A DNA stretch of 58,597 nt from Herbidospora yilanensis (GTDB lineage Bacteria; Actinomycetota; Actinomycetes; Streptosporangiales; Streptosporangiaceae): contig NZ_BBXE01000050.1 of assembly GCF_001570565.1 (NCBI RefSeq), forward strand, positions 1-58,597, read 5' to 3'. A program made the position numbers and the translations under genes. Below the pieces are notes generated by a model that did not search any database, had not been told where the DNA came from, and saw nothing but the letters and a program-made list of their open reading frames with translations. The first letter of the stretch is position 1, and every line of letters begins with the position of its first letter. Of the stretch, positions 1 to 58,597 are shown one piece after another.

Positions 1-1
1 T

Positions 2-2218
2 CTAGACGAGCGCGGGCTCCTTGCGCGGCGCGGGGAGTTCGTCCTCGTCGTCCCCGTCGTCGTCCCCGTGCGACAACGTCGGCAGCCAGTTCAGCCAGCG
101 CGGCAGGTACCAGTTCCACTCGCCCAGCAGCCGCATCGTGGCCGGGAGCAGCACCGCGCGGACGATCGTCGCGTCGATCAGGATCGCCGCCGCCAGACCC
201 ACGCCCATCTGCATGAACGTCAGCAGCGACAAGGTGGCGAAGACCGCGAACACGGCCACCATGATCAGGGCGGCGCTGGTGACCACCCCGGCCGTCGAGC
301 GGATGCCGTGGGCGACCGCGTCCTCGGTGCTCATGCCCTTGTCGTAGGCCTCCCTGATCCGGCTCAGGATGAACACGTGGTAGTCCATCGACAGGCCGAA
401 CAGGATGACGAACAGGAACATCGGCAGCCAGTCGGTGATCGTGCCGGTCGACTGGAAGCCGATGACGCTCTCGCCGTACCCCCACTGGAAGACCAGCACG
501 AGCACGCCGTAGGCCGCCGCGACCGACAGCAGGTTGAGCAGGATCGCCTTGACCGCGACCACCAGGGAGCGGAACGAGACCAGCAGCAGCACGAACGCGA
601 GCAGCAGCACGAACCCGAAGACGAGCGGCCGGGTGGCCGACATCTGGTCGTTGAAGTCCATCGACCCGGCGGTCGAACCGGTGACGTGCGCGCCCGGCAG
701 GGTGGCCGGGATGATCGTGTCGCGCAGTTCGCGGACGGCGTTCTCCGAGACCGCGTCGGTGCCGGTGCCCTTGATGCCGATGCTGATCCGGGCGACGTCG
801 CCGCGCGGGTTGACGTCGACGGTGAACGGCTCGTTGAAGTGGCCCGAGGCCAGCGCCCGCTCCTTGAGGCGTTCGATCGCGGCGGTGTCGGGGTTCCTGA
901 CGACCACCACGGCGGGTTCGTTGCCGCCGGGGAAGGCCTGGTCGATCGCCTTGAAGGTCTCGGCGATCTTGTAGTCGCCCTGGAGCTCGTCGATCGTCTG
1001 CGGGCCGGGCTTGAGGCTCAGGCCGGGCACCGCCAGCGCGATCATCAGACCGCCGGCGATCACCACGGAGATGATCGGGTGCCGCAGCACCGGCCGCAGG
1101 ATCGCGCCCCACACGCGGCTCTCGCCGCCCCGCACGCCGAGGACGCGCCGCCAGGTGACCCGGCCCCGGGTCAGCACCCGGACGGTGCCGTGGAACGCGC
1201 GGGCGTCGATCTTGTCGCCGATCAGCGACAGCAGCGCCGGCAGCGCGGTCAGCGAACCGACCACGGCGGTCAGCACGACCAGGATGGTGCCCTCGGCGAA
1301 GCCCATGAAGATGCCGTTGCCGGTCAGGAACATGCCCGCCATGGCGACGATCACGGTGATGCCGGAGATCAGCACCGCCCGGCCCGAGGTGCCGGCGGCG
1401 ATCTCGATCGCGCGCTGCTTGCCGCGGCCCTTCGCCCGTTCCTCCCGCTCCCTCATGATGTAGAAGAGCGAGTAGTCGACGCCCACGGCCAGGCCGATCA
1501 GCAGCATGACGTTGGTGGTCGCCGCGTCCACGGCCAGGAACTGGCTGGTGAGGGCGAGCAGGCCGGTCGCGGCGGCGATGGCGGTCAGCGCGAGCGCCAC
1601 CGGGATGATCGCGGCCAGGATCGCGCCGAAGGCGGCCAGCAGGATGCCCAGGGTGATGGGCAGCGAGAGCTGCTCGGCCCGGACGAAGTCCTCGTCGATG
1701 GCCTCGCCGATCAGCTTGTCGGCGCTGGCCCCGCCGGCCTGCTCGACCCGCAGGCCGGGGTGGCGGGCCTGCACGCCGTCGACCGCGTCGAGCACCGGCT
1801 TCACCCGGTCGGCGGCGGTGCCGGCGTCGCCCTTCATGGTGAACTGGATCAGGGTGGTCCGGCCGTCGGCCGTCACCGGGGCCGGAGAGGTGATCTCGTC
1901 GACCAGGCCGGTCGCGGTGATCGAGCGCTTCACGTCGTCGATCGCCCGCTGGAAGGCCGGGTCGTCAGTGGTCAGCTTGGTGCTCTGGACGAACACGACC
2001 TCACTGGCCGGGTCGACGAACCCCGCTCCGTCGAGGATCTGCCCGGCGGCGCGCGAGTCGCCGTTGGCGCTCTCGTAGGACTTCATCTCCGCCGTGCCGA
2101 CGGCGCTTCCGACGAGCGTGGCCCCGGCCACGAACGCCACCCAGATCAACAGCGCCCACCAGCGGTGGCTTGCGCTCCAGCCGCCCACCCGGGCGGCGAT
2201 GTTGCGATTCCGAACCAT
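2..2218 (-). CDS. MMPL/RND family transporter
   Basis: A 738-residue membrane protein of the MMPL branch of the RND superfamily, which exports lipids or drugs using the proton gradient. It shows the family's duplicated layout: one N-terminal membrane helix, a soluble extracytoplasmic domain, a bundle of five helices (about residues 185-360), then the same pattern repeated in the C-terminal half. The tail is short, acidic and cytoplasmic (DDDGDDEDE). The start at 2218 (MVRNRNIAARVGGW) is chosen because the 28 residues available upstream look non-coding. The stop codon lies inside the window, so the gene is complete. It is divergent from the Nudix gene across 104 bp. The substrate cannot be told from sequence. 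Confidence 0.9.
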   Translation of the reverse strand: MVRNRNIAARVGGWSASHRWWALLIWVAFVAGATLVGSAVGTAEMKSYESANGDSRAAGQILDGAGFVDPASEVVFVQSTKLTTDDPAFQRAIDDVKRSITATGLVDEITSPAPVTADGRTTLIQFTMKGDAGTAADRVKPVLDAVDGVQARHPGLRVEQAGGASADKLIGEAIDEDFVRAEQLSLPITLGILLAAFGAILAAIIPVALALTAIAAATGLLALTSQFLAVDAATTNVMLLIGLAVGVDYSLFYIMREREERAKGRGKQRAIEIAAGTSGRAVLISGITVIVAMAGMFLTGNGIFMGFAEGTILVVLTAVVGSLTALPALLSLIGDKIDARAFHGTVRVLTRGRVTWRRVLGVRGGESRVWGAILRPVLRHPIISVVIAGGLMIALAVPGLSLKPGPQTIDELQGDYKIAETFKAIDQAFPGGNEPAVVVVRNPDTAAIERLKERALASGHFNEPFTVDVNPRGDVARISIGIKGTGTDAVSENAVRELRDTIIPATLPGAHVTGSTAGSMDFNDQMSATRPLVFGFVLLLAFVLLLVSFRSLVVAVKAILLNLLSVAAAYGVLVLVFQWGYGESVIGFQSTGTITDWLPMFLFVILFGLSMDYHVFILSRIREAYDKGMSTEDAVAHGIRSTAGVVTSAALIMVAVFAVFATLSLLTFMQMGVGLAAAILIDATIVRAVLLPATMRLLGEWNWYLPRWLNWLPTLSHGDDDGDDEDELPAPRKEPALV

Positions 2219-2309
2219 GTCTACGAACGTAGAAATCGATCGGGGCCGTGACCTCCTGCGTGGATGGGAGATCGGCCCTCCTTCCGGAGGGCTAGGGGAC
2301 AACCCCGGC

Positions 2310-2315
2310 TAACCT
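2310..2315 (+). promoter_or_regulatory. -10 box TAACCT, leaderless start
   Basis: TAACCT fits the actinobacterial TANNNT -10 motif and ends 7 nt before the GTG at 2323. Transcription would therefore begin at or next to the start codon. No Shine-Dalgarno sequence is obvious upstream. Confidence 0.45.
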
Positions 2316-2322
2316 CAGGGCT

Positions 2323-2781
2323 GTGATCCCCGCAGACGTGTTCTACGCCCGGCTCCACCGCGTGATCCCGGCCGCCGCCGGGTTCGTCACCGACGCCGAC
2401 GACCGGGTGCTGCTGGTGAAACCCAACTACCGCGACCTGTGGGGCTGGCCCGGCGGCCACGTCGACGAGGGCGAGACCCCTGAGGAGGCCTGCGGCCGGG
2501 AACTCAGGGAGGAGGTCGGGTTGACGCTCCCCGTGGGGCGGCTGCTCGTCGTCCACTGGGTGCCGGAGAAGGACGAGCGGCCCTTCCCGCTCGTGCACTT
2601 CACCTTCGACTGCGGGACCCTGCCCGACGGCGCACGGATCTCCCTCCAGGAGGAGGAGCTCGACGACTGGGGGTTCTTCACCCCCGCCGAGGCCGACAAG
2701 ATCCTGCCCGACTGGCAGGCCATGCGGCTGCACGCCTCCGTCGCCGCGCGCGCGTCGGGAGGGCTCACCTACCTGAGTTGA
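2323..2781 (+). CDS. Nudix hydrolase
   Basis: A 152-residue single-domain Nudix hydrolase, expected to cleave a nucleoside diphosphate linked to another group. The Nudix box is complete at about residues 44-67: it begins GGHVDEGETPEEA and continues RELREEVGL, matching GX5EX7REUXEEXGU with the metal-binding glutamates. The GTG start lies directly behind a TAACCT -10 box, suggesting a leaderless message. Its 3' end overlaps the convergent aldo/keto reductase gene by 17 nt. The substrate is not predictable; ADP-ribose or (d)NTP clean-up are the common activities of such short members. Confidence 0.88.
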   Translation: MIPADVFYARLHRVIPAAAGFVTDADDRVLLVKPNYRDLWGWPGGHVDEGETPEEACGRELREEVGLTLPVGRLLVVHWVPEKDERPFPLVHFTFDCGTLPDGARISLQEEELDDWGFFTPAEADKILPDWQAMRLHASVAARASGGLTYLS

Positions 2782-3631
2782 GGCGCGCCAGCTCGTCGCC
2801 GGACAACTCCAGGTCGAGCGCCTTCAGCGAGTCGAGGATGCTCTCGGGGCGGCTGGCTCCCGGGATCGGGACGACACGCGGGCTGCGCGCCAGTTGCCAG
2901 GCCAGGCAGACCTGCTGCGGCGACACTCCGCGGGCGGCGGCGATGTCGCCGAAGGCGGCGTGCCGGCTGCCCAGCTCGGCCGCCGAGCCCATGCCGCCGA
3001 GCGGCGACCACGACAGGAACGCGATGTCGATCTCGTCGGCGACGTCGATCTCGGGCTCGCTGGTGCGGAACCGGGGCGAGAACTCGTTCTGCACGGCCAC
3101 CAGGTCGTCGCCGAGGATCTCCCGTGCCACCCGCAACTGCTCGGGGTCGGCGTTGGAGACGCCGGCCATCTGGACCTTCCCGGCCTCGACGAGGTCCTTG
3201 ATCGCGCCGATCGCCACCTCGTAGGGAACCTGCGGGTCGGGCCGGTGGTGGAAGTAGAGGCCGATCGACTCGACGCCGAGGGCCTTCAGCGAGCGGTCAC
3301 AGGCCTGGAACAGGTATTCGGGCCGGCTGTCCCTGCCCCAGCCGCCGCCGGGGGTGCGGGTGTGGCCGCCCTTGGTGGACACCAGAACCGACCCGGCGTC
3401 GCCGCCCCAACTGTTGAGGGCCTTGGCGACCAGGTGCTCGTTGTGGCCGACGTCGGTGTGCGAGGGCGTGTAGGCGTCGGCCGTGTCGATGAGGGTGACC
3501 CCGGCGTCGAGGGCCGCGTGGATGGTGCGGATCGACTGGGCCTCGTCGGGCATGTGACCGGCGGTGGACATGGGCATCGCGCCAAGGCCGATGGCGGTGA
3601 CCTGGCGGCTTCCGATGCGGCGGGTAGTCAT
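2765..3631 (-). CDS. Aldo/keto reductase
   Basis: A 288-residue NADPH-dependent aldo/keto reductase with a TIM-barrel fold, reducing an aldehyde or ketone. The catalytic tetrad is visible: Asp and Tyr in DTADAYTP, Lys in STKGG, and His in YFHHRPD. The C-terminal cofactor stretch RVVPIPGASRPESILDSL binds the NADPH 2'-phosphate in this family. The start is MTTRRIGSRQ at 3631; the longer open frame upstream runs through the neighbouring gene and is not real. It lies 23 bp behind the DUF4429 gene on the same strand, so the two may form one operon. The physiological substrate is unknown. Confidence 0.92.
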   Translation of the reverse strand: MTTRRIGSRQVTAIGLGAMPMSTAGHMPDEAQSIRTIHAALDAGVTLIDTADAYTPSHTDVGHNEHLVAKALNSWGGDAGSVLVSTKGGHTRTPGGGWGRDSRPEYLFQACDRSLKALGVESIGLYFHHRPDPQVPYEVAIGAIKDLVEAGKVQMAGVSNADPEQLRVAREILGDDLVAVQNEFSPRFRTSEPEIDVADEIDIAFLSWSPLGGMGSAAELGSRHAAFGDIAAARGVSPQQVCLAWQLARSPRVVPIPGASRPESILDSLKALDLELSGDELARLNSGR

Positions 3632-3654
3632 GCCACTCAGGCTAGCCACGGTGT

Positions 3655-4515
3655 TCACAGGCGTTTCAGCAGCGCCTGCTTGGCGGTGGCGAACTCGTCG
3701 TCGGTCAGCACCCCGTCGCGGTGCAGCGCGCCGAGCTCGCGCAGGCGGCGCAGCACGACGTCGTGGTCGTCGTCCTTCGGCGGGGCGGCCTCGACCGCGG
3801 GCGGCTCGGCCAGCGGGTGGGGCAGCCGGGCCACGACGGCGGTCACCAGCAGGGCGACGGTGCGGGTCTCCCTGTCGAGGCCCCACAACACGACGGACGA
3901 CGGGTCGTACTTGATCGGCGGCCGGGTCGACGGCTCGTCCTTGCGGGTGAACCTCAGCCGGCCGTTCTCCAGGCCGCCGTTGGGGATCCACTCGACGGCC
4001 GCGAGGTCGGCCAGCGCGATCCGCTGAGGCCCGGCCTTGCGCTTGGTGGTGTCGGCCGACCAGTTGAACTCGATCAGGATCACGTCGCCGTCGAAGGTGA
4101 TCAGGCCGTCGGCGGCGTTGGCGGTCAACGGCACCGGTGGGCCGGGCAGCAGGAAGCGGTCGCTGGGCCCGTCGGGCACCCCTTCGGCGAGCAGAGCGGC
4201 CCGGACCTCGTCGGCGAAGTACTCGGCCGCGCCCGTCCGGTCGGCGTCGATCGTGAGCCTGTAGGGGTCGGCGGCCTCGGGGAGGCGTCCGCCCGTGGCG
4301 TGGCTGAACGGGTCGGCGCCCTCGCGCATGCGCAGGCGTAACTGGCCGCCCTTGCGGGCGGGCTGGTAGGCGATGCCGGCCACCGCCGCCAGCGGCACCA
4401 CGAGTTCGCCGAGGGCCTGGCGGAGCTTGTTCACCCCGCGCTCCTTGGCGGGCACGATCCGGATGACGTCGCCATTGAAGGTCCACGAGCCGTCGCGTAC
4501 CAGCATCTCGGTCAT
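3655..4515 (-). CDS. DUF4429 protein with C-terminal SHOCT
   Basis: A 286-residue cytoplasmic protein built from two copies of a PH-like module, each starting with an FNGD or FDGD motif (residues about 13-105 and 133-235). It ends in a SHOCT helical hairpin (LRRLRELGALHRDGVLTDDEFATAK). This matches the actinobacterial DUF4429 architecture. SHOCT segments usually act in oligomerisation; no enzymatic residues are apparent. It precedes the aldo/keto reductase on the same strand and is divergent from the large BTAD regulator, with only 37 bp between the start codons. Function unknown. Confidence 0.85.
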   Translation of the reverse strand: MTEMLVRDGSWTFNGDVIRIVPAKERGVNKLRQALGELVVPLAAVAGIAYQPARKGGQLRLRMREGADPFSHATGGRLPEAADPYRLTIDADRTGAAEYFADEVRAALLAEGVPDGPSDRFLLPGPPVPLTANAADGLITFDGDVILIEFNWSADTTKRKAGPQRIALADLAAVEWIPNGGLENGRLRFTRKDEPSTRPPIKYDPSSVVLWGLDRETRTVALLVTAVVARLPHPLAEPPAVEAAPPKDDDHDVVLRRLRELGALHRDGVLTDDEFATAKQALLKRL

Positions 4516-4552
4516 GGCCGGATCCTACGCATCAGGTGGCACAGTGGGGATT

Positions 4553-7500
4553 ATGCGCGTGGGGATTCTCGGGCCGCTCGAAGTGCGATCCGACAGGGGC
4601 GACGCCGTGACGATCGGCGGAGCCCGTCTCCGTGCCCTGCTGGTACGGCTCGCGCTCGACCCCGGCCGTCTGATCACCCACGACGAACTGGCCGAAGCCC
4701 TCTGGGGCGCCGCGCCCCCGGCCGACCGGGCCAACGCCCTGCAGTCCCTCGTGTCGCGGCTGCGCCGGGTGCTGCCCGACCCCGCGGCGCTGCGCTCCGA
4801 ACCCGGCGGCTACCGGCTGACGCTGCCGAAGGAGAACGTCGACGCCCACCGGTTCGCCGCGCTGGCCGCGGGCGGACGCGCCGCGCTGGCCTCCGGCGAC
4901 CACCGGCGGGCGGCCGGGCTCCTGGGCGAGGCCGCCGCGTTGTGGCGGGGGCGTCCGCTGGCCGACGTGGCCGACGCGCCGTTCGCCGACGCCGCCGTGG
5001 CCGGCCTCGACGAGGCCTGGCTGACCGCCACCGAAGACCGGCTCGAAGCCGAACCGGTCATCACCGAGCTGCGCGACCTGGCCGCCCGCCACCCGCTGCG
5101 GGAACGTCTGCACGCCCTGCTGATGCGGGCGCTGGCCGCCTCCGGACGGCGGGCCGAGGCGCTGTCCGTCTTCGAGGAGGTCCGGCACGCCCTGGCCGAC
5201 GAACTCGGCGTCGACCCCGGCGCGGAGCTGCGCGAGGCCCACCTGGCCGTGTTGCGCGAGGAGCAGGCGCCGCGCCGGGGACGCCCGGTGCTGCGAGCGC
5301 CGCTGACCAGCTTCGTCGGCCGCGACCACGACATGGCCGAGATCGCCAGGCGGCTGGCCGACAGCCGCCTGGTCACCCTGGTCGGGCCCGGCGGCGCGGG
5401 CAAGACCCGGCTGGCCAGCACGGTCGCCGCGGGGCTCGACCGGCCGGTCTGGCTGGTGGAGCTGGCCCCGGTCACCAACCCCGACGACGTGCCGCAGGCG
5501 GTGCTGACGTCGGTGGGGGCGGGGCAGACGAAGACGCAGGAGCGCACCGTCGCCCGCATCGTCGAGGTGTTGTCGGGCGTCGAGGGCGTGCTGCTGCTGG
5601 ACAACTGCGAGCATCTCATCGACGCCGCCGCCCGGCTGGCCGACGAGCTGCTCGGGTTGTGCGCCCGCCTGACGGTGCTGGCCACCAGCCGGGAGGCCCT
5701 GGGCATCTTCGGCGAGTCGCTCTGGCCGGTGCCGCCGCTGGCCGACGAACCGGCGGTCCGGCTGTTCCTCGACCGGGCCGGGGCGGTGCGTCCCGGGTTC
5801 GCCCTCACGGAGGCCAACACGCCGGTCGTGCGGGAGATCTGCCGCCGCCTCGACGGGCTGCCGCTGGCGATCGAGCTGGCCGCGGCCCGGTTGCGCTCGC
5901 TCACCGTCGACCAGGTGGCGGCCCGGCTCGACGACCGGTTCCGGCTGCTGACGGGCGGGAGCCGTACCGCGATGGCGCGGCACCAGACGCTCCGCGCGGT
6001 GGTGGCCTGGAGCTGGGACCTGCTCGGCGACGACGAACGCGACCTGGCCGAACGGCTCGCGGTGTTCCCCGGCGGGTTCACCGCCGAGGCGGCCGAGGCC
6101 GTGGGCGGCTCGCTCGACCTGCTGGCCGCGCTGGTCGACCGCTCGCTGCTCCAGCTCATCGACGGGCCCCGCTACCGGATGCTGGAGACCATCCGCGAAT
6201 ACGGCCTGGAACGCCTGGCCGAACGCGGCGAGGTCGACGAGGTCCGCGGCGCCCACACCCGCTACTTCCTCGACCTGGCCGAGCAGGGCGGCAGCCAGAT
6301 GCACGGCCACGGGCAGCTCACCTGGATCCGCATCCTCGGCACCGACCACGACAACCTGCTCGCCGCCTTCCACTACGCCATCGAGCGGGGCGACGCCGCC
6401 ACCGCGACCAGGATGACCGCCGCCCTCGGCACGTTCTGGATGATCACCGGCCGCCGGTCGGAGTCGGTGCCCTGGCTCAAGTCGGCGCTCGACCTCGACG
6501 GCGAGCCCGACCGGAACGCGTGGCTGATCACCACGATGATGTATCTGCTGAACTCGCTGATGAGCCAGCCGGTCGAGGACGTCGACAACCTGGTCGCCCG
6601 GTTCGGCGAGATCTCCCGGCAGGCCGAGGTCGACGACGATCCCCTGCTCTGCCTGATCACCCCGATCCACCACCTGTTCCTCGACGACATCGACGGCGGT
6701 CTCGCCGCGATCGACCGGGCCTTCGGCGTGGCCGGACCGTGGAGCAGGGCGATGTTGCTGATGTTCCGGGGATTCCTGCTGGAGAACGAGGGCGACCCCA
6801 GCGGCATGCTGGCCGAACTGCGGCAGGCCGCAGCCCAGTTCCGCGAGGTCGGCGACCGCTGGGGGCTGGCCCAGGCGCTGACGTTCATCGCCGACGCGGC
6901 CATGCTGTTCGGCGACTTCGACCTCGTGGTGAAGTCGCTGGAGGAGGCCATCGAGCTGACCCGGCTGCTCAACCCCGACGACGACGCCGGGCACCAGCGC
7001 ATGTACCTGGCCACCGCGCGCAGCCGCCAGGGCGACGTCGACGGTGCCCGCCACGAGTTGCGGCTGATGGCCGAGTCGAGCCGCAACGAGTGGTCGATCA
7101 GGGACGCGGCGTTCTCCCGGATCGGGCTCGGCGACCTGGCCCGCGAGGCGGGCGACCTGGTCGAGGCGCGGGTCCAGTACGAGGAGGCCGCCGTCGCCGT
7201 CGACCGGTCGGGGATCGTGTCGCCGCAGTTCCGGGCGCTGGTGCTGACGTGTCTCGGCCACCTGGCGGTCGCCGAGGGCGATCTGGACACCGCCGCCTCC
7301 GCCGCCGCCGAGGCCGCCGAACTGGCCGACTCGGTGCGCGACCGGCCGGTGCTGGCCCGGGTGGGCGTGCTGGCGGCCGAGGTGGAGGGGGTACGCGGCA
7401 ACGCCGAAGGCGCGGCCCGGATGCTCGGCGCGAGCGAGCAGCTCAGGGGCGCCCCCGACGCGTACAACCCCGACGTCTTCCGGATCTCCGTCCAGTTGCG

Positions 7501-7594
7501 GGAGACCCTCGGAGACGAGGCCTACCAGCAGGCCTACGACAAGGGCGCGGCCCTCGACCGGCCGGCCGCGATCGATCAGGTCCTGCGCCGGTAG
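4553..7594 (+). CDS. BTAD/NB-ARC transcriptional regulator (SARP-AfsR type)
   Basis: A 1013-residue regulator with the AfsR-like arrangement. It has an OmpR-type winged helix (residues 1-90, starting MRVGILGPLEV), a bacterial transcriptional activator (BTAD) domain to about residue 240, an NB-ARC ATPase (Walker A GPGGAGKT; LLLLDNCEH as Walker B), and a long C-terminal TPR array. The BTAD part looks about ten residues shorter than usual between EDRLEAE and LRDLAARHPLRERL. Such proteins commonly control secondary metabolism, and ATP binding switches oligomerisation. It is convergent with the DrrAB-like exporter and overlaps its permease gene by 19 nt. The start was chosen at the conserved MRVGILGP. 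Confidence 0.93.
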   Translation: MRVGILGPLEVRSDRGDAVTIGGARLRALLVRLALDPGRLITHDELAEALWGAAPPADRANALQSLVSRLRRVLPDPAALRSEPGGYRLTLPKENVDAHRFAALAAGGRAALASGDHRRAAGLLGEAAALWRGRPLADVADAPFADAAVAGLDEAWLTATEDRLEAEPVITELRDLAARHPLRERLHALLMRALAASGRRAEALSVFEEVRHALADELGVDPGAELREAHLAVLREEQAPRRGRPVLRAPLTSFVGRDHDMAEIARRLADSRLVTLVGPGGAGKTRLASTVAAGLDRPVWLVELAPVTNPDDVPQAVLTSVGAGQTKTQERTVARIVEVLSGVEGVLLLDNCEHLIDAAARLADELLGLCARLTVLATSREALGIFGESLWPVPPLADEPAVRLFLDRAGAVRPGFALTEANTPVVREICRRLDGLPLAIELAAARLRSLTVDQVAARLDDRFRLLTGGSRTAMARHQTLRAVVAWSWDLLGDDERDLAERLAVFPGGFTAEAAEAVGGSLDLLAALVDRSLLQLIDGPRYRMLETIREYGLERLAERGEVDEVRGAHTRYFLDLAEQGGSQMHGHGQLTWIRILGTDHDNLLAAFHYAIERGDAATATRMTAALGTFWMITGRRSESVPWLKSALDLDGEPDRNAWLITTMMYLLNSLMSQPVEDVDNLVARFGEISRQAEVDDDPLLCLITPIHHLFLDDIDGGLAAIDRAFGVAGPWSRAMLLMFRGFLLENEGDPSGMLAELRQAAAQFREVGDRWGLAQALTFIADAAMLFGDFDLVVKSLEEAIELTRLLNPDDDAGHQRMYLATARSRQGDVDGARHELRLMAESSRNEWSIRDAAFSRIGLGDLAREAGDLVEARVQYEEAAVAVDRSGIVSPQFRALVLTCLGHLAVAEGDLDTAASAAAEAAELADSVRDRPVLARVGVLAAEVEGVRGNAEGAARMLGASEQLRGAPDAYNPDVFRISVQLRETLGDEAYQQAYDKGAALDRPAAIDQVLRR

Positions 7595-8400
7595 GCCCGC
7601 ACCGCCAGCGGCGCGAAGACGGCCAGCAGGCCGAGGCCCCAGGCGGCGACCCAGACGACGTGCGAGGCGACCGGTCCGCCGATCATGAGGCCGCGCGCGG
7701 CCTCCATCGCGTGGGCGACCGGGTTGACCTGGACCCACGACTGGAGCCAGCCCGGCAGGGTGTCGACCGGGGCCATCATGCCGGTGCCGAAGGTCAGCGG
7801 GAACATCGTCAGGAACGCGACGCCCTGCACCGCCCCCGGCTCCCGCAGCACCATCCCGAGCAGGACGAACGCCCAGCTCAGGCAGAACGCGAACCCGATG
7901 GTCATGACCACGGCGGCGAGCGCCGGCACGATCCCGTTGACCAGCTCGAAGCCGAGCACGAGCCCGCAGACCGTCAGTGACAACGTGGCGACGACGTAGC
8001 GGATCAGGTCGCCGAGCACCGACCCGATCAGCGGCGCCGACCGCCCGATCGGAAGGCTGCGGAACCGGTCGAAGACCCCCTTCTTGAGGTCGGTGTTGAG
8101 GCTCACGCCGGTCGCGACCGAGGCGAACACGACGGTCTGCACCAGGATCGCCGGGAGGAGGAACTGCAGGTACTGGTGGGTGTCCCCGGCGATGGCGCCG
8201 CCGAGCAGGAACACGAACAGCACCACGAAGATGATCGGCTGGAGGGTCACGTCGAGCAGTTGCTCGGGCGTCCTGACGGTCTTTATCAAGCTCCGCCGCG
8301 CGAGGGCGAGACTGTGTCTGACCAGCCCGAAAGGGCGTGGCTGCGAGCGGGTGGGAGCGGGCTTCCCGTGCTGTACGGGGGAGAGCGTGGTCGCAGTCAT
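7576..8400 (-). CDS. ABC-2 type permease, DrrB-like
   Basis: A 274-residue membrane component of an ABC-2 exporter of the daunorubicin-resistance type. It has an N-terminal cytoplasmic region followed by six predicted membrane helices. The stretch LNTDLKKGVFDRFRSLPIGR is characteristic of DrrB-like permeases. It is the second gene of a two-gene operon, 13 nt behind the ATPase, and would form the channel for a small amphipathic substrate or drug. Confidence 0.92.
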   Translation of the reverse strand: MTATTLSPVQHGKPAPTRSQPRPFGLVRHSLALARRSLIKTVRTPEQLLDVTLQPIIFVVLFVFLLGGAIAGDTHQYLQFLLPAILVQTVVFASVATGVSLNTDLKKGVFDRFRSLPIGRSAPLIGSVLGDLIRYVVATLSLTVCGLVLGFELVNGIVPALAAVVMTIGFAFCLSWAFVLLGMVLREPGAVQGVAFLTMFPLTFGTGMMAPVDTLPGWLQSWVQVNPVAHAMEAARGLMIGGPVASHVVWVAAWGLGLLAVFAPLAVRAYRRRT

Positions 8401-8413
8401 GGGGGATCGCCTC

Positions 8414-9364
8414 TCAGGCCGCTTCTTCGTCGGTGGCGCGCTGGCCGGTGAGGGTGAAGAACACCTCGTCCAGGCTGGGCAGGCGCAGGGACAACTCGGT
8501 GACGGAGACGCCGGCCTGGGCCAGCCGCGCCACCGCCTCGGTGAACTGGGCGTCGCCGTCGACGGGCACGGTGACCACGCCCCGGCTGGGCGACTCGGCC
8601 GGGCGGCCGGAGACGCTCGTGAGGATGGCCTCGGTCTCGGCGAGGCGGGCCGGGTCGGCGGGGCGGGCGAGGATGGTCTGGCCGCCGACGATCTGCTTGA
8701 GCTGGGCCGGGGTGCCGTGGGCGATCGACCGGCCGTGGTCGACGACGGTGATCTCGTCGGCCAGCGCGTCGGCCTCCTCCAGGTACTGCGTGGTCAGCAG
8801 CACGGTCACGCCGTCCTTGACCAGTCCGCGCACGATGTTCCACACGTCGTCGCGCTTCGACGGGTCGAGGCCGGTCGTGGGCTCGTCGAGGTAGATGACG
8901 TCGGGGCGGCCGACGAGGCTGGCGGCCAGGTCGAGGCGGCGGCGCATGCCGCCCGAGTAGGTCTTGGCCTGCCGCGCCCCCGCGTCGGCCAGCCCGAATT
9001 CGCCCAGCAGCTCGGTGGCCCTGGCGACCGCCTCGCTCTTGCGGAGATCGAGCAGTTGCCCGATGAGGACCAGGTTCTGCATGCCGGTCAGGTCTTCGTC
9101 GACGGAGGCGTACTGGCCGGTCAGGCCGATCAGGCGGCGGACCTTGGCGGCGTCCTTGACGACGTCGAGCCCGCCGACGAACGCCCGGCCGTCGTCGGGG
9201 CGCAGCAGCGTGGCGAGGATCCGCACGGCGGTCGTCTTGCCGGCCCCGTTCGGGCCGAGCACTCCCAGCACGGTCCCCTGCGGGGCGGAGAGATCGAGCC
9301 CGGCCAGGGCGGTCGTCTTCCCATAACGTTTCACGAGGCCCCGGGCCTCGAATGCGTAGTCCAT
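8414..9364 (-). CDS. ABC transporter ATPase, DrrA-like
   Basis: A 316-residue nucleotide-binding subunit that powers the adjacent permease. It has Walker A (GPNGAGKTT), Q-loop, signature (YSGGMRRRLD), Walker B (VIYLDEPTTGLD), and LLTTQYLEEAD with Gln at the switch position, as in DrrA proteins. The C-terminal 80 residues form the DrrA-type extension. The start is MDYAFEARGLVKRYG at 9364, preceded by GGGAGG seven bases or less upstream; a further upstream start would add a 13-residue tail without homology. First gene of the exporter operon. Confidence 0.94.
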   Translation of the reverse strand: MDYAFEARGLVKRYGKTTALAGLDLSAPQGTVLGVLGPNGAGKTTAVRILATLLRPDDGRAFVGGLDVVKDAAKVRRLIGLTGQYASVDEDLTGMQNLVLIGQLLDLRKSEAVARATELLGEFGLADAGARQAKTYSGGMRRRLDLAASLVGRPDVIYLDEPTTGLDPSKRDDVWNIVRGLVKDGVTVLLTTQYLEEADALADEITVVDHGRSIAHGTPAQLKQIVGGQTILARPADPARLAETEAILTSVSGRPAESPSRGVVTVPVDGDAQFTEAVARLAQAGVSVTELSLRLPSLDEVFFTLTGQRATDEEAA

Positions 9365-9440
9365 GCCTCCCAGCGTGCGACCCGCCGCTGTCATCCGGCG
9401 CACAGCGCGCTGTCAGCCTCAGCGGGCCCTCAGCGGCGCC

Positions 9441-10478
9441 TCAGCCCGCTCTCAGCGAGTTGTGCGGCGACAGTCGCCGGGCCAGGTCGAGGGCGGCGGC
9501 CCGGCCGGCCCGGTTCGCGCCGACCGTGCTGGCGGAGGGGCCGTAGCCGACCAGGTGGACCAGGGGATCGGCCACGACGCGGGTGCCGTCCATGCGGATG
9601 CCGCCGCCCGGTTCGCGCAGCTTCAGCGGGGCGAGGTGACGGAGGTCGGCGCGGAAGCCGGTGGCCCAGACGATGACGTCGGCGGGGAAAACCTCGTCAC
9701 CCCACGACACGCCGTCGCTCACGAGGTGCGTGAACATCGGCCGCCGGGTCAGCACGTCGCGTTCGAGGGCCTCGGTGACGACCGGGGTGTAGGTCAGGCC
9801 GGTGACGCTCACCACGCTCTGGGGCGGCAGGCCGGCCCGCACCCGTTCCTCGACGAGCGCCACCACTTCGCGGCCGTCGAAGCCCTCGGGGCGGAAGTCG
9901 GGTTCGCGGCGGGTCACCCAGAGCGTCGACCGCGCGACCGCGCCGACCTCCGACAACACGTGCATCGCGGAGTGGCCGCCGCCGACGACCACGACGTTCA
10001 GGCCGGCGAACTCCGCCGGGCCCGCATAGGTGGCGTAGTGGAGCTGCCTGCCGTCGAAACGCCCCGGATAGAAGGGCCAATGGGGGCGTGTCCACGTGCC
10101 GGAGGCGTTGACGATTCCCCGGGCGCGCCATTTGTCGTCGACCGTGAAACCCGGCAGGACTTTTCCCACTTTGTAGGGGCGCGTGACGTCCAAACCCATT
10201 TGTGATTCATAAGAGGCGAAATATTCCGGTACGGCATCCGCCGCCGCCCGTTTCGGGTCGACAGAAGGCCGGGCCATCCCCGGCAGATCGAAGATCCCGT
10301 GGACGCGATCCATTGTGAGCGTGGGGGATCGGTGCCGCCACGCCCCGCCCGGAGAGTCCTCCGCGTCGAGCACGACCTGCGACAACCCGAACCGCCGCAG
10401 GTGGTACGCAGCGGACAATCCGGCCTGACCAGCCCCGATCACCACAACATCGACATCGATCACGACCTTCTCAACCAA
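9441..10478 (-). CDS. FAD-dependent oxidoreductase, flavin monooxygenase-like
   Basis: A 345-residue flavoprotein with two dinucleotide-binding motifs: GAGQAGLSAAYHLRRFG near the N-terminus for FAD and VVVGGGHSAMHVLSEVG near residue 170 for NAD(P)H. This layout, with a late ATGF motif (VIVWATGFRADL), is typical of class B flavoprotein monooxygenases and thioredoxin-reductase-like enzymes. The substrate is unknown. It stands alone, divergent from the histidine-rich protein gene across 109 bp. Confidence 0.86.
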   Translation of the reverse strand: MVEKVVIDVDVVVIGAGQAGLSAAYHLRRFGLSQVVLDAEDSPGGAWRHRSPTLTMDRVHGIFDLPGMARPSVDPKRAAADAVPEYFASYESQMGLDVTRPYKVGKVLPGFTVDDKWRARGIVNASGTWTRPHWPFYPGRFDGRQLHYATYAGPAEFAGLNVVVVGGGHSAMHVLSEVGAVARSTLWVTRREPDFRPEGFDGREVVALVEERVRAGLPPQSVVSVTGLTYTPVVTEALERDVLTRRPMFTHLVSDGVSWGDEVFPADVIVWATGFRADLRHLAPLKLREPGGGIRMDGTRVVADPLVHLVGYGPSASTVGANRAGRAAALDLARRLSPHNSLRAG

Positions 10479-10587
10479 GCCAAGCCCGTGAAACTTCCCG
10501 AATTAACGGGCATTTCATGGCCGAGCTTTCCCGCGCCTTTGTGTGTGCTGCCAAAGTAGATCCGCCCCGTTATTGCATGATCGGCAC

Positions 10588-11493
10588 ATGAGGTACGGAA
10601 CGTACATGATCGCCCTAATCATGGGCCTGGGTTTTCTGGGGGCTGCGCTTCCCGCGCAAGCCGCCCCGGTCTCTGACACCCAAATCGTGGGCCACGCGCC
10701 CGTTAAGAAGTACAAGAAAGCCAAGAGAGTCAAGGTGATCAAGTACCGGGTGAAGAAGCGGCACGTCCGTATTCGCCCGAAGATTGAATGGCACCACATC
10801 CACCACTACCACCGCATCTTCCACACGAAGCACTGGCTCCACAAGCACCACCACCACAGGCGCCACTTCGTGCACCGCCACCACCACCACAAGCACGACA
10901 ACCACATCATCCACAACCGGTGCTTCAACGACCACATGCACCACCTGCACGAGCACCACCACAAGCCGAAGCACCACCGCCACCACGGCCACCACTTCGA
11001 GGGCATGCAGGGCGCTCAGACCGCTCCTCGCATGGACTGGAACGAGGGCATGGACGCCGGCATCTCGGCCGAGCGTCGCGCGGTGAGCACTTCGGACCGT
11101 CACTGCGTGCCGGGCCACTTCTACGACGAGTCCGGTGACGACGGCCTCGAAGAGGAAGACGGCTTCGAGGACGACGACGAGCTCGGTGGCGGCGCCACCG
11201 GCGGTTCGGCCGGTCCGGCCGCCTCTGGTTCCACCATCACCGGCGTCGTGCACGTCGCCGGCAAGCCGGTGACCCTGCTTCCGCAGCTGAACGCTCAGGT
11301 CAGCGGCGGTAGCTGCCCCGCGGGCAGCACGCTGGTCGGCGGTTCGTGGACTGTTCCGCTGCTCAGCCAGGGCGTCCCGATGGCGCCCATCCGCAGCGCC
11401 GCCAGCGGTTCGCAGTGGCAGATGCAGTTCATGAACACCGGCAGCCTGCCGACCGTTGTCACGGTCTCGTCGAGCTGCCTGGCCCACTCCTGA
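10588..11493 (+). CDS. Secreted histidine-rich protein
   Basis: A 301-residue exported protein, unrecognised beyond its composition. Residues 1-25 form a signal peptide (hydrophobic IALIMGLGFLGAALPAQA, cleavage after AQA). Residues 39-66 are Lys/Arg-rich. Residues 69-136 contain 34 His in 68 positions, with one Cys. An acidic stretch follows at about 185-205 (DDGLEEEDGFEDDDE), then a Gly/Ser linker and a compact C-terminal domain of about 100 residues with two or three Cys. The most economical reading is extracellular binding of Zn, Cu or Ni. There is no metal transporter beside it. The start at 10588 is set by the signal peptide; no clear Shine-Dalgarno is seen, and CATGAT ends 6 nt upstream. 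Confidence 0.82.
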   Translation: MRYGTYMIALIMGLGFLGAALPAQAAPVSDTQIVGHAPVKKYKKAKRVKVIKYRVKKRHVRIRPKIEWHHIHHYHRIFHTKHWLHKHHHHRRHFVHRHHHHKHDNHIIHNRCFNDHMHHLHEHHHKPKHHRHHGHHFEGMQGAQTAPRMDWNEGMDAGISAERRAVSTSDRHCVPGHFYDESGDDGLEEEDGFEDDDELGGGATGGSAGPAASGSTITGVVHVAGKPVTLLPQLNAQVSGGSCPAGSTLVGGSWTVPLLSQGVPMAPIRSAASGSQWQMQFMNTGSLPTVVTVSSSCLAHS

Positions 11494-11519
11494 CGATTCG
11501 CCTCTGAAGATTCAGGAGT
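11486..11519. terminator. Inverted repeat between convergent genes
   Basis: ACTCCTGA at 11486-11493 and TCAGGAGT at 11512-11519 form an 8-bp stem with an 18-nt loop. Each arm includes the stop codon of one of the two convergent genes. A bidirectional terminator is plausible, but there is no T-tract. Confidence 0.35.
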
Positions 11520-12651
11520 CGGCCGGTAGATAGCGGGTCGACAACCAGATCACCGCTCCGAGGACCAGTCCCACAGAAAGGGCCAGCCGAAGCGACGTCG
11601 CGTCGGCGAGGAACCCGATCAGGACTGGTCCGAGGAGCAACCCGGCGTAGCCGATGGCGGCCGTCTGCGCGATGGCAGGCCCCGACTGCGCCGGGTCCGC
11701 CCCGCCCGCCAGCGACAGCGCGAACGGGATCACGGTGGCCATCGCCACCCCGGCGACCAGCAGCCCGACCAGCGCGACCCCGGCCACCGGCGCCGTGATC
11801 ACCACCCCGAACGACAACGCCACCACGAGCCCGCCGAAGCGCAGGCACGCCGCGGCGCCGTAGCGTCCGCGCAGCCGGTCACCGGCCAGCCGGGCGGCCA
11901 GCATGCCGCCGGCGAACAGGGGGTAGCCGAGGGCGGCCAGCGACTCGGGGGCGCCCAGCACGTCGCGCAGGTAGAGACCGTTCCAGTCGCCCACCATTCC
12001 CTCGATCATGAACGCCGCGAAGACCACCACGCCGAGCACGTAGACCACGGTCGGCAGCCGCCGGCGCACCGCCGCGCCGCCGTCGTCGCCGCCGGGGTCG
12101 GGCAGGTACGTGCGCGCCAGCGCCGCCGCGACCGGCAGGCTGGCGACCGCCACCAGGAGCAGGTGGTCGCGGAACGACAACCCCAGCCTGATCGCGCCGA
12201 TCCCGATGGCCCCCGACGCGATGGCCCCGATGGACCACCCGGCGTGGAAGCCGCTCATCAGCGACCGGCCCGAGGCGTTCTCCGCGACCGCGCCCTGGGC
12301 GTTCATCGAGATGTCGAACAGGCCCACGGCCATGCCGAACGCGGCGGCCGCGGCGATCAGCGTGAAGTAGTCGGACGCCAGCGCCACCCCGGCCAGGGTG
12401 AGCGCGCTGAGCGGCATCGACAGGGTGAGCGACCGGCCGCTGCCCAGCCGGCGCAGCATGGGCCGGGAGCCCTGCATGGCCAGCAGCCCGCCGACCGCCC
12501 ACGCGAGCAGGACGATGCCGAGTTGCGATTTGGCGAGGTGGATCGTGTCGGTCATGGCCGGGACGCGCACCGTCAGCGTGCCGGACATGATTCCGCACAG
12601 CACGAAGGACGCCGTCGTTCCTAATCGGGCCCTGGTGAGGTCGGGGGCCAA
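11512..12651 (-). CDS. MFS transporter, YbjJ-like
   Basis: A 379-residue major facilitator with about 12 hydrophobic helices and the pattern of the YbjJ-like group (GLFDISMNAQG, SLMSGFHAGWSIGA, EGMVGDWNGLYLRD). It would export or import a small molecule by proton or ion coupling. The start proposed is TTG at 12651, since GAGAGGA lies six bases before it and translation from there (LAPDLTRARLGTTASF) leads straight into the first helix. No ATG occurs before the first helix other than one inside it. It is divergent from the LLM oxidoreductase gene. Confidence 0.87.
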   Translation of the reverse strand: MAPDLTRARLGTTASFVLCGIMSGTLTVRVPAMTDTIHLAKSQLGIVLLAWAVGGLLAMQGSRPMLRRLGSGRSLTLSMPLSALTLAGVALASDYFTLIAAAAAFGMAVGLFDISMNAQGAVAENASGRSLMSGFHAGWSIGAIASGAIGIGAIRLGLSFRDHLLLVAVASLPVAAALARTYLPDPGGDDGGAAVRRRLPTVVYVLGVVVFAAFMIEGMVGDWNGLYLRDVLGAPESLAALGYPLFAGGMLAARLAGDRLRGRYGAAACLRFGGLVVALSFGVVITAPVAGVALVGLLVAGVAMATVIPFALSLAGGADPAQSGPAIAQTAAIGYAGLLLGPVLIGFLADATSLRLALSVGLVLGAVIWLSTRYLPADS

Positions 12652-12756
12652 CAGGTGTCCTCTCGATCGGTCAGGGAGGGGAGGGCACGCAAACCCGACC
12701 AGACTAAAAGACCGATCGGAAATGTGGGGATTTGGCCCGCATGTCACGATGGTTAG

Positions 12757-13638
12757 ATGCGTGCCGGAATCACGATCCTGCCCGAACACCGCCGACCCGA
12801 ACTCGAACGCCGCTGGCGAGCCGCCGAGGCCTACGGGTTCGCCCACGCCTGGACCTTCGACCACCTCGGCTGGCGCACCCTCGTCGACGGCCCGTGGTTC
12901 GGCGCGGTGCCGACCTTGACGGCCGCCGCGATGGTGACCTCCACCATCGAGATCGGCCTGCTGGTCTCCTCGCCCAACTTCCGCCACCCGGTGCCGTTCG
13001 CCCGCGAGCTCACCGCCCTCGACGACCTCTCCCAGGGCCGCTTCACACTCGGGATCGGCGCGGGCAGCCGGGGCGACTACGACTCCCGCGTCCTGGGCTG
13101 GAAGCCCGCCAGCCAGCACGCCCGCTACGCCGAGTTCGTCGAACTGCTCGACGTGCTCCTGCGCGAGGAGCGGGTGTCGTGGTCGGGCGACTATTACCAG
13201 GCCGTCGAGGCGCGCAACACGCCCGGGTGCGTGCAGCGCCCCCGCCTGCCGTTCCTCGTGGCGGCCGACGGCCCGAAGGCGATGGCGCTGGCCGCGCGGT
13301 TCGGCGACGGGTGGGTGACCCTCGGCGGACGCGGCAAGGAGACCCTCGGCGCCTGGTGGGACGCGGTCGCCGAGGCCTCCCGCCGGTTCGACGACGCGCT
13401 CGCCGACGCGGGGCGGCCGCGCGAGGGCGTGCGGCGGTTCCTGCAGTCGGACTCCGCCCCCGTCTATTCGTTGTCGAGTGTCGAGTGTTATCGCGATTTT
13501 GTAGGAAGGTCTGCCGAACTCGGTTACACCGACCTGGCCGCGCCCTGGCCGCGCGAGACTGGCATCTGGGCCGGGGACGAATCGGTCCTCGACGCGGTGG
13601 CGGCAGACGTGCTGCCGGACCTACGAAGGGCGCCATGA
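12757..13638 (+). CDS. LLM class F420-dependent oxidoreductase
   Basis: A 293-residue luciferase-like monooxygenase-fold enzyme, probably using F420 or FMN. Family features include TLGIGAGSRGDYDSRVLG, LVAADGPKAMALAARFGDGWVT and the N-terminal barrel strand AWTFDHLGW. The substrate is unknown. Its stop codon overlaps the start of the Crp-like regulator (ATGA), so the two are translationally coupled. The ATG lies just behind a CACGAT sequence, so the start may be leaderless. Confidence 0.88.
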   Translation: MRAGITILPEHRRPELERRWRAAEAYGFAHAWTFDHLGWRTLVDGPWFGAVPTLTAAAMVTSTIEIGLLVSSPNFRHPVPFARELTALDDLSQGRFTLGIGAGSRGDYDSRVLGWKPASQHARYAEFVELLDVLLREERVSWSGDYYQAVEARNTPGCVQRPRLPFLVAADGPKAMALAARFGDGWVTLGGRGKETLGAWWDAVAEASRRFDDALADAGRPREGVRRFLQSDSAPVYSLSSVECYRDFVGRSAELGYTDLAAPWPRETGIWAGDESVLDAVAADVLPDLRRAP

Positions 13639-14291
13639 CCGAGCTGTTCGGCAAGCTCACCCCCGAAGAGCAGATCGACCTGCGGGCCCGCGGGCGAACC
13701 CGCACCTGGGCCCGCGGGGAGATCGTCTTCACCCAGGGCGACCCCTCCACGTGGGTGCTGCTGGTCCTGTCGGGCAAGGTGAAGATCTCGGCCGCGACCG
13801 AATCGGGGACCGACGTGGTGCTGGCCGTACGCGGACCCGGGGCCGTCGTCGGGGAGATGGCCTCCATCGACGGCCAGCCCCGGTCGGCGACCGTGACCGC
13901 GGTCGAACCGGTCGAGGGCCTGGCCATCCGCGACTTCGCCGGGTTCCTGCGGGAGCACGGCCGCGTCGCGGTGCTGATCATGCGTACCGTCACCGAACGC
14001 CTGCGCGACGCCGACCGCAAGCGGGTCGAGTACGGCGTGCTCGACACCGCCGATCGGGTGGCCAACCGGCTCGTGGAACTGGCCGAGCGTTACGGCGAGC
14101 AGGTGCCGGGCGGGGTCAGCCTCGAACTGCCGCTGTCCCAGGACGAACTGGCGAGCTGGGTCGGCTCCTCCCGGGAGGCCGTCAACAAGGCGCTTCGCGG
14201 GTTGCGTGATCGAGGTCTGATCGAGACGGGCCGCCGGCGCGTACTTATCAATGACATGGACGGACTGCGGCGCCGCGCACGTCAGTCGTAG
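13635..14291 (+). CDS. Crp/Fnr family transcriptional regulator
   Basis: A 218-residue regulator with an N-terminal cyclic-nucleotide-binding-like beta roll (about residues 10-120, GAVVGEMASIDGQPRSATVTA) and a C-terminal winged helix (LSQDELASWVGSSREAVNKALRGL). The phosphate-binding cassette has Glu-Met-Ala and Pro-Arg-Ser-Ala, close to genuine cAMP binders. It overlaps the LLM oxidoreductase gene by 4 nt. It is distinct from the core CRP at 37.2-37.9 kb. Confidence 0.92.
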   Translation: MTELFGKLTPEEQIDLRARGRTRTWARGEIVFTQGDPSTWVLLVLSGKVKISAATESGTDVVLAVRGPGAVVGEMASIDGQPRSATVTAVEPVEGLAIRDFAGFLREHGRVAVLIMRTVTERLRDADRKRVEYGVLDTADRVANRLVELAERYGEQVPGGVSLELPLSQDELASWVGSSREAVNKALRGLRDRGLIETGRRRVLINDMDGLRRRARQS

Positions 14292-14368
14292 TGAGTACTG
14301 GTTCACAGAACTTCCCGGCAGCCCGCCCTACTGTCGATCATGTTGGGAATGGTGCGGGAAGGACAGAT

Positions 14369-14824
14369 GTGGACATGAGCGACCGCCTGGCGGAGTTCGC
14401 CGCCGTCTATGTCACGCTCTACACGACCCACATGCTCGTGGATCACTGGATCCAGACCGACCACCAGGCCTGCACCAAGATCCAGCCCGGCTGGGCCGGA
14501 CGGCTGGCCAACACCACTCACGTCCTCACCCACGTCGTGCTCGCCCTAGCCGGTCTGATGGTGCTGGCCTGGCAACTCGGCGCCGTCTTCGCCCCCGCCG
14601 ACGTCGCGATCGGCCTGGCCGTCACGGGGATCACCCACTGGATCGCCGACCGCCGCTGGCCGATCCAGTGGCTCGCCGCCAAGACCGGCCGGGGCCGGTT
14701 CGCCGCGCTCGGCGTGCCCCGCCCCGGCCACGACGACAACCCGTCCATCGGGACGGGGGCGTATGTTCTTGACCAGACCTGGCATCTCGCCTGGTTGTTC
14801 GTCTCGGCACTGATCATCGTCTAG
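14369..14824 (+). CDS. Small membrane protein, DUF3307-like
   Basis: A 151-residue protein with three or four hydrophobic helices and conserved-looking polar residues inside them (HMLVDHWIQTDHQ, HVLTHVVLA, THWIADRRW). The pattern of His and Asp in the membrane recalls DUF3307 proteins, but I assign this only tentatively. The GTG start at 14369 is chosen because GGGAAGGA ends five bases before it; an ATG two codons later is the alternative. It follows the Crp-like gene by 77 bp and precedes phzF by 8 bp, so it may be cotranscribed with phzF. Confidence 0.65.
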   Translation: MDMSDRLAEFAAVYVTLYTTHMLVDHWIQTDHQACTKIQPGWAGRLANTTHVLTHVVLALAGLMVLAWQLGAVFAPADVAIGLAVTGITHWIADRRWPIQWLAAKTGRGRFAALGVPRPGHDDNPSIGTGAYVLDQTWHLAWLFVSALIIV

Positions 14825-14832
14825 GGGGCGTC

Positions 14833-15690
14833 ATGATCCTCAGGTACGCGGCCTTCACCGCCGACCCGTCAGGAGGCAACCCCGCCGGGGTCGTCCTCGA
14901 CGCGGCGGGCCACAGCGACGCCGAGATGCTCGCCATCGCCGCCGAGGTCGGCTACTCCGAGACCGCGTTCCTGTTCCCCGAGGGCGGCGACCACTACACG
15001 ATCCGCTACTTCAGCCCGCTGGCCGAGGTCGCCTTCTGCGGCCACGCCACCATCGCGACCTCGGTGGCGATCGGCGAACGCACCGGATCGGGGACCATCC
15101 ACCTCACCACCAAGGCCGGCCCGGTCGACGTCGACGTGGTCGCCGAACCGAACGGCCCCGTCACCGCCACCCTCACCTCGCCGCCGGCGAGCACCCGCCC
15201 GGCCGACCCCGCCGACGTCGAAGCGGCCCTGAGCGCCCTCGGCTACACCCCCGCCGACCTCGACCCCGCCTACCCGGTCCACGTCGCCAACGCCGGCATG
15301 AACCACCTGATCGTCGGCCTGGCCTCCCGGGAACTGCTGGCCGCCCTCGACTACGACTTCGAGGCCCTCGGCGCCCTGATGGCGGCCCGCGACTGGATCA
15401 CCGTGAACGTCTTCTGGGCCGAGTCGCCCCTGGTCTTCCACGTCCGCAACCCGTTCCCGCCCGGCGGCGTGGTCGAAGACCCGGCGACCGGCGCCGCCGC
15501 GGCGGCCTTCACGGGCTACCTGCGCGACCTGGCCCTGATCAAGGAAGACGACGTCGTCACCATCCACCAGGGCGCCGACATGGGCCGCCCCAGCCTGCTG
15601 ACCGCCGCCCCGCTCCCGGACGACCAGCGAATCAGAGTGAGCGGGCGAGCGGTGCGCATGACGGAGTTCAGAGGCTCTTCAAGTAGTTGA
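14833..15690 (+). CDS. PhzF-family isomerase
   Basis: A 285-residue protein of the PhzF/diaminopimelate-epimerase fold. It shows the catalytic glutamate in GYSETAFLF (about residue 44), the CGHAT motif (CGHATIATSVA) and a second-domain motif VVEDPATGAAAAAFTGYL. PhzF itself isomerises dihydrohydroxyanthranilate, but most homologues act outside phenazine pathways and no other phenazine genes are here. It starts eight bases after the membrane protein gene, behind a GGGGGC ribosome-binding site. Its 3' end overlaps the convergent MBL hydrolase gene by 23 nt. Confidence 0.9.
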   Translation: MILRYAAFTADPSGGNPAGVVLDAAGHSDAEMLAIAAEVGYSETAFLFPEGGDHYTIRYFSPLAEVAFCGHATIATSVAIGERTGSGTIHLTTKAGPVDVDVVAEPNGPVTATLTSPPASTRPADPADVEAALSALGYTPADLDPAYPVHVANAGMNHLIVGLASRELLAALDYDFEALGALMAARDWITVNVFWAESPLVFHVRNPFPPGGVVEDPATGAAAAAFTGYLRDLALIKEDDVVTIHQGADMGRPSLLTAAPLPDDQRIRVSGRAVRMTEFRGSSSS

Positions 15691-16450
15691 GCTGCGCGGC
15701 CACCGACATCTCCGCCGCCGGCCACAACTCCCTGGGCACCTCCGCGTAGACCATCTCCACGATCTCCCGCGCGTCCTTCGCGCCGTCTCTGATCGCCTGC
15801 CGGATCTGGTCGAGGCGCTGCCTGCGGTGGGTGATGTACTCGTCGAGCTTCCCGATGGGGTCGGGCAGGATCGGGCCGTGGCCGGGCAGCAGGCTCTCGG
15901 CCTCCGCCAGTTCGGCCATCGTGCGAAGTTTGTCGAGGCTGCGCAGGTAGTCGGCCAGGTCGCCGTCGGGGGCGATCACCGTCGTGCCGCGGCCGAGGAT
16001 GGTGTCGCCGGTCAGCAGGGCGCCGTCTTCCGGGAGCCAGAAGCACAACGAGTCGAACGAGTGGCCCGGGGTGCCGATCACCCGGATCTCCACGCCGCCG
16101 ACCGTCAGGCCGTCGCCGTCCGCCAGGCCCTCCTCTCCGAGGACGTGGGTGCGGTCGAGAGCGCGTACCGGGGCGTCGACCATCTCGGCGAACCGCCGGG
16201 CCCCGCCGCTGTGGTCCTCGTGGCCGTGGGTGAGGAGGACGACCTCCACGGTCCGGTCGGCCAGGCGGGTCGCGACGGTCGACAGGTGGGTCTCGTCGTC
16301 GGGGCCCGGGTCGACGACCGCGACGGTCTCTCCGCGTCCGACGATCCACGTGTTGGTGCCGTCGAGGGTCATCGGGGAGGCGTTGGGGGCCAGGACGTTG
16401 GCGGCGTTGGCCGTGCCCGAGCCGTCGATCGGAAGTGAGAGGCCGCTCAT
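15668..16450 (-). CDS. MBL-fold metallo-hydrolase (LACTB2-like)
   Basis: A 260-residue metallo-beta-lactamase-fold hydrolase with the zinc motif THGHEDHSGG and later ligands in GTPGHSFDSL and LLTGDTILGRG. Its C-terminal helical region resembles LACTB2-like endoribonucleases. The start MSGLSLPIDGSG at 16450 touches the stop codon of the upstream Nudix gene (TGATG), so the pair is coupled. An MBL hydrolase next to RidA and ArsA genes matches Rv3677c in M. tuberculosis. Substrate unproven. Confidence 0.9.
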   Translation of the reverse strand: MSGLSLPIDGSGTANAANVLAPNASPMTLDGTNTWIVGRGETVAVVDPGPDDETHLSTVATRLADRTVEVVLLTHGHEDHSGGARRFAEMVDAPVRALDRTHVLGEEGLADGDGLTVGGVEIRVIGTPGHSFDSLCFWLPEDGALLTGDTILGRGTTVIAPDGDLADYLRSLDKLRTMAELAEAESLLPGHGPILPDPIGKLDEYITHRRQRLDQIRQAIRDGAKDAREIVEMVYAEVPRELWPAAEMSVAAQLNYLKSL

Positions 16451-17244
16451 CAGATCTGTCCCTCGGTCGTGAGGACCATCTGCCCGGCCTTCTCGACGGG
16501 GGCGGGCATGACAGTGGTGATCTTGGGATCGCCGGCGAACACATCCGCGATCGTCTCGAAGGCCGACAACCTGGTCAACGTGTGCAGCGTCGGCGGCATC
16601 AGGAAAAATCCGGATGTCAGGGCCTCGGCGGGGCTCGTCCAGACGACCGTGTCGGCCTCGCCGCCCACGTCCCTGGTCCGCTGGCCCGACGGCAGGGCGG
16701 CCACGAAGAACCGGGTGTCGAAACGCCGGGTCTCGATCTCGGGCGTGATCCAGTGGGCCCACGGCTTCAGCAGGTCGGAGCGGAGCACCAGGCCGTTCGT
16801 GGCCAGGAAGTCTGCGAACGACAACTCCCGGCTGATCAGCGCCAGCCGCTCGGCCTCCCAGCCGGTCGTGTCGGGCACGACCTCGGCCGCCGACCGCCCC
16901 GCGAGCAGGACGCCGCTCTCCTCGAACGTCTCCCTGACCGCGGCGCAGACGAGGCTCCGCGCCGTGTCCTCGTCTGCGCTCAACATCACGGCCCAGTCGG
17001 CGGGTGGCGGCCCGGCCCAGCCGATGTCCACGACGGCGTCCCGGGGGTCGACGGACCCTCCGGGGAAGACGTAGGCCCCGGCCGCGAAGGCCATCGTGGC
17101 CGCGCGCCGGAGCAGGTAGACCCCCAAAGGGGGCTCCCTCAGCAGGGCCACCGTGGCGGCGGCTCTGGCCGGGACCGGGACGAGCCGCCCGGCCAGCAGG
17201 TCACGCGCCCGTACACCCAGCTCGCCCGGCAGCGGAATGTCCAC
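16450..17244 (-). CDS. Nudix hydrolase, NUDT19/CoA-type
   Basis: A 264-residue Nudix protein in which the box is split by an insertion of about 35 residues: AYVFPGGSVD near residue 60 and then AAVRETFEESGVLL near 105. This arrangement is found in the NUDT19/RP2p group, which hydrolyses CoA or acyl-CoA. It is the first of a coupled pair with the MBL hydrolase and lies 15 bp downstream of the RidA gene on the same strand, so RidA, Nudix and MBL are likely one operon with DUF4177. Confidence 0.88.
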   Translation of the reverse strand: MDIPLPGELGVRARDLLAGRLVPVPARAAATVALLREPPLGVYLLRRAATMAFAAGAYVFPGGSVDPRDAVVDIGWAGPPPADWAVMLSADEDTARSLVCAAVRETFEESGVLLAGRSAAEVVPDTTGWEAERLALISRELSFADFLATNGLVLRSDLLKPWAHWITPEIETRRFDTRFFVAALPSGQRTRDVGGEADTVVWTSPAEALTSGFFLMPPTLHTLTRLSAFETIADVFAGDPKITTVMPAPVEKAGQMVLTTEGQI

Positions 17245-17259
17245 CGTCCGAGTGTAGAA

Positions 17260-17715
17260 CTATCGGATCTCTGCGATCAGCTCCACCTCGACCGGGGCAT
17301 CCCTGGGCAACACGGCCACGCCGACCGCGCTGCGGGCGTGGGCGCCCTGGAAGACCTCGCCGAGAAGCTCGCTGGCGCCGTTCACGACCTGCGGCTGGCC
17401 CGTGAACGACGGGTCGGAGGCGACGAAACCGACGACCTTGACGATACCGGCCACCTGCGACAGGTCGCCCACGACCGACTTCAGGGCCGCGATCGCGTTC
17501 AGCGCGCAGACCTTCGCCAGCTCGTAGGCCTCCTCGGGGGTGACCTCGGCCCCCACCTTGCCCGTTTTCAGCAGCTCGCCGGCCGCGATCGGGAGCTGGC
17601 CCGAGGTGTAGACGTGGGCGCCCGAACGGACCGCCGGGACGTAGGCCGCCAGCGGCGCCGCCACCTCGGGCAGCACCAGGCCGAGGGCCGACAGGCGGTC
17701 TTCGGGGCTGCTCAC
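17260..17715 (-). CDS. RidA family protein
   Basis: A 151-residue member of the YjgF/YER057c/UK114 family, which hydrolyses reactive enamine/imine intermediates; the actinobacterial subgroup next to ArsA genes is less studied. Visible features are VYTSGQLPIA, AYELAKVCALNAIAALKSVVGDL and the C-terminal ARSAVGVAVLPRDAPVEVELIAEI; the canonical catalytic Arg (RxxxxV) is replaced here by ARSAVGV, which retains an Arg. The GTG start at 17715 overlaps the stop of the DUF4177 gene (GTGA). Equivalent in position to Rv3678c. Confidence 0.9.
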   Translation of the reverse strand: MSSPEDRLSALGLVLPEVAAPLAAYVPAVRSGAHVYTSGQLPIAAGELLKTGKVGAEVTPEEAYELAKVCALNAIAALKSVVGDLSQVAGIVKVVGFVASDPSFTGQPQVVNGASELLGEVFQGAHARSAVGVAVLPRDAPVEVELIAEIR

Positions 17716-17867
17716 GCCTTGGCCCGCTTCATGTAGGCCACGAGCTGCTCGGGGTTCGGGCCGGGGACGACGGCCACGAGCTCCCAGCCGTCTTCGCCCC
17801 AGTTGTCGAGGATCTGCTTGGTCGCGTGCGTCAGCAGCGGCACGGTCACGTACTCCCACTTCGTCAT
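17712..17867 (-). CDS. DUF4177 small protein (Rv3678A-like)
   Basis: A 51-residue protein, MTKWEYVTVPLLTHA at the start, then LDNWGEDGWELVAVVPG and YMKRAKA at the end. The core WEY...LDNWGEDGWELV is the DUF4177 signature. The gene is easily missed because of its size. Its stop overlaps the GTG of ridA, so both are translated from one message, and it is divergent from the first ArsA gene across 62 bp. A small gene sits at the same place in M. tuberculosis (Rv3678A). Function unknown. Confidence 0.9.
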   Translation of the reverse strand: MTKWEYVTVPLLTHATKQILDNWGEDGWELVAVVPGPNPEQLVAYMKRAKA

Positions 17868-17916
17868 GGCGGAAGGCTATCGATACTCCTCGGCGTATCG
17901 GGAAATCGTGTTTGGG

Positions 17917-17922
17917 TAGCCT
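17917..17922 (+). promoter_or_regulatory. -10 box TAGCCT, leaderless start
   Basis: TAGCCT ends 7 nt before the GTG at 17930, placing the predicted transcription start on the initiation codon of the first ArsA gene. No ribosome-binding site precedes that codon. Confidence 0.5.
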
Positions 17923-17929
17923 CACGGGT

Positions 17930-18910
17930 GTGAGATCTCGCGACACCGACTGGGACGGAGTACGTCTCCATGTCGTGACCGGCAAGGGCGGCACCGGCAA
18001 GACGACCGTGGCCGCCGCCCTGGCCCTGGCCCTCGCGGCTGGCGGCCGCAAGGTGCTGCTCGTGGAGGTGGAGGGCCGTCAGGGCATCGCGCAGGTCTTC
18101 GATCTTCCACCGCTTCCCTACGAGGAACGCAAGATCGCGGTGGCGCCGGGAGGCGGCGACGTCCACGCGCTCGCCATCGACCCCGAAGAGGCCATGCTCG
18201 AATACCTCGAGATGTTCTACGGGCTCAAGCGCATGGGCAAGGCGCTGACCAAGATGGGCGTGGTCGACTTCGCCACCACGATCGCCCCGGGCCTGCGCGA
18301 CGTCCTGGTCACCGGCAAGACCAGCGAGGCGGTCAGGCGCAGAGACAAAGCCGGCAAGAGGGTCTACGACACCGTCGTCATGGACGCCCCGCCCACCGGC
18401 CGGGTCAGCCGCTTCCTGAACGTCACCCAAGAGGTGGCCGGCCTGGCCAGAGTCGGTCCGGTACGCACCCACGCCGACATGGTGCGCGGAGTGGTGGCCT
18501 CCCCCGAGACGGCGGTGCACTTCGTCACCCTTCTGGAGGAGATGCCCGTCCAGGAGACCCTCGACGGCGTCGCCGAACTGCGCGCGGCCAAACTGCCCGT
18601 CGGCGGGATCTTCATCAACATGGTGAGAGCCGTCGACCCCGCCCTCGCCGGCCCCTTCGACCTGGCCGAACTCGCCTTGGGCGTGAAGGCGGCCGGGCTC
18701 GGCGACGACGGCAACGCGGCGGTCATCGCCGAGGCCCTCGCCGGAGAGGTCGTCGAGCAGCAGAACCGGGCCGAGCTCGAAAGAACCGAGCGGGACGCGC
18801 TGGAGACCGCCGGGGTGCCACGATATGAACTGCCCCTGCTGGCGGACGGCGCCGACCTCGCGGGCCTCTACGAACTCGCCGAAGCGATCCGGACCCAGGG
18901 AGCCGCATGA
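17930..18910 (+). CDS. ArsA-family ATPase, first of pair
   Basis: A 326-residue P-loop ATPase of the ArsA/GET3 (SIMIBI) class with a deviant Walker A (GKGGTGKTT, residues 19-27) and a switch motif VVMDAPPTGR. The actinobacterial pair, equivalent to Rv3679/Rv3680, forms a heteromeric ATPase; arsenite transport is not indicated because no ArsB or arsenite cysteines are present. The GTG start at 17930 is chosen because a TAGCCT -10 box sits immediately upstream; six further codons are open but lack support. It overlaps the second ATPase gene by 4 nt (ATGA). Confidence 0.92.
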   Translation: MRSRDTDWDGVRLHVVTGKGGTGKTTVAAALALALAAGGRKVLLVEVEGRQGIAQVFDLPPLPYEERKIAVAPGGGDVHALAIDPEEAMLEYLEMFYGLKRMGKALTKMGVVDFATTIAPGLRDVLVTGKTSEAVRRRDKAGKRVYDTVVMDAPPTGRVSRFLNVTQEVAGLARVGPVRTHADMVRGVVASPETAVHFVTLLEEMPVQETLDGVAELRAAKLPVGGIFINMVRAVDPALAGPFDLAELALGVKAAGLGDDGNAAVIAEALAGEVVEQQNRAELERTERDALETAGVPRYELPLLADGADLAGLYELAEAIRTQGAA

Positions 18911-20025
18911 CCTCGCCCGAGCTTGACCTCGACGGCATCATCGACGATTCGGGCACCCGGATCGTGGTCTGCTGCGGGTCGGGTGGGGTCGGCAAGACGA
19001 CCACGGCGGCGGCCCTGGGGCTGCGGGCGGCCGAGCGGGGGCGCAACGTCGTGGTGCTGACCGTCGACCCGGCGCGGCGGCTGGCCCAGTCGATGGGGCT
19101 GACCTCGCTCGACAACACCCCGCGCAAGGTCGCGGGGGCCGACGGCGAGTTGTTCGCCATGATGCTCGACATGAAGCGGACCTTCGACGAGATCATCGAG
19201 GCCCACGCCGACCCCGAGCGGGCCCGCCAGATTCTGACGAACCCCTTCTACCAGTCGCTCTCGTCGAGCTTCTCCGGCACGCAGGAGTACATGGCGATGG
19301 AGAAGCTCGGCCAGCTCCGGCGGTCGGGCGATTGGGATCTGATCATCGTCGACACGCCGCCCTCGCGGTCGGCGCTCGACTTCCTCGACGCGCCCGAGCG
19401 GCTGGGGCGGTTCCTCGACGGGAAGCTGATCAGGTTGCTGATGGCGCCCGCCAAGGCCGGAGGGCGCAGCGCGTTCAAGATCCTGAACGCCGGGTTCGGG
19501 CTGGTGGCCGGGGTGCTGACCAAGGTGCTCGGCGCCCAGGTGCTGAAAGACATCCAGACGTTCGTCTCCGCGCTCGACGCCGTCTTCGGTGGATTCCGCC
19601 AGCGGGCGGAGCAGACCTACAAGCTGCTGCAGGCCCCCGGCACCGCGTTCATCGTGGTGGCCACGCCGGAGCGTGACGCGATGCGGGAGGCCTCCTACTT
19701 CGTGGAGCGACTGGCCGAGGAGCGGATGCCGCTTGCCGGTCTGGTGATCAACCGGGTGCACCGCTCCCCGGCTCCCGATCTGTCCGCGGCGCGGAGCACC
19801 GCCGCCGCGGAAGACCTGGAGTCGCGTGGTGAGCACGAGCTGACCGCCGCCGTGCTGAGACTGCACGCCGGACGGATGCAGCTCGCCGCCCGCGAGCACC
19901 GGGAGCAGGAACACTTCACCTCGGCCCACCCCACTGTGCCGGTCACCCAGGTGCCCGCGATGTCTCAGGACGTACACGACCTCGACGGGTTGCGTGAGAT
20001 CGGGGAACTGCTCGCCAAGCGCTGA
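18907..20025 (+). CDS. ArsA-family ATPase, second of pair
   Basis: A 372-residue partner ATPase with Walker A GSGGVGKTT (residues 24-32), the TVDPARRLAQSMGL motif and the switch-like IIVDTPPSRSALDFLDAP. It is translationally coupled to the first ATPase (4-nt overlap) and is equivalent in order to Rv3680. The protein is convergent with wblA, three bases apart at the stop codons. The pair probably handles a membrane-protein or small-molecule cargo, by analogy with the GET3 fold; this is inference. Confidence 0.92.
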   Translation: MTSPELDLDGIIDDSGTRIVVCCGSGGVGKTTTAAALGLRAAERGRNVVVLTVDPARRLAQSMGLTSLDNTPRKVAGADGELFAMMLDMKRTFDEIIEAHADPERARQILTNPFYQSLSSSFSGTQEYMAMEKLGQLRRSGDWDLIIVDTPPSRSALDFLDAPERLGRFLDGKLIRLLMAPAKAGGRSAFKILNAGFGLVAGVLTKVLGAQVLKDIQTFVSALDAVFGGFRQRAEQTYKLLQAPGTAFIVVATPERDAMREASYFVERLAEERMPLAGLVINRVHRSPAPDLSAARSTAAAEDLESRGEHELTAAVLRLHAGRMQLAAREHREQEHFTSAHPTVPVTQVPAMSQDVHDLDGLREIGELLAKR

Positions 20026-20028
20026 GGA

Positions 20029-20325
20029 TCAGCCGGCGATCAGCTCGTTCGTCCGTTCGTACTCTTCCTTCGCCATCTCCAGCAGGTCGCGCCAGGAGTC
20101 GACGTCGGGCCGACGGCGCAGGAGGGCGCGCCTTTCCCGTTCGGTCATGCCGCCCCAAACCCCGAACTCGATGCGATTGTCCAGCGCATCGGCGAGGCAT
20201 TCGGTCCGGACAGGGCATCCTCGACAGATCAACTTCGCCCGGTTCTGTGCGGCGCCCTGAACGAACAGAGCGTCAGGATCCGCACCTCGACAGGCGGCAC
20301 GGGAGGTCCAATCCGTGATCCACAT
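20029..20325 (-). CDS. wblA: WhiB-like regulator, WblA/WhiB4 type
   Basis: A 98-residue WhiB-family [4Fe-4S] transcription factor. The four cluster cysteines are C12, C34, C37 and C43 (AACRG, ICRGCPVRTEC), followed by the GVWGG turn and the basic TERERRALLRRRP segment. Its place between the ArsA pair and a class A PBP is that of Rv3681c (WhiB4) and Streptomyces wblA, a redox-responsive regulator of differentiation and stress genes. The ATG at 20325 is preceded by a GGGAGTGGGG ribosome-binding region. It is divergent from the PBP gene across about 248 bp that hold two palindromes. Confidence 0.92.
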   Translation of the reverse strand: MWITDWTSRAACRGADPDALFVQGAAQNRAKLICRGCPVRTECLADALDNRIEFGVWGGMTERERRALLRRRPDVDSWRDLLEMAKEEYERTNELIAG

Positions 20326-20460
20326 TTTTCGACCCCACTCCCCTTAGGTGGTCAGTCGTGACTTCTGGGGCCGACGGGCGCGGTCGCCGAGCCTCCTTAT
20401 TCAGTTGCCGCAGAGGAGAACGTACGAGACGCGGAGTCCGAATGGACAGACCCGCAGGGA

Positions 20461-20470
20461 CCAAATTTGG
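20461..20470. promoter_or_regulatory. Perfect 10-bp palindrome
   Basis: CCAAATTTGG lies in the wblA-PBP intergenic region, about 135 bp upstream of wblA and 104 bp upstream of the PBP start. It is an AT-centred dyad in GC-rich DNA, so a regulator site is plausible; no regulator can be named. Confidence 0.35.
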
Positions 20471-20489
20471 CGGCCGGTCGTGTCCGGGT

Positions 20490-20501
20490 ATGACTAGTCA
20501 T
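20490..20501. promoter_or_regulatory. Perfect 12-bp palindrome
   Basis: ATGACTAGTCAT lies 20 bp downstream of the first palindrome in the same divergent intergenic region. It contains the rare tetranucleotide CTAG at its centre. Candidate operator for wblA or the PBP gene. Confidence 0.4.
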
Positions 20502-20560
20502 GCCAAGCGAGGGTAATGCGGCGTGGTGCGTTTGGTACCGAATCTCCCCTTGCTTCGACG

Positions 20561-20566
20561 TACGCT
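20561..20566 (+). promoter_or_regulatory. -10 box TACGCT, leaderless start
   Basis: TACGCT ends 7 nt before the GTG at 20574, so the PBP message probably starts at the initiation codon. Confidence 0.5.
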
Positions 20567-20573
20567 TAGCTCC

Positions 20574-22820
20574 GTGCAAGCTTCAGGCAAAGCCCGCTTC
20601 GGGAACGCGATCTTGACCCTCGTCAAGCTCATCGCCGCCGCCTCCATGGCCGGCGTGCTGGTCGCGGCCGTCGGGCTGCCGGCCATCGGTGGGGCCGGTT
20701 TCGGCGCCAAGTCGGGGGTCGAGTCGCTGCGCATCGAGGCGGAGGAGCTCAACGAGCCCCCGCTGCCCGAGAAGACCGTGCTGCTCGACAACGACGGCAA
20801 GCAGATCGCGCAGTTCTACTTCCAGAACCGCGAGTCGGTGCCGCTGAGCAAGATCGCGCCGGTGATGCAGCAGGCGATCATCGCGATCGAGGACTTCCGG
20901 TTCTACGAGCACGGCGCCCTCGACATCGAGGGCACGATCCGCGCGATGACGAAGAACTTCTTCGGTGGCGGGGTCGTGCAGGGCGGCTCGTCCATCACGC
21001 AGCAGTACGTGAAGCTGGTCATCTTCAACTCGGCCGAGACCGAGGAAGAACAGCTCAAGGCGATCGAGGCGACGTACACGCGGAAGCTCAACGAGATCCG
21101 CTACGCCATGGCGATCGAGAACAAGTACTCGAAGGACGAGATCCTCAACCGCTACCTGAACATCTCCTATTTCGGCGACGGCGCCTACGGCATCGAGGCG
21201 GCGTCCAAGCGCTTCTTCGACAAGCACGCCTCGGAACTGGAGTTGCACGAGGCCGCGACGCTCGCCGGCGCGGTGCAGAACCCGAGCCAGACCGACCCGG
21301 GCCGGGGCAAGGAGTACCGCGCGCGGCTGCTGTCCCGCCGCAACACCGTGCTCGACCGGATGGCGGAGCTCAAGAAGATCACCCCCGCGCAGGCGACCGC
21401 GGCCAAGCAGGAGAAGCTCGGCTACAAGGGCGAGAAGATGCCGGGTGGTTGCGAAGACAGCTCCTACCCCTACTTCTGCCTGTACGTCCAGAACGACATA
21501 CTGAACAACCCCGACTTCGGCAAGACCGAGAAGGCCCGGCGCGACTTCCTGAACCGCGGCGGCCTCACCATCCGCACCACGCTCGACACGAAGATGCAGA
21601 AGGCCGCCGACGACGCGATCAAGAAGTACGTCTACGCGAGCGACGAGCAGGTCGCCGCCGAGGCGCTGGTCGAGCCCGGCACCGGCGCGATCAAGGCGCT
21701 GGCCGCCAGCCGCAAGTTCGGCGACAACAAGAAGAAGAACGAGATGAGCTACAACCTGGCGGCCAACCGCGCCCACGGCGGCGGTTCCGGCTTCCAGGCG
21801 GGCTCCACGTTCAAGGTGATCACCCTGCTGACCGCCCTCGACGAGGGCATGAAGCTGAACGACGGCTTCGCCACCGGCAAGACCTACGACATCCCGACCA
21901 ACGCGCTGTCGCCGTTCCGCGACTGCAAGGGCAACCGGACCGGCGAGACCCACCAGGTGTTCAACTCCAGCGAGGGCGCGGGCGGGTTCAACACCCTCCA
22001 GACCGGCACCTGGGGCTCGGTCAACACGTTCTTCATGAAGCTCGAAGAGCACGTCGGCCTCTGCAAGGTCGTCAAGATGGCCCAGAAGCTCGGCATCGAG
22101 CGGGCCGACGGCGCGAAGCTGCGCGAGGTGCCGACCTTCACCCTCGGCGTCAACGAGATGGACCCGGTGACGGTCGCCAACGCCTACGCCACGATCGGCG
22201 CCCGCGGCAAGTACTGCGCGCCGATGGTCATCACCGAGATCGTCGACCGCGATGGCAAGGCCACCAACTACAAGCCCGACTGCGACCAGGTGCTCGACGA
22301 GAAGGTCGCCGACGCGGCCAGCTCGATCCTCAGCGGCGTCTTCACCAAGGGCACCATGTCGGGCGTCGGCGGCATCGGCCGCGACGCGGCCGGCAAGACC
22401 GGCACCACCGACGGCTACACCGCCGCCTGGTTCGCCGGCTACACCCCCGACCTGGCCGGCGCCGTGAGCATCGGCGACCCGCGCGGCGCCTTCAAGTACG
22501 ACCTCACCGGCGTCACCATCGGCGGCCAGCCCTTCCCGTACGTCTACGGCGCCTCCATCTCGGGCCCGATCTGGAAGTACACGATGATGAAGGCGCTGAA
22601 GGGCGTGCCCGCCACGAACTTCACGCGGGTCGACATGTCGGAGTTCGGCGGCTGCTCGCCCGGCTTCTGCCAGCCCAAGCCGAAGCCCAAGCCCGACCGC
22701 GGCGGCGACCGCGGTGACCACCGTGGCGGCGACGACGGCGACCGCGGCGGCCACAACGACGGCGGCGACGTCTCCCCGCCCGACGACGGCGGCGGCGTCA
22801 TCATCCCGAACACCGACTGA
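20574..22820 (+). CDS. Class A penicillin-binding protein (PonA2-like)
   Basis: A 748-residue bifunctional peptidoglycan synthase. One N-terminal membrane helix (about residues 10-40) is followed by a GT51 glycosyltransferase domain (EDFRFYEHGA, GGSSITQQYVK, RKLNEIRYAMAIE) and a transpeptidase domain with SxxK in AGSTFK, SxN in GSVN and KTGTT. The tail after about residue 690 is Pro/Lys- then Gly/Asp/His-rich and shows no PASTA domain, unlike PonA2 of mycobacteria. The GTG at 20574 is preferred because the TACGCT -10 box places the transcription start there. It is equivalent in position to Rv3682. Confidence 0.94.
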   Translation: MQASGKARFGNAILTLVKLIAAASMAGVLVAAVGLPAIGGAGFGAKSGVESLRIEAEELNEPPLPEKTVLLDNDGKQIAQFYFQNRESVPLSKIAPVMQQAIIAIEDFRFYEHGALDIEGTIRAMTKNFFGGGVVQGGSSITQQYVKLVIFNSAETEEEQLKAIEATYTRKLNEIRYAMAIENKYSKDEILNRYLNISYFGDGAYGIEAASKRFFDKHASELELHEAATLAGAVQNPSQTDPGRGKEYRARLLSRRNTVLDRMAELKKITPAQATAAKQEKLGYKGEKMPGGCEDSSYPYFCLYVQNDILNNPDFGKTEKARRDFLNRGGLTIRTTLDTKMQKAADDAIKKYVYASDEQVAAEALVEPGTGAIKALAASRKFGDNKKKNEMSYNLAANRAHGGGSGFQAGSTFKVITLLTALDEGMKLNDGFATGKTYDIPTNALSPFRDCKGNRTGETHQVFNSSEGAGGFNTLQTGTWGSVNTFFMKLEEHVGLCKVVKMAQKLGIERADGAKLREVPTFTLGVNEMDPVTVANAYATIGARGKYCAPMVITEIVDRDGKATNYKPDCDQVLDEKVADAASSILSGVFTKGTMSGVGGIGRDAAGKTGTTDGYTAAWFAGYTPDLAGAVSIGDPRGAFKYDLTGVTIGGQPFPYVYGASISGPIWKYTMMKALKGVPATNFTRVDMSEFGGCSPGFCQPKPKPKPDRGGDRGDHRGGDDGDRGGHNDGGDVSPPDDGGGVIIPNTD

Positions 22821-22823
22821 CGA

Positions 22824-22872
22824 GAACGGCTGAGGGCCCTGCCCCGATCGGGGGGAGGGCCCTCAGCCGTTC
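22824..22872. terminator. Strong bidirectional hairpin terminator
   Basis: A perfect 17-bp inverted repeat (GAACGGCTGAGGGCCCT and its complement) encloses a 15-nt loop that itself pairs CCCC with GGGG. It lies between the convergent PBP and yqeY genes, four bases past the PBP stop. There is no T-tract, as is common in GC-rich actinobacteria. Confidence 0.85.
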
Positions 22873-22884
22873 CGTACGGGAGGA

Positions 22885-23340
22885 TCAGCCCGCCAGCCGC
22901 GCCTTCACCGCCGCCGCGACCCGGCCGCCCTCGGCCCGCCCCGCGACCTTCGGGTTGACGACCTTCATGACCTGGCCCATGGCCTGCGGCCCGGCCGCCC
23001 CCGTCTCGGCGATCGCCTCGTCGACGAGCACGGCCAGCTCGGCGTCGGAGAGCTGGGCCGGGAGGTACTCCTCCAGCACGGCCTGCTCCTCCAGCTCGGC
23101 CTTCGCCTGCTCCGCACGCCCCGCCCCGGCGAACGCCTCGGCCGCCTCGCGGCGCTTCTTGGCCTCCTTGGTGAGAACCTTGACGATCTCGTCGTCGCTC
23201 AGCTCACGGACGGCCTTGCCCGCGACCTCCTCGACGTTGATGGCGGCCAGCGCCATGCGGATGGTCCGCAACCGGATGTCGTCACGAGCCTTCATCGAAG
23301 TCGTGAGGTCGGCCTTCAGCCTGTCTTTGAGAGCGCTCAT
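22885..23340 (-). CDS. GatB/YqeY domain protein
   Basis: A 151-residue protein corresponding to the free-standing YqeY family, homologous to the tRNA-binding tail of the amidotransferase subunit GatB. Typical elements are LKARDDIRLRTIRMALAAI-like helix pairs near the N-terminus, VLTKEAKKRREAAEAFAGAGR and a C-terminal GQVMKVVNPKVAGRAEGGRVA. The biological role is not settled; tRNA association is suspected. It is divergent from the metallophosphoesterase gene across about 80 bp and convergent with the PBP gene. Confidence 0.93.
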   Translation of the reverse strand: MSALKDRLKADLTTSMKARDDIRLRTIRMALAAINVEEVAGKAVRELSDDEIVKVLTKEAKKRREAAEAFAGAGRAEQAKAELEEQAVLEEYLPAQLSDAELAVLVDEAIAETGAAGPQAMGQVMKVVNPKVAGRAEGGRVAAAVKARLAG

Positions 23341-23421
23341 GGCCCACTATCTTGCCGTGTCCCAGCCCGGGATCTCTCCGGGTTATCCCGGGCTCACCCG
23401 GCGTTCGGGCATGATTGGGAT

Positions 23422-24324
23422 GTGCGGAAAGTCGTAGCGGTACCTCTGGGAGTTGTCGGTCTCGGGCTCGCCGGGCTGGGCTACGCGTCGATCGTCGAGC
23501 GCAACTGGTTCCGGCTGCGCCGCTTCGACGTGCCGGTCCTGGAACCCGGCCGCCGCCCCGTGAAGATCCTGCAGATCTCCGACCTGCACCTCACCCCCGG
23601 CCGCACCCGCCTGATCAACTGGGTGCGATCCCTGTCGAGGCTCGAACCCGACCTGGTGGTCAACACGGGCGACACGATCTCCCACCCGGACGCGATCCCG
23701 TCGTACCTCCGCGCCGTCGAGCCCTTCCTCGACCTTCCGGGCCTGTTCGTGTACGGCTCCAACGACATGTACTCGCCGCATTTCAAGAACCCGGCCCGCT
23801 ATCTGTGGCGGACGTCCAAGACCGAGAGCAAGAAGCGCAACATCCCCGACCTGCCGTGGCTGGAGCTCGGAACGGCCATGACGTCGGCCGGCTGGCTCGA
23901 CATGAACAACACGACGGCCCGGCTGAAGGTCGGCGACCTCGACGTCGCGGTCGGCGGGATCAACGACTCCCACATCGACCTTGATCGCTACGACCGGATC
24001 GCGGGCCCTGCTCCCTCTGACGCCGATCTGCGCCTGGGGGTCATGCACTCTCCCGAGCCTCGGAACATGACACGCTTCGCCGCCGACGGCTATCAGCTCC
24101 TGCTGGCCGGGCACACGCACGGGGGGCAACTCTGCATCCCCTTCTACGGGGCCCTGGTGACCAACTGCGGGATCGATCGGGCCCGCGTGAAGGGTTTGTC
24201 CCATCACGAGTCGGCGTGGCTCCACGTGTCGGCTGGGCTCGGCACATCGCCCTTCGCTCCGGCGCGGTTCGCCTGCCCGCCGGAGGCGACGCTGCTGACT
24301 CTGGTGCCGCGCGTGGCGCGATGA
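23422..24324 (+). CDS. Membrane-anchored metallophosphoesterase
   Basis: A 300-residue calcineurin-like phosphoesterase with one N-terminal hydrophobic segment (VAVPLGVVGLGLAGLGYA) that would anchor it in the membrane. Metal-binding motifs in order are SDLHLTPG, NTGDTI, GSND (in place of the usual GNHD), MHSP and GHTHGGQ. It follows the PBP gene in position as Rv3683 does in M. tuberculosis, and may act on cell-envelope phospho-compounds (inference). The GTG start lies 7 nt behind CATGAT, a weak -10 candidate. The tRNA-Pro gene follows 46 bp downstream. Confidence 0.9.
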   Translation: MRKVVAVPLGVVGLGLAGLGYASIVERNWFRLRRFDVPVLEPGRRPVKILQISDLHLTPGRTRLINWVRSLSRLEPDLVVNTGDTISHPDAIPSYLRAVEPFLDLPGLFVYGSNDMYSPHFKNPARYLWRTSKTESKKRNIPDLPWLELGTAMTSAGWLDMNNTTARLKVGDLDVAVGGINDSHIDLDRYDRIAGPAPSDADLRLGVMHSPEPRNMTRFAADGYQLLLAGHTHGGQLCIPFYGALVTNCGIDRARVKGLSHHESAWLHVSAGLGTSPFAPARFACPPEATLLTLVPRVAR

Positions 24325-24370
24325 CGCAAGCGCGGCGAAAGTCCGCTAGACTCAACGAGGCAGAAACCAC

Positions 24371-24447
24371 CGGGGTGTAGCGCAGCTTGGCAGCGCGCTT
24401 CGTTCGGGACGAAGAGGTCGTGGGTTCAAATCCCGCCACCCCGACCA
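24371..24447 (+). tRNA. tRNA-Pro (CGG)
   Basis: A complete cloverleaf. The acceptor arms are CGGGGTG (24371-24377) and CACCCCG (24437-24443). The anticodon stem is CTTCG/CGAAG with loop TTCGGGA, giving anticodon CGG for proline codon CCG. The T arm contains GGTTCAAAT. The gene encodes A plus CCA at its end. The 3' 45 bases are repeated exactly at 29433-29477, showing that this tRNA served as an integration target and that its present CCA end comes from the inserted DNA. Confidence 0.95.
24401..24445 (+). repeat. attL: 45-bp att repeat in tRNA-Pro
   Basis: These 45 bases, from the anticodon stem through the acceptor stem, are identical to 29433-29477. The bases flanking the repeat differ on both sides (T versus C before it, C versus G after it). 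Such a duplication of a tRNA 3' half marks the ends of an element inserted by a tyrosine integrase. Confidence 0.92.
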
Positions 24448-24458
24448 GGTAGTTGCAG

Positions 24459-24500
24459 ATCAAGGGCCTGATCGCTGGAGACAGCGGTCAGGCCCTTGAT
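24459..24500 (+). terminator. Terminator after tRNA-Pro (element side)
   Basis: A 19-bp stem with one T-G wobble and a GAGA loop follows the tRNA by 11 bases and is trailed by TGTTT. It is a classical factor-independent terminator contributed by the inserted element. Confidence 0.85.
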
Positions 24501-24921
24501 TGTTTAACCGCCATATGACTGTCGGTCTGAACGCTGCCAGGGGGCACTGGCGGGTTCAAACGAGTTCACCTGGGTACCTTGATCAAGACAGCCTGGCCCC
24601 GAACCTTGATGGTCGTTCAAACTGATGGCGCAGTAACTGAATCGAAGAGACAGCCACGGCGCCCTTCAACGTGCCTCATCGTCAGAACGGCCGGCGAATC
24701 CCGCCCGCAGCGAAGCACTTTCAGGTCTTGCTCGAGCAACTAGGCTGAGAGTAATACTAGTGCCCGCGCAGCAGAGCAGGTCTGGCCCCGACCGGCCCTG
24801 CCCCACTCCATCCGCCCTCAGCGCATCGAGCCCGGATTCTGGAAGTGCGTAAGACGCCTCCGTGGGACCGCCGAGCACGCGCCGACTAACCTTGATGGTC
24901 GGCGGCTATCGAAAAGTACGG
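24501..24921. other. Non-coding left end of the element
   Basis: About 420 bp between the tRNA terminator and the stop codon of the 734-aa gene. Short open frames exist on both strands, but none has a convincing start, composition or recognisable sequence. I see no gene here. Confidence 0.5.
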
Positions 24922-27126
24922 CTAATCCTGCTCCCCCTCCTCGTCCTCCGGCCCACCGGACCTATTACGCTGAACGAACTCGAGCACGTCGAAGGCGCTC
25001 TGCTGGAGGTCGAGCCACTCCTCTGGCGAGCCAAGAAGAGGTGGGAACGAAACCCTACTGCCCAATTCTTCAAGAGTCTCCAACGAACGCTTCGCGTAGC
25101 TCAGCCAGTCGTGCAGGCGCTTGCGCTCTTCAACGATGAGCTGTCCCGTGGACATCTCCGTTGGGACGAAGACCGTTGTGGAATCTGTGGTGCTGTCGGC
25201 GGCTTCATCATCGGTGCCGCTGCTGCCAGAAGGGCGGCTCTCCTGCGGTGGCTTGGCCCATGCGGTCATCCTTCGAGCGCGTTCAGGGTCGGAGGCGAAG
25301 ACAACATCCCATGTTGTAAGCGCGACCTCTCTTTCGTCCTCCCGAAGGATCCGGTCAGGCGCCTCGAGATCGACGGCCACGTGCACATAGGCATCATCCC
25401 CAGTGGCAGCGTCACGCAGGCCCATCTGGCGCGCACTGCTTGCGTTGCGGGGGAGCAGATCATGACGAAAGCGCTGTGCCGCGTGCGCCAGTATCCACAG
25501 GCCTAGTTCGTTGTCCTTGCGAGCCAGCCCAGCGATGACGGTCGACACATCCGCGCGGAATGGGACCTTTCCAGGAGCAGGCGTGACAGCTACAGCGGAG
25601 CCGACGTTCCGGGTGAGTAACTTGTCAGCTATCAGTGCGACGCCCCCTGCCACCACTAGTGTGCAGCGCGCATTCACGTCACCAGCGAGTGCTGGCTCGA
25701 CCAGACTGAGAAAGTCCGCTGTTGGTACAGGCACCCAGCCGTCAGCTAGGACATCTTCACATAGCACTCCGCCATTGCTCCAAGCATTGCGAGCAGGCTT
25801 CATCGCCGAGCTCTTAGCCGCTCTCCAGGGTAGGTCGATGACAGGGCCAAGCAGGCCGGCGTACCCCTTGGTGGACATACGGCGCTCGTTCTTGATCTCC
25901 TTTGCTCTGGCTTTCAGCTGCTCATGGAACTCAGGACGAGTTAAGGTGTGGAGCAGGCAAGTCGCCCGCCATAGCGGTGTACCCGGGATCCTCTCATCAC
26001 CATAGACCCGCGGTGTGGCAGCCTCATTTGTACGCCCGATGGCGAGGGAATAGATGTCCCGAAGTTGCTCCTGGTCTCCCAGGGCAGAACGACGGCTCTG
26101 CGCGAAGAGCTTCAGTGCACGGGTGACGACTTCGAGGTTTTGAGCCGAGTCGTCCCACGGCTTGAACTCAACGTGAACTGAAGCGAGGATCGAACGCACT
26201 GCGTCGTCAAACACGTCTTCGGGAGCGAGCGCTCCGCTCGTGTGAGCTTCTACTCCTATAGTGAGGTGGACGGGCATCAGATACGTCTGGGCGATCTGAG
26301 CCATCCTGAGGGAGAGGCCCCCACCTTGGGACTCTCTATGGTGCTCCTGCCTGAGCCGTTCACGATAGGCGGCCCTGCTGCGGTTCATCCGGTCTGAACG
26401 TGACGTCCCTAAGGATGTGCCCGACTCACTGAAAAGGACCTCCACGGCGAGATCGGCCGCATCAGTTGGTGTTGCGGACGGACCCGCGAGAACCTTCCAA
26501 GCGCTGGCGAGCCTGGTGATCCCATCCCGTGTAGCGATTACGTGGAGAGATTCCGAACCGTCCTCGAATTCGATCAACACGGGGTGCGCTATCAGCGCTC
26601 GGGTGACGCGACGCGAGAGAATCGATTCCTCGTAGGAGTTAAGGTGCAGCGTGACAGAGATCGTCTGCCACACGTGCTGCTGAAAATGTGCGAGATCGCG
26701 GTAGCGGTACCTGATGACCGCCTGTGGCTTGCCATCCTTAGCTACCCCGAAGACCTGCGGGTCGGGAACATCAAGAGCTTCCTGACCCGTCCTCGGTTGA
26801 ATACCTGGGAAGAGCTCGGTCATCCACATACGTGAATGCACCGACCGGAGCGTCGCGCCGTCGACATGTTCCTCCAACAGCAGCCCCGCGCCTTGGGCCT
26901 GCTCTAGCTGGAGGGCGACGACATCCGGGCGCACACAGGCACGTGCTACGGCTTCCCAAGACTGCTCGGAGACCGAGACAAGTCCATGTCCGACCGCAGC
27001 CTGCAGCATCCGTGCGTTGGCCTCGGTGCTGGGCGCCGGAGGCAGTTCCCCTAAGAGGGAGGAGATGACAATTTTCTCGCGCCCCCATGTGATCTCTGCT
27101 GGCTTGCCAGCATCGGCCGTCGCCAT
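24922..27126 (-). CDS. Unrecognised 734-aa protein, element cargo
   Basis: A large soluble protein that I cannot place in a family. Residues about 135-215 contain alternating strands and helices ending in HVIATRDGITRLASAWKVL; the phrase RDGITR resembles, loosely, the DGxxR motif of ParB/sulfiredoxin-like domains (weak). Residues about 290-480 are helical. The C-terminal 110 residues comprise a Ser/Thr/Asp linker, a helix (VEERKRLHDWLSYAKRSLE) and an acidic tail (GGPEDEEGEQD). There is no signal peptide or membrane helix. The ATG at 27126 follows GGTGGAGA at good spacing. It lies 112 bp downstream of the DUF3800 gene on the same strand, with a hairpin between them. A role in host defence is possible but unproven. 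Confidence 0.75.
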   Translation of the reverse strand: MATADAGKPAEITWGREKIVISSLLGELPPAPSTEANARMLQAAVGHGLVSVSEQSWEAVARACVRPDVVALQLEQAQGAGLLLEEHVDGATLRSVHSRMWMTELFPGIQPRTGQEALDVPDPQVFGVAKDGKPQAVIRYRYRDLAHFQQHVWQTISVTLHLNSYEESILSRRVTRALIAHPVLIEFEDGSESLHVIATRDGITRLASAWKVLAGPSATPTDAADLAVEVLFSESGTSLGTSRSDRMNRSRAAYRERLRQEHHRESQGGGLSLRMAQIAQTYLMPVHLTIGVEAHTSGALAPEDVFDDAVRSILASVHVEFKPWDDSAQNLEVVTRALKLFAQSRRSALGDQEQLRDIYSLAIGRTNEAATPRVYGDERIPGTPLWRATCLLHTLTRPEFHEQLKARAKEIKNERRMSTKGYAGLLGPVIDLPWRAAKSSAMKPARNAWSNGGVLCEDVLADGWVPVPTADFLSLVEPALAGDVNARCTLVVAGGVALIADKLLTRNVGSAVAVTPAPGKVPFRADVSTVIAGLARKDNELGLWILAHAAQRFRHDLLPRNASSARQMGLRDAATGDDAYVHVAVDLEAPDRILREDEREVALTTWDVVFASDPERARRMTAWAKPPQESRPSGSSGTDDEAADSTTDSTTVFVPTEMSTGQLIVEERKRLHDWLSYAKRSLETLEELGSRVSFPPLLGSPEEWLDLQQSAFDVLEFVQRNRSGGPEDEEGEQD

Positions 27127-27202
27127 ACTATCTCCACCTTTCGCCAGGAATATGGAAGACTGAAGCTGCGGTCTTGGCCCGGTTTCGGTCCAGGTCCTGC
27201 CC

Positions 27203-27234
27203 GGTTGGGCCCGGCCGCAAGGTCGGGCCCAACC
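27203..27234 (-). terminator. Hairpin between the two cargo genes
   Basis: A perfect 11-bp stem (GGTTGGGCCCG with its complement) and a 10-nt loop sit five bases past the DUF3800 stop and 77 bases before the 734-aa start. It could end most DUF3800 transcripts or act as an attenuator setting the ratio of the two proteins. There is no T-tract in the minus direction. Confidence 0.5.
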
Positions 27235-27238
27235 CTTC

Positions 27239-27931
27239 TTAGAGGGCTGTAGGTCCTTGCGCTTGCGGAAACGACTGCTTGAACCAGTCCCACATAAAAG
27301 ACCGGTTTCGATTGACTGCGAGGCTCTGGTGGGCCGTGTAGGCGACGAGGTCTGCGGCCTGTAACAGGCCGCATTGCGCCGCCGGAAGGAAGAGGGGTTT
27401 TTCCTCGATTCTGCAGTTCACTGCCGACAGGTAGTGGTGCGCCCTCCGGAACGACGGGTCGGTCCCGTCCCCATCGATGAGGACCTCTGCCCTTTGGTCA
27501 CTCTCGGCAAGATCGCGATTAAGTTCCGTAATCATGGCCAGATAGAGCTCGGGCCTGTCCGTTTTGTGCAGCAAAGTACGTCTATAAGCGACACGGATGC
27601 AGATACCAGGCATATCGGCAACTACCTGGAGGCCGCGCCAGACTACGTTCCGTAGGTACTGTCGATGCCTCTCCCGACTGCGACCGTACTCGTTATAGGA
27701 GTGCAAGTGTAAACCGCGTCCGCCGATCAATTTGACGGCATGCAGAGGAACATGTGCTGGAATGAGACCCTCACAAGCGATTTCCTCCCGAAAGCGGGCC
27801 CAGCGTATGTGTGCCTCGGGTATGAAGCGATTTTCGAGATCCAGTGCAGCGAAGATCATTAAGGCTCGGCTGTCCCCGGAGTCGTCGACATAGAGTGTCC
27901 GGTCGCACGCGTTTCGATCATGTTTGCTCAT
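27239..27931 (-). CDS. DUF3800 protein, element cargo
   Basis: A 230-residue protein with the three DUF3800 hallmarks: YVDDSGD near the N-terminus, a central acidic IDGDGTDP, and LLQAADLVAYTAHQ near the C-terminus. DUF3800 proteins are predicted to have an RNase H-like fold with acidic catalytic residues and are frequent on mobile and defence islands; no activity is established for this one. The start MSKHDRNACDRT at 27931 is preferred because CGGAG lies about seven bases before it; the frame is open 40 codons further upstream without similarity. It is the promoter-proximal gene of the cargo pair. Confidence 0.82.
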   Translation of the reverse strand: MSKHDRNACDRTLYVDDSGDSRALMIFAALDLENRFIPEAHIRWARFREEIACEGLIPAHVPLHAVKLIGGRGLHLHSYNEYGRSRERHRQYLRNVVWRGLQVVADMPGICIRVAYRRTLLHKTDRPELYLAMITELNRDLAESDQRAEVLIDGDGTDPSFRRAHHYLSAVNCRIEEKPLFLPAAQCGLLQAADLVAYTAHQSLAVNRNRSFMWDWFKQSFPQAQGPTAL

Positions 27932-28639
27932 TGAACACTCCGGTTGTGCAGCCCCTGTCGATTGCTGGAATGCCGTAGATGAGGCTGCCGACCAAGGCGA
28001 GACCGAAGCCCGGCCCTCGTTGGCCTCATTAGCCAACCCGAAGGGCGCCACATATTTACCGCGAGAAGGTCAACTTAGCATCTCCACAAGTGTCGATGTG
28101 TTGATTTTTAGGACTTCTTCGACCCAAGGGGAATTGAGGTAGGTGCCCGGCAGTCGTACAGCTCGCCCCTCGTTGAGGGTTCCATGCAGTTCAATAGAAT
28201 ATAAAGGGTGGCATTAAAAGGAATTATAGTCAGGCCGAAATGTTAGAATCCAGCACTCCATGTCGCTCTCGGGGGTTGACGCTAATTCTTTAGCGCGGAC
28301 TTTTAGCCACTCGCCCGCCGACAGACTCTGGCGGCGACGGACAAGCCCTATGCCTCCTGCAGCACTTACCAAAGGCCATAAACGCATTTTTCGGCCAGCC
28401 GCTTCTGGCGGGGGACATTTCCCTATCATGGCGGCCCTGACTCAACTTCAAGCAAGCGACCGCTTGGTGGCTGAGATCCACCTGCGCTCCGCTCGCTGCA
28501 GTGCAGCTGTATGGACGGTCACATATAGCGCACGGACGACCAGTACGCGGCCGGGGTCGACTCCATCGGCCGGTTAGCGTCTAGGAAGACCTGGGTACGT
28601 TGCGGTGTCGCAAATAGGCATGACAGTGACATGTCGCCT
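27932..28639. other. Non-coding or decayed stretch inside the element
   Basis: About 700 bp upstream of the DUF3800 gene, with AT-rich patches (near 28080-28240) that are unusual for this chromosome and are likely to hold the cargo promoter. One short minus-strand frame (28214-28429, ending ECWILTFRPDYNSF) looks protein-like but has no clear ribosome-binding site or known relative. I do not call it a gene. Confidence 0.4.
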
Positions 28640-29282
28640 CCTTGACCCGCAGCTCGATCAGTTCTCCCCACCTCAGGCCGGTTTCGATCGCCGTCTACAC
28701 GAGCAGTTGGGAGTCGGCATTGGGAAGCGCCCGGTAGAGCACGTCGAACTGCTCTGGCGTGATGATCGCGCGAGGCTACCTCGGTACGGTGGGCGTCTTC
28801 ACCCCGCGGCCAGGGATGCAAGTACGTCACTGGTCGTTGAGAGCGGTCGTGAAAATCGCGCTCAGCAGGACCTTGGCGTACTTGATGGTCGCTGGACTGA
28901 CACCGTTCTTCTTCATGCGCGCGACCCAGGCGCGGACGTGCTCGGGAAGGATATCGATCATCCGCATCGTGCCGAACTCGGGAATCAGATGCCGGTGGAC
29001 CGTGTAGGTGTAGCTCTGCCGTGTAGTGGCCTCGATTTCATGGTTTGGCAGCCAGGTGTCCAAACACGTATCGCTCGAAGGTCTGCCGACCCCGCCGTGG
29101 GTCGCCCACTCGCCCCTGCGCGACCGGACTCTCGGCGTCCAGCCATGCCCTGTCAGCCTCTTCCTTGCTGGAGAACGTCCGGCGGACTTCTCCATCTCCT
29201 TGAAGTCCATCTAGTCGACCGCGTACCGGGGCTTGCCGTCCCTGCCGACCCGCTTCCGGGAGTATCCCAACCTGTCGATCAC
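28640..29282 (-). pseudogene. Tyrosine integrase, degraded
   Basis: Reading the minus strand in pieces recovers a typical actinobacterial integrase. A GTG start at 29282 behind AAGGAG gives IDRLGYSRKRVGRDGKPRY (AP2-like arm-binding domain). After one stop and a frameshift comes SSKEEADRAW; another shift gives the core-binding domain (TTRQSYTYTVHRHLIPEFG, LPEHVRAWVARMKKNG); then ITPEQFDVLYRAL and GLRWGELIELRVK with the first catalytic Arg. At least four in-frame stops and two frameshifts interrupt it. Everything after RVK, including the His-x-x-Arg box and the nucleophilic Tyr, is missing. The enzyme cannot work, which freezes the element. Confidence 0.87.
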
Positions 29283-29432
29283 CTCCTTGATCGTTGACCG
29301 TCATTTGACCGTTAGACCCTCCGTCATCCGTGGGCACTCATGGTCGCCAATGGGCACTGCAAAAGCCGCTTCTACCTGGGATTTTCCGCGCCGGAAGCGA
29401 TCTGACCAGTGCTCGAATGAACGTGTCATCCC

Positions 29433-29477
29433 CGTTCGGGACGAAGAGGTCGTGGGTTCAAATCCCGCCACCCCGAC
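29433..29477 (+). repeat. attR: 45-bp copy of tRNA-Pro 3' half
   Basis: Identical to 24401-24445. The bases that follow (GG rather than CA) show that the native chromosomal tRNA gene did not encode CCA. It is not a functional tRNA because the 5' half is absent. Confidence 0.92.
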
Positions 29478-29492
29478 GGTGTAGTACCAGGT

Positions 29493-29527
29493 AAAAGGTC
29501 TGATCCACTTCGTGGGTCGGGCCTTTT
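29493..29527 (+). terminator. Original terminator of tRNA-Pro
   Basis: A 16-bp stem with three G-T wobbles (AAAAGGTCTGATCCAC paired with GTGGGTCGGGCCTTTT), a TTC loop and a run of T. It follows attR at the distance expected for the tRNA's own terminator before the element was inserted. Confidence 0.85.
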
Positions 29528-29673
29528 TCTGTTGTCATGGGTCTCAGGGAGCCAACTCGTTCCCGCTTGCCAGGAGCAGGTCAGATCTCCCCCATGCACA
29601 CGTTGATCCTCGTCCGTACAGGCTTGTGACCGTCCCCACCCCAATGGTTAGCGTCGCTACAAAGGGGGACCTC

Positions 29674-30120
29674 ATGACCACGCTGACCGTCAACGGCACG
29701 GAATATCCGCTGGACCTGGCCGACCCCAGGGTCACTCTTCTCGACGCCCTCCGCGACAGGCTCGATCTCACCGGCACCAAGAAGGGCTGTGACCAGGGCG
29801 CCTGTGGCGCCTGCACGGTTCTCTCCGATGGGCGGCGTGTGCTGGCGTGTCTCACGCTGGCCGCGCAGTGCGACGGGCGGGAGATCACCACGATCGAGGG
29901 CCTGGAGTCCCATCCGATGCAGGACGCGTTCGTCCGGCACGACGCCTTCCAGTGCGGTTACTGCACGTCCGGGCAGATCATGTCGGCCGTCGCGCTGCTG
30001 GGGGAGAACCGGGCCGGTACGGATGCCGACATCCGCGAGTACATGAGCGGCAACCTGTGCCGCTGCGGGGCCTACTCCAACATCGTCGCGGCCGTGCGGG
30101 AGGTGGCCCGTCATGCGTGA
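29674..30120 (+). CDS. Molybdenum hydroxylase, 2Fe-2S subunit
   Basis: A 148-residue iron-sulfur subunit of a xanthine dehydrogenase/aldehyde oxidase-type enzyme, passing electrons from molybdopterin to FAD. The plant-type 2Fe-2S cysteines are in KKGCDQGACGACTVL, and the second cluster in QCGYCTSGQ and GNLCRCGAYSNI. The ATG at 29674 follows AAAGGGGGA. No Tat signal is present, so the complex stays in the cytoplasm, unlike E. coli PaoABC. It overlaps the FAD-subunit gene by 8 nt. First gene of a three-gene operon just outside the tRNA island. Confidence 0.95.
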   Translation: MTTLTVNGTEYPLDLADPRVTLLDALRDRLDLTGTKKGCDQGACGACTVLSDGRRVLACLTLAAQCDGREITTIEGLESHPMQDAFVRHDAFQCGYCTSGQIMSAVALLGENRAGTDADIREYMSGNLCRCGAYSNIVAAVREVARHA

Positions 30121-31093
30121 GTTCCGCTACGAGCGGCCGACCACGGTCGCCGAGGCGATCAGGGCGGTCGCGCACGATCCGGAGGCCGACTTCCTGGCGG
30201 GTGGCACGACCGAGGTCGACCTGATGAAGGACGGCGTGCTCCATCCCGATCTGCTGGTCGACATCACCCGGCTGCCGCTGCGCGGGGTGCGCAGGAACGG
30301 CACGATGCTGCAGGTGGGTGCGCTCACCACCATGGAGGAACTGGCCGCCGACCACACGCTGGCGGAGCGGGCGCCCTTCGTCGTGGAGGCGCTGCTGCGG
30401 GGGGCTTCGGTGCAGTTGCGCAACATGGCGACCATCGGCGGCAACCTGCTCCAGCGCACCCGTTGCCGCTACTTCCGCGACCCGGCCGTGCCGGCGTGCA
30501 ACAAGCGGGAGCCCGGTTCGGGCTGTGAGGCGGTCAACAGCGTGGCGCGGATGCACGCGATCCTCGGCGCGAGCCCGGCCTGCATCGCGCTGCACGCCTC
30601 CGACCTGGCGGTGCCGCTGGTGGCGCTCGACGCGGTGGTGCACATCGAGAGCGAGGAGGGCGAGCGGCTCGTCCCGCTGACGCAGTTCTACCTGATGCCC
30701 GGCGAGACCCCGGACCGGGAGAACGTGCTGCGCCACGGCGAGCTCATCACCGCGATCGACATCCCGCTGCCGCCGGAGGGGACCCGGTCGCTCTACCTGA
30801 AGATCCGCGACCGGGCCTCGTACGAGTTCGCGCTCACCTCCGCCGCCGTGGCGGTGATCATGGACGGTGCGGTGATCAAGGATGCGCGGGTCGCCATGGG
30901 CGGGATCGGGACCATCCCGTGGCGTGGCTTCGAGGCCGAAGAGGTGCTGCGTGAGGCCCCCGCCACCCCCGAGACCTTCCGGAGCGCGGCCGACGGCACG
31001 ATCCGCGACCCGTTCCTCGTGCCGGGGACCGCGTTCAAGGTCGAACTGGCCAAACGCACCCTGATCCGCGCCCTCACGGAGGTGACCTCGTGA
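30113..31093 (+). CDS. Molybdenum hydroxylase, FAD subunit (PaoB-like)
   Basis: A 326-residue FAD-binding subunit with the FAD_binding_5 motifs FLAGGTTEVDLMKDG and ATIGGNLLQRTRC, and a C-terminal CO-dehydrogenase flavoprotein domain. The segment CRYFRDPAVPACNKREPGSGC carries the extra cysteines that hold a [4Fe-4S] cluster in PaoB/YagS and 4-hydroxybenzoyl-CoA reductase. This points to the aldehyde-oxidoreductase branch rather than xanthine dehydrogenase. It overlaps both neighbours (8 nt upstream, 4 nt downstream), showing tight coupling. Confidence 0.94.
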   Translation: MREFRYERPTTVAEAIRAVAHDPEADFLAGGTTEVDLMKDGVLHPDLLVDITRLPLRGVRRNGTMLQVGALTTMEELAADHTLAERAPFVVEALLRGASVQLRNMATIGGNLLQRTRCRYFRDPAVPACNKREPGSGCEAVNSVARMHAILGASPACIALHASDLAVPLVALDAVVHIESEEGERLVPLTQFYLMPGETPDRENVLRHGELITAIDIPLPPEGTRSLYLKIRDRASYEFALTSAAVAVIMDGAVIKDARVAMGGIGTIPWRGFEAEEVLREAPATPETFRSAADGTIRDPFLVPGTAFKVELAKRTLIRALTEVTS

Positions 31094-33297
31094 CGACGAT
31101 CCAGCAGCCGCGCATCCTGGGGGCGGGCGTCGACCGCGTCGACGGCCCGCTCAAGGTGACCGGCCAGGCCAGGTACCCCAACGACGTCAACCTGCCCGGC
31201 ATGGCCTACGCGGCCGTGGTGCGCTCCACCATCCCGTCCGGGAGGATCAGGCGCATGGACACGACGGCGGCCGAGAAGTCGGCCGGCGTGCTCGAAGTGA
31301 TCACCCACGAGAACGCCGACCATCTGGGCGAGGCGCCGGCGACGTTCATCAAGAACCCGCAGCCCCCGCTCCAGGACGACGTGATCCGCTACTACGGCCA
31401 GTACGTCGCCGTCGTCGTCGCCGACACCCAGCAGAACGCGACCGCCGCCGCGGGCCTGATCGAGGTCGAGTACGACCGCCACGAGGCCCTCCTCGACCTG
31501 CACGACCCGAGGGCCGAGCGCATCAAGGACCCGTGGGGGGAGGACACCGCCTGGGGCGACGTCAGGACGGCGCTCAACCGGGCCCCGGTGGTGATCGACC
31601 AGACGTACACGACCTCGGAGAACACCAACAACCCGCTGGGCCTGTTCACCACTCTCGCGGCCTGGGACGGCGACACCCTGACGCTGCACGACTCCAACCA
31701 GTGGCCGAACATGATCCAGCAGGTGGTGGCCGCGATGTTCGGCGTGCCGACAGACGCCGTGCGGGTGCTGACGCCGTTCGTCGGCGGCGGGTTCGGCGCC
31801 GGGCTGCGCTGCTGGTCGCACATCCCGCTCGCGGTGATGGCCGCCCGGCACGTCGGCCGCCCGGTGAAGCTGGAGCTGACCCGGCCGGAGATGTTCACCG
31901 GCCTCGGCCACCGCACCGGCAGCGTCAACTGGATCAGGCTGGGCGCGACCCGGGACGGCCGGCTGACCGCGATCGAGCACGAGAGCCTCACCACGCTCCC
32001 GCTCGACGGCGACGAGTACGAGCCCTGCTCCTCGGTCTCCACCTGGTCCTACGCCAGCCCCAACGTCACCGCCCGCGACCAGCAGGTCAGGCTCAACATC
32101 CCGTGGACGAACTTCATGCGCGCCCCCGGCGACGCCCAGGGCAACTTCGCGCTGGAGTCGGCCATCGACGAACTGGCGTGGGAGGTCGGGCTCGACCCGC
32201 TGGAGATCCGCCTGCTGAACTACGCCGAGGTCGACCCGAAGACCGGGCGGCCGTGGTCGAGCAACGCGCTGCGGCAGTGCCTGGAGGTGGGCGCGCGGCG
32301 GTTCGGCTGGTCAGAGCGGAACCCGGAGATCAGGTCGATGCGCGACGGGCACGAACTGGTCGGCTACGGCGTGGCCGGGGTCAGCTTCTTCTGGTACCAG
32401 CAGCCGTGTTCGGCCAAGGTGATCGTCAGGGGTGACGGCTCGGCGTACGTCCGCAGCGCGGTCACCGACATCGGGACCGGGACGTACACGATCATGGCCC
32501 AGCTCGCGGCCGGGTTGCTCGGGCTGGAGGTCGAGCAGGTCGAGATGCAGCTCGGCGACTCCTCGATGCCGGTGGGCACGGCCGCCGGCGGCTCGGGCCT
32601 GACGGCGGCGCTCGGCAGCGCCGTGCACGACGCGTGCGGGCGGCTGATCCAGAAGTTCGTCGACCTGGCCGGGACCGACCCGTTCTCGCCGCTGGCCAAC
32701 GTGCCGTTCGAGGACGTCTCGGTGTCGGAGGGCCGCCTGTTCCGCAGGGGCGAGCCGACGCGCGGGGAGTCGCTGGCCCGCATCCTGGCCGTCCACGGAC
32801 TGACCGAACTGTCGGCCGATGGGAACTCGACGCCGAACTCGCCCGACGAGCTGGGGATGACCCCGGCCGGGGCACGCGGCGCCCGGTTCGTGGAGGTGCG
32901 CGTCGACGAGGACCTCGGGCGGATCCGGGTGGCCAGGATCGTCACGGTCAACGACGGCGGCCGGATCCTGAACGAGAAGCTGGCCCGCAGCCAGATTCTC
33001 GGCGGGACCGTCGGCGGCGTCGGGATGGCGCTGTTCGAGGACACGGTGACCGACAAGGACACCGGCCGCATCGCCAACGCGACCTTCGGCGACTACCTGA
33101 TCCCGGTGAACGCCGACATCCCCGACGTGCACACCGAGTTCGTGGGGGAAGCCGACGCGTTCAACCCGATCGGCGTGAAGGGCGTCGGCGAGATCGGCCT
33201 GGTCGGGGTGGCGCCCGCCATCGCGAACGGCGTCTTCCACGCGACCGGGAAGCGCATCAGGTCGCTGCCGATCACCATGGACGAGCTGCTGGATTGA
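31090..33297 (+). CDS. Molybdenum hydroxylase, Moco subunit (PaoC-like)
   Basis: A 735-residue molybdopterin-cytosine-dinucleotide subunit that performs the hydroxylation. Visible motifs are FVGGGFGAGLRCW near residue 235, RAPGDAQGNFALESAIDELA, and KGVGEIGLVGVAPAIANG near the C-terminus, containing the catalytic Glu. Subunit order (Fe-S, FAD, Mo) and length match paoABC/yagTSR, so an aldehyde or aromatic substrate is likely. The start is GTG at 31090, overlapping the FAD gene by 4 nt. No Moco-insertion chaperone (PaoD/XdhC) is adjacent, so it must be supplied elsewhere. Confidence 0.94.
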   Translation: MTTIQQPRILGAGVDRVDGPLKVTGQARYPNDVNLPGMAYAAVVRSTIPSGRIRRMDTTAAEKSAGVLEVITHENADHLGEAPATFIKNPQPPLQDDVIRYYGQYVAVVVADTQQNATAAAGLIEVEYDRHEALLDLHDPRAERIKDPWGEDTAWGDVRTALNRAPVVIDQTYTTSENTNNPLGLFTTLAAWDGDTLTLHDSNQWPNMIQQVVAAMFGVPTDAVRVLTPFVGGGFGAGLRCWSHIPLAVMAARHVGRPVKLELTRPEMFTGLGHRTGSVNWIRLGATRDGRLTAIEHESLTTLPLDGDEYEPCSSVSTWSYASPNVTARDQQVRLNIPWTNFMRAPGDAQGNFALESAIDELAWEVGLDPLEIRLLNYAEVDPKTGRPWSSNALRQCLEVGARRFGWSERNPEIRSMRDGHELVGYGVAGVSFFWYQQPCSAKVIVRGDGSAYVRSAVTDIGTGTYTIMAQLAAGLLGLEVEQVEMQLGDSSMPVGTAAGGSGLTAALGSAVHDACGRLIQKFVDLAGTDPFSPLANVPFEDVSVSEGRLFRRGEPTRGESLARILAVHGLTELSADGNSTPNSPDELGMTPAGARGARFVEVRVDEDLGRIRVARIVTVNDGGRILNEKLARSQILGGTVGGVGMALFEDTVTDKDTGRIANATFGDYLIPVNADIPDVHTEFVGEADAFNPIGVKGVGEIGLVGVAPAIANGVFHATGKRIRSLPITMDELLD

Positions 33298-33354
33298 TCG
33301 GAGGCAGGGCGGCCGGAAAGCCGACTGCAAGCCGGATTGAGCACCATTGGTGGC

Positions 33355-34185
33355 ATGAAGGCCGCTCTCCCCATCGCCCTCGTCTGCCTCGCACTGACCG
33401 GCTGCGCCGCCGTCTCCGGCGAACAGCCGGCCACCACCGTCGTCAGCACCGCGACGCCGGACACCCCCGAAACCGCCGAGACCACCGAGACCACCGAAGC
33501 CGCCGAGCCCACCGCCACCGCCGACGACCCCGCCGACGACCCCGCCGACGACCCCGCCGCGACGGCATCGGACGTCGTCGCCGACGGCGCCGAGATCTCC
33601 GCCGAGCTCACCCGGGCCGGGCAGCGGGACGTCTACCAGCTCGACCTGGGCGACGCCCGCGAGTTCTACGTGACCGACATGTCCGGTGACGGCATCGAGT
33701 TCCAGATCGTCTCCGAGGTCGACGGCGAACCGATCAGCCCCTCCGGGTTCGCCCTCGCGTGGGGCTCGACCGTCGTGAAGCTGACCAAGACCGGAGCACA
33801 CCGTCTTGAGGTGTACGGCCAGACGAACGTCGTCGGCCCCTACAACTTCCGCGTGGCCACCGTGAAGGTCCGCGACATCCCGACCACGCTCGGCCTGAGC
33901 ATCAACGGCCAGCTCGACGTGCCCGGCCGGATCGACCGCTACGAGTTCGACTCCGACGGCGCGACGGCCGTCAAGCTCATCGGCGGCAACGGCGCGTGCC
34001 AGGCCATCGAACTCGAACTCGTCGACGCGGCCGAGAAGAGCATCGCGACCCCGCGCCAGCCGATCCCGCTCTGCGGGTATGAGGCGCCCATCCCGCTCGC
34101 CAACGGCGACGGGTCCTACGCGCTGGTGGTCAGGTCGGGGGCGGCCAAGACCGGGGGGTACACCTTCCAGCTCGCGCGGGCCTAG
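33355..34185 (+). CDS. Secreted lipoprotein
   Basis: A 276-residue lipoprotein with a short signal peptide and lipobox LTGC (lipidated Cys about residue 16). It is followed by a Thr/Glu/Pro-rich and DDPA-repeat linker (three exact 12-nt repeats at 33520-33555) and two similar beta-rich modules (about residues 75-170 and 175-270). The modules resemble bacterial pre-peptidase-like jelly rolls, but I do not assign a family. Its TAG stop lies in the CTAG target duplication of the adjacent insertion sequence. Before that insertion it would have met the kinase gene stop-to-stop. Confidence 0.8.
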   Translation: MKAALPIALVCLALTGCAAVSGEQPATTVVSTATPDTPETAETTETTEAAEPTATADDPADDPADDPAATASDVVADGAEISAELTRAGQRDVYQLDLGDAREFYVTDMSGDGIEFQIVSEVDGEPISPSGFALAWGSTVVKLTKTGAHRLEVYGQTNVVGPYNFRVATVKVRDIPTTLGLSINGQLDVPGRIDRYEFDSDGATAVKLIGGNGACQAIELELVDAAEKSIATPRQPIPLCGYEAPIPLANGDGSYALVVRSGAAKTGGYTFQLARA

Positions 34186-35209
34186 GGCCTGTTTCAAAGT
34201 AGATGTGTGCTGCGGCGTGTCGTGGCCGGGAACACGAAGAGGCCTCCGGTAAGTGGGTTGATCGACCAAGAAAAACCTGATCACCGGAGACCTCGTGGCC
34301 ACCTTAGCGGTGACGCGGCGGTTCGACCTGACCGATGCGCAATGGACGGGACTGCAACCCCTGCTCCCGGTGCCGGTCAGAACGGGCCGGCCTTCGCGAT
34401 GGACCAAGCGCCAGCTCATCGACGGCATCCGCTGGCGGATCCGGGTCGGAGCACCCTGGCGGGACGTCCCTGAGTGTTACGGCTCCTGGCAGGCGGTCTA
34501 CGCCCTGTTCCGGCGCTGGCAGCGGGCCGGGATCTGGGCGCAGATCATGACCGGGTTACAGGCCCGCGCTGATGCGGCGGGGCTGATCGGCTGGCAGGTC
34601 GGAGTGGACTCCACCATCAACCGTGCCCATCAGCACGCCGCGGGAGCCGCTCGCGCAGGCGAACAGCAGGCCGAACCACCCGGAGGCAGGAGCATCGAGC
34701 CCGCCGACCACGCCCTGGGCCGCTCGCGCGGCGGATGGTCCACCAAACTTCACCTGGCCTGCGAGCAGGGCCACGGCCTGCTGGCCGTGATCGTAACGGC
34801 CGGGCAGCGTGGAGACGCACCCCAGTTCATCCCGGTCATGAACGCCATCCGCGTCCCCCGCCCAACAGGCGGCCGCCCCCGGACCAGACCCGAGGTCGTC
34901 CGCGCGGACAAGGCCTACTCCAGCCGCGCCATCCGCGCTCACCTGCGAACCCGGAAGATCAAGGCCACCATCCCCGAACCCGCCGACCGCATCGCCGGAC
35001 GGCTACGGCGCGGCAGCCGAGGCGGACGCCCGCCCGCCTTCGACCCCATCGACTACCGCGCCCGCTCAGCGGTCGAATGCGGCATCAACCGGCTCAAACG
35101 TCACCGCGCCATCGCCACCCGGTATGACAAACTCGCCGTCCGTTACGAGGCCGTCGTCCAGATCGCCGCTCTCAACGACTGGCTCACTCGACTTCGAAAC
35201 AGGCCCTAG
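34182..35209. mobile_element. IS5-type insertion sequence (1020 bp plus CTAG duplications)
   Basis: The element proper is 34186-35205. Its ends are inverted repeats, GGCCTGTTTCAAAGT at left and the complement of GGCCTGTTTCGAAGT at right (14 of 15 matching). It is flanked on both sides by CTAG (34182-34185 and 35206-35209), the 4-bp target duplication typical of IS5-type elements. One transposase gene fills it. The structure is intact, so it may still be active. Confidence 0.92.
34295..35209 (+). CDS. IS5-family DDE transposase
   Basis: A 304-residue transposase with an N-terminal helix-turn-helix (DUF4096-type, WTGLQPLLP to WRDVPECYGSW) and an RNase H-like catalytic core. The DDE residues are D105 (VDSTINRAH), D205 (RADKAYSS) and E261 (VECGINRLKRHR). 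The frame is uninterrupted. The GTG start follows CCGGAGA. The reading frame runs to the very tip of the right inverted repeat, and its TAG stop is supplied by the target duplication rather than by the element. Confidence 0.93.
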   Translation: MATLAVTRRFDLTDAQWTGLQPLLPVPVRTGRPSRWTKRQLIDGIRWRIRVGAPWRDVPECYGSWQAVYALFRRWQRAGIWAQIMTGLQARADAAGLIGWQVGVDSTINRAHQHAAGAARAGEQQAEPPGGRSIEPADHALGRSRGGWSTKLHLACEQGHGLLAVIVTAGQRGDAPQFIPVMNAIRVPRPTGGRPRTRPEVVRADKAYSSRAIRAHLRTRKIKATIPEPADRIAGRLRRGSRGGRPPAFDPIDYRARSAVECGINRLKRHRAIATRYDKLAVRYEAVVQIAALNDWLTRLRNRP

Positions 35210-36519
35210 CCCTTCGTCAGAGTGCCCTCGTAGAGGACGGAGCTGCCGCCCTCCTGGCCCTCGAATCTCAGCGCGGCCGGCTCGGTCAGCGTGAGGGTGA
35301 CGTCACCACCCACGCACTGACCGAGCTGCACGATGGACATCTCCAGGATCTGACCGTTCTGGCGGGTGGAGCGCAGCCGGACGTCCTGCTCGCAGTCCTC
35401 CCGCCGCCAGGTGCCGTTCTGCGCCCCGCCTTCGAGGGTGAGGGTGACGGGGGTGGGAACGGCGTTCCGGACGATGTCGCCCGTCCAGGTCCCGGCGAAG
35501 GACGCGGGGATGCCGTCGCCCTGGACGGCGCCGGTGGTCTGGGCACCGGTGGTCTGGGCGCCGGTTTCGGGCGTGCGGGTTTCAGGGCTGCCGGTTTCGG
35601 GGCCGCCGTTGACGGTGGTCCACAGGATCGCGGCGGTGACCGCGACGGCCAACCCGACGCCCACGGCGGCGGCCGGGTTCGGCCCGTTGCGCCGCCGCTT
35701 CTCGGTCAGGACGGCCGTCTGCGGACCCACGCCGATCAGCATGACCCACAGCTCGTGGGCCGTGGGCCTTGCCTCCGGGTCTTTGGCCAGGCAGCGGGCC
35801 AGGGTCTCGCGCAGGGGCGACGGCACGCCGTCGAGGCGCGGGGCGCTGTTGATGATGCGGCTGAAGACGGCCGCTACGGTGTCGTTGCCGAAGGGCGGTT
35901 CGCCGGTCGCGGCGTAGACCATGGTCGCCGCCCACGAGAACACGTCGGCGGCGGTCGACCCGTGGACGCCGCGCAGTTGCTCGGGGGCCATGTAGGGCGG
36001 CGTGCCGGAGATGGAGGTCGGCATCGTGGCGGCGTCGGCGAGCTGGGCGATGCCGAAGTCGACCACACGCGGGCCGTCCGGCCCGAGCAGCACGTTGGCC
36101 GGCTTGAAGTCGCGGTGCACCACCCCGGCGCTGTGGATGGCCGCCAGGGCGGCGGCGGTGTTCACGGCCAGTCGTTCGAGCTCGCCCTCCCGCAGCGGCC
36201 CCCGGTCGCGCACCCGGTCGTGCAGGGACGGCCCGTCGATGAACTCGCTCACCACGAAGGGCGCGGCCACGTCGAGCTCGGCGTGCAGGACCCGGGCGGT
36301 GCAGAAGGGCGCCACCCGCCGTGCCGATTCGAGCTCGCGGGCCAGCCGCCGCCGGATGGCGGGATCGGCCCCGCCGCGCAGCAGTTTGACGGCCACCCGC
36401 TCACCGGAGGAGGCGCGGGCTTCGTACACGATCCCCTGGCCGCCCTCGCCGAGACGCCCGACGAGCTCGAAGGTTCCCAGGACGGGCGGGTCACCCGGCT
36501 CCAACGGGCCAGCGGGCAT
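35206..36519 (-). CDS. Membrane Ser/Thr protein kinase
   Basis: A 437-residue Hanks-type kinase. The kinase domain (about residues 15-265) has GRLGEGGQGIVYEA, ATP-anchoring K45 (VAVKLL), catalytic D137 (HRDFKPANVLL), metal-binding D154 (DFG) and APE. A juxtamembrane basic stretch (EKRRRNG) precedes one membrane helix (about 283-301), a Thr/Glu/Pro linker and an extracytoplasmic beta-rich domain of about 100 residues with two Cys, presumably the sensor. The start MPAGPLEPGD at 36519 is set by GGGGAGGA just upstream. Its stop lies within the CTAG duplication of the insertion sequence. Confidence 0.93.
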   Translation of the reverse strand: MPAGPLEPGDPPVLGTFELVGRLGEGGQGIVYEARASSGERVAVKLLRGGADPAIRRRLARELESARRVAPFCTARVLHAELDVAAPFVVSEFIDGPSLHDRVRDRGPLREGELERLAVNTAAALAAIHSAGVVHRDFKPANVLLGPDGPRVVDFGIAQLADAATMPTSISGTPPYMAPEQLRGVHGSTAADVFSWAATMVYAATGEPPFGNDTVAAVFSRIINSAPRLDGVPSPLRETLARCLAKDPEARPTAHELWVMLIGVGPQTAVLTEKRRRNGPNPAAAVGVGLAVAVTAAILWTTVNGGPETGSPETRTPETGAQTTGAQTTGAVQGDGIPASFAGTWTGDIVRNAVPTPVTLTLEGGAQNGTWRREDCEQDVRLRSTRQNGQILEMSIVQLGQCVGGDVTLTLTEPAALRFEGQEGGSSVLYEGTLTKG

Positions 36520-36598
36520 GGGTCCTCCCCGGGCGCACACGACGTCCACACCATAGTGCCCGGGGGAATCGTCGGACGTGGCGGGTAAAAATGGGAGC

Positions 36599-37201
36599 GT
36601 GTCGCTTTCCACCGAACTACACAGCCTCGGCCGTCCCCTCGTGGAGCGGCAGCTCGCCCATCCGACCGTCCGGGGGATCGCCGACGGCAGTCTGCCCGAG
36701 GCCACCTTCCGGGCCTGGCTCGAACAGGACTACCTGTTCCTGCTCGACTACGTCCGGGTCTTCTCCCGGCTCGCCTGGCAGGCCCCCGACGCCCACCTCG
36801 GCGATCTGGTCGACCTGGCCTATTCGACCTTCCACGACGAACTCGGGCTCCACCGGTCGATGTCGGCCCGCTACGGCGCCGACCTCAACACGGCCACCAA
36901 GGGCAAGGCCTGCGCCGCCTACACCGAGTTCCTCCTCGACAGCGCCGCTCATTACGGCGAGGGGCTGGCGGCGCTCTATCCGTGCATGTGGGGCTATTCG
37001 ACCCTCGGCCAGGCCCTCGCCGAGATCGCCGCGCCACGCTACCGGGCCTGGGTGGAGACCTACGCCGACCCGGGCTTCCAGGCCCTCACCGAACGCATCG
37101 CCAAGATGATCGACGAGGCCGACGTCCATCCGGGGCGGGCGCGGGAGTTGTTCCTGCGGGGGATGGAGCACGAGATCGCATTCTGGGATGTCACCGGCTA
37201 G
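36599..37201 (+). CDS. tenA: TenA family aminopyrimidine aminohydrolase/thiaminase II
   Basis: A 200-residue all-helical TenA protein, which salvages the pyrimidine of degraded thiamine. Family residues include EQDYLFLLDYVRVFS, FHDELGLH, the catalytic Cys in LYPCMWGY and the Glu in GMEHEIAFWD. Length fits the single-domain form. The GTG at 36599 is chosen over an earlier frame opening because it begins at the conserved LSTELHSL helix and lies just after TAAAAAT. It overlaps the convergent CRP gene by 4 nt. No other thiamine genes are nearby. Confidence 0.88.
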   Translation: MSLSTELHSLGRPLVERQLAHPTVRGIADGSLPEATFRAWLEQDYLFLLDYVRVFSRLAWQAPDAHLGDLVDLAYSTFHDELGLHRSMSARYGADLNTATKGKACAAYTEFLLDSAAHYGEGLAALYPCMWGYSTLGQALAEIAAPRYRAWVETYADPGFQALTERIAKMIDEADVHPGRARELFLRGMEHEIAFWDVTG

Positions 37202-37878
37202 CGCGAGCGGTTGTAGAGCCGCTCCATGTCCATGATCACGACGGCCTTGGCCTCGATGCGGAGCCAGCCGCGCCCGGCGAAGTCGGCCAGCGCCTTGTTC
37301 ACCGTCTCGCGCGAGGCCCCGACGAGCTGGGCCAGCTCTTCCTGTGTCAGGTCGTGGTGCACGCGGATCCCGTCGTCGACCTTCTGGCCGAACCGCTCGG
37401 CCAGATCGAGCAGGGCCTTGGCCACCCGGCCGGGCACGTCGGTGAACACCAGGTCGGCCAGCACGTCGTTGGTCCGCCGCAACCGCTGGGCGAGCGCCCG
37501 GAGCAGGTGCAGGGCGACCTCGGGCCGGCCGGTCAGCCACGGCCGCAGGTCGTCGTGGGACAGGCCCGCCAGCTTCACGTCGGTCAGCGCGATGGCCGAG
37601 GCGGTGCGCGGGCGGGGGTCGAACAGCGACAGTTCGCCGAACATCTCGGAGGGCCCCAGAACCGACAGGAGGTTCTCCCGGCCGTCGGCGGCGGTTCGGG
37701 CAAGCTTGATCTTGCCTTCCAGCACCACGTAGAGGGTCGCGCCGGTCTCGTTCTCGCTGAACAGGGTCTGACCCTTCGTCAGGGTCACCTCGGTGATGCT
37801 CGTGCGGAGCGCCGCGGCGCTCTCACGGTCGAGCGCGGAGAAGAGGGGGGCCCTGCTCAGGACTTCTTCGGTGCTCAT
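37198..37878 (-). CDS. crp: CRP-type cAMP receptor regulator (Rv3676-like)
   Basis: A 226-residue global regulator: cyclic-nucleotide domain (residues 1-120) with phosphate-binding cassette FGELSLFDPRPRTASA, a dimerisation helix, and a winged helix with recognition sequence LAQLVGASRETVNKALADF. These match mycobacterial CRP and corynebacterial GlxR closely. GGGAGGCAGG precedes the ATG. In related genomes this gene lies near nth and the MBL/RidA block, as it does here once the insertions are ignored. Confidence 0.94.
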   Translation of the reverse strand: MSTEEVLSRAPLFSALDRESAAALRTSITEVTLTKGQTLFSENETGATLYVVLEGKIKLARTAADGRENLLSVLGPSEMFGELSLFDPRPRTASAIALTDVKLAGLSHDDLRPWLTGRPEVALHLLRALAQRLRRTNDVLADLVFTDVPGRVAKALLDLAERFGQKVDDGIRVHHDLTQEELAQLVGASRETVNKALADFAGRGWLRIEAKAVVIMDMERLYNRSR

Positions 37879-37919
37879 GCCTGCCTCCCAACTTCATTCG
37901 CGATCGTAGCCATTGTGGC

Positions 37920-38510
37920 CTATGCCCTGCCTTCTGTATCACCGGGACCACCAGAAATGAGACGCCGGACCGCCGCTTCGACGTAGTGGGCGCGCTGGTC
38001 GGGGGTCGTGGAGTCGACCAGCGCGGCGGATTCGGGGCTCACCGCCGTCCAGACCGAGGCGAGATGGAGCACCAGGCTCAGGAGGACGCCCGGCGGGAAG
38101 TCGGCGGGGAGGGCGCCCTCGGCCTGGGCCCTGGCGATCGCCTCGGCCTTGTGGCTCATGCTCTCGACGGCCAGCGGGGCCGGCGGGTCGCCGGCCCGCT
38201 CCAGGCGTTGCCAGGTCGCCAGCCGGGCCACCTGGGGATGGGCCTCGTAGCCTCTGGCCAGGGCGGCGGCGTAGCCCGGGAGGTCGTGGGCGTCGATCGG
38301 GGTCTCCCGCACGATCCGCTCGATGATCCGGTTGAAGACGGCGTCGAAGAGCTGATCCTTGCTGCCGAAGTAGTGGTAGATCTGCGCCTTGTTGGTGCCG
38401 GCCACCGCTGCCACGCGGTCGACCCTGGCCCCGGCGATGCCGTATTCGGCGAACTCCTCCAGGGCGGCGTCGAGCAGGCGCTGTCGGGTGGCGTCGGCTT
38501 TCCCAGGCAT
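37920..38510 (-). CDS. TetR family repressor
   Basis: A 196-residue TetR-type regulator with an N-terminal helix-turn-helix (TRQRLLDAALEEFAEYGIAGARVDRVAAVAGTNKA spans it; recognition end QIYHYFGSKDQLF). The C-terminal ligand domain is of the TetR_C_33-like actinobacterial kind. It is divergent from the SDR gene, and two near-identical palindromes lie between them, so it very probably represses both genes until a ligand, perhaps the SDR substrate, binds. Confidence 0.93.
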   Translation of the reverse strand: MPGKADATRQRLLDAALEEFAEYGIAGARVDRVAAVAGTNKAQIYHYFGSKDQLFDAVFNRIIERIVRETPIDAHDLPGYAAALARGYEAHPQVARLATWQRLERAGDPPAPLAVESMSHKAEAIARAQAEGALPADFPPGVLLSLVLHLASVWTAVSPESAALVDSTTPDQRAHYVEAAVRRLISGGPGDTEGRA

Positions 38511-38526
38511 GACCCAAGACTATTTT

Positions 38527-38538
38527 CTAACCGGTTAG
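38527..38538. promoter_or_regulatory. TetR operator 1
   Basis: CTAACCGGTTAG, a perfect 12-bp palindrome 17 bp before the TetR start. It abuts the -35 box of the SDR promoter. Confidence 0.8.
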
Positions 38539-38568
38539 TTGACAACTCCGCCGGGCCTTGCCTAGCGT
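38539..38568 (+). promoter_or_regulatory. SDR gene promoter
   Basis: TTGACA (38539-38544), 18-bp spacer, TAGCGT (38563-38568). The start of transcription would fall near 38575, inside operator 2. Both operators therefore block this promoter sterically. Confidence 0.7.
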
Positions 38569-38573
38569 TTCAA

Positions 38574-38585
38574 CTAACCAGTTAG
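38574..38585. promoter_or_regulatory. TetR operator 2
   Basis: CTAACCAGTTAG, the same palindrome with one change in the centre, 47 bp from operator 1. It covers the predicted transcription start of the SDR gene. Confidence 0.8.
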
Positions 38586-38601
38586 TCAGAAGGAGTCGAA
38601 C

Positions 38602-39495
38602 ATGATCTGGTTCGTCACCGGCAGCTCCCGGGGTCTCGGCCGCGAGATCGTCCTGGCCGCCCTCGAACGCGGCGACCGCGTCGCCGCCACCGCCCGCAAG
38701 CCCGCCCAGCTCGACGACCTCGCCGCCAAGTACGGCGACCGCCTCCTCGCCCTCCCCCTCGACGTGACCGACCCCCAGGCGGTCGACGAGGCCGTGGCCG
38801 CCGCCGTCACGGCGTTCGGCACCCTCGACGTCGTGGTCAACAACGCCGGGTGGGCCGACACGTCGGCGTTCGAGGACACCCCGGCCGACAACTTCCGCGC
38901 CCAGGTCGAGACCAACTTCTTCGGCGTCGTCAACGTGACCAGGTCGGTCGTGCCCATCCTGCGGGAACAGGGGCACGGCTCACTGATCAACGTCTCCTCG
39001 ATCGGCGGACGGCTCGGCGTGCCCGGCCTGTCGGCCTACCAGGCCGCCAAGTGGGCCGTGAACGGCTTCACCGAGGTCATCTCGCAGGAATTGGCCCCCC
39101 TGGGCGTCAGGGTCACCACGATCGAACCAGGCGGCATGGTCACCGACTGGGGCGGTTCGTCGATGGCGATCCCGCCGATCTCCGAGCCCTACCGGCAGAG
39201 CGTCGGCGCGATGGTCGAGCGGCTGCGGCACGCCGGGCACAAGCCGCTCGGCGACCCGGTCAAGGTCGCCCAGGTGATCGTCCGGCTCGTCGAGATGGAC
39301 GAGCCGCCCATCCGGCTGCTGCTCGGCTCCGACGCCCTCAACGGCGCCCAGTACGCCGCCCGGACCACCGCGGAGCGCGACGCGGCGTACCGGGAACTGA
39401 GCCGTTCCACCGACCGCGACGACGCGACCGCCCAGGAGCGTGATCCTCTGGGTCAAGCGTTGTCCACGACCCCCGATGGCGACGCGGCGGCGTGA
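38602..39495 (+). CDS. Short-chain dehydrogenase/reductase
   Basis: A 297-residue classical SDR with the cofactor motif TGSSRGLGREI, the NNAG motif (VVVNNAGWADT), catalytic Ser (INVSSIGGRLG) and YxxxK (YQAAKWAVNG). Thr-Ala-Arg-Lys after the second strand favours NADPH. The C-terminal extension is longer than usual. AGAAGGAG precedes the ATG. It is controlled by the divergent TetR gene through two operators. Confidence 0.94.
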   Translation: MIWFVTGSSRGLGREIVLAALERGDRVAATARKPAQLDDLAAKYGDRLLALPLDVTDPQAVDEAVAAAVTAFGTLDVVVNNAGWADTSAFEDTPADNFRAQVETNFFGVVNVTRSVVPILREQGHGSLINVSSIGGRLGVPGLSAYQAAKWAVNGFTEVISQELAPLGVRVTTIEPGGMVTDWGGSSMAIPPISEPYRQSVGAMVERLRHAGHKPLGDPVKVAQVIVRLVEMDEPPIRLLLGSDALNGAQYAARTTAERDAAYRELSRSTDRDDATAQERDPLGQALSTTPDGDAAA

Positions 39496-39519
39496 GGCCG
39501 GTCGTGTATCGGTAGCCGG

Positions 39520-40452
39520 GTGACCGACTCGATGGGCGTCGCCGAGCTTCTCAACGCGACGCGTGAACTGATCGAACCCGCCCACCGGGCCGCGATCGAC
39601 CGGCTCTCCCCGGAGCTGCGGCACGTCGCGGGCTACCACATCGGCTGGTGGGACGAGCAGGGCCGTCCCCGCAGGGGCGGGCAGGGCCGGTTCGTCCGGC
39701 CCGCGCTGGCGCTGGGCTGCGCGCGGGCCGCCGGCGGGCACGCCCACGACGCGGTGCCGATGGCGGTCGCGACCGAGCTGGTCAACGACTTCTCCCTGCT
39801 CCACGACGACGTGATCGACGGCGACGCCGTCAGGCGGGAACGCCCGGCCGCCTGGACCGTCTTCGGCCTGAGCGAGGCGCTGCTGACCGGCGACGCCCTG
39901 CTGGCGGTCGCGATGGCCCTGGTCGGGCCGGCCGGGGTGCGCACCCTCGCCGACGCCCTGCTCGACCTGTGCCACGGGCAGGCCAGCGACCTGGCGTTCG
40001 TCACCCGGCCCGAGGTGAGCCTGGCCGAGTGCATGACCATGGCGGAGAACAAGACCGGCGCGCTGCTGGGCGCCGCCTGCGAGCTCGGCGCCCTGGCGGG
40101 GGGAGCCCGGGAGGTGCACGTCTTCCGGGAGTTCGGCACCCGCCTCGGGCTGGCCTTCCGGCTCACCGACGACCTGCGCAGCCTGACCGCCGACCTGGCC
40201 TGCCGCCGCAAGAGCCTGCCGGTGGTCGCCGCCCTCAATTCCGGCACGCCCGCCGCCGTGCTCCTGGCCGAGTCGCTCACCGGCGAACCCGACCCCGCGA
40301 CCGAGGCCGACCTGGTCGAACAGACGGGCGCGCGGGAGTGGGCGCTCCGGGAGGCCGACCGTCAGGTCGAGCTCGCGTTCGCGGCGCTCGGCCACGGGGC
40401 CACCCCGGAGCTGCGGCTGCTGGCCGACCTCAGCGTCGGCCGGGGTCGCTAG
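39520..40452 (+). CDS. Polyprenyl synthase-like protein with shortened second Asp motif
   Basis: A 310-residue all-helical isoprenyl diphosphate synthase homologue. The first aspartate-rich motif is intact (LLHDDVIDGD, D96, D97, D100), as are the Arg pair RRERPA and the KTG motif. The second motif is not: TDDLRSLTADLACRRKSLP has the DD pair (217-218) but a Ser at the fifth position. About a dozen residues usually present before the DLxxxKxSLP segment are missing. The first motif could still bind allylic diphosphate through Mg, but chain extension may be impaired. No carotenoid or terpene genes are adjacent. Confidence 0.83.
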   Translation: MTDSMGVAELLNATRELIEPAHRAAIDRLSPELRHVAGYHIGWWDEQGRPRRGGQGRFVRPALALGCARAAGGHAHDAVPMAVATELVNDFSLLHDDVIDGDAVRRERPAAWTVFGLSEALLTGDALLAVAMALVGPAGVRTLADALLDLCHGQASDLAFVTRPEVSLAECMTMAENKTGALLGAACELGALAGGAREVHVFREFGTRLGLAFRLTDDLRSLTADLACRRKSLPVVAALNSGTPAAVLLAESLTGEPDPATEADLVEQTGAREWALREADRQVELAFAALGHGATPELRLLADLSVGRGR

Positions 40453-40456
40453 GGGG

Positions 40457-40927
40457 TCAGTGGATGCCGGTGCGGACCGACGTGATCCGCCCGGTGTTGA
40501 AGCCCAGCCAGTGCATGCGGCCCAGGTAGCGGGCGTGCTCGATCTTCATGCAGCGGTCCATGATCACGGTGAGGCCGCCCTCTTCGGCGATCCGGGCGCC
40601 CTCTTCGCTGATCACGCCGAACTGCAGCCACAGCGCCTTGGCGCCGATCGCGACCGCCTCACGGGCGATGCCGGGGACGGCGTCGGGCGCGCGGAAGACG
40701 TTCACCACGTCGACCGGCTCTGGGAGATCGGAGAGGCTCGGGTAGGAGGTCTCGCCGAGGATCTCCTTCTCGCGCGGGTTCACCGGGAAGACCTTGAAGC
40801 CGTGGCGCTTGAGGTAGAAGCCGACGAAGTTGCTGGCCCGCAGTTCGTTGCCCGACAGGCCGACGACCGCGACGCTCCGGGCGGTGTTGACCACCCGCTG
40901 GATGTCCTGCGGCTCCTGGTACTTCAT
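40457..40927 (-). CDS. CoA-binding domain protein (YccU-like)
   Basis: A 156-residue Rossmann-fold protein related to the CoA-binding domain of succinyl-CoA synthetase. Features are SVAVVGLSGN, FKVFPVNPREKEILGE and LWLQFGVISEEG, with a central MDRCMKIEHAR. It is the last gene of the metX-metY operon and overlaps metY by 4 nt. The association with O-acetylhomoserine genes is common in actinobacteria, but its role there is unknown. Confidence 0.9.
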   Translation of the reverse strand: MKYQEPQDIQRVVNTARSVAVVGLSGNELRASNFVGFYLKRHGFKVFPVNPREKEILGETSYPSLSDLPEPVDVVNVFRAPDAVPGIAREAVAIGAKALWLQFGVISEEGARIAEEGGLTVIMDRCMKIEHARYLGRMHWLGFNTGRITSVRTGIH

Positions 40928-42246
40928 GACGCCAAACCCTTCTGGACGTGGGCGAAACCCTGCTCCAGGTCCCAGATCAGGTCGGCCACCGACTCGGTGC
41001 CGACCGACAGGCGGATCGTGCCGGCGCCCACACCGGTGGCGGCCAGTTCGGCGTCGCCGAGCTGCCGGTGGGTGGTGCTGGCCGGGTGGATGATCAGGCT
41101 CTTGGCGTCGCCCACGTTGGCGAGGTGCGACCAGAGCGACGTGCCGCGGATGAACGACTGGCCGCCCTCGCGGCCGCCGGCGCACTCGAAGGAGAACACC
41201 GCGCCCGCGCCGCGCGGCAGGTACTTCTCGACCAGCGGCTTGTACGTGCTGCCCGCGAGCCCCGGGTAGGTCACGTTGGAGGCCAGCTCGTGGGCGGCCA
41301 GGAACTCGGCCACCTGGCGCGCGTTCTCGACGTGGCGGTCCATGCGCAGCGACAGCGTCTCCAGGCCCTGGAGGAACAGGAACGCGTTGAACGGCGACAT
41401 CGCCGCGCCCAGGTCACGCAGGGTCTCGGCGCGCAGCTTCATCAGGTAGCCGTACTCGCCGAAGGTCTCGTGGAACTTCAGGCCGTGGTAGGCCGGGGAC
41501 GGGTCGGCGATGACCGGGAAGCGGCCGTTCGACCAGTCGAACGTGCCGGCCTCGACGACCACGCCGCCGATGCTGGTGCCGTGGCCGCCGATGAACTTCG
41601 TCGCCGAGTGGACGACGATGTCGGCCCCCCACTCGATCGGCCGGCACAGGTAGGGCGTCGCGAACGTGTTGTCGACGATCAGCGGCAGGCCGTGCTCGTG
41701 GGCGATCGCCGCGACGGTCTCGACGTCGAGGACGTTGCCGCCCGGGTTGCCGATCGTCTCGCCGTAGAACGCCTTGGTGTTCGCCTTGACCGCGCCGCGC
41801 CAGGCCTCGGGGTCGTCGGGGTCGACCCAGCTCAGCTCGACGTTCATCTTGCGGAACAGGTGCTTGAGCTGGTTGACCGTGCCGCCGTAGAGGGCCGAGG
41901 AGGACACGACGTGGTCGCCCGGCTCCAGCAGCGTGAACAGCGCCGCGGCCTGGGCGGCGATGCCGCTGGCGAACGCCACCGCGCCGGTGCCGCCCTCCAG
42001 GTTGGCGACCCGCTCCTCGAACACCGCGGTGGTCGGATTCATGATCCGGGAGTAGGTGTTGCCGTATTCCTGGAGGTTGAAGTAGGCCGCCGCCGACTCG
42101 GGGTCTTCGAAGACGTAGCTGGTGGTCTGGAAGATGGGCACCGCGCGGGCGCCGGTGTTCGGGTCGGGCCGCTGTCCCGCGTGGAGCTGGCGGGTCTCGA
42201 ACCCGAACTCCCGGGCTTCTTCGGTACGAAAGGGTGTGTCGCTCAC
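40924..42246 (-). CDS. metY: O-acetylhomoserine sulfhydrylase
   Basis: A 440-residue PLP enzyme of the Cys/Met metabolism family. It converts O-acetylhomoserine and sulfide (or methanethiol) to homocysteine (or methionine). The cofactor lysine is in VHSATKFIGGHG, and other motifs are YSRIMNPTTAVFE, VSSSALYGGTVNQL and VDNTFATPYLCRP. Length over 420 and the long insert near residue 230 favour MetY over cystathionine gamma-synthase. It overlaps metX by 4 nt upstream and the CoA-binding gene by 4 nt downstream. Confidence 0.95.
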   Translation of the reverse strand: MSDTPFRTEEAREFGFETRQLHAGQRPDPNTGARAVPIFQTTSYVFEDPESAAAYFNLQEYGNTYSRIMNPTTAVFEERVANLEGGTGAVAFASGIAAQAAALFTLLEPGDHVVSSSALYGGTVNQLKHLFRKMNVELSWVDPDDPEAWRGAVKANTKAFYGETIGNPGGNVLDVETVAAIAHEHGLPLIVDNTFATPYLCRPIEWGADIVVHSATKFIGGHGTSIGGVVVEAGTFDWSNGRFPVIADPSPAYHGLKFHETFGEYGYLMKLRAETLRDLGAAMSPFNAFLFLQGLETLSLRMDRHVENARQVAEFLAAHELASNVTYPGLAGSTYKPLVEKYLPRGAGAVFSFECAGGREGGQSFIRGTSLWSHLANVGDAKSLIIHPASTTHRQLGDAELAATGVGAGTIRLSVGTESVADLIWDLEQGFAHVQKGLAS

Positions 42247-43427
42247 GAAGCCATCTTCCTCGCCAGAAAATCACGGATGAGAGGGGTCTGCCGTGCTTCC
42301 TCCAGCAGGAAGCAGTCGTGACCGTACGGTGCGTCGATGAGGTGGTTCTCCACCGGTTTGCCCAGGTTAGTCAGGGCGGCGGCGATCTCGTTCGACGCCT
42401 CCGGCGGATAGAGCCAGTCGGAGCTGAACGAGATCAGCAGCGTGCGCGCCCGGATGTTCTCCAGTGCCTTCTCCAGCGAGCCGCCGCCGTGCTCCCTGGC
42501 CAGGTCGAAGTAGGTGAGCGCACGGGAGATGTAGAGGTAGCTGTTGGCGTCGAACCGCTTCACGAACGAGTCGGCCTGGTGCCGCAGGTAGCTCTCGACC
42601 TCGAACTCGGGCTCGACGATCGTGTGGCGGATGTCGTCGGCGAACTGGAGGCGGCGGCCGAACTTGTCGGTCAGGGCCGGGCCCGACAGATAGGTCACGT
42701 GGCCGACCATGCGGGCCACGCCCATGCCGGCGTCGGGCTTGCGGCCGGTGCCGTAGTAGTGGCCGCCCTGCCAGTCGGGGTCGCGCATGATGGACTCGCG
42801 GGCGATCGCGTTCCACGCCAGTCCCTGGGGGTGGAGGGCGTGGGTGGAGGCGATGACCACTATGGAGTCGACCTGACCGGGGTACTGGACCGCCCATTCG
42901 AGGGCCTGCATCCCGCCCAGCGAACCCCCCGCGACCACCGCGAGCCGCTCGATTCCGAGCGCGTCGAGGAAGGCGCGTTCGGTGCGGACCATATCCGCCA
43001 CCGTGACCACCGGGAAGTCGGAGCCGTAGGGCCGGCCGGTGGCGGGATCAATGGTGGAGGGGCCGGTCGTGCCGTCGCAGCCGCCGAGAAGGTTGGTGCA
43101 GACGACGAAGTATTGGTCGGTGTCGAAAGCCTTTCCCGGCCCGATCATCCCGTCCCACCAGCCCAGCCCCTTCCCCTGCGCGCCGTCGCGGTCTTCGGCG
43201 CCGAAGCCGTCGCGGGCGCTCGCCTCGGGGGCGGTCTTCGCCGAACCGGCCGCATGGGCATTGCCGCTCAGGGCGTGGCAGACGAGTATGACGTTGTCGC
43301 GCTCGGGGGAGAGGGTGCCGTAGGTCTCGTAGGCCACGCGGACGCCGCGCAGCTCCCGCCCGCTGTCGAGGCGTATCGGACCGTGCAGGTCGAGGTACTG
43401 AGTTTCGACGAAACCTATGGAGCCCAT
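42243..43427 (-). CDS. metX: Homoserine O-acetyltransferase
   Basis: A 394-residue alpha/beta hydrolase that acetylates homoserine, the first committed step to methionine. The catalytic triad is visible: Ser in AGGSLGGMQALEW, Asp in SSDWLYPP and His in PYGHDCFL. It is first in the operon metX-metY-CoA-binding protein, and the two enzymes act in sequence. A TACAAT -10 box lies 7 nt before the ATG, so the message is probably leaderless. The 46-bp space to the divergent gene leaves no room for an upstream riboswitch. Confidence 0.95.
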   Translation of the reverse strand: MGSIGFVETQYLDLHGPIRLDSGRELRGVRVAYETYGTLSPERDNVILVCHALSGNAHAAGSAKTAPEASARDGFGAEDRDGAQGKGLGWWDGMIGPGKAFDTDQYFVVCTNLLGGCDGTTGPSTIDPATGRPYGSDFPVVTVADMVRTERAFLDALGIERLAVVAGGSLGGMQALEWAVQYPGQVDSIVVIASTHALHPQGLAWNAIARESIMRDPDWQGGHYYGTGRKPDAGMGVARMVGHVTYLSGPALTDKFGRRLQFADDIRHTIVEPEFEVESYLRHQADSFVKRFDANSYLYISRALTYFDLAREHGGGSLEKALENIRARTLLISFSSDWLYPPEASNEIAAALTNLGKPVENHLIDAPYGHDCFLLEEARQTPLIRDFLARKMAS

Positions 43428-43434
43428 GGGTTTG

Positions 43435-43440
43435 ATTGTA
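43435..43440 (-). promoter_or_regulatory. -10 box TACAAT of metX, leaderless start
   Basis: On the minus strand TACAAT is followed by seven bases and then the metX ATG at 43427. It is a nearly ideal -10 hexamer. Confidence 0.6.
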
Positions 43441-43473
43441 TTGTTCAGCTAACGTGTAGGAAATGAGGGGATA

Positions 43474-44013
43474 ATGTCCAACGGTGTCAACGTCCAGGCC
43501 CTGCTCGACGCCCGTGAGGTGCTGAAGGGCGCGCCCGAGGCCGCCCAGTTCACCTGGCGGGCCAGCTCGAAGTGGCAGCACGGCGTCCACAGCACCACCA
43601 AGATCCAGAAGTTCTTCGGCCTCGGCCAGGAGCAGAGCCACAAGTCCGAGTCGGTCTTCGAGGCCGACCACCCCGAGGTCTTCGCCGCCGAGGACAACGG
43701 CGTCACCCCGATCGAATACCTGCTCGTCGGCCTGGCCGCCTGCCTCACCGCCGGCGTCGCCTCGGTCGCCCAGAACCGCGGCATCACGCTCAACTCGGTC
43801 GAGTCGGTGGTCGAGGGCAACCACGACATCCGCGGCATCCTCGGCGCCGACAGCGACGTCCGCAACGGCTTCAACGACATCAAGGTGACCTTCACGATCG
43901 ACGCCGACGCCTCGCCGGCCGACATCGAGGCCCTGGTCGCCCAGTCGCAGAAGCGCTCGGCCGTCTTCGACGCGCTGACCAACCCCACCAACGTCACCGT
44001 CGAAGTCGCCTGA
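43474..44013 (+). CDS. OsmC family protein
   Basis: A 179-residue OsmC/Ohr-fold protein. The motif TPIEYLLVGLAACLTAG holds one of the two reactive cysteines typical of hydroperoxide-reducing members; the second Cys is not found where expected, which fits the YhfA-like OsmC subgroup whose activity is unproven. GAGGGG precedes the ATG. Divergent from metX and followed eight bases later by the flavoprotein gene, so probably cotranscribed with it. Confidence 0.9.
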   Translation: MSNGVNVQALLDAREVLKGAPEAAQFTWRASSKWQHGVHSTTKIQKFFGLGQEQSHKSESVFEADHPEVFAAEDNGVTPIEYLLVGLAACLTAGVASVAQNRGITLNSVESVVEGNHDIRGILGADSDVRNGFNDIKVTFTIDADASPADIEALVAQSQKRSAVFDALTNPTNVTVEVA

Positions 44014-44021
44014 GGTCCGTC

Positions 44022-45203
44022 GTGTACGTCACCACGGCCGTCATCGGGGCAGGTCACGCCGGCCTCGCGGCCAGCCATCTCCTGACCGCCGCCTCGGTCG
44101 ACCACGTGGTGCTGGAGCGCGGCGAGGTCGCCAACTCGTGGCGTCACGAACGGTGGGACTCGCTGCGCCTGCTGACCCCCAACTGGCTGAACCGCCTCCC
44201 CGGCGCCGCCTACGAAGGCCCCGACCCCGACGGCTACGCCGACATGAGCGAGGTCGTCGACCTCCTGGAACGGTCCGCGAAGGACGTCCCGGTCCGCACC
44301 GGTGTGAACGTCGCATCGGTGCGGCGCTCACCCGAGGGCTACACGCTCACGACGAGCGAGGGCCCCGTCCACGCCCGCACCGTCGTCATCGCGAGCGGCG
44401 CGTGCAACCGCCCGGTCGTGCCGGCGTTCGACGTGCCCCCGGGCGTCGAGCAGGTCACCCCGTTCGACTACCGGAACCCCTCCCGGTTGCCGGACGGCGG
44501 CGTGCTCGTCGTGGGCGCGTCGGCGACGGGCGTGCAACTCGCGGCGGAGATCCAGCGGTCGGGCCGGCCGGTCGTGCTCTCGGTGGGGGAACACGTGCGG
44601 CTGCCCCGGGTCTACCGGGGCCGGGACGTGCTCTGGTGGATGCACCACGCGGGTGTCTGGGCTCAGCGCTACGACGAGCTCGACGATCTGACCCGGGCGC
44701 GGCGGCTGCCGTCGCCCCAGCTCGTCGCCGGGTCGACGCTCGACCTGAACACGCTGACCTCGATGGGGGTGGAGCTGGTCGGCAGGTTGTCCGCCATCCG
44801 CGACGGCGCGGCCCTTTTCTCCGGCGGGCTGCGCAACGTGGCGGCGCTGGCCGACCTCAAACTGAACCGGCTGCTCGACACCTTCGACGAGTGGGCCGGA
44901 ACCGCTCCGGGGGAACGGCACGAGCCCACTCGCGTACCGGAATCGGCCCGTTGGCGGCTCGACCTGCGGTCAGGGGAGATCGGTTCGATCGTCTGGGCCA
45001 CCGGCTTCCGTCCGGACTACTCGTGGCTGGACGTGCCGGTCGTCGACGCGAAGGGGGTGCTGGTCCACGACGGGGGTGTGGTCGGTGACGGCCTCTACGC
45101 CCTCGGCCTGCCGGTGTTGCGGCGGCGGGGGTCGACCTTCATCTGCGGGATCGAAGACGACGCCCGGGACGTGATCGGGCATCTCGTGCAGGGGCTCCGG
45201 TGA
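44022..45203 (+). CDS. FAD/NAD(P)-binding oxidoreductase
   Basis: A 393-residue flavin monooxygenase-like protein. FAD motif TAVIGAGHAGLAASHLL is at the N-terminus, NAD(P) motif VLVVGASATGVQLAAEIQ near residue 165 and WATGFRPDYSWL near residue 325. The GTG start at 44022 is preceded by TGAGG, which overlaps the stop of the osmC gene, indicating one transcript. It resembles the flavoprotein at 9.4-10.5 kb in fold but is not a close copy. Substrate unknown. Confidence 0.88.
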   Translation: MYVTTAVIGAGHAGLAASHLLTAASVDHVVLERGEVANSWRHERWDSLRLLTPNWLNRLPGAAYEGPDPDGYADMSEVVDLLERSAKDVPVRTGVNVASVRRSPEGYTLTTSEGPVHARTVVIASGACNRPVVPAFDVPPGVEQVTPFDYRNPSRLPDGGVLVVGASATGVQLAAEIQRSGRPVVLSVGEHVRLPRVYRGRDVLWWMHHAGVWAQRYDELDDLTRARRLPSPQLVAGSTLDLNTLTSMGVELVGRLSAIRDGAALFSGGLRNVAALADLKLNRLLDTFDEWAGTAPGERHEPTRVPESARWRLDLRSGEIGSIVWATGFRPDYSWLDVPVVDAKGVLVHDGGVVGDGLYALGLPVLRRRGSTFICGIEDDARDVIGHLVQGLR

Positions 45204-45240
45204 CCTCACGCGGTGCGGGCCGCGAGAGGCGTTTCACCGG

Positions 45241-45807
45241 TCAGGAGCGGGTGAGCTCCCAATCGATCGTGACGAGCGTGCGGCCCGACTTGCCGTGCGT
45301 GTGGATGCGCATCGACTTGTCGGGGACACAGGTGTAGGTGCCCTTACGGGGGATCGCCCCGAGGTCCTCGTTGCGGCCGACGGCGAGGCGGAGCAGGCCG
45401 GAGAAGTCCTTCCCGCCGCCACCGGAGCGCTCCAACGTGGCGCCGCTCCTGCCCGTGCGCGGCTTGAGGGCGACCTTGCCCTGGGTATGCGCGCCATACC
45501 CGCCGAAGGTGTAGGTGAAGGTCTCGGCGCCGCTCATGGTGAGAGTGGCGCCGCCGGTCAGGGAGGTCGAGCCGCCGAAGTCGTAGTCGGCGACGACCCG
45601 CTTGCCGGACGGGGTGAACGTCGCCTTGATGCCGGCGCCGCCCTCCACGAAGTAGTTGTGCTTCTTGCCGACGACTTCCGCGGTGGCCCGCGTGACCGTC
45701 CACGACCCGGCCCAGCACGGACCCTTGGTTATGGGTGCCGCGTGCGCCGCGGTCGGGACGGCCATGAGGCCTGCGACGAGCACGAGGGCTCCTGTCAACT
45801 TCTGCAT
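45241..45807 (-). CDS. Secreted protein of unknown function
   Basis: A 188-residue exported protein with a clear signal peptide (LTGALVLVAGLMAVPTAAHA, cleavage near residue 23). The mature part is beta-rich with two Cys (GPCWAGSW and YTCVPD), likely a disulfide, and many Gly/Thr. No family recognised. GAGAGGA precedes the ATG. It is convergent with the flavoprotein gene and divergent from nth. Confidence 0.72.
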   Translation of the reverse strand: MQKLTGALVLVAGLMAVPTAAHAAPITKGPCWAGSWTVTRATAEVVGKKHNYFVEGGAGIKATFTPSGKRVVADYDFGGSTSLTGGATLTMSGAETFTYTFGGYGAHTQGKVALKPRTGRSGATLERSGGGGKDFSGLLRLAVGRNEDLGAIPRKGTYTCVPDKSMRIHTHGKSGRTLVTIDWELTRS

Positions 45808-45924
45808 CGTTCCTCTCTCGGGGATCAGAGGTCTCTCTGGAAACTCTCATAATCAGGCCAATAGATAACATTTCAACCGTTTTCGAGTAGCGGGGTAAGT
45901 AATTGCTTGCGCGACCGTCGCCCC

Positions 45925-45930
45925 TACGCT
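45925..45930 (+). promoter_or_regulatory. -10 box TACGCT, leaderless start of nth
   Basis: TACGCT ends 6 nt before the ATG at 45937; no ribosome-binding site is present. Confidence 0.5.
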
Positions 45931-45936
45931 TGGGCC

Positions 45937-46641
45937 ATGGCGACTGAGACCAGGCTGGGGCTGGTGCGGCGGGCCCGGAAGATGAACCGCGTCCTGGCCG
46001 AGACCTATCCCGACGCCCACTGCGAGCTCAACTTCGCCGACGCCTTCCAGTTGCTCGTGGCGACTGTCCTGTCGGCACAGACGACCGACGTGCGGGTCAA
46101 CCTGACCACCCCGGCGCTGTTCGCCAAATATCCGACGCCCGACGACATGGCCGTCGCCGACCCCGACGACATGGAGTCGATCCTGCGGCCGACCGGGTTC
46201 TTCCGGGCCAAGACCAGGTCGGTCATCGGCCTGTCGGTCGCGATCAGAGACCGGTTCGGCGGCGAGGTGCCGCGAAAGATGGCCGAGCTCGTCACCCTGC
46301 CCGGCGTCGGGCGCAAGACCGCCAACGTCGTGCTCGGGAACGCGTTCGGCGTGCCGGGGCTGACCGTCGACACCCACTTCCAGCGACTGGTGAAGCGGTT
46401 CGGGTGGATCGACGACGAGCCCGACCCGGTCAAGATCGAGCACGAGATCGGGCAGCTCATCCCGAAGAAGGAGTGGACGGTCTTCTCCCACCGCGTCATC
46501 TGGCACGGCCGCCGGATCTGCATCGCCCGCAAACCGGCCTGCGGGGCCTGCCCGCTGGCGGCGCTCTGCCCTTCGTACGGCACCGGCCCGACCGACCCCG
46601 AGGTGGCCGCCAAGCTGGTGCGTTCGGGGCCGTTCTCGTGA
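45937..46641 (+). CDS. nth: Endonuclease III
   Basis: A 234-residue bifunctional DNA glycosylase/AP lyase removing oxidised pyrimidines. The helix-hairpin-helix [13 protein letters not shown] carries the catalytic Lys, and VDTHFQRL the catalytic Asp. The [4Fe-4S] cluster cysteines follow the family spacing C-x6-C-x2-C-x5-C ([17 protein letters not shown]). The ATG at 45937 sits behind a TACGCT -10 box. Core gene equivalent to Rv3674c; a thioredoxin-like gene found downstream in M. tuberculosis is absent here. Confidence 0.96.
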
Positions 46642-46678
46642 CGGGAAGCTTCGCGGGGGGCCGGCGGTTGCAGTGTCC

Positions 46679-47323
46679 ATGACCGACGTACCGGCCTGGA
46701 TCACCGAAGCCGCCGAGAAGGCCGGTCGAACCCCGGTCCCCATGGCCATGCGCCCACCCCGGAAGGGCGGCCGGAGGGCCGCCGTCCTGTTGTTGTTCGG
46801 CGACGGCCCGGCCGGGCCCGACATCCTGCTCATCCAGCGCAGTTCCACCGGACGCAACCACGCCGGTCAGCCCGCCTTCCCGGGCGGCGGGGTCGACCCC
46901 GGCGACGACGGCCCGGTGGGCGCGGCCCTCCGCGAGGCCGCCGAGGAGACCGGCCTCGACCCCGAGGGCGTCAAGGTGCTCGGCACCATGCCCGAGCTCT
47001 ACCTGTCGCACAGCGACAACCGCGTCACCCCGGTCATCGGCTGGTGGCACACCCCCTGTGCCGTGCACGCCGCCTCACCCGACGAGGTCGAGTCGGTCGA
47101 ACGTGTCCCCGTCGCCGAACTCGTCGACCCCGCCAACCGGTTCAAGCTGCGTCACCCGAGCGGGTTCCTCGGGCCCGCGTTCCGCGTGCGCGGCCTGCTG
47201 GTCTGGGGCTTCACCGCCGGAGTGCTCGACGGCATGCTCGCCACCTGCGGCTTCGAGGTCCCGTGGGACCGGTCACGGATCGAGGACCTGCCCCCTGACG
47301 TCGTGAACCTCGCCTCCCGTTAG
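46679..47323 (+). CDS. Nudix hydrolase, CoA pyrophosphatase type
   Basis: A Nudix protein of about 214 residues equivalent in position to Rv3672c. The box PGGGVDPGDDGPVGAALREAAEETGL is complete, with the NUDIX-0035-like RSSTGRNHAGQPAFPGG run preceding it that marks CoA pyrophosphatases. The start may be ATG 46679 or GTG 46673; I use the ATG. It begins 37 bases after nth. Its 3' end overlaps the convergent HEAT-repeat gene by 51 nt, which is longer than other overlaps here. Confidence 0.9.
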   Translation: MTDVPAWITEAAEKAGRTPVPMAMRPPRKGGRRAAVLLLFGDGPAGPDILLIQRSSTGRNHAGQPAFPGGGVDPGDDGPVGAALREAAEETGLDPEGVKVLGTMPELYLSHSDNRVTPVIGWWHTPCAVHAASPDEVESVERVPVAELVDPANRFKLRHPSGFLGPAFRVRGLLVWGFTAGVLDGMLATCGFEVPWDRSRIEDLPPDVVNLASR

Positions 47324-47818
47324 CGCCAGCCCCAGCGTCGCCCAATCGGCCACGTCGTCGTCGCCGTCGGCCGCCAGGCGGCGCAGCGCGGCGACACCCG
47401 CCGGGTCGGCGGGGCGGCCGATGACGTTGGGCAGGGCGTACGCGGCGCCGTAGCGGACCGTCGCCTCCGGATGGGACGCGAGCTCGATCACCGAGGGCAG
47501 CGCCCGAGGGTCACGCAGATGACCGAAGGCGATGAGCACCGAGTAGAGCACACGAGGTTCGGTCTCGCTCGCGGCCAGGAAACGCAGCACCGGCAAGGTC
47601 TTGTCGGCGAACGGCCGGTCACGCCCGAGTTCACCGAGAATGTCGACTCCGAGAACTCTCTCCGTGGCCGTGTCGGCCGCGCACAGTCGCCGCGCGGCGG
47701 TGAATGTCTCCAGGTCACCGCGTTCCTGCAAGGCGGCGATGGCGTCCCAGCGGGTCGGGCCGTCCGGGTCTCCATCGGCCAGCGCGGTCTGGATCAGTTC
47801 CTCAACAGGTCCCCCCAT
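47273..47818 (-). CDS. HEAT-repeat protein
   Basis: A 181-residue helical protein with four or so HEAT-like repeats (for example RWDAIAALQERGDLETFTAA, PRALPSVIELASHPEATVR, GAAYALPNVIG, GVAALRRLAADGDDDVADW). Such solenoids bind other proteins. The start MGGPVEELIQTAL at 47818 is clear. It is divergent from marP across 111 bp and convergent with the Nudix gene. No enzymatic residues seen. Confidence 0.85.
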   Translation of the reverse strand: MGGPVEELIQTALADGDPDGPTRWDAIAALQERGDLETFTAARRLCAADTATERVLGVDILGELGRDRPFADKTLPVLRFLAASETEPRVLYSVLIAFGHLRDPRALPSVIELASHPEATVRYGAAYALPNVIGRPADPAGVAALRRLAADGDDDVADWATLGLALTGGEVHDVRGQVLDP

Positions 47819-47929
47819 GGCGTCACGATATCGAGTGGACTGCGAAGAACCCGTGCACGAGACCGCGCGTGGCTGGATACGGTTAAGGGTGGTGGCCGGG
47901 CCCGGTGTCGATAGAGGTGGAATACAGGC

Positions 47930-49120
47930 GTGCAAGGCGATCTGCTCGACCTCATCCTGATCGGCCTGATTCTGGCCTTCGCGGTGTCGGGGTATCGCCA
48001 GGGTTTCATCATCGGCGCGTTCAGCTTCGTGGGTTTCGCCGGAGGCGCGCTGGTCGGGATGTTCATCGCGCCGCCGATCGCCGGAGCCCTGGTCAACGGT
48101 GAGACCGAGCGGGCCCTGCTCGCCATCGTCATCGTGTTCCTCGCCGCGACGGTCGGCCAGTTCGCCTCGTCGACGATCGGCGCCGTCGTGCGCTCCCACG
48201 TCACCTGGGAACCGGCCCGCGTCATCGACGCCTTCGGCGGCTCCCTCGCGAGCGGCCTGTCGGTGCTGGTGTTCGCCTGGCTGATCGGGTCGCTCATCAT
48301 CTCGATGAACTTCCCGCTGCCCAAGCAGCAGGTGAACGACTCCCTGCTGCTGAAGACGATGGACCAGGCGATGCCCGAGGCGGCCCGCGACCTGACACGC
48401 GGCTTCCGCGAGTTCGTCGACGCCTCGCCGTGGCCCGAGGTGTTCACCGCGATCGGCGGCGCGCAGTTCGTCGACGTCCCCGCCCCCGACGAGAGCATCA
48501 TCAACGACCCGCAACTCGCGCGGGCGCGCCGCGCGATCGTGAAGGTGCAGGGCACCGCGCCGACGTGCCGCAAGCGCATCGAGGGCACCGGCTTCGCCTA
48601 CGCCCCCCACCGCATCATGACCAACGCCCACGTCGTGGCCGGCGTGTCGCAGGACCTGCGGGTGACCGACTACCGGGGCGCCAGCCACGACGCCAGGGTC
48701 GTGCTCTACAACCCCGACCGCGACATCGCGGTCCTCTACGTCGAGTCGCTCGACGTCAACCCGCTGAAGTTCGACATGGCCGCCGAGTCGAAAGACGACG
48801 CCATCATCGCGGGCTACCCGAAGGGCCACGGCTTCACCATCAAGCCGGCCCGCATCCGGGTGAAGCAGCCCGCCGAGTCCTACGACATCTACAACCGCCA
48901 CACCGTCGACCGCGAGGTCTACGCGATCCGCGGCGAGGTGCAGCCGGGCAACTCGGGCGGGCCGCTGCTCGCTCCCGACGGGCGGGTCTTCGGGGTCATC
49001 TTCGCCGCCGCCACCGACCAGAAGGACACCGGCTACGCGCTGACGGCCGAAGAGGTCCGCACCGACGCCGAAGACGGCAGCGCGGCCATCGCCCGGGTCG
49101 ACACCCAGGAGTGCGACTAA
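47930..49120 (+). CDS. marP: Membrane serine protease MarP
   Basis: A 396-residue protease with four N-terminal membrane helices (CvpA-like, residues 1-125) and a periplasmic trypsin-like domain. The triad is H234 (TNAHVVAG), D265 (NPDRDIAVL) and S342 (QPGNSGGPL). C213 and C395 match the disulfide-forming pair of Rv3671c MarP, which is needed for acid resistance and activates the hydrolase RipA in mycobacteria. The start is GTG 47930. Its stop overlaps the TetR gene by 4 nt. Confidence 0.94.
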   Translation: MQGDLLDLILIGLILAFAVSGYRQGFIIGAFSFVGFAGGALVGMFIAPPIAGALVNGETERALLAIVIVFLAATVGQFASSTIGAVVRSHVTWEPARVIDAFGGSLASGLSVLVFAWLIGSLIISMNFPLPKQQVNDSLLLKTMDQAMPEAARDLTRGFREFVDASPWPEVFTAIGGAQFVDVPAPDESIINDPQLARARRAIVKVQGTAPTCRKRIEGTGFAYAPHRIMTNAHVVAGVSQDLRVTDYRGASHDARVVLYNPDRDIAVLYVESLDVNPLKFDMAAESKDDAIIAGYPKGHGFTIKPARIRVKQPAESYDIYNRHTVDREVYAIRGEVQPGNSGGPLLAPDGRVFGVIFAAATDQKDTGYALTAEEVRTDAEDGSAAIARVDTQECD

Positions 49121-49797
49121 CCGGTCGCGATGGTCGCCTCGACACCGTCGAGCAGCCAGTTCAGGCCGTACTCGAAGCTCGCGTCCCAGTCGTCGGCCAC
49201 GGTCAGCGGGCCGTGCGCGGCGAGGGCCGGATAGTGGTCCCGCTGGTGGTCCATGTGTTGCCTGGCGGCGTCGCGGGTCTCGGCGTCGGCGTTGACGAGC
49301 CAGGTCGCCTGCATGAGCGCGGAGCCGATGACGAAGTTGGAGAGACCGAACGCGGCGGCCGTGAGGTGGGGCTCGACCACTCCGGCCGCGACCAGGGTGC
49401 CGTACAGGTAATCGCTTCTGGCCAGCACGTTCGGCCCCAGCATCGGGCGGCCCAGTAGCGCGGCCGACCAGGGGTGCCGCAGCAGGGTGGCCCGCCAGTC
49501 GCCGATCAGCCGGGTGACGCCCGCCCGCCACCGCTCATCTTCGGGGATCGGGACGGCCGCGAAGATCGCGTCGAGCGCGAGGTCGAGGACGTCGTCTTTG
49601 GTCTTCACGTGCCAGTAGAGGGTGGTCGACCCGGTGCCGAGCCGCTCGGCCAGCCGCCGCATGGTCAGCCGGTCGGCGCCTTCGGCGTCGAGCAGGGCCA
49701 CGGCCTCGTCGACGATCCGCTGCCTGCTGAGCGGGGGGCCGCCCCGTTCTTCGCGGCCGGACGTCCTCAGCCACACCCCGCCGGTTCTCGCATTCAC
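49117..49797 (-). CDS. TetR family regulator (TetR_C type)
   Basis: A 226-residue repressor with an N-terminal extension of about 22 residues, a helix-turn-helix (LTMRRLAERLGTGSTTLYWH) and a TetR_C_1-type ligand domain, the subclass that includes tetracycline repressors. It is divergent from an ABC-F gene, with an unusual inverted-repeat array between them. This suggests drug-inducible ABC-F expression. Confidence 0.93.
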   Translation of the reverse strand: MNARTGGVWLRTSGREERGGPPLSRQRIVDEAVALLDAEGADRLTMRRLAERLGTGSTTLYWHVKTKDDVLDLALDAIFAAVPIPEDERWRAGVTRLIGDWRATLLRHPWSAALLGRPMLGPNVLARSDYLYGTLVAAGVVEPHLTAAAFGLSNFVIGSALMQATWLVNADAETRDAARQHMDHQRDHYPALAAHGPLTVADDWDASFEYGLNWLLDGVEATIATG

Positions 49798-49817
49798 CCG
49801 GCCGAGTCTAGTATGAC

Positions 49818-49864
49818 GTTCGAGTACCGGATCGTTGGTCTGGTCACTCGAACAACGATCCGGT
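49818..49864. promoter_or_regulatory. Interleaved inverted repeats, TetR operator region
   Basis: Two inverted-repeat pairs interlock: GTTCGAGT (49818-49825) with ACTCGAAC (49846-49853), and ACCGGATCGTTG (49826-49837) with CAACGATCCGGT (49853-49864). All arms are perfect. The array fills the space between the TetR and ABC-F genes. Confidence 0.75.
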
Positions 49865-49873
49865 GGAGGCGAG

Positions 49874-51460
49874 ATGCCGGGACATGTCGAAGTCGAACAT
49901 CTGAGTTACCTGCTGCCCGACGGGCGTCCGCTGCTCGACGACGTGTCGTTCCGGGTGGGCGAGGGTGTGAAGGCCGGCCTGGTCGGGCCGAACGGCGCGG
50001 GCAAGACGACCCTGCTGAGGCTCATCTCCGGTGACCTGCGGCCCGACGACGGCCGGGTGGCGCAGACCGGCGGGCTCGGCGTCATGCGGCAGTTCGTCGG
50101 CAGCATCCGCGACCGGAGCACCGTCCACGACCTGCTGCTGTCGGTCGCGCCCCCGCACGTCAGGGCCGCGGCGGCGGCGATGTCGGCGGCCGAGGCGGCC
50201 CTCGCCGCCCTCGACGACGAGGCGAACCAGCTCGGCTACGCGCAGGCCGTCTCCGACTACGCCGACGCCGGCGGCTACGCCATGGAGACCGTCTGGGACG
50301 TGTGCGCGACCGCGTCGATGGGTCTGTCCTTCGACGCGGTCCGCGAGCGTCCGGTCACGACCCTGTCGGGAGGGGAGCAGAAACGACTCGTCCTGGAGGC
50401 CCTGCTGCGTGGTCCCGACGAGGTGCTGCTGCTCGACGAGCCCGACAACTACCTCGACGTCGCCGGCAAAGAATGGCTGGAGGGCCGCCTCGCCGCCACC
50501 GGGAAGACGGTCCTGCTGGTCTCCCACGACCGGCAGCTCCTCGCGAACGTGGCCGACCGCATCGTCACCGTGGAGGACCGCGGCGTCTGGATCCACGGCG
50601 GCGGCTTCGCCACCTACGCCGCCGCCCGCGCCGACCGCATCGACCGGCTGGAGGAACGCCGCCGCCGCTGGGACGAGGAGCACGCCAGGCTCCGGCGGCT
50701 CGTGCACACCCTGCGGCAGACGTCGGCCAACAACGACGCCCTCTCGTCGGCCTACCGCGCCGCCCGCACCCGGCTGGCCCGGTTCGAGCAGGCCGGGCCG
50801 CCCGAACGGCCGCCGAAGGCCCAGAACGTGCGCATCCGGCTGCGCGGCGGCCGGACCGGGAAACGTGCCGTCACCTGTGAAGGGCTGGAGCCGGCCGGGT
50901 TGACGAAACCGTTCGACGCCGAGATCTGGTTCGGCGAACGGGTGTGCGTGCTGGGTTCCAACGGGTCGGGCAAGTCGTCGTTCCTCCAGGTCATCGAGTC
51001 GGCGTACGGGCAGACACATCCGGCGGTCCGGCTCGGGGCGCGGGTGCGGCCCGGCCGCTTCGTCCAGACCCACACGCGGCCCGACCTGCACGGCCGCCGG
51101 CCCGTCGAACTGGTCATGACGTCCGGCGCGCTCATTCTGAACGACGCGATGGCCGCACTGGCGCGGTACGAACTCGCCCCCGCCGCCAACCAGGTGTTCG
51201 AGACCCTGTCGGGCGGGCAGCAGGCGCGGCTGCAGATCCTGCTGCTGGAGTTGTCAGGGGCGACGTTGCTGCTGCTCGACGAGCCCACCGACAACCTCGA
51301 CCTGGCCGGCGCGGAAGCCCTGCAACAGGGATTGGCGGGCTTCACCGGCACGGTGCTGGCGGTGACGCACGACCGGTGGTTCGCCGCCGACTTCGACCGG
51401 TATCTGGTCTTCGGCGCCGACGGGACCGTCTTCGAGAGCGCCGAACCGGTCTGGTCGTGA
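49874..51460 (+). CDS. ABC-F ATPase
   Basis: A 528-residue soluble protein with two ABC domains and no membrane part. The first has GPNGAGKTT, LSGGEQKRL and LLLDEPDNYLD; the second has GSNGSGKSS, LSGGQQARL and LLLLDEPTDNLD. Between them is an Arg-rich interdomain linker (about residues 260-310). ABC-F proteins act on the ribosome, either as translation factors or as antibiotic-protection factors. The divergent TetR gene favours the resistance role. The ATG at 49874 follows GGTGGAGG. Confidence 0.94.
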   Translation: MPGHVEVEHLSYLLPDGRPLLDDVSFRVGEGVKAGLVGPNGAGKTTLLRLISGDLRPDDGRVAQTGGLGVMRQFVGSIRDRSTVHDLLLSVAPPHVRAAAAAMSAAEAALAALDDEANQLGYAQAVSDYADAGGYAMETVWDVCATASMGLSFDAVRERPVTTLSGGEQKRLVLEALLRGPDEVLLLDEPDNYLDVAGKEWLEGRLAATGKTVLLVSHDRQLLANVADRIVTVEDRGVWIHGGGFATYAAARADRIDRLEERRRRWDEEHARLRRLVHTLRQTSANNDALSSAYRAARTRLARFEQAGPPERPPKAQNVRIRLRGGRTGKRAVTCEGLEPAGLTKPFDAEIWFGERVCVLGSNGSGKSSFLQVIESAYGQTHPAVRLGARVRPGRFVQTHTRPDLHGRRPVELVMTSGALILNDAMAALARYELAPAANQVFETLSGGQQARLQILLLELSGATLLLLDEPTDNLDLAGAEALQQGLAGFTGTVLAVTHDRWFAADFDRYLVFGADGTVFESAEPVWS

Positions 51461-52420
51461 TCACTCCGACGAGGCCACCACGGCGTCTCCGGTGCGGCTC
51501 CGGTAGTAGAGGACCGACCTGCCCGCCCGGCGGCGTTCGATCAGGCCCGCGTCGAGCAGCACCTTCAGGTGCCGGCCCACCGAACCGAGCCCCTGGCCCG
51601 TCAGCGCGACGAGCTGGGTCGTGCTCTTGGGCGTGTCCAGCAGGACGAGCACGGTCGCGCGGGCGTTGCCCAGCAGACGGCCGAGCGGCCCCGAGACCTC
51701 GCGGACCTCGGTGAGGACGCCCGCGGCCGGATAGATCACCGCATATCGGTGCGGATGCTCCCAGGCCACCCACCTATGCCGGGGCGTGACCGGCACGAAC
51801 ATGAGCCGCGCCGTCGCGAGGTCGCGCGGCGGGTTGCTGGTGGTGTTGATCTGCAACCGGCTGTCGCCCAGCCAGCGCATGCCCGGCCGCATGTCGTTGA
51901 GCGCCGCCTCCCAGCCGCCCATGCTGAGGCTGCCGATGCGGCCGACGATGTCGGCCTCCAGGATGCGCCTGCGCCGGTCCCAGGTGGGTTCGACCGCCTC
52001 CTCCCACACCCATTCCAGTACGGACGCTGCCCGTTCGGCCAGGTCGTCGCGGCGCAGCGGGCCGGGGAGCATCCTGCCGAGGGAGACCTCCAGGTCGGCG
52101 TAGACGACGTCGGGCGGGGTGGCGCGGATGGTGGCGACCTCGTCGGCGAAGGTCGGTTCGCCCGTTCCGGCGGGGGCCGGGACGAGGAAGTCGGCGATCC
52201 ACTCGGCTCCGTTCGCGGCGCGCATCAGCAGGTCGTCGAGAGGGTCGGCGGCGAGGCGCGCCTTGAAGCGGTCGGCGTGCCGGTCGAACCAGAGCCGCTC
52301 ACCGGGGTGAGCGGGGTGCGCGCCGCCGAGGGCGAACATGCACGCGGTGGTCTCGGCGAGCGGCGACACCACGAACCTGCTCCCGGCCAGCGTGTCGGCG
52401 CCGACCTGCCACCAGCCCAT
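51461..52420 (-). CDS. ArsR-type winged-helix regulator (DUF5937-like)
   Basis: A 319-residue regulator. The N-terminal 240 residues resemble DUF5937 (MGWWQVGADTLAGSRFVVSPLAE), and the C-terminal 80 form an ArsR-like winged helix (PKSTTQLVALTGQGLGSVGRHLKVLLDAGLIERRR). It is divergent from an MFS gene, a usual arrangement for this family, and probably controls that gene. ATG 52420 is preferred; GTG 52426 is two codons upstream. Confidence 0.85.
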   Translation of the reverse strand: MGWWQVGADTLAGSRFVVSPLAETTACMFALGGAHPAHPGERLWFDRHADRFKARLAADPLDDLLMRAANGAEWIADFLVPAPAGTGEPTFADEVATIRATPPDVVYADLEVSLGRMLPGPLRRDDLAERAASVLEWVWEEAVEPTWDRRRRILEADIVGRIGSLSMGGWEAALNDMRPGMRWLGDSRLQINTTSNPPRDLATARLMFVPVTPRHRWVAWEHPHRYAVIYPAAGVLTEVREVSGPLGRLLGNARATVLVLLDTPKSTTQLVALTGQGLGSVGRHLKVLLDAGLIERRRAGRSVLYYRSRTGDAVVASSE

Positions 52421-52460
52421 GCACACCCCCACTGCTCCCCGCGGGCCTCGCGCGTCGACG

Positions 52461-52480
52461 GTTTCGCGTCCGGGCGAAAC
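52461..52480. promoter_or_regulatory. Inverted repeat, candidate operator
   Basis: GTTTCGC (52461-52467) and GCGAAAC (52474-52480) form a perfect dyad with a 6-bp centre, in the 90-bp gap between the ArsR-type gene and the MFS gene. Confidence 0.6.
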
Positions 52481-52510
52481 ATTACCGCGTCTGACCTGCG
52501 GGGATGGAAT

Positions 52511-53695
52511 GTGCTCCGCATGCGTACCTATCGGGAGTTGTTCGCCACCAAGGAGTTCGCGCCGCTGTTCGCGACGTCCACGTTGCAGGTGGTGGCGTCG
52601 ACGATCGGGAATCTCGCGCTCGGGACGCTCGTGTTCGAGGCGACCGGGTCGCCGCTGCTCTCGGCGCTGGCCATGTTCGGGCCGCTGCTCGCACAGGTGG
52701 TCGGGGCGACGCTGCTGATGTCGGCCGCCGACCGGCTGCCGCCCCGGATGGCGCTCTCGGGGCTGGCCGTGGTCTTCGGGCTCGGCGCGGCCGCGCAGGC
52801 CGTTCCCGATCTGCCGATCGCGGTGCGGTTCGCCGTCCTCGTCGTCGTCGGCGTGGTCGCGTCGGTCGGCGGCGGGGTGCGGTACGGGCTGCTGAACGAG
52901 ATCCTCACCCGCGACGGGTTCCTGCTCGGTCGCTCGGTGCTCAACATGGCCATCGGCGGCTCGCAGATCGCCGGGTTCGCGACCGGAGGGCTGCTGGTCG
53001 CCCTGCTCACGCCCGTCCAGACGCTGCTGATCAGCGCCGTGCTGGAGTTCGTCGCCGCCCTGGTCGTGCTGCTCGGGTTGTCGAAACGGCCTCCGCGCGC
53101 GTCCGGGCGCCCGTCGGTGGCGCAGACGTGGCGGGGCAACTCGCGGCTCTGGGCGTCGAGGCCGCGGCGGTATGTCCTCCTGGCCCTCTGGGTGCCGAAC
53201 GGGCTGATCGTGGGGTGCGAGTCGTTGTTCGTCTCGTACGACCCCGGCAGGGCCGGCGTGCTGTTCGCGTTCGCCGCCTTCGGCATGCTGATCGGCGACA
53301 CCCTCGTCGGGCGGTTCGTCCCGGCCGGCTGGCGGCAACGGCTGGGCGCCCCGATGCGCCTCCTCCTGGCCGTCCCCTACCTGGTCTTCTTCACCGACCC
53401 GCCGATCGGCGTCGCGGTCGCCGCGGTGACCCTCGCCAGCGTCGGGTACGCCGCCAGCCTGCTCCTTCAGGAACGTCTGATGGCCCTCACCCCCGACGAG
53501 CTGAGCGGGCACGCCCTGGGGCTGAACGGCTCGGGGATGATGGTCATGCAGGGGGTGGGCGCGGCGGTGGCGGGGGCGGTGGCCCAGTTCAGCAGCCCGG
53601 CCCTGGCGATGACGGTGATGGGTGTGGCGTCCGTCGCGGTCACCCTGGCCCTCGCCCCGGGGCTGCGCCCGGGACCCGCCGAGGTCGCCGCCTAG
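52511..53695 (+). CDS. MFS transporter
   Basis: A 394-residue major facilitator with about 10-12 membrane helices, resembling the macrolide-efflux/DHA3-like group (MRTYRELFATKEFAPLFATSTL at the start, GGVRYGLLNEILTRDGFLLGRSVLNM after helix 4). It would export a drug or metabolite. GTG 52511 follows GGGGATGGA; an ATG three codons later is an alternative. Divergent from the ArsR-type regulator. Its stop overlaps the convergent DUF309 gene by 4 nt. Confidence 0.9.
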   Translation: MLRMRTYRELFATKEFAPLFATSTLQVVASTIGNLALGTLVFEATGSPLLSALAMFGPLLAQVVGATLLMSAADRLPPRMALSGLAVVFGLGAAAQAVPDLPIAVRFAVLVVVGVVASVGGGVRYGLLNEILTRDGFLLGRSVLNMAIGGSQIAGFATGGLLVALLTPVQTLLISAVLEFVAALVVLLGLSKRPPRASGRPSVAQTWRGNSRLWASRPRRYVLLALWVPNGLIVGCESLFVSYDPGRAGVLFAFAAFGMLIGDTLVGRFVPAGWRQRLGAPMRLLLAVPYLVFFTDPPIGVAVAAVTLASVGYAASLLLQERLMALTPDELSGHALGLNGSGMMVMQGVGAAVAGAVAQFSSPALAMTVMGVASVAVTLALAPGLRPGPAEVAA

Positions 53696-54120
53696 GCTCC
53701 CAGCGCGGTCAGGAGGTCGTCGATCGATTGCGCTCGGGCGGCCAGAGCCGCGTCGATCCCGCAGGGACGGCCCTCGATCGGGGACAGACGTCCGGCACCC
53801 CGTTCCAGCAGGGCCTCCGCGCCCCGCGTGTTGCCCCGCTGCAGGTGGGTCAGTCCGACGCAGATCTGGGCCAGGCCCTGCCACAGTTCCCGTTCTTCCG
53901 GCGGGCAGGACTTCCAGCGGCCCTCGAAGATCTCGTGGGCGTGGAACGGGCGGCCGAGGCGCAACATCTCGACGCCGTCGGCGATGGCCTGCGCGGCCGT
54001 GGGGGCGTAGTCGTCGGGGACCCGGGTCACGCCCTCGGCGCCGTGGGGGAGGGGACGGCCGAAGGCGTCTCGCGGGCGGGCGTTGCGGGCCCGGCCCTCG
54101 GCGTCGCGGTCGCGGGTCAT
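53692..54120 (-). CDS. DUF309 protein
   Basis: A 142-residue helical protein with the DUF309 core GRPFHAHEIFEGRWKSCPPEE and WQGLAQICVGLTHLQRGN. The His/Glu of HEIFE suggest a metal site, but no function is established. It overlaps the EphE-like hydrolase gene by 4 nt (ATGA), so the two are coupled with the Holin-X gene in one minus-strand operon. Confidence 0.87.
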   Translation of the reverse strand: MTRDRDAEGRARNARPRDAFGRPLPHGAEGVTRVPDDYAPTAAQAIADGVEMLRLGRPFHAHEIFEGRWKSCPPEERELWQGLAQICVGLTHLQRGNTRGAEALLERGAGRLSPIEGRPCGIDAALAARAQSIDDLLTALGA

Positions 54121-55043
54121 CGGTCGGGCTCGGGGTCGGCCAGCCACGAGGTCAGTTCGGCGGTGAAGACGTCGGGGCGTTCCTCGTGGGGGAAGTGGCC
54201 CGCGCCCTCGATCAGCCGCCAGCGGTAGGGGGCGGCGACGTACTGGCCCGAACCCTGGGCGGTGCGTGGCAGCATGCACGGGTCGAGCGCGCCGTGGAGC
54301 TGGAGCGTCGGGGCCTCGACCTCGCGGCGCATCTGGCGGGCGTAGCGGCGGCCGTCGGGGCGGAGCTGCGAACGGGCGAACCACCGGTGGTATTCCAGGG
54401 CGCAATGGGCCGACGCGGGGATGCGGAACACGTCCTGGTAGACCGGGTTGAGCTCCTCGGAGGGCCAGGCCGGCCCCGACCACGCGTCGAGCAGCCGGCC
54501 GACACGGGCGGCGTTCTTGCGGGTCAGCCGGTGTTCGGGCCACAGCGGCACCTGGAAGCCGAACGCGTGGCGGCTCGCCCTGAGTTGCCGGGGGTCGGTG
54601 AGCATGGCGGTGCGCAGGCGCAGCGGGTGGGGCGCGGAGACGACCACCAGGCGGCGCACGAACTTGGCGTCGCGGGCGGCCATCGTCCAGCCCATCCAGC
54701 CGCCCCAGCCGTGGCCGACGACGATCGCGCCGGTCTCGCCCATGGCCCTGATCAGGCCGGCCGCGTCGCCGGCCAGGGTCGGCAGGTCGTATCCCCGGGG
54801 CGGCTTGTCGCTGGCGCCGTACCCCCGGAGATCGACCGCGACCGCCCGGTAGCCGGCCGCGGGCAGGGCCTCAAGCTGGTGCCGCCAGGTCCACCAGAAC
54901 TGCGGGAAGCCGTGCAGCAGCAGGACGAGCGGGCCCTCACCGGCCTCCACGACGTGGAAGCGGGTGCCCCCGGCGTGGATCCAGCGGTGTTCCCACGGGC
55001 CCTCGGCCCGGACCAGCCGGTTCTCCTCCGGGGCCTGTTTCAT
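54117..55043 (-). CDS. Alpha/beta hydrolase, EphE-like, atypical nucleophile
   Basis: A 308-residue alpha/beta hydrolase of the epoxide hydrolase/haloalkane dehalogenase branch and in the position of Rv3670 (EphE). HGFP (44-47), RGYGASDKP and the C-terminal His (GAGHFPHEERPD) are as expected. The nucleophile elbow reads GHGWGG (residues 110-115), with Gly at position 112 where the family has Asp (GHDWGG). The protein may be inactive, use another residue, or have a non-catalytic role. Start ATG overlaps the Holin-X gene by 4 nt. Confidence 0.9.
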   Translation of the reverse strand: MKQAPEENRLVRAEGPWEHRWIHAGGTRFHVVEAGEGPLVLLLHGFPQFWWTWRHQLEALPAAGYRAVAVDLRGYGASDKPPRGYDLPTLAGDAAGLIRAMGETGAIVVGHGWGGWMGWTMAARDAKFVRRLVVVSAPHPLRLRTAMLTDPRQLRASRHAFGFQVPLWPEHRLTRKNAARVGRLLDAWSGPAWPSEELNPVYQDVFRIPASAHCALEYHRWFARSQLRPDGRRYARQMRREVEAPTLQLHGALDPCMLPRTAQGSGQYVAAPYRWRLIEGAGHFPHEERPDVFTAELTSWLADPEPDR

Positions 55044-55486
55044 GACGCGATCGTGGCGCGGTGGGCGCCCACCTCGCCCGCGGTGGTCGTGGTCACCGGC
55101 TCGATGTGCGGTGTCTCGTCGGTGGACTTGAGGCTCTGGAGCGAGCGCCGGGTGCGCTTGAACCCGGCCAGGCCCTGGAGCCTGCGGTAGCCGACGAAGC
55201 CGAGGATCCCGGCCATCACCAGGTAGAACACGGTGACGATCAGGAACGACAACCAGGTCGACAGGCCGACGGCGTCGTGCAGGACGTAGGCGATCGTGAA
55301 GGAGGCCAGGATCAGGACCAGGTGGAGCGTGAACGCGGCGGCGGCGAACAGGCCGGTCGCCATGCCCACCCGCTTCGCGTCGAACTTGAGCTCGCTCTTG
55401 GCGAGTTCGATCTCCGCTCTGACCAGCGTCGAAATGTGGGTGCTCGCCTCGGCGACCAGAGCGCCGAGCGATTCGTCCTCGCGCAT
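55040..55486 (-). CDS. Actinobacterial Holin-X family membrane protein
   Basis: A 148-residue protein with two membrane helices (about residues 45-70 and 80-105) preceded by an amphipathic helix (LGALVAEASTHISTLVRAEIELAKSE). This is the pattern of PF07332 (phage holin 3_6 superfamily, Holin-X). Despite the name it is chromosomal and widespread in actinobacteria. AGGAGA lies six bases before the ATG at 55486; the frame is open 12 codons further upstream. First gene of the Holin-X, EphE-like, DUF309 operon. Confidence 0.9.
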   Translation of the reverse strand: MREDESLGALVAEASTHISTLVRAEIELAKSELKFDAKRVGMATGLFAAAAFTLHLVLILASFTIAYVLHDAVGLSTWLSFLIVTVFYLVMAGILGFVGYRRLQGLAGFKRTRRSLQSLKSTDETPHIEPVTTTTAGEVGAHRATIAS

Positions 55487-55518
55487 CAGGGATCTCCTAT
55501 TCTGCGGACTGTCAAATA

Positions 55519-56307
55519 TCATCTCGTGCCCTCGTCCGTACGCGGATCCTGAGCAGCGCCGCGGCCGGCAACGATGCGATGACGCTTGCCCTGGTGGGCG
55601 CGGTCGCCGATGAGCGGTGAGACGGCGAAGCCGATCCCGGCGAGGACCGACGCGGCCGCGATGTCACGCCGGACCAGATCTGCGCTGATCCGGGCGAAAC
55701 CGGGTCGTACCGAAAGCCGCGCATCACCGAACACCCCACCGAACACACCGACGAACTTCCCGACGACGAGCCTGAGAAGCACGCCAAGAGCGATTCTGTC
55801 GGTGAAAACGCCTCCGAGGGCGCTCAAATTGAGCGGAACCCCGGCACCGCGAACCCCGCCGAGCGAGCCGGTCGGATGGATGCCCGGCTCGTGCGGCAAC
55901 ACCCAGACGGACGGTCGCCGTCGCAATCGCCCACCCCCGTGTGGCGTTCGGCACTTTCCCCCAGCTCACCCCCACGTAGATCAGAGCCATCCCGGCCACG
56001 ACTGGCAGGATCGCGTCGCGGAAGCGGGACGGCTCCCCTGGACGAACTCCTCCTTCAGCTCCACCCCGGCGACGAGTCGGCCGCCCATTCGTATGGACCG
56101 GAGCGCCAGGACCGTCGCGATCAGCATGATCACGCCACCGATCGTCTCGCCCCGCGGAGCTTCGGCGACCTGCGCCGTGTAGCGGAGTGGACGGCGCGGT
56201 CGCTCCCCCTCAGGTGATCGGGAACTGCCCGGACGATTCCCCCAGAATTCGCCGACCAGACTTCCCAGCACACCTTCGGCCCACTTTACCCAGCGCCGAA
56301 CGATCAC
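55519..56307 (-). pseudogene. nhaA: NhaA Na+/H+ antiporter, degraded
   Basis: Three separate frames of the minus strand give pieces of NhaA in order. About 56100-56230: RYTAQVAEAPRGETIGGVIMLIATVLAL, then VAGVELKEEFVQG with a large gap between. About 55900-56000: AGMALIYVGVSWGKVPNATRGWAIATATV. About 55530-55820: IALGVLLRLVVGKFVGVFGGVFG to VLAGIGFAVSPLIGD. Frameshifts and internal deletions remove well over half of the protein. An NhaA gene next to acs is usual in Streptomyces, so this is local decay of an ancestral gene. Confidence 0.82.
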
Positions 56308-56350
56308 AGCCGGGGCGGGCCGTCACCTGTGGACAACCGCCCCGGCTGTG
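56305..56350. terminator. Hairpin terminator after acs
   Basis: A perfect 14-bp stem (CACAGCCGGGGCGG with its complement, 56337-56350) and an 18-nt loop lie ten bases past the acs stop codon. No T-tract. The region overlaps two DnaA-box consensus matches. Confidence 0.75.
56328..56336 (-). other. DnaA box consensus TTGTCCACA
   Basis: Perfect match on the minus strand to the actinobacterial DnaA box. It lies in the loop of the hairpin after acs. Confidence 0.5.
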
Positions 56351-56355
56351 GATAA
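56347..56355 (-). other. DnaA box consensus TTATCCACA
   Basis: Perfect match on the minus strand to the classical DnaA box, in the same orientation as the first and 19 bp away. Confidence 0.5.
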
Positions 56356-56359
56356 CTGA

Positions 56360-58318
56360 TTAGTCCTCGCTCTTGGCGGTGGGAAGCTTCTCCGAGATCA
56401 GGTTCATGACCGAGCTGTCGGTGAGGGTGGTCACGTCGCCCAGCGACCGGTTCTCGGCCACGTCACGCAGGAGGCGACGCATGATCTTGCCCGAGCGGGT
56501 CTTCGGCAGCTCCGGCACGACCAGGATCTGCCGCGGCTTGGCGATCGGGCCGAGGGTCTTGGCGACGTGCTGACGCAACTCGGCGCCGATGTCGTCGCTC
56601 TCCTCGGCGCCCCCGCGCAGGATCACGAACGACACGATGGCCTGGCCGGTCACCGGGTCGGTCGCCCCCACGACGGCCGCCTCGGCCACCTTCGGGTGGC
56701 TGACCAGGGCGCTCTCCACCTCGGTGGTCGAGATGTTGTGACCGGAGACGAGCATGACGTCGTCGACCCGGCCCAGCAGCCACAGGTCGCCGTCGTCGTC
56801 GCGCTTGGCGCCGTCGCCGGGGAAGTAGAAGCCGTCGAACCGCGACCAGTAGGTGTCCTTGTAGCGCTCGGGGTCGCCCCAGATGCCGCGCAACATCGAC
56901 GGCCACGGCTCACGCACGACCAGGAAACCGCCGCCGCCGTTCGGCACCGACTTGCCCTGGTCGTCGACCACGTCGGCGACGATGCCCGGCAGCGGCTGCA
57001 TGGCCGCGCCCGGCTTGCCGGCGGTGACCCCGGGCAGCGGGCTGATCATGATCGCGCCGGTCTCGGTCTGCCACCAGGTGTCCACGACCGGGGTCCGGCC
57101 CGCGCCGATGTGCTCGCGATACCAGACGTAGGCCTCCGGGTTGATCGGCTCGCCGACCGAGCCGAGCACCCGCAGCGACGACATGTCGAACTTGGCGGGG
57201 ATGTCGTCGCCCCACTTCATGAACGTGCGGATGGCGGTCGGCGCCGTGTAGAGGATCGTGACCTTGTACTTCTGCACGATCTCCCAGAACCGGCCGCGGT
57301 GCGGGGTGTCGGGGGTGCCCTCGTAGATCACGCTGGTCGCGCCGTTGGCCAGCGGGCCGTAGACGATGTAGCTGTGGCCCGTCACCCAGCCGATGTCGGC
57401 GGTGCACCAGTAGATGTCGGTGTCGGGCTTGAGGTCGAAGACCGCGTGGTGGGTCCAGGCCGTCTGGGTGAGGTAGCCGCCCGTGGTGTGCAGGATGCCC
57501 TTCGGCTTACCGGTGGTGCCGCTCGTGTAGAGGATGTAGAGCGGGTCTTCCGCGTCGTGCGGCTCGGGGGTGTGCTGGTCGCTCTGGCGCTCGACCACGT
57601 CGTGCCACCAGACGTCCTTGTCGGTCACGTCCACGTCCTGGCCGGTCCGGCGGACGACGAGCACCTTCTCGATCTGCGGGCACTGCGCCACGGCCTCGTC
57701 CACGGTGGGCTTGAGCGCGCTGGGCGCCCCCCGCCGGAAGCCGCCGTCGGCGGTGATCACCAGTTTCGCGTCGGCGTCGTCGATGCGGCTCTTCAACGCC
57801 GAGGCGGAGAACCCGCCGAACACCACCGAGTGGATCGCGCCGATGCGCGCGCAGGCCAGCAGCGAGACGGGCAGCTCCGGGATCATCGGCATGTAGATCG
57901 CCACCCGGTCGCCCTTGCCGACACCGAGCTCGGTCAGCGCGTTGGCCGCCTTGCTGACCTCCTTCTGCAGGTCGGCATAGGTGATGACACGGTTGTCGCC
58001 CTCGGGCTCGCCCTCCCAGTAGAAGGCCACCTTGTCGCCGTTCCCGGCCTCCACGTGCCGGTCGACGCAGTTGTAGGCGATGTTCAGCTTGCCGCCGACG
58101 AACCACTTCGCGAACGGCGCCTCCCACTCCAGCGTGGTGTGCCAGCGCTCCGCCCAGGTCAGCCGGTCGGCGGCCGCCTCCCAGAAGGCCAGCCGGTCGG
58201 CCGAGGCCTCCGTGTAGGCGCTCGCCGTGACGTTCGCCGCCGCCGCGAGCTCCGCGGGCGGCTCGAACCGGCGGTTCTCCTGCAACAGGTTCGACAGCGT
58301 TTCCTGGGACTCCGTCAC
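56360..58318 (-). CDS. acs: Acetyl-CoA synthetase
   Basis: A 652-residue AMP-forming acetate:CoA ligase, supplying acetyl-CoA from acetate. Motifs in order are [11 protein letters not shown] (P-loop) near residue 263, [10 protein letters not shown] (acyl pocket, with Trp limiting the substrate to acetate), a [12 protein letters not shown] hinge near 515 and [13 protein letters not shown] near 620, whose Lys is the usual acetylation site that switches the enzyme off. The GTG start at 58318 follows AAGGAG at six bases. Core gene equivalent to Rv3667. Confidence 0.97.
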
Positions 58319-58597
58319 CGCGAACTCCTTACCCGAAATTCCTATGGCCTTACTTCTTCGTATCGTGCCGTATCGGGTGTTAATGACACGTGACTGGGCC
58401 CAGGGGAGTCAAACCTGACTTCGTTCAGCGGTGTCAGCTCGTCGTTGAACGGTCTTCGGGAGGCCGGGGTGCTTTGACGCGGGGCTGGGACGGTCTTTGG
58501 CATGGTTTGACCGGCCCTTTCGGGGGTCCGTGACGGTGTCTCGTGATGGCGCGGGCCGGGAGCGGGGGCTGGCGCCGGATGCGGCGGGGGCCGGGGG
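58319..58597. other. Upstream region of acs to window edge
   Basis: The first 30 bp hold the acs ribosome-binding site (CTCCTT at 58325-58330, read on the minus strand). A GTGT-N5-ACAC dyad lies at 58377-58389. The last 150 bp are increasingly G-rich on the given strand; I see no convincing gene start or RNA there. Confidence 0.4.

Follow-up and report, generated by a model that had tools for sequence, protein, structure and literature searches.

A DUF3800 gene, a P734 gene and a probable RNA leader retained on a decayed tRNA-Pro island of Herbidospora yilanensis

Results

Two intact genes on a decayed island

Two adjacent same-strand genes on an island of Herbidospora yilanensis, encoding a DUF3800 protein and a 734-residue protein (P734), are intact, recur side by side in other genomes, are under purifying selection and enclose a conserved element that keeps a narrow spacing to P734. 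Together they may represent one mobile cargo module composed of a nuclease, P734 and a structured RNA leader, with a role in defence and with an exchangeable nuclease. This reading is put forward tentatively, its chances being close to even. The analysis was carried out on a stretch of 58,597 nt (GCF_001570565.1, contig NZ_BBXE01000050.1, positions 1-58,597, forward strand), referred to here as the window, in which the following features were located.

24371-24447, tRNA-Pro(CGG), found by ARAGORN, the sole tRNA found in the window
24401..24445, + strand, left island end, the 3′ part of tRNA-Pro(CGG) (repeat D1)
24922..27126, − strand, P734, 734 aa, actinobacterial family without match in the searched libraries, with invariant D201-G202-x-x-R205 (ORF and alignment of relatives)
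27132..27138, − strand, P734 ribosome-binding site GGTGGAG, with partial complementarity to the element's conserved CTTCC (read from the sequence)
27149..27239, − strand, two-hairpin element between DUF3800 and P734, about 90 nt, probable RNA leader (alignment of relatives, covariation, spacing)
27221-27234 and 27203-27216, − strand, arms of element helix 1
27197-27190 and 27172-27168, − strand, helix-2 region of the element, conserved GGACCTGG and ACCGC respectively
27162-27151, − strand, conserved tail of the element, CAGTCTTCCATA
27239..27931, − strand, DUF3800 protein, 230 aa, predicted RNase H-like nuclease keeping VDDSGD, IDGDGT and LLQAAD (PF12686, 34.4 bits; alignment of 14 relatives)
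28827..29210, − strand, integrase remnant, SAM-like N-terminal part without the catalytic domain (Pfam and alignment to relatives)
29433..29477, + strand, right island end, direct repeat of the tRNA 3′ end, identical over 45 nt (repeat D1)

The island is about 5 kb in size and is bounded by tRNA-Pro(CGG) and the 45-nt direct repeat of its 3′ end; the full repeat is 73 nt long with 88% identity, its first 45 nt being identical. The G+C content is 0.58-0.64 within the island as against about 0.70 outside. Of the marks of a tRNA-targeted integrative element, the tRNA and the 3′-end repeat are present and an intact integrase is lacking. The remnant ORF (127 aa) matched only N-terminal and central integrase domains in Pfam. 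When it was compared with the integrase ORFs of four relatives, those of L079, L088 and L106 (504-608 aa) aligned over 150-174 residues, stopping well short of the C-terminal part, and that of L094 gave no match. The ORF list and Pfam scans revealed no further mobility genes among the listed ORFs of the window. Since the integrase is only a remnant, the island is classed as a decayed tRNA-targeted integrative element. The initial annotation had described mobility genes that decayed while two cargo genes stayed intact, and this description holds, the integrase being a fragment and both frames whole.

The DUF3800 ORF starts at an ATG at 27931 and matched PF12686 with 34.4 bits (E 4.3e-8; cut-off 21). 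The acidic motifs VDDSGD, IDGDGT and QAAD, which we take to be the putative active site, are all present when the window protein is aligned with 14 relatives. A plausible ribosome-binding site, GGAG, precedes the gene. Two clean frames on one strand with good ribosome-binding sites had been claimed at the outset; the coordinates proved right, and both GGTGGAG and GGAG can be read in the sequence. An RNase H fold is predicted for DUF3800 in PMC10910872. PMC10910872 and PMC12669027 tie DUF3800 genes to putative non-coding RNAs, Cas12a2 and type VI-F loci, and present DUF3800 as a predicted nuclease family, linked to CRISPR loci and putative RNA motifs, whose function is not settled.

P734 defines an actinobacterial family

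P734 had been described as having no recognisable family, and the library searches agreed: no significant match was obtained in Pfam, NCBIfam, PHROGs, PADLOC or PDB sequences (best Pfam E 0.12), nor was any nuclease domain matched. Forty-two other members were gathered, all from actinobacteria. With the window the family thus counts 43 members, a close clade of 25 loci (window included) and 18 distant members. Before counting, L076 and L077 (the L014 and L013 loci), L002 (the same as L008) and the split or partial L098, L099, L100 and L102 were dropped. Five of 33 genomes, with weak matches (G731, G756, G783, G830 and G968), and G106, with a 25-residue match, were left out of the set. Genes in the fetched loci were called by a simple script rather than by an annotation pipeline.

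The D201-G202-x-x-R205 motif is invariant across 17 aligned members. It had been read as a weak echo of ParB-like domains, a likeness that did not survive profile comparison. HHalign against the ParB, DndB and GmrSD_N profiles returned probabilities of 0.1-3.5%, with inputs of 17 of 24 loci for ParB, 11 proteins for DndB (17 loci, six without a usable protein) and 14 proteins for GmrSD (17 of 26 loci given, three without a usable protein). A Pfam scan of the 17 members likewise gave no ParB-, DndB- or GmrSD_N-like match. Homology to the three families was rejected at these probabilities (≤3.5%). Relatives were found on plasmids as well as in the vicinity of tRNA genes or integrase ORFs; a phage origin was rejected, no relative being found in phage records or viral contigs.

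The pair recurs and is under purifying selection

A DUF3800 gene lies directly upstream of P734 on the same strand in 14 of the 25 close-clade loci, window included. The P734 module is found in no fewer than six chromosomal contexts, of which three lie at a tRNA gene (tRNA-Pro, -Arg or -Ser). Recurrence of the pair at unrelated sites, named in the initial annotation as support for a system, was found. A profile built from the 14 DUF3800 proteins was run against 742 predicted genes of the fetched loci, duplicates included; it recovered the 14 and two duplicate copies, and only two extra matches at E ≤ 1e-3, L082 and L092_9 (17.7 bits). In L082 the P734 ORF is extended at its 5′ end, and this extension contains a 43-bit DUF3800 remnant. 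An apparent DUF3800-P734 fusion in L082 and L083 was dismissed as an artefact of ORF length, these ORFs being over-extended.

In eight other close-clade loci the DUF3800 gene is unrecognised (L082 keeps the remnant), its upstream position being taken by a 112-aa protein of unknown kind; in the remaining three (L088, L094, L095) no partner was recognised. The L079 and L081 versions of the 112-aa protein align with DUF3800 (P 0.0017, probability 15%) and those of L016 and L086 do not; a catalytically dead DUF3800 in this branch is only suggestive. In L088, which occupies the same tRNA-Pro site, a C5 DNA methyltransferase gene stands upstream of P734, separated from it by two smaller ORFs. On a Tsukamurella plasmid, two genes neighbouring P734 are hit by PADLOC models (best E 5.9e-22 and 5.4e-7).

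In the family as a whole, DUF3800 was recognised in 14 of 43 members. Homologues mostly lacking DUF3800 had been named as evidence against a two-gene system, and across the family this is literally what is seen. Inside the close clade 14 of 25 loci do have it, and 9 of the 18 distant members carry another nuclease-like ORF.

Comparison of the window pair with its closest relative gave dN/dS values of 0.10 for P734 and 0.22 for DUF3800, and both genes are under purifying selection. The DUF3800 value was the higher of the two in two of four pairs. The window copies showed no excess of changes relative to S. carneum; for DUF3800 this rate test used ORFs that were extended upstream in some loci. 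Retention of the genes by selection, proposed earlier together with values near 1 in both as the contrary outcome, is thus upheld. Because relatives of the two genes are adjacent in other genomes and both dN/dS values are low, the pairing in the window goes beyond chance.

A small GIY-YIG-like ORF accompanies distant members

In nine of the 18 distant members a small ORF overlaps the P734 stop by 1-11 nt, on the other side from that of DUF3800. Y61, Y72, G74, R83, H87 and E115 are invariant in all nine, which were chosen partly by the Y-Y-x-G-R-H-E motif itself. They correspond to the GIY-YIG catalytic residues. Six of the nine gave a PF01541 match at E ≤ 5, the best of them with E 0.002; the printed scores of 15.8, 16.8 and 17.8 bits stay under the cut-off of 22.6, and for UvrC in the PDB the match had an E of 1.7. 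The other nine distant members have no such ORF, and none was seen beside the window P734. On a 42-row P734 tree, with L103 dropped and 11 unlabelled rows left uncounted, the GIY-YIG label requires one change, and the five labels together require five (minimum four). The partner is probably a second nuclease type, unrelated to DUF3800. With DUF3800 in the close clade and the GIY-YIG-like ORF in distant members, P734 looks like the constant part and the nuclease like the exchangeable one.

A conserved element precedes P734

The element between the two genes, absent from the initial annotation, is present in nine of the 25 close-clade loci. It was not found in the other 16, among them L009 and L014, whose two genes are intact and separated by 45-48 nt. 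Its distance is 21-31 nt to P734 downstream and 0-81 nt to DUF3800 upstream; with start codons picked by the analyst, the respective means are 24.1 ± 2.8 nt and 23.3 ± 26.3 nt (n = 9). Every match that exceeded 50 bits was located in the space separating DUF3800 from P734. R1 matches of 26-37 bits occur in other genomes, and six of these from the class search, checked in 3-kb loci, had neither gene nearby. A loose pattern search returned only noise, and the helix-2 pattern had no exact counterpart in viral contigs.

In helix 1, four base pairs are altered on both sides in a compensatory manner. In helix 2 the sequence is conserved without double changes, and an A faces an A in all nine copies. 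Helix 2 is complete in the best folds of five of the nine copies, its inner part appears in one more, and it is absent from three, including the minimum-free-energy fold of the window. RNAalifold on six sequences gave no covariation bonus (term +0.11), and the further pair types were not in excess, 407 of 500 shuffles reaching as high a number. The P734 ribosome-binding site pairs with the element tail in two of the nine best folds, those of the window and L008. A coding role was ruled out, as copies of the element fall in each of the three reading phases and one in-frame stop was encountered. At gathering thresholds six copies matched nothing in Rfam, and five copies in relaxed scans matched no DUF3800 family; a known RNA was rejected, the best Rfam match over the window copy, BjrC68, lying on the opposite strand with 29.4 bits against a gathering score of 39.

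Discussion

The narrow distance of the element to the P734 start and its free distance to DUF3800 favour an RNA leader, and the element is probably the leader of P734. DUF3800, P734 and the stretch between them would then act as a single functional unit carried as mobile cargo. P734 would be its constant member, with a recognising or controlling function, and the nuclease the exchangeable one, a DUF3800 protein of RNase H-like type in the clade of the window and a GIY-YIG-type enzyme in more distant branches, both nuclease activities being predicted. Immediately ahead of the ribosome-binding site of P734, the inter-gene DNA would encode a structured RNA, and P734 translation would probably be regulated through this RNA, by one of the module's proteins or by some other ligand; that the element acts as RNA, and in this manner, we infer. 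The likeliest role would be defence against phages or competing mobile elements, with P734 sensing or holding the target and the nuclease cutting it. A two-component defence system had been suggested earlier; a unit of nuclease plus partner remains the best reading, but DUF3800 is not its constant half (14 of 43).

The element might instead be a set of DNA operators, bound as duplex by P734 or another protein that represses its own gene. Helix 1 forms an almost perfect inverted repeat, most copies have CCTGG and CCAGG half sites in the helix-2 region, helix 2 is missing from the best RNA fold of the window, and a site between the two genes would suit an operator. We consider it unlikely, as helix 1 varies in sequence yet stays complementary, which does not fit an operator recognised by its sequence, the A-A opposition of helix 2 disrupts the dyad symmetry that would call for T, and the element is confined to a narrow distance from the start codon. 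Also rather unlikely is a trans-acting RNA in a working complex, which DUF3800 would bind or trim and which would scaffold or guide P734. The kept helix-2 sequence with its constant A-A opposition is what a protein-binding site might show, the restriction of strong matches to the space between the two genes agrees with it, and PMC10910872 and PMC12669027 link DUF3800 genes to putative non-coding RNAs, Cas12a2 and VI-F. Against this, the two spacings suit a leader better, L009 and L014 carry the pair without the element, and no variable guide-like stretch was seen in the element alignment. A more elaborate version appears doubtful: P734 could be the constant, target-recognising subunit of a new defence class with interchangeable nucleases (DUF3800 or GIY-YIG), the two-hairpin RNA working in a DUF3800-RNA-P734 ribonucleoprotein in the DUF3800 branch and the 112-aa protein replacing the RNA in the sister branch as DUF3800 degenerated.

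Two further explanations concern the purpose of the pair. Typical antitoxins are far smaller than P734, which speaks against an addiction or toxin-antitoxin cargo, as do the exchange or loss of the nuclease while P734 remains and the lack of tandem RNA repeats of the type III kind in the repeat search. Such a cargo would account for a pair kept on a dead island, for relatives that are plasmid-borne or close to tRNA genes or integrase ORFs, and for a nuclease with a possibly regulated partner, and we judge it improbable. P734 could also be an element maintenance protein (ParB-like partition, replication or transfer) with the nuclease as incidental cargo, in keeping with the DGxxR motif and with several members that adjoin integrase ORFs or sit on plasmids. 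This seems very unlikely, given that P734 lacks profile similarity to ParB or DndB, that the window keeps no other maintenance gene and that P734 is immediately linked, in fixed orientation, to two different nuclease types.

The role of DUF3800 becomes testable with two genes, a recurrent partner, a narrowly spaced element and a sister branch with another nuclease being at hand. Since P734 has no significant match in the libraries searched, its structure would open a family.

Among known systems, CRISPR type V-A2 and VI-F loci also contain a DUF3800 protein with a predicted RNase H-like fold, according to PMC10910872 and PMC12669027. The DUF3800 partner on the island is P734 instead, and no Cas gene or CRISPR array was noticed, the array by repeat search only. 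The Rfam DUF3800 RNA motifs (DUF3800-I, DUF3800-IX and others), which reportedly stem from a survey of 224 RNAs, likewise place a structured element beside a DUF3800 gene, but copies of the window-type element match no DUF3800 covariance model. GmrSD modification-dependent restriction (GmrSD_N, PF03235) offers a comparison of working principle only, a protein with a DGxxR-type motif acting with a nuclease; the weak GmrSD_N match in HHalign falls exactly on the P734 motif (probability 1.5-3.5%, P 0.033-0.012), whereas P734 has no nuclease domain match and is encoded separately from the nuclease. The GIY-YIG nucleases (PF01541) share their catalytic residues, in order, with the partner ORFs of nine distant members, but the printed scores lie below the curated cut-off. 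No model of PADLOC-DB 2.0.0 matches the P734 or DUF3800 of the window, the P734 of L018, the DUF3800 of L080 or three of the nine GIY-YIG-like ORFs. Unmatched to a known system, the pair suggests a defence-like one, because P734 is also coupled to a second and probably unrelated type of nuclease.

Results

The island and its insertion site

tRNA-Pro(CGG) was the sole tRNA detected in the window by ARAGORN. A repeat search of the window found an exact second copy of the last 45 nt of the tRNA 3′ part at 29433-29477. This copy is part of a 73-nt repeat (88% identity) that delimits an island of ~5 kb with reduced G+C inside. Positions without a prefix are those of the window.

24371-24447, tRNA-Pro(CGG)
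24922-27126, minus strand, intact gene of the 734-aa protein (P734), inside the island
27239-27931, minus strand, intact DUF3800 gene, inside the island
28827-29210, minus strand, integrase remnant, inside the island

A strong 19-nt inverted repeat directly after the tRNA (24459-24500) is perhaps its terminator. Inside the island, downstream of P734, an exact 14-nt repeat, AACCTTGATGGTCG, is seen at 24602-24615 and 24888-24901.

The right flank of the island was found in all 7 genomes of the genus, the own one among them. In each of the six others, its first 56-84 nt and its remainder match about 1.6-18 kb apart on one contig; these split matches are read as further insertions into this site, and the site thus as an insertion hot spot. 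tRNA-Pro(CGG) adjoins P734-family genes in the window and at the fetched loci L017, L079 and L088, with common flanking genes, and lies near a distant family member at L106. It looks like a hot spot common to several P734 loci.

The two proteins and their linkage

The window DUF3800 protein scores above its Pfam cut-off. Searches of Pfam, PHROGs, PADLOC and NCBIfam returned nothing significant for P734 (best Pfam E 0.12). The same held for 16 aligned relatives in Pfam and for sequence searches against solved structures (best E 0.3 and 0.83). Residues D201, G202 and R205 are invariant in the alignment of 17 members. The family was detected in 7/297 genomes of the taxonomic family (own included; one, G106, by a 25-residue match), 8/394 of the class (own included) and 33/343 of the genus of genome G429, and further at 10 loci in named genomes and on 2 plasmids; none was found in the phage records and viral contigs searched.

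Non-duplicate members numbered 43, window included, and the tree was built on 42 rows. One starred clade takes in the window and 25 members in all. DUF3800 is the directly upstream, same-strand gene at 14 of these 25 loci. The fetched loci hold 742 predicted genes, among which a profile of the 14 proteins found, besides duplicate copies, only two further matches. Grouped by common flanking genes, the 25 loci occupy at least six chromosomal contexts, to which the following were assigned:

window, L017, L079, L088: at tRNA-Pro
L080, L085: near tRNA-Arg
L094, L095: near tRNA-Ser
L016, L082, L083, L086: common flanking genes
L010, L012, L013: common flanking genes
L009, L014, L087: common flanking genes

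At 10/25 loci (among them L080:6700-7038 and L086:11373-11714) P734 is preceded by a conserved ~112-aa protein (pattern MDFTxIxxAVExDxGxKRxSMRF...), two members of which gave no significant Pfam match. The DUF3800 gene is no longer recognised at 8 of the 10, L082 keeping a remnant; L015 and L080 carry both. No P734 partner was recognised at L088, L094 and L095.

Between the window and S. carneum, dN/dS was 0.097 for P734 and 0.215 for DUF3800, ratios that are rough because dS is high (1.0 and 1.4); three other pairs gave 0.12-0.32 and 0.11-0.42, respectively. In relative-rate counts with four outgroups, the window copies had not accumulated more changes than expected (chi-square ≤ 1.4). The window pair is therefore not visibly decaying.

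A conserved element upstream of P734

A stretch of ~90 nt upstream of P734, with two modelled helices and a tail, is common to the window, L008, L010, L011, L012 and L013. A covariance model of these six copies added three loci, L078, L084 and L087, in all of which the element lies between DUF3800 and P734. Matches above 50 bits were obtained in 1/394 genomes of the class (the own genome), 4/343 and 1/90, all directly upstream of P734. In the nine copies the element lies 21-31 nt from the P734 start and 0-81 nt from the DUF3800 stop.

Both sides have changed in four pairs of helix 1 and in none of helix 2. Against 500 shuffles that keep the relatedness of the sequences, the covariation score exceeded all, both-side changes numbered 4 vs 1.3 (9/500 as high) and pairing cells over both helices were 92.1% vs 89.9%; further pair types were no more numerous than in the shuffles (407/500 as high). 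RNAalifold gave no covariation bonus for the first six copies. Single-sequence folds were stabler than shuffles (z -1.4 to -4.2). In the best folds, modelled helix 2 is complete in 5/9 copies, reduced to its inner part in L087 and missing from the window, L013 and L078; the window and L008 are the only copies whose tail region pairs with the ribosome-binding site.

No Rfam family was matched by six copies at gathering thresholds. For the window copy, relaxed scans returned just two matches, both under threshold, to BjrC68 on the opposite strand and to a CRISPR repeat; for four other copies they returned nothing. A regulatory leader of P734 is the simplest reading of the element; a DNA operator is possible, as is a trans-acting RNA. 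GGACCTGG occurs in each of the three reading phases counted from the start codon, and L078 contains a stop in frame, so a coding extension is ruled out.

Both halves of a 21-row subclade of the tree contain the element, which was not found in the 10-row branch with the 112-aa protein and was therefore probably lost there. L009 and L014, two closely related loci, carry the pair without the element; a common, hairpin-rich-looking region lies upstream of their DUF3800 (4840-5270 in both).

A GIY-YIG-like ORF in distant members

Nine of the 18 distant members have an ORF with a 1-11 nt overlap at the P734 stop codon. These ORFs have in common Y61, Y72, G74, R83, H87 and E115, in the order of the GIY-YIG catalytic residues, a motif by which they were partly chosen. 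Six of the nine matched PF01541 at E ≤ 5, the best with E 0.002; the scores given for three were 15.8-17.8 bits, under the cut-off of 22.6. Their profile had UvrC as its sole PDB match up to E 10, in register (E 1.7). The ORF is a probable GIY-YIG nuclease. No such ORF was seen in the other nine. The GIY-YIG label needs one change on the tree (root not fixed, 11 rows unlabelled, long branches L018 and L106 uncertain), so one exchange of nuclease would explain the distribution. At L019:4388-4750 and L102:7486-7836 a ~120-aa ORF, one stretch of which looks hydrophobic, overlaps the P734 stop in the same place.

Discussion

These results directly support a two-gene unit that is mobile and maintained; one member is nuclease-like, and a conserved element precedes the second gene. 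As the constant part of the module, P734 may be its subunit for recognition or control; the nuclease would be the effector, and the element would tune P734 synthesis.

No PADLOC model matched the P734/DUF3800 pair itself. The surroundings, namely integrative islands, plasmid carriage, a methyltransferase at L088 and PADLOC-matching genes on a Tsukamurella plasmid, suggest that the target may be foreign nucleic acid. At L088:5456-7530, a C5 DNA methyltransferase (PF00145, E 1e-48) lies upstream of P734, followed by two smaller ORFs: a 277-aa protein, possibly an unrecognised restriction enzyme, which had no Pfam or PADLOC match, and one small predicted ORF. On the Tsukamurella plasmid (L018:2004-7241), two genes beside the P734 member match PADLOC models, one mad8 (E 5.4e-7) and the other WGR_XIII / HEAT-ARM_XIII (E 5.9e-22, 6.4e-15).
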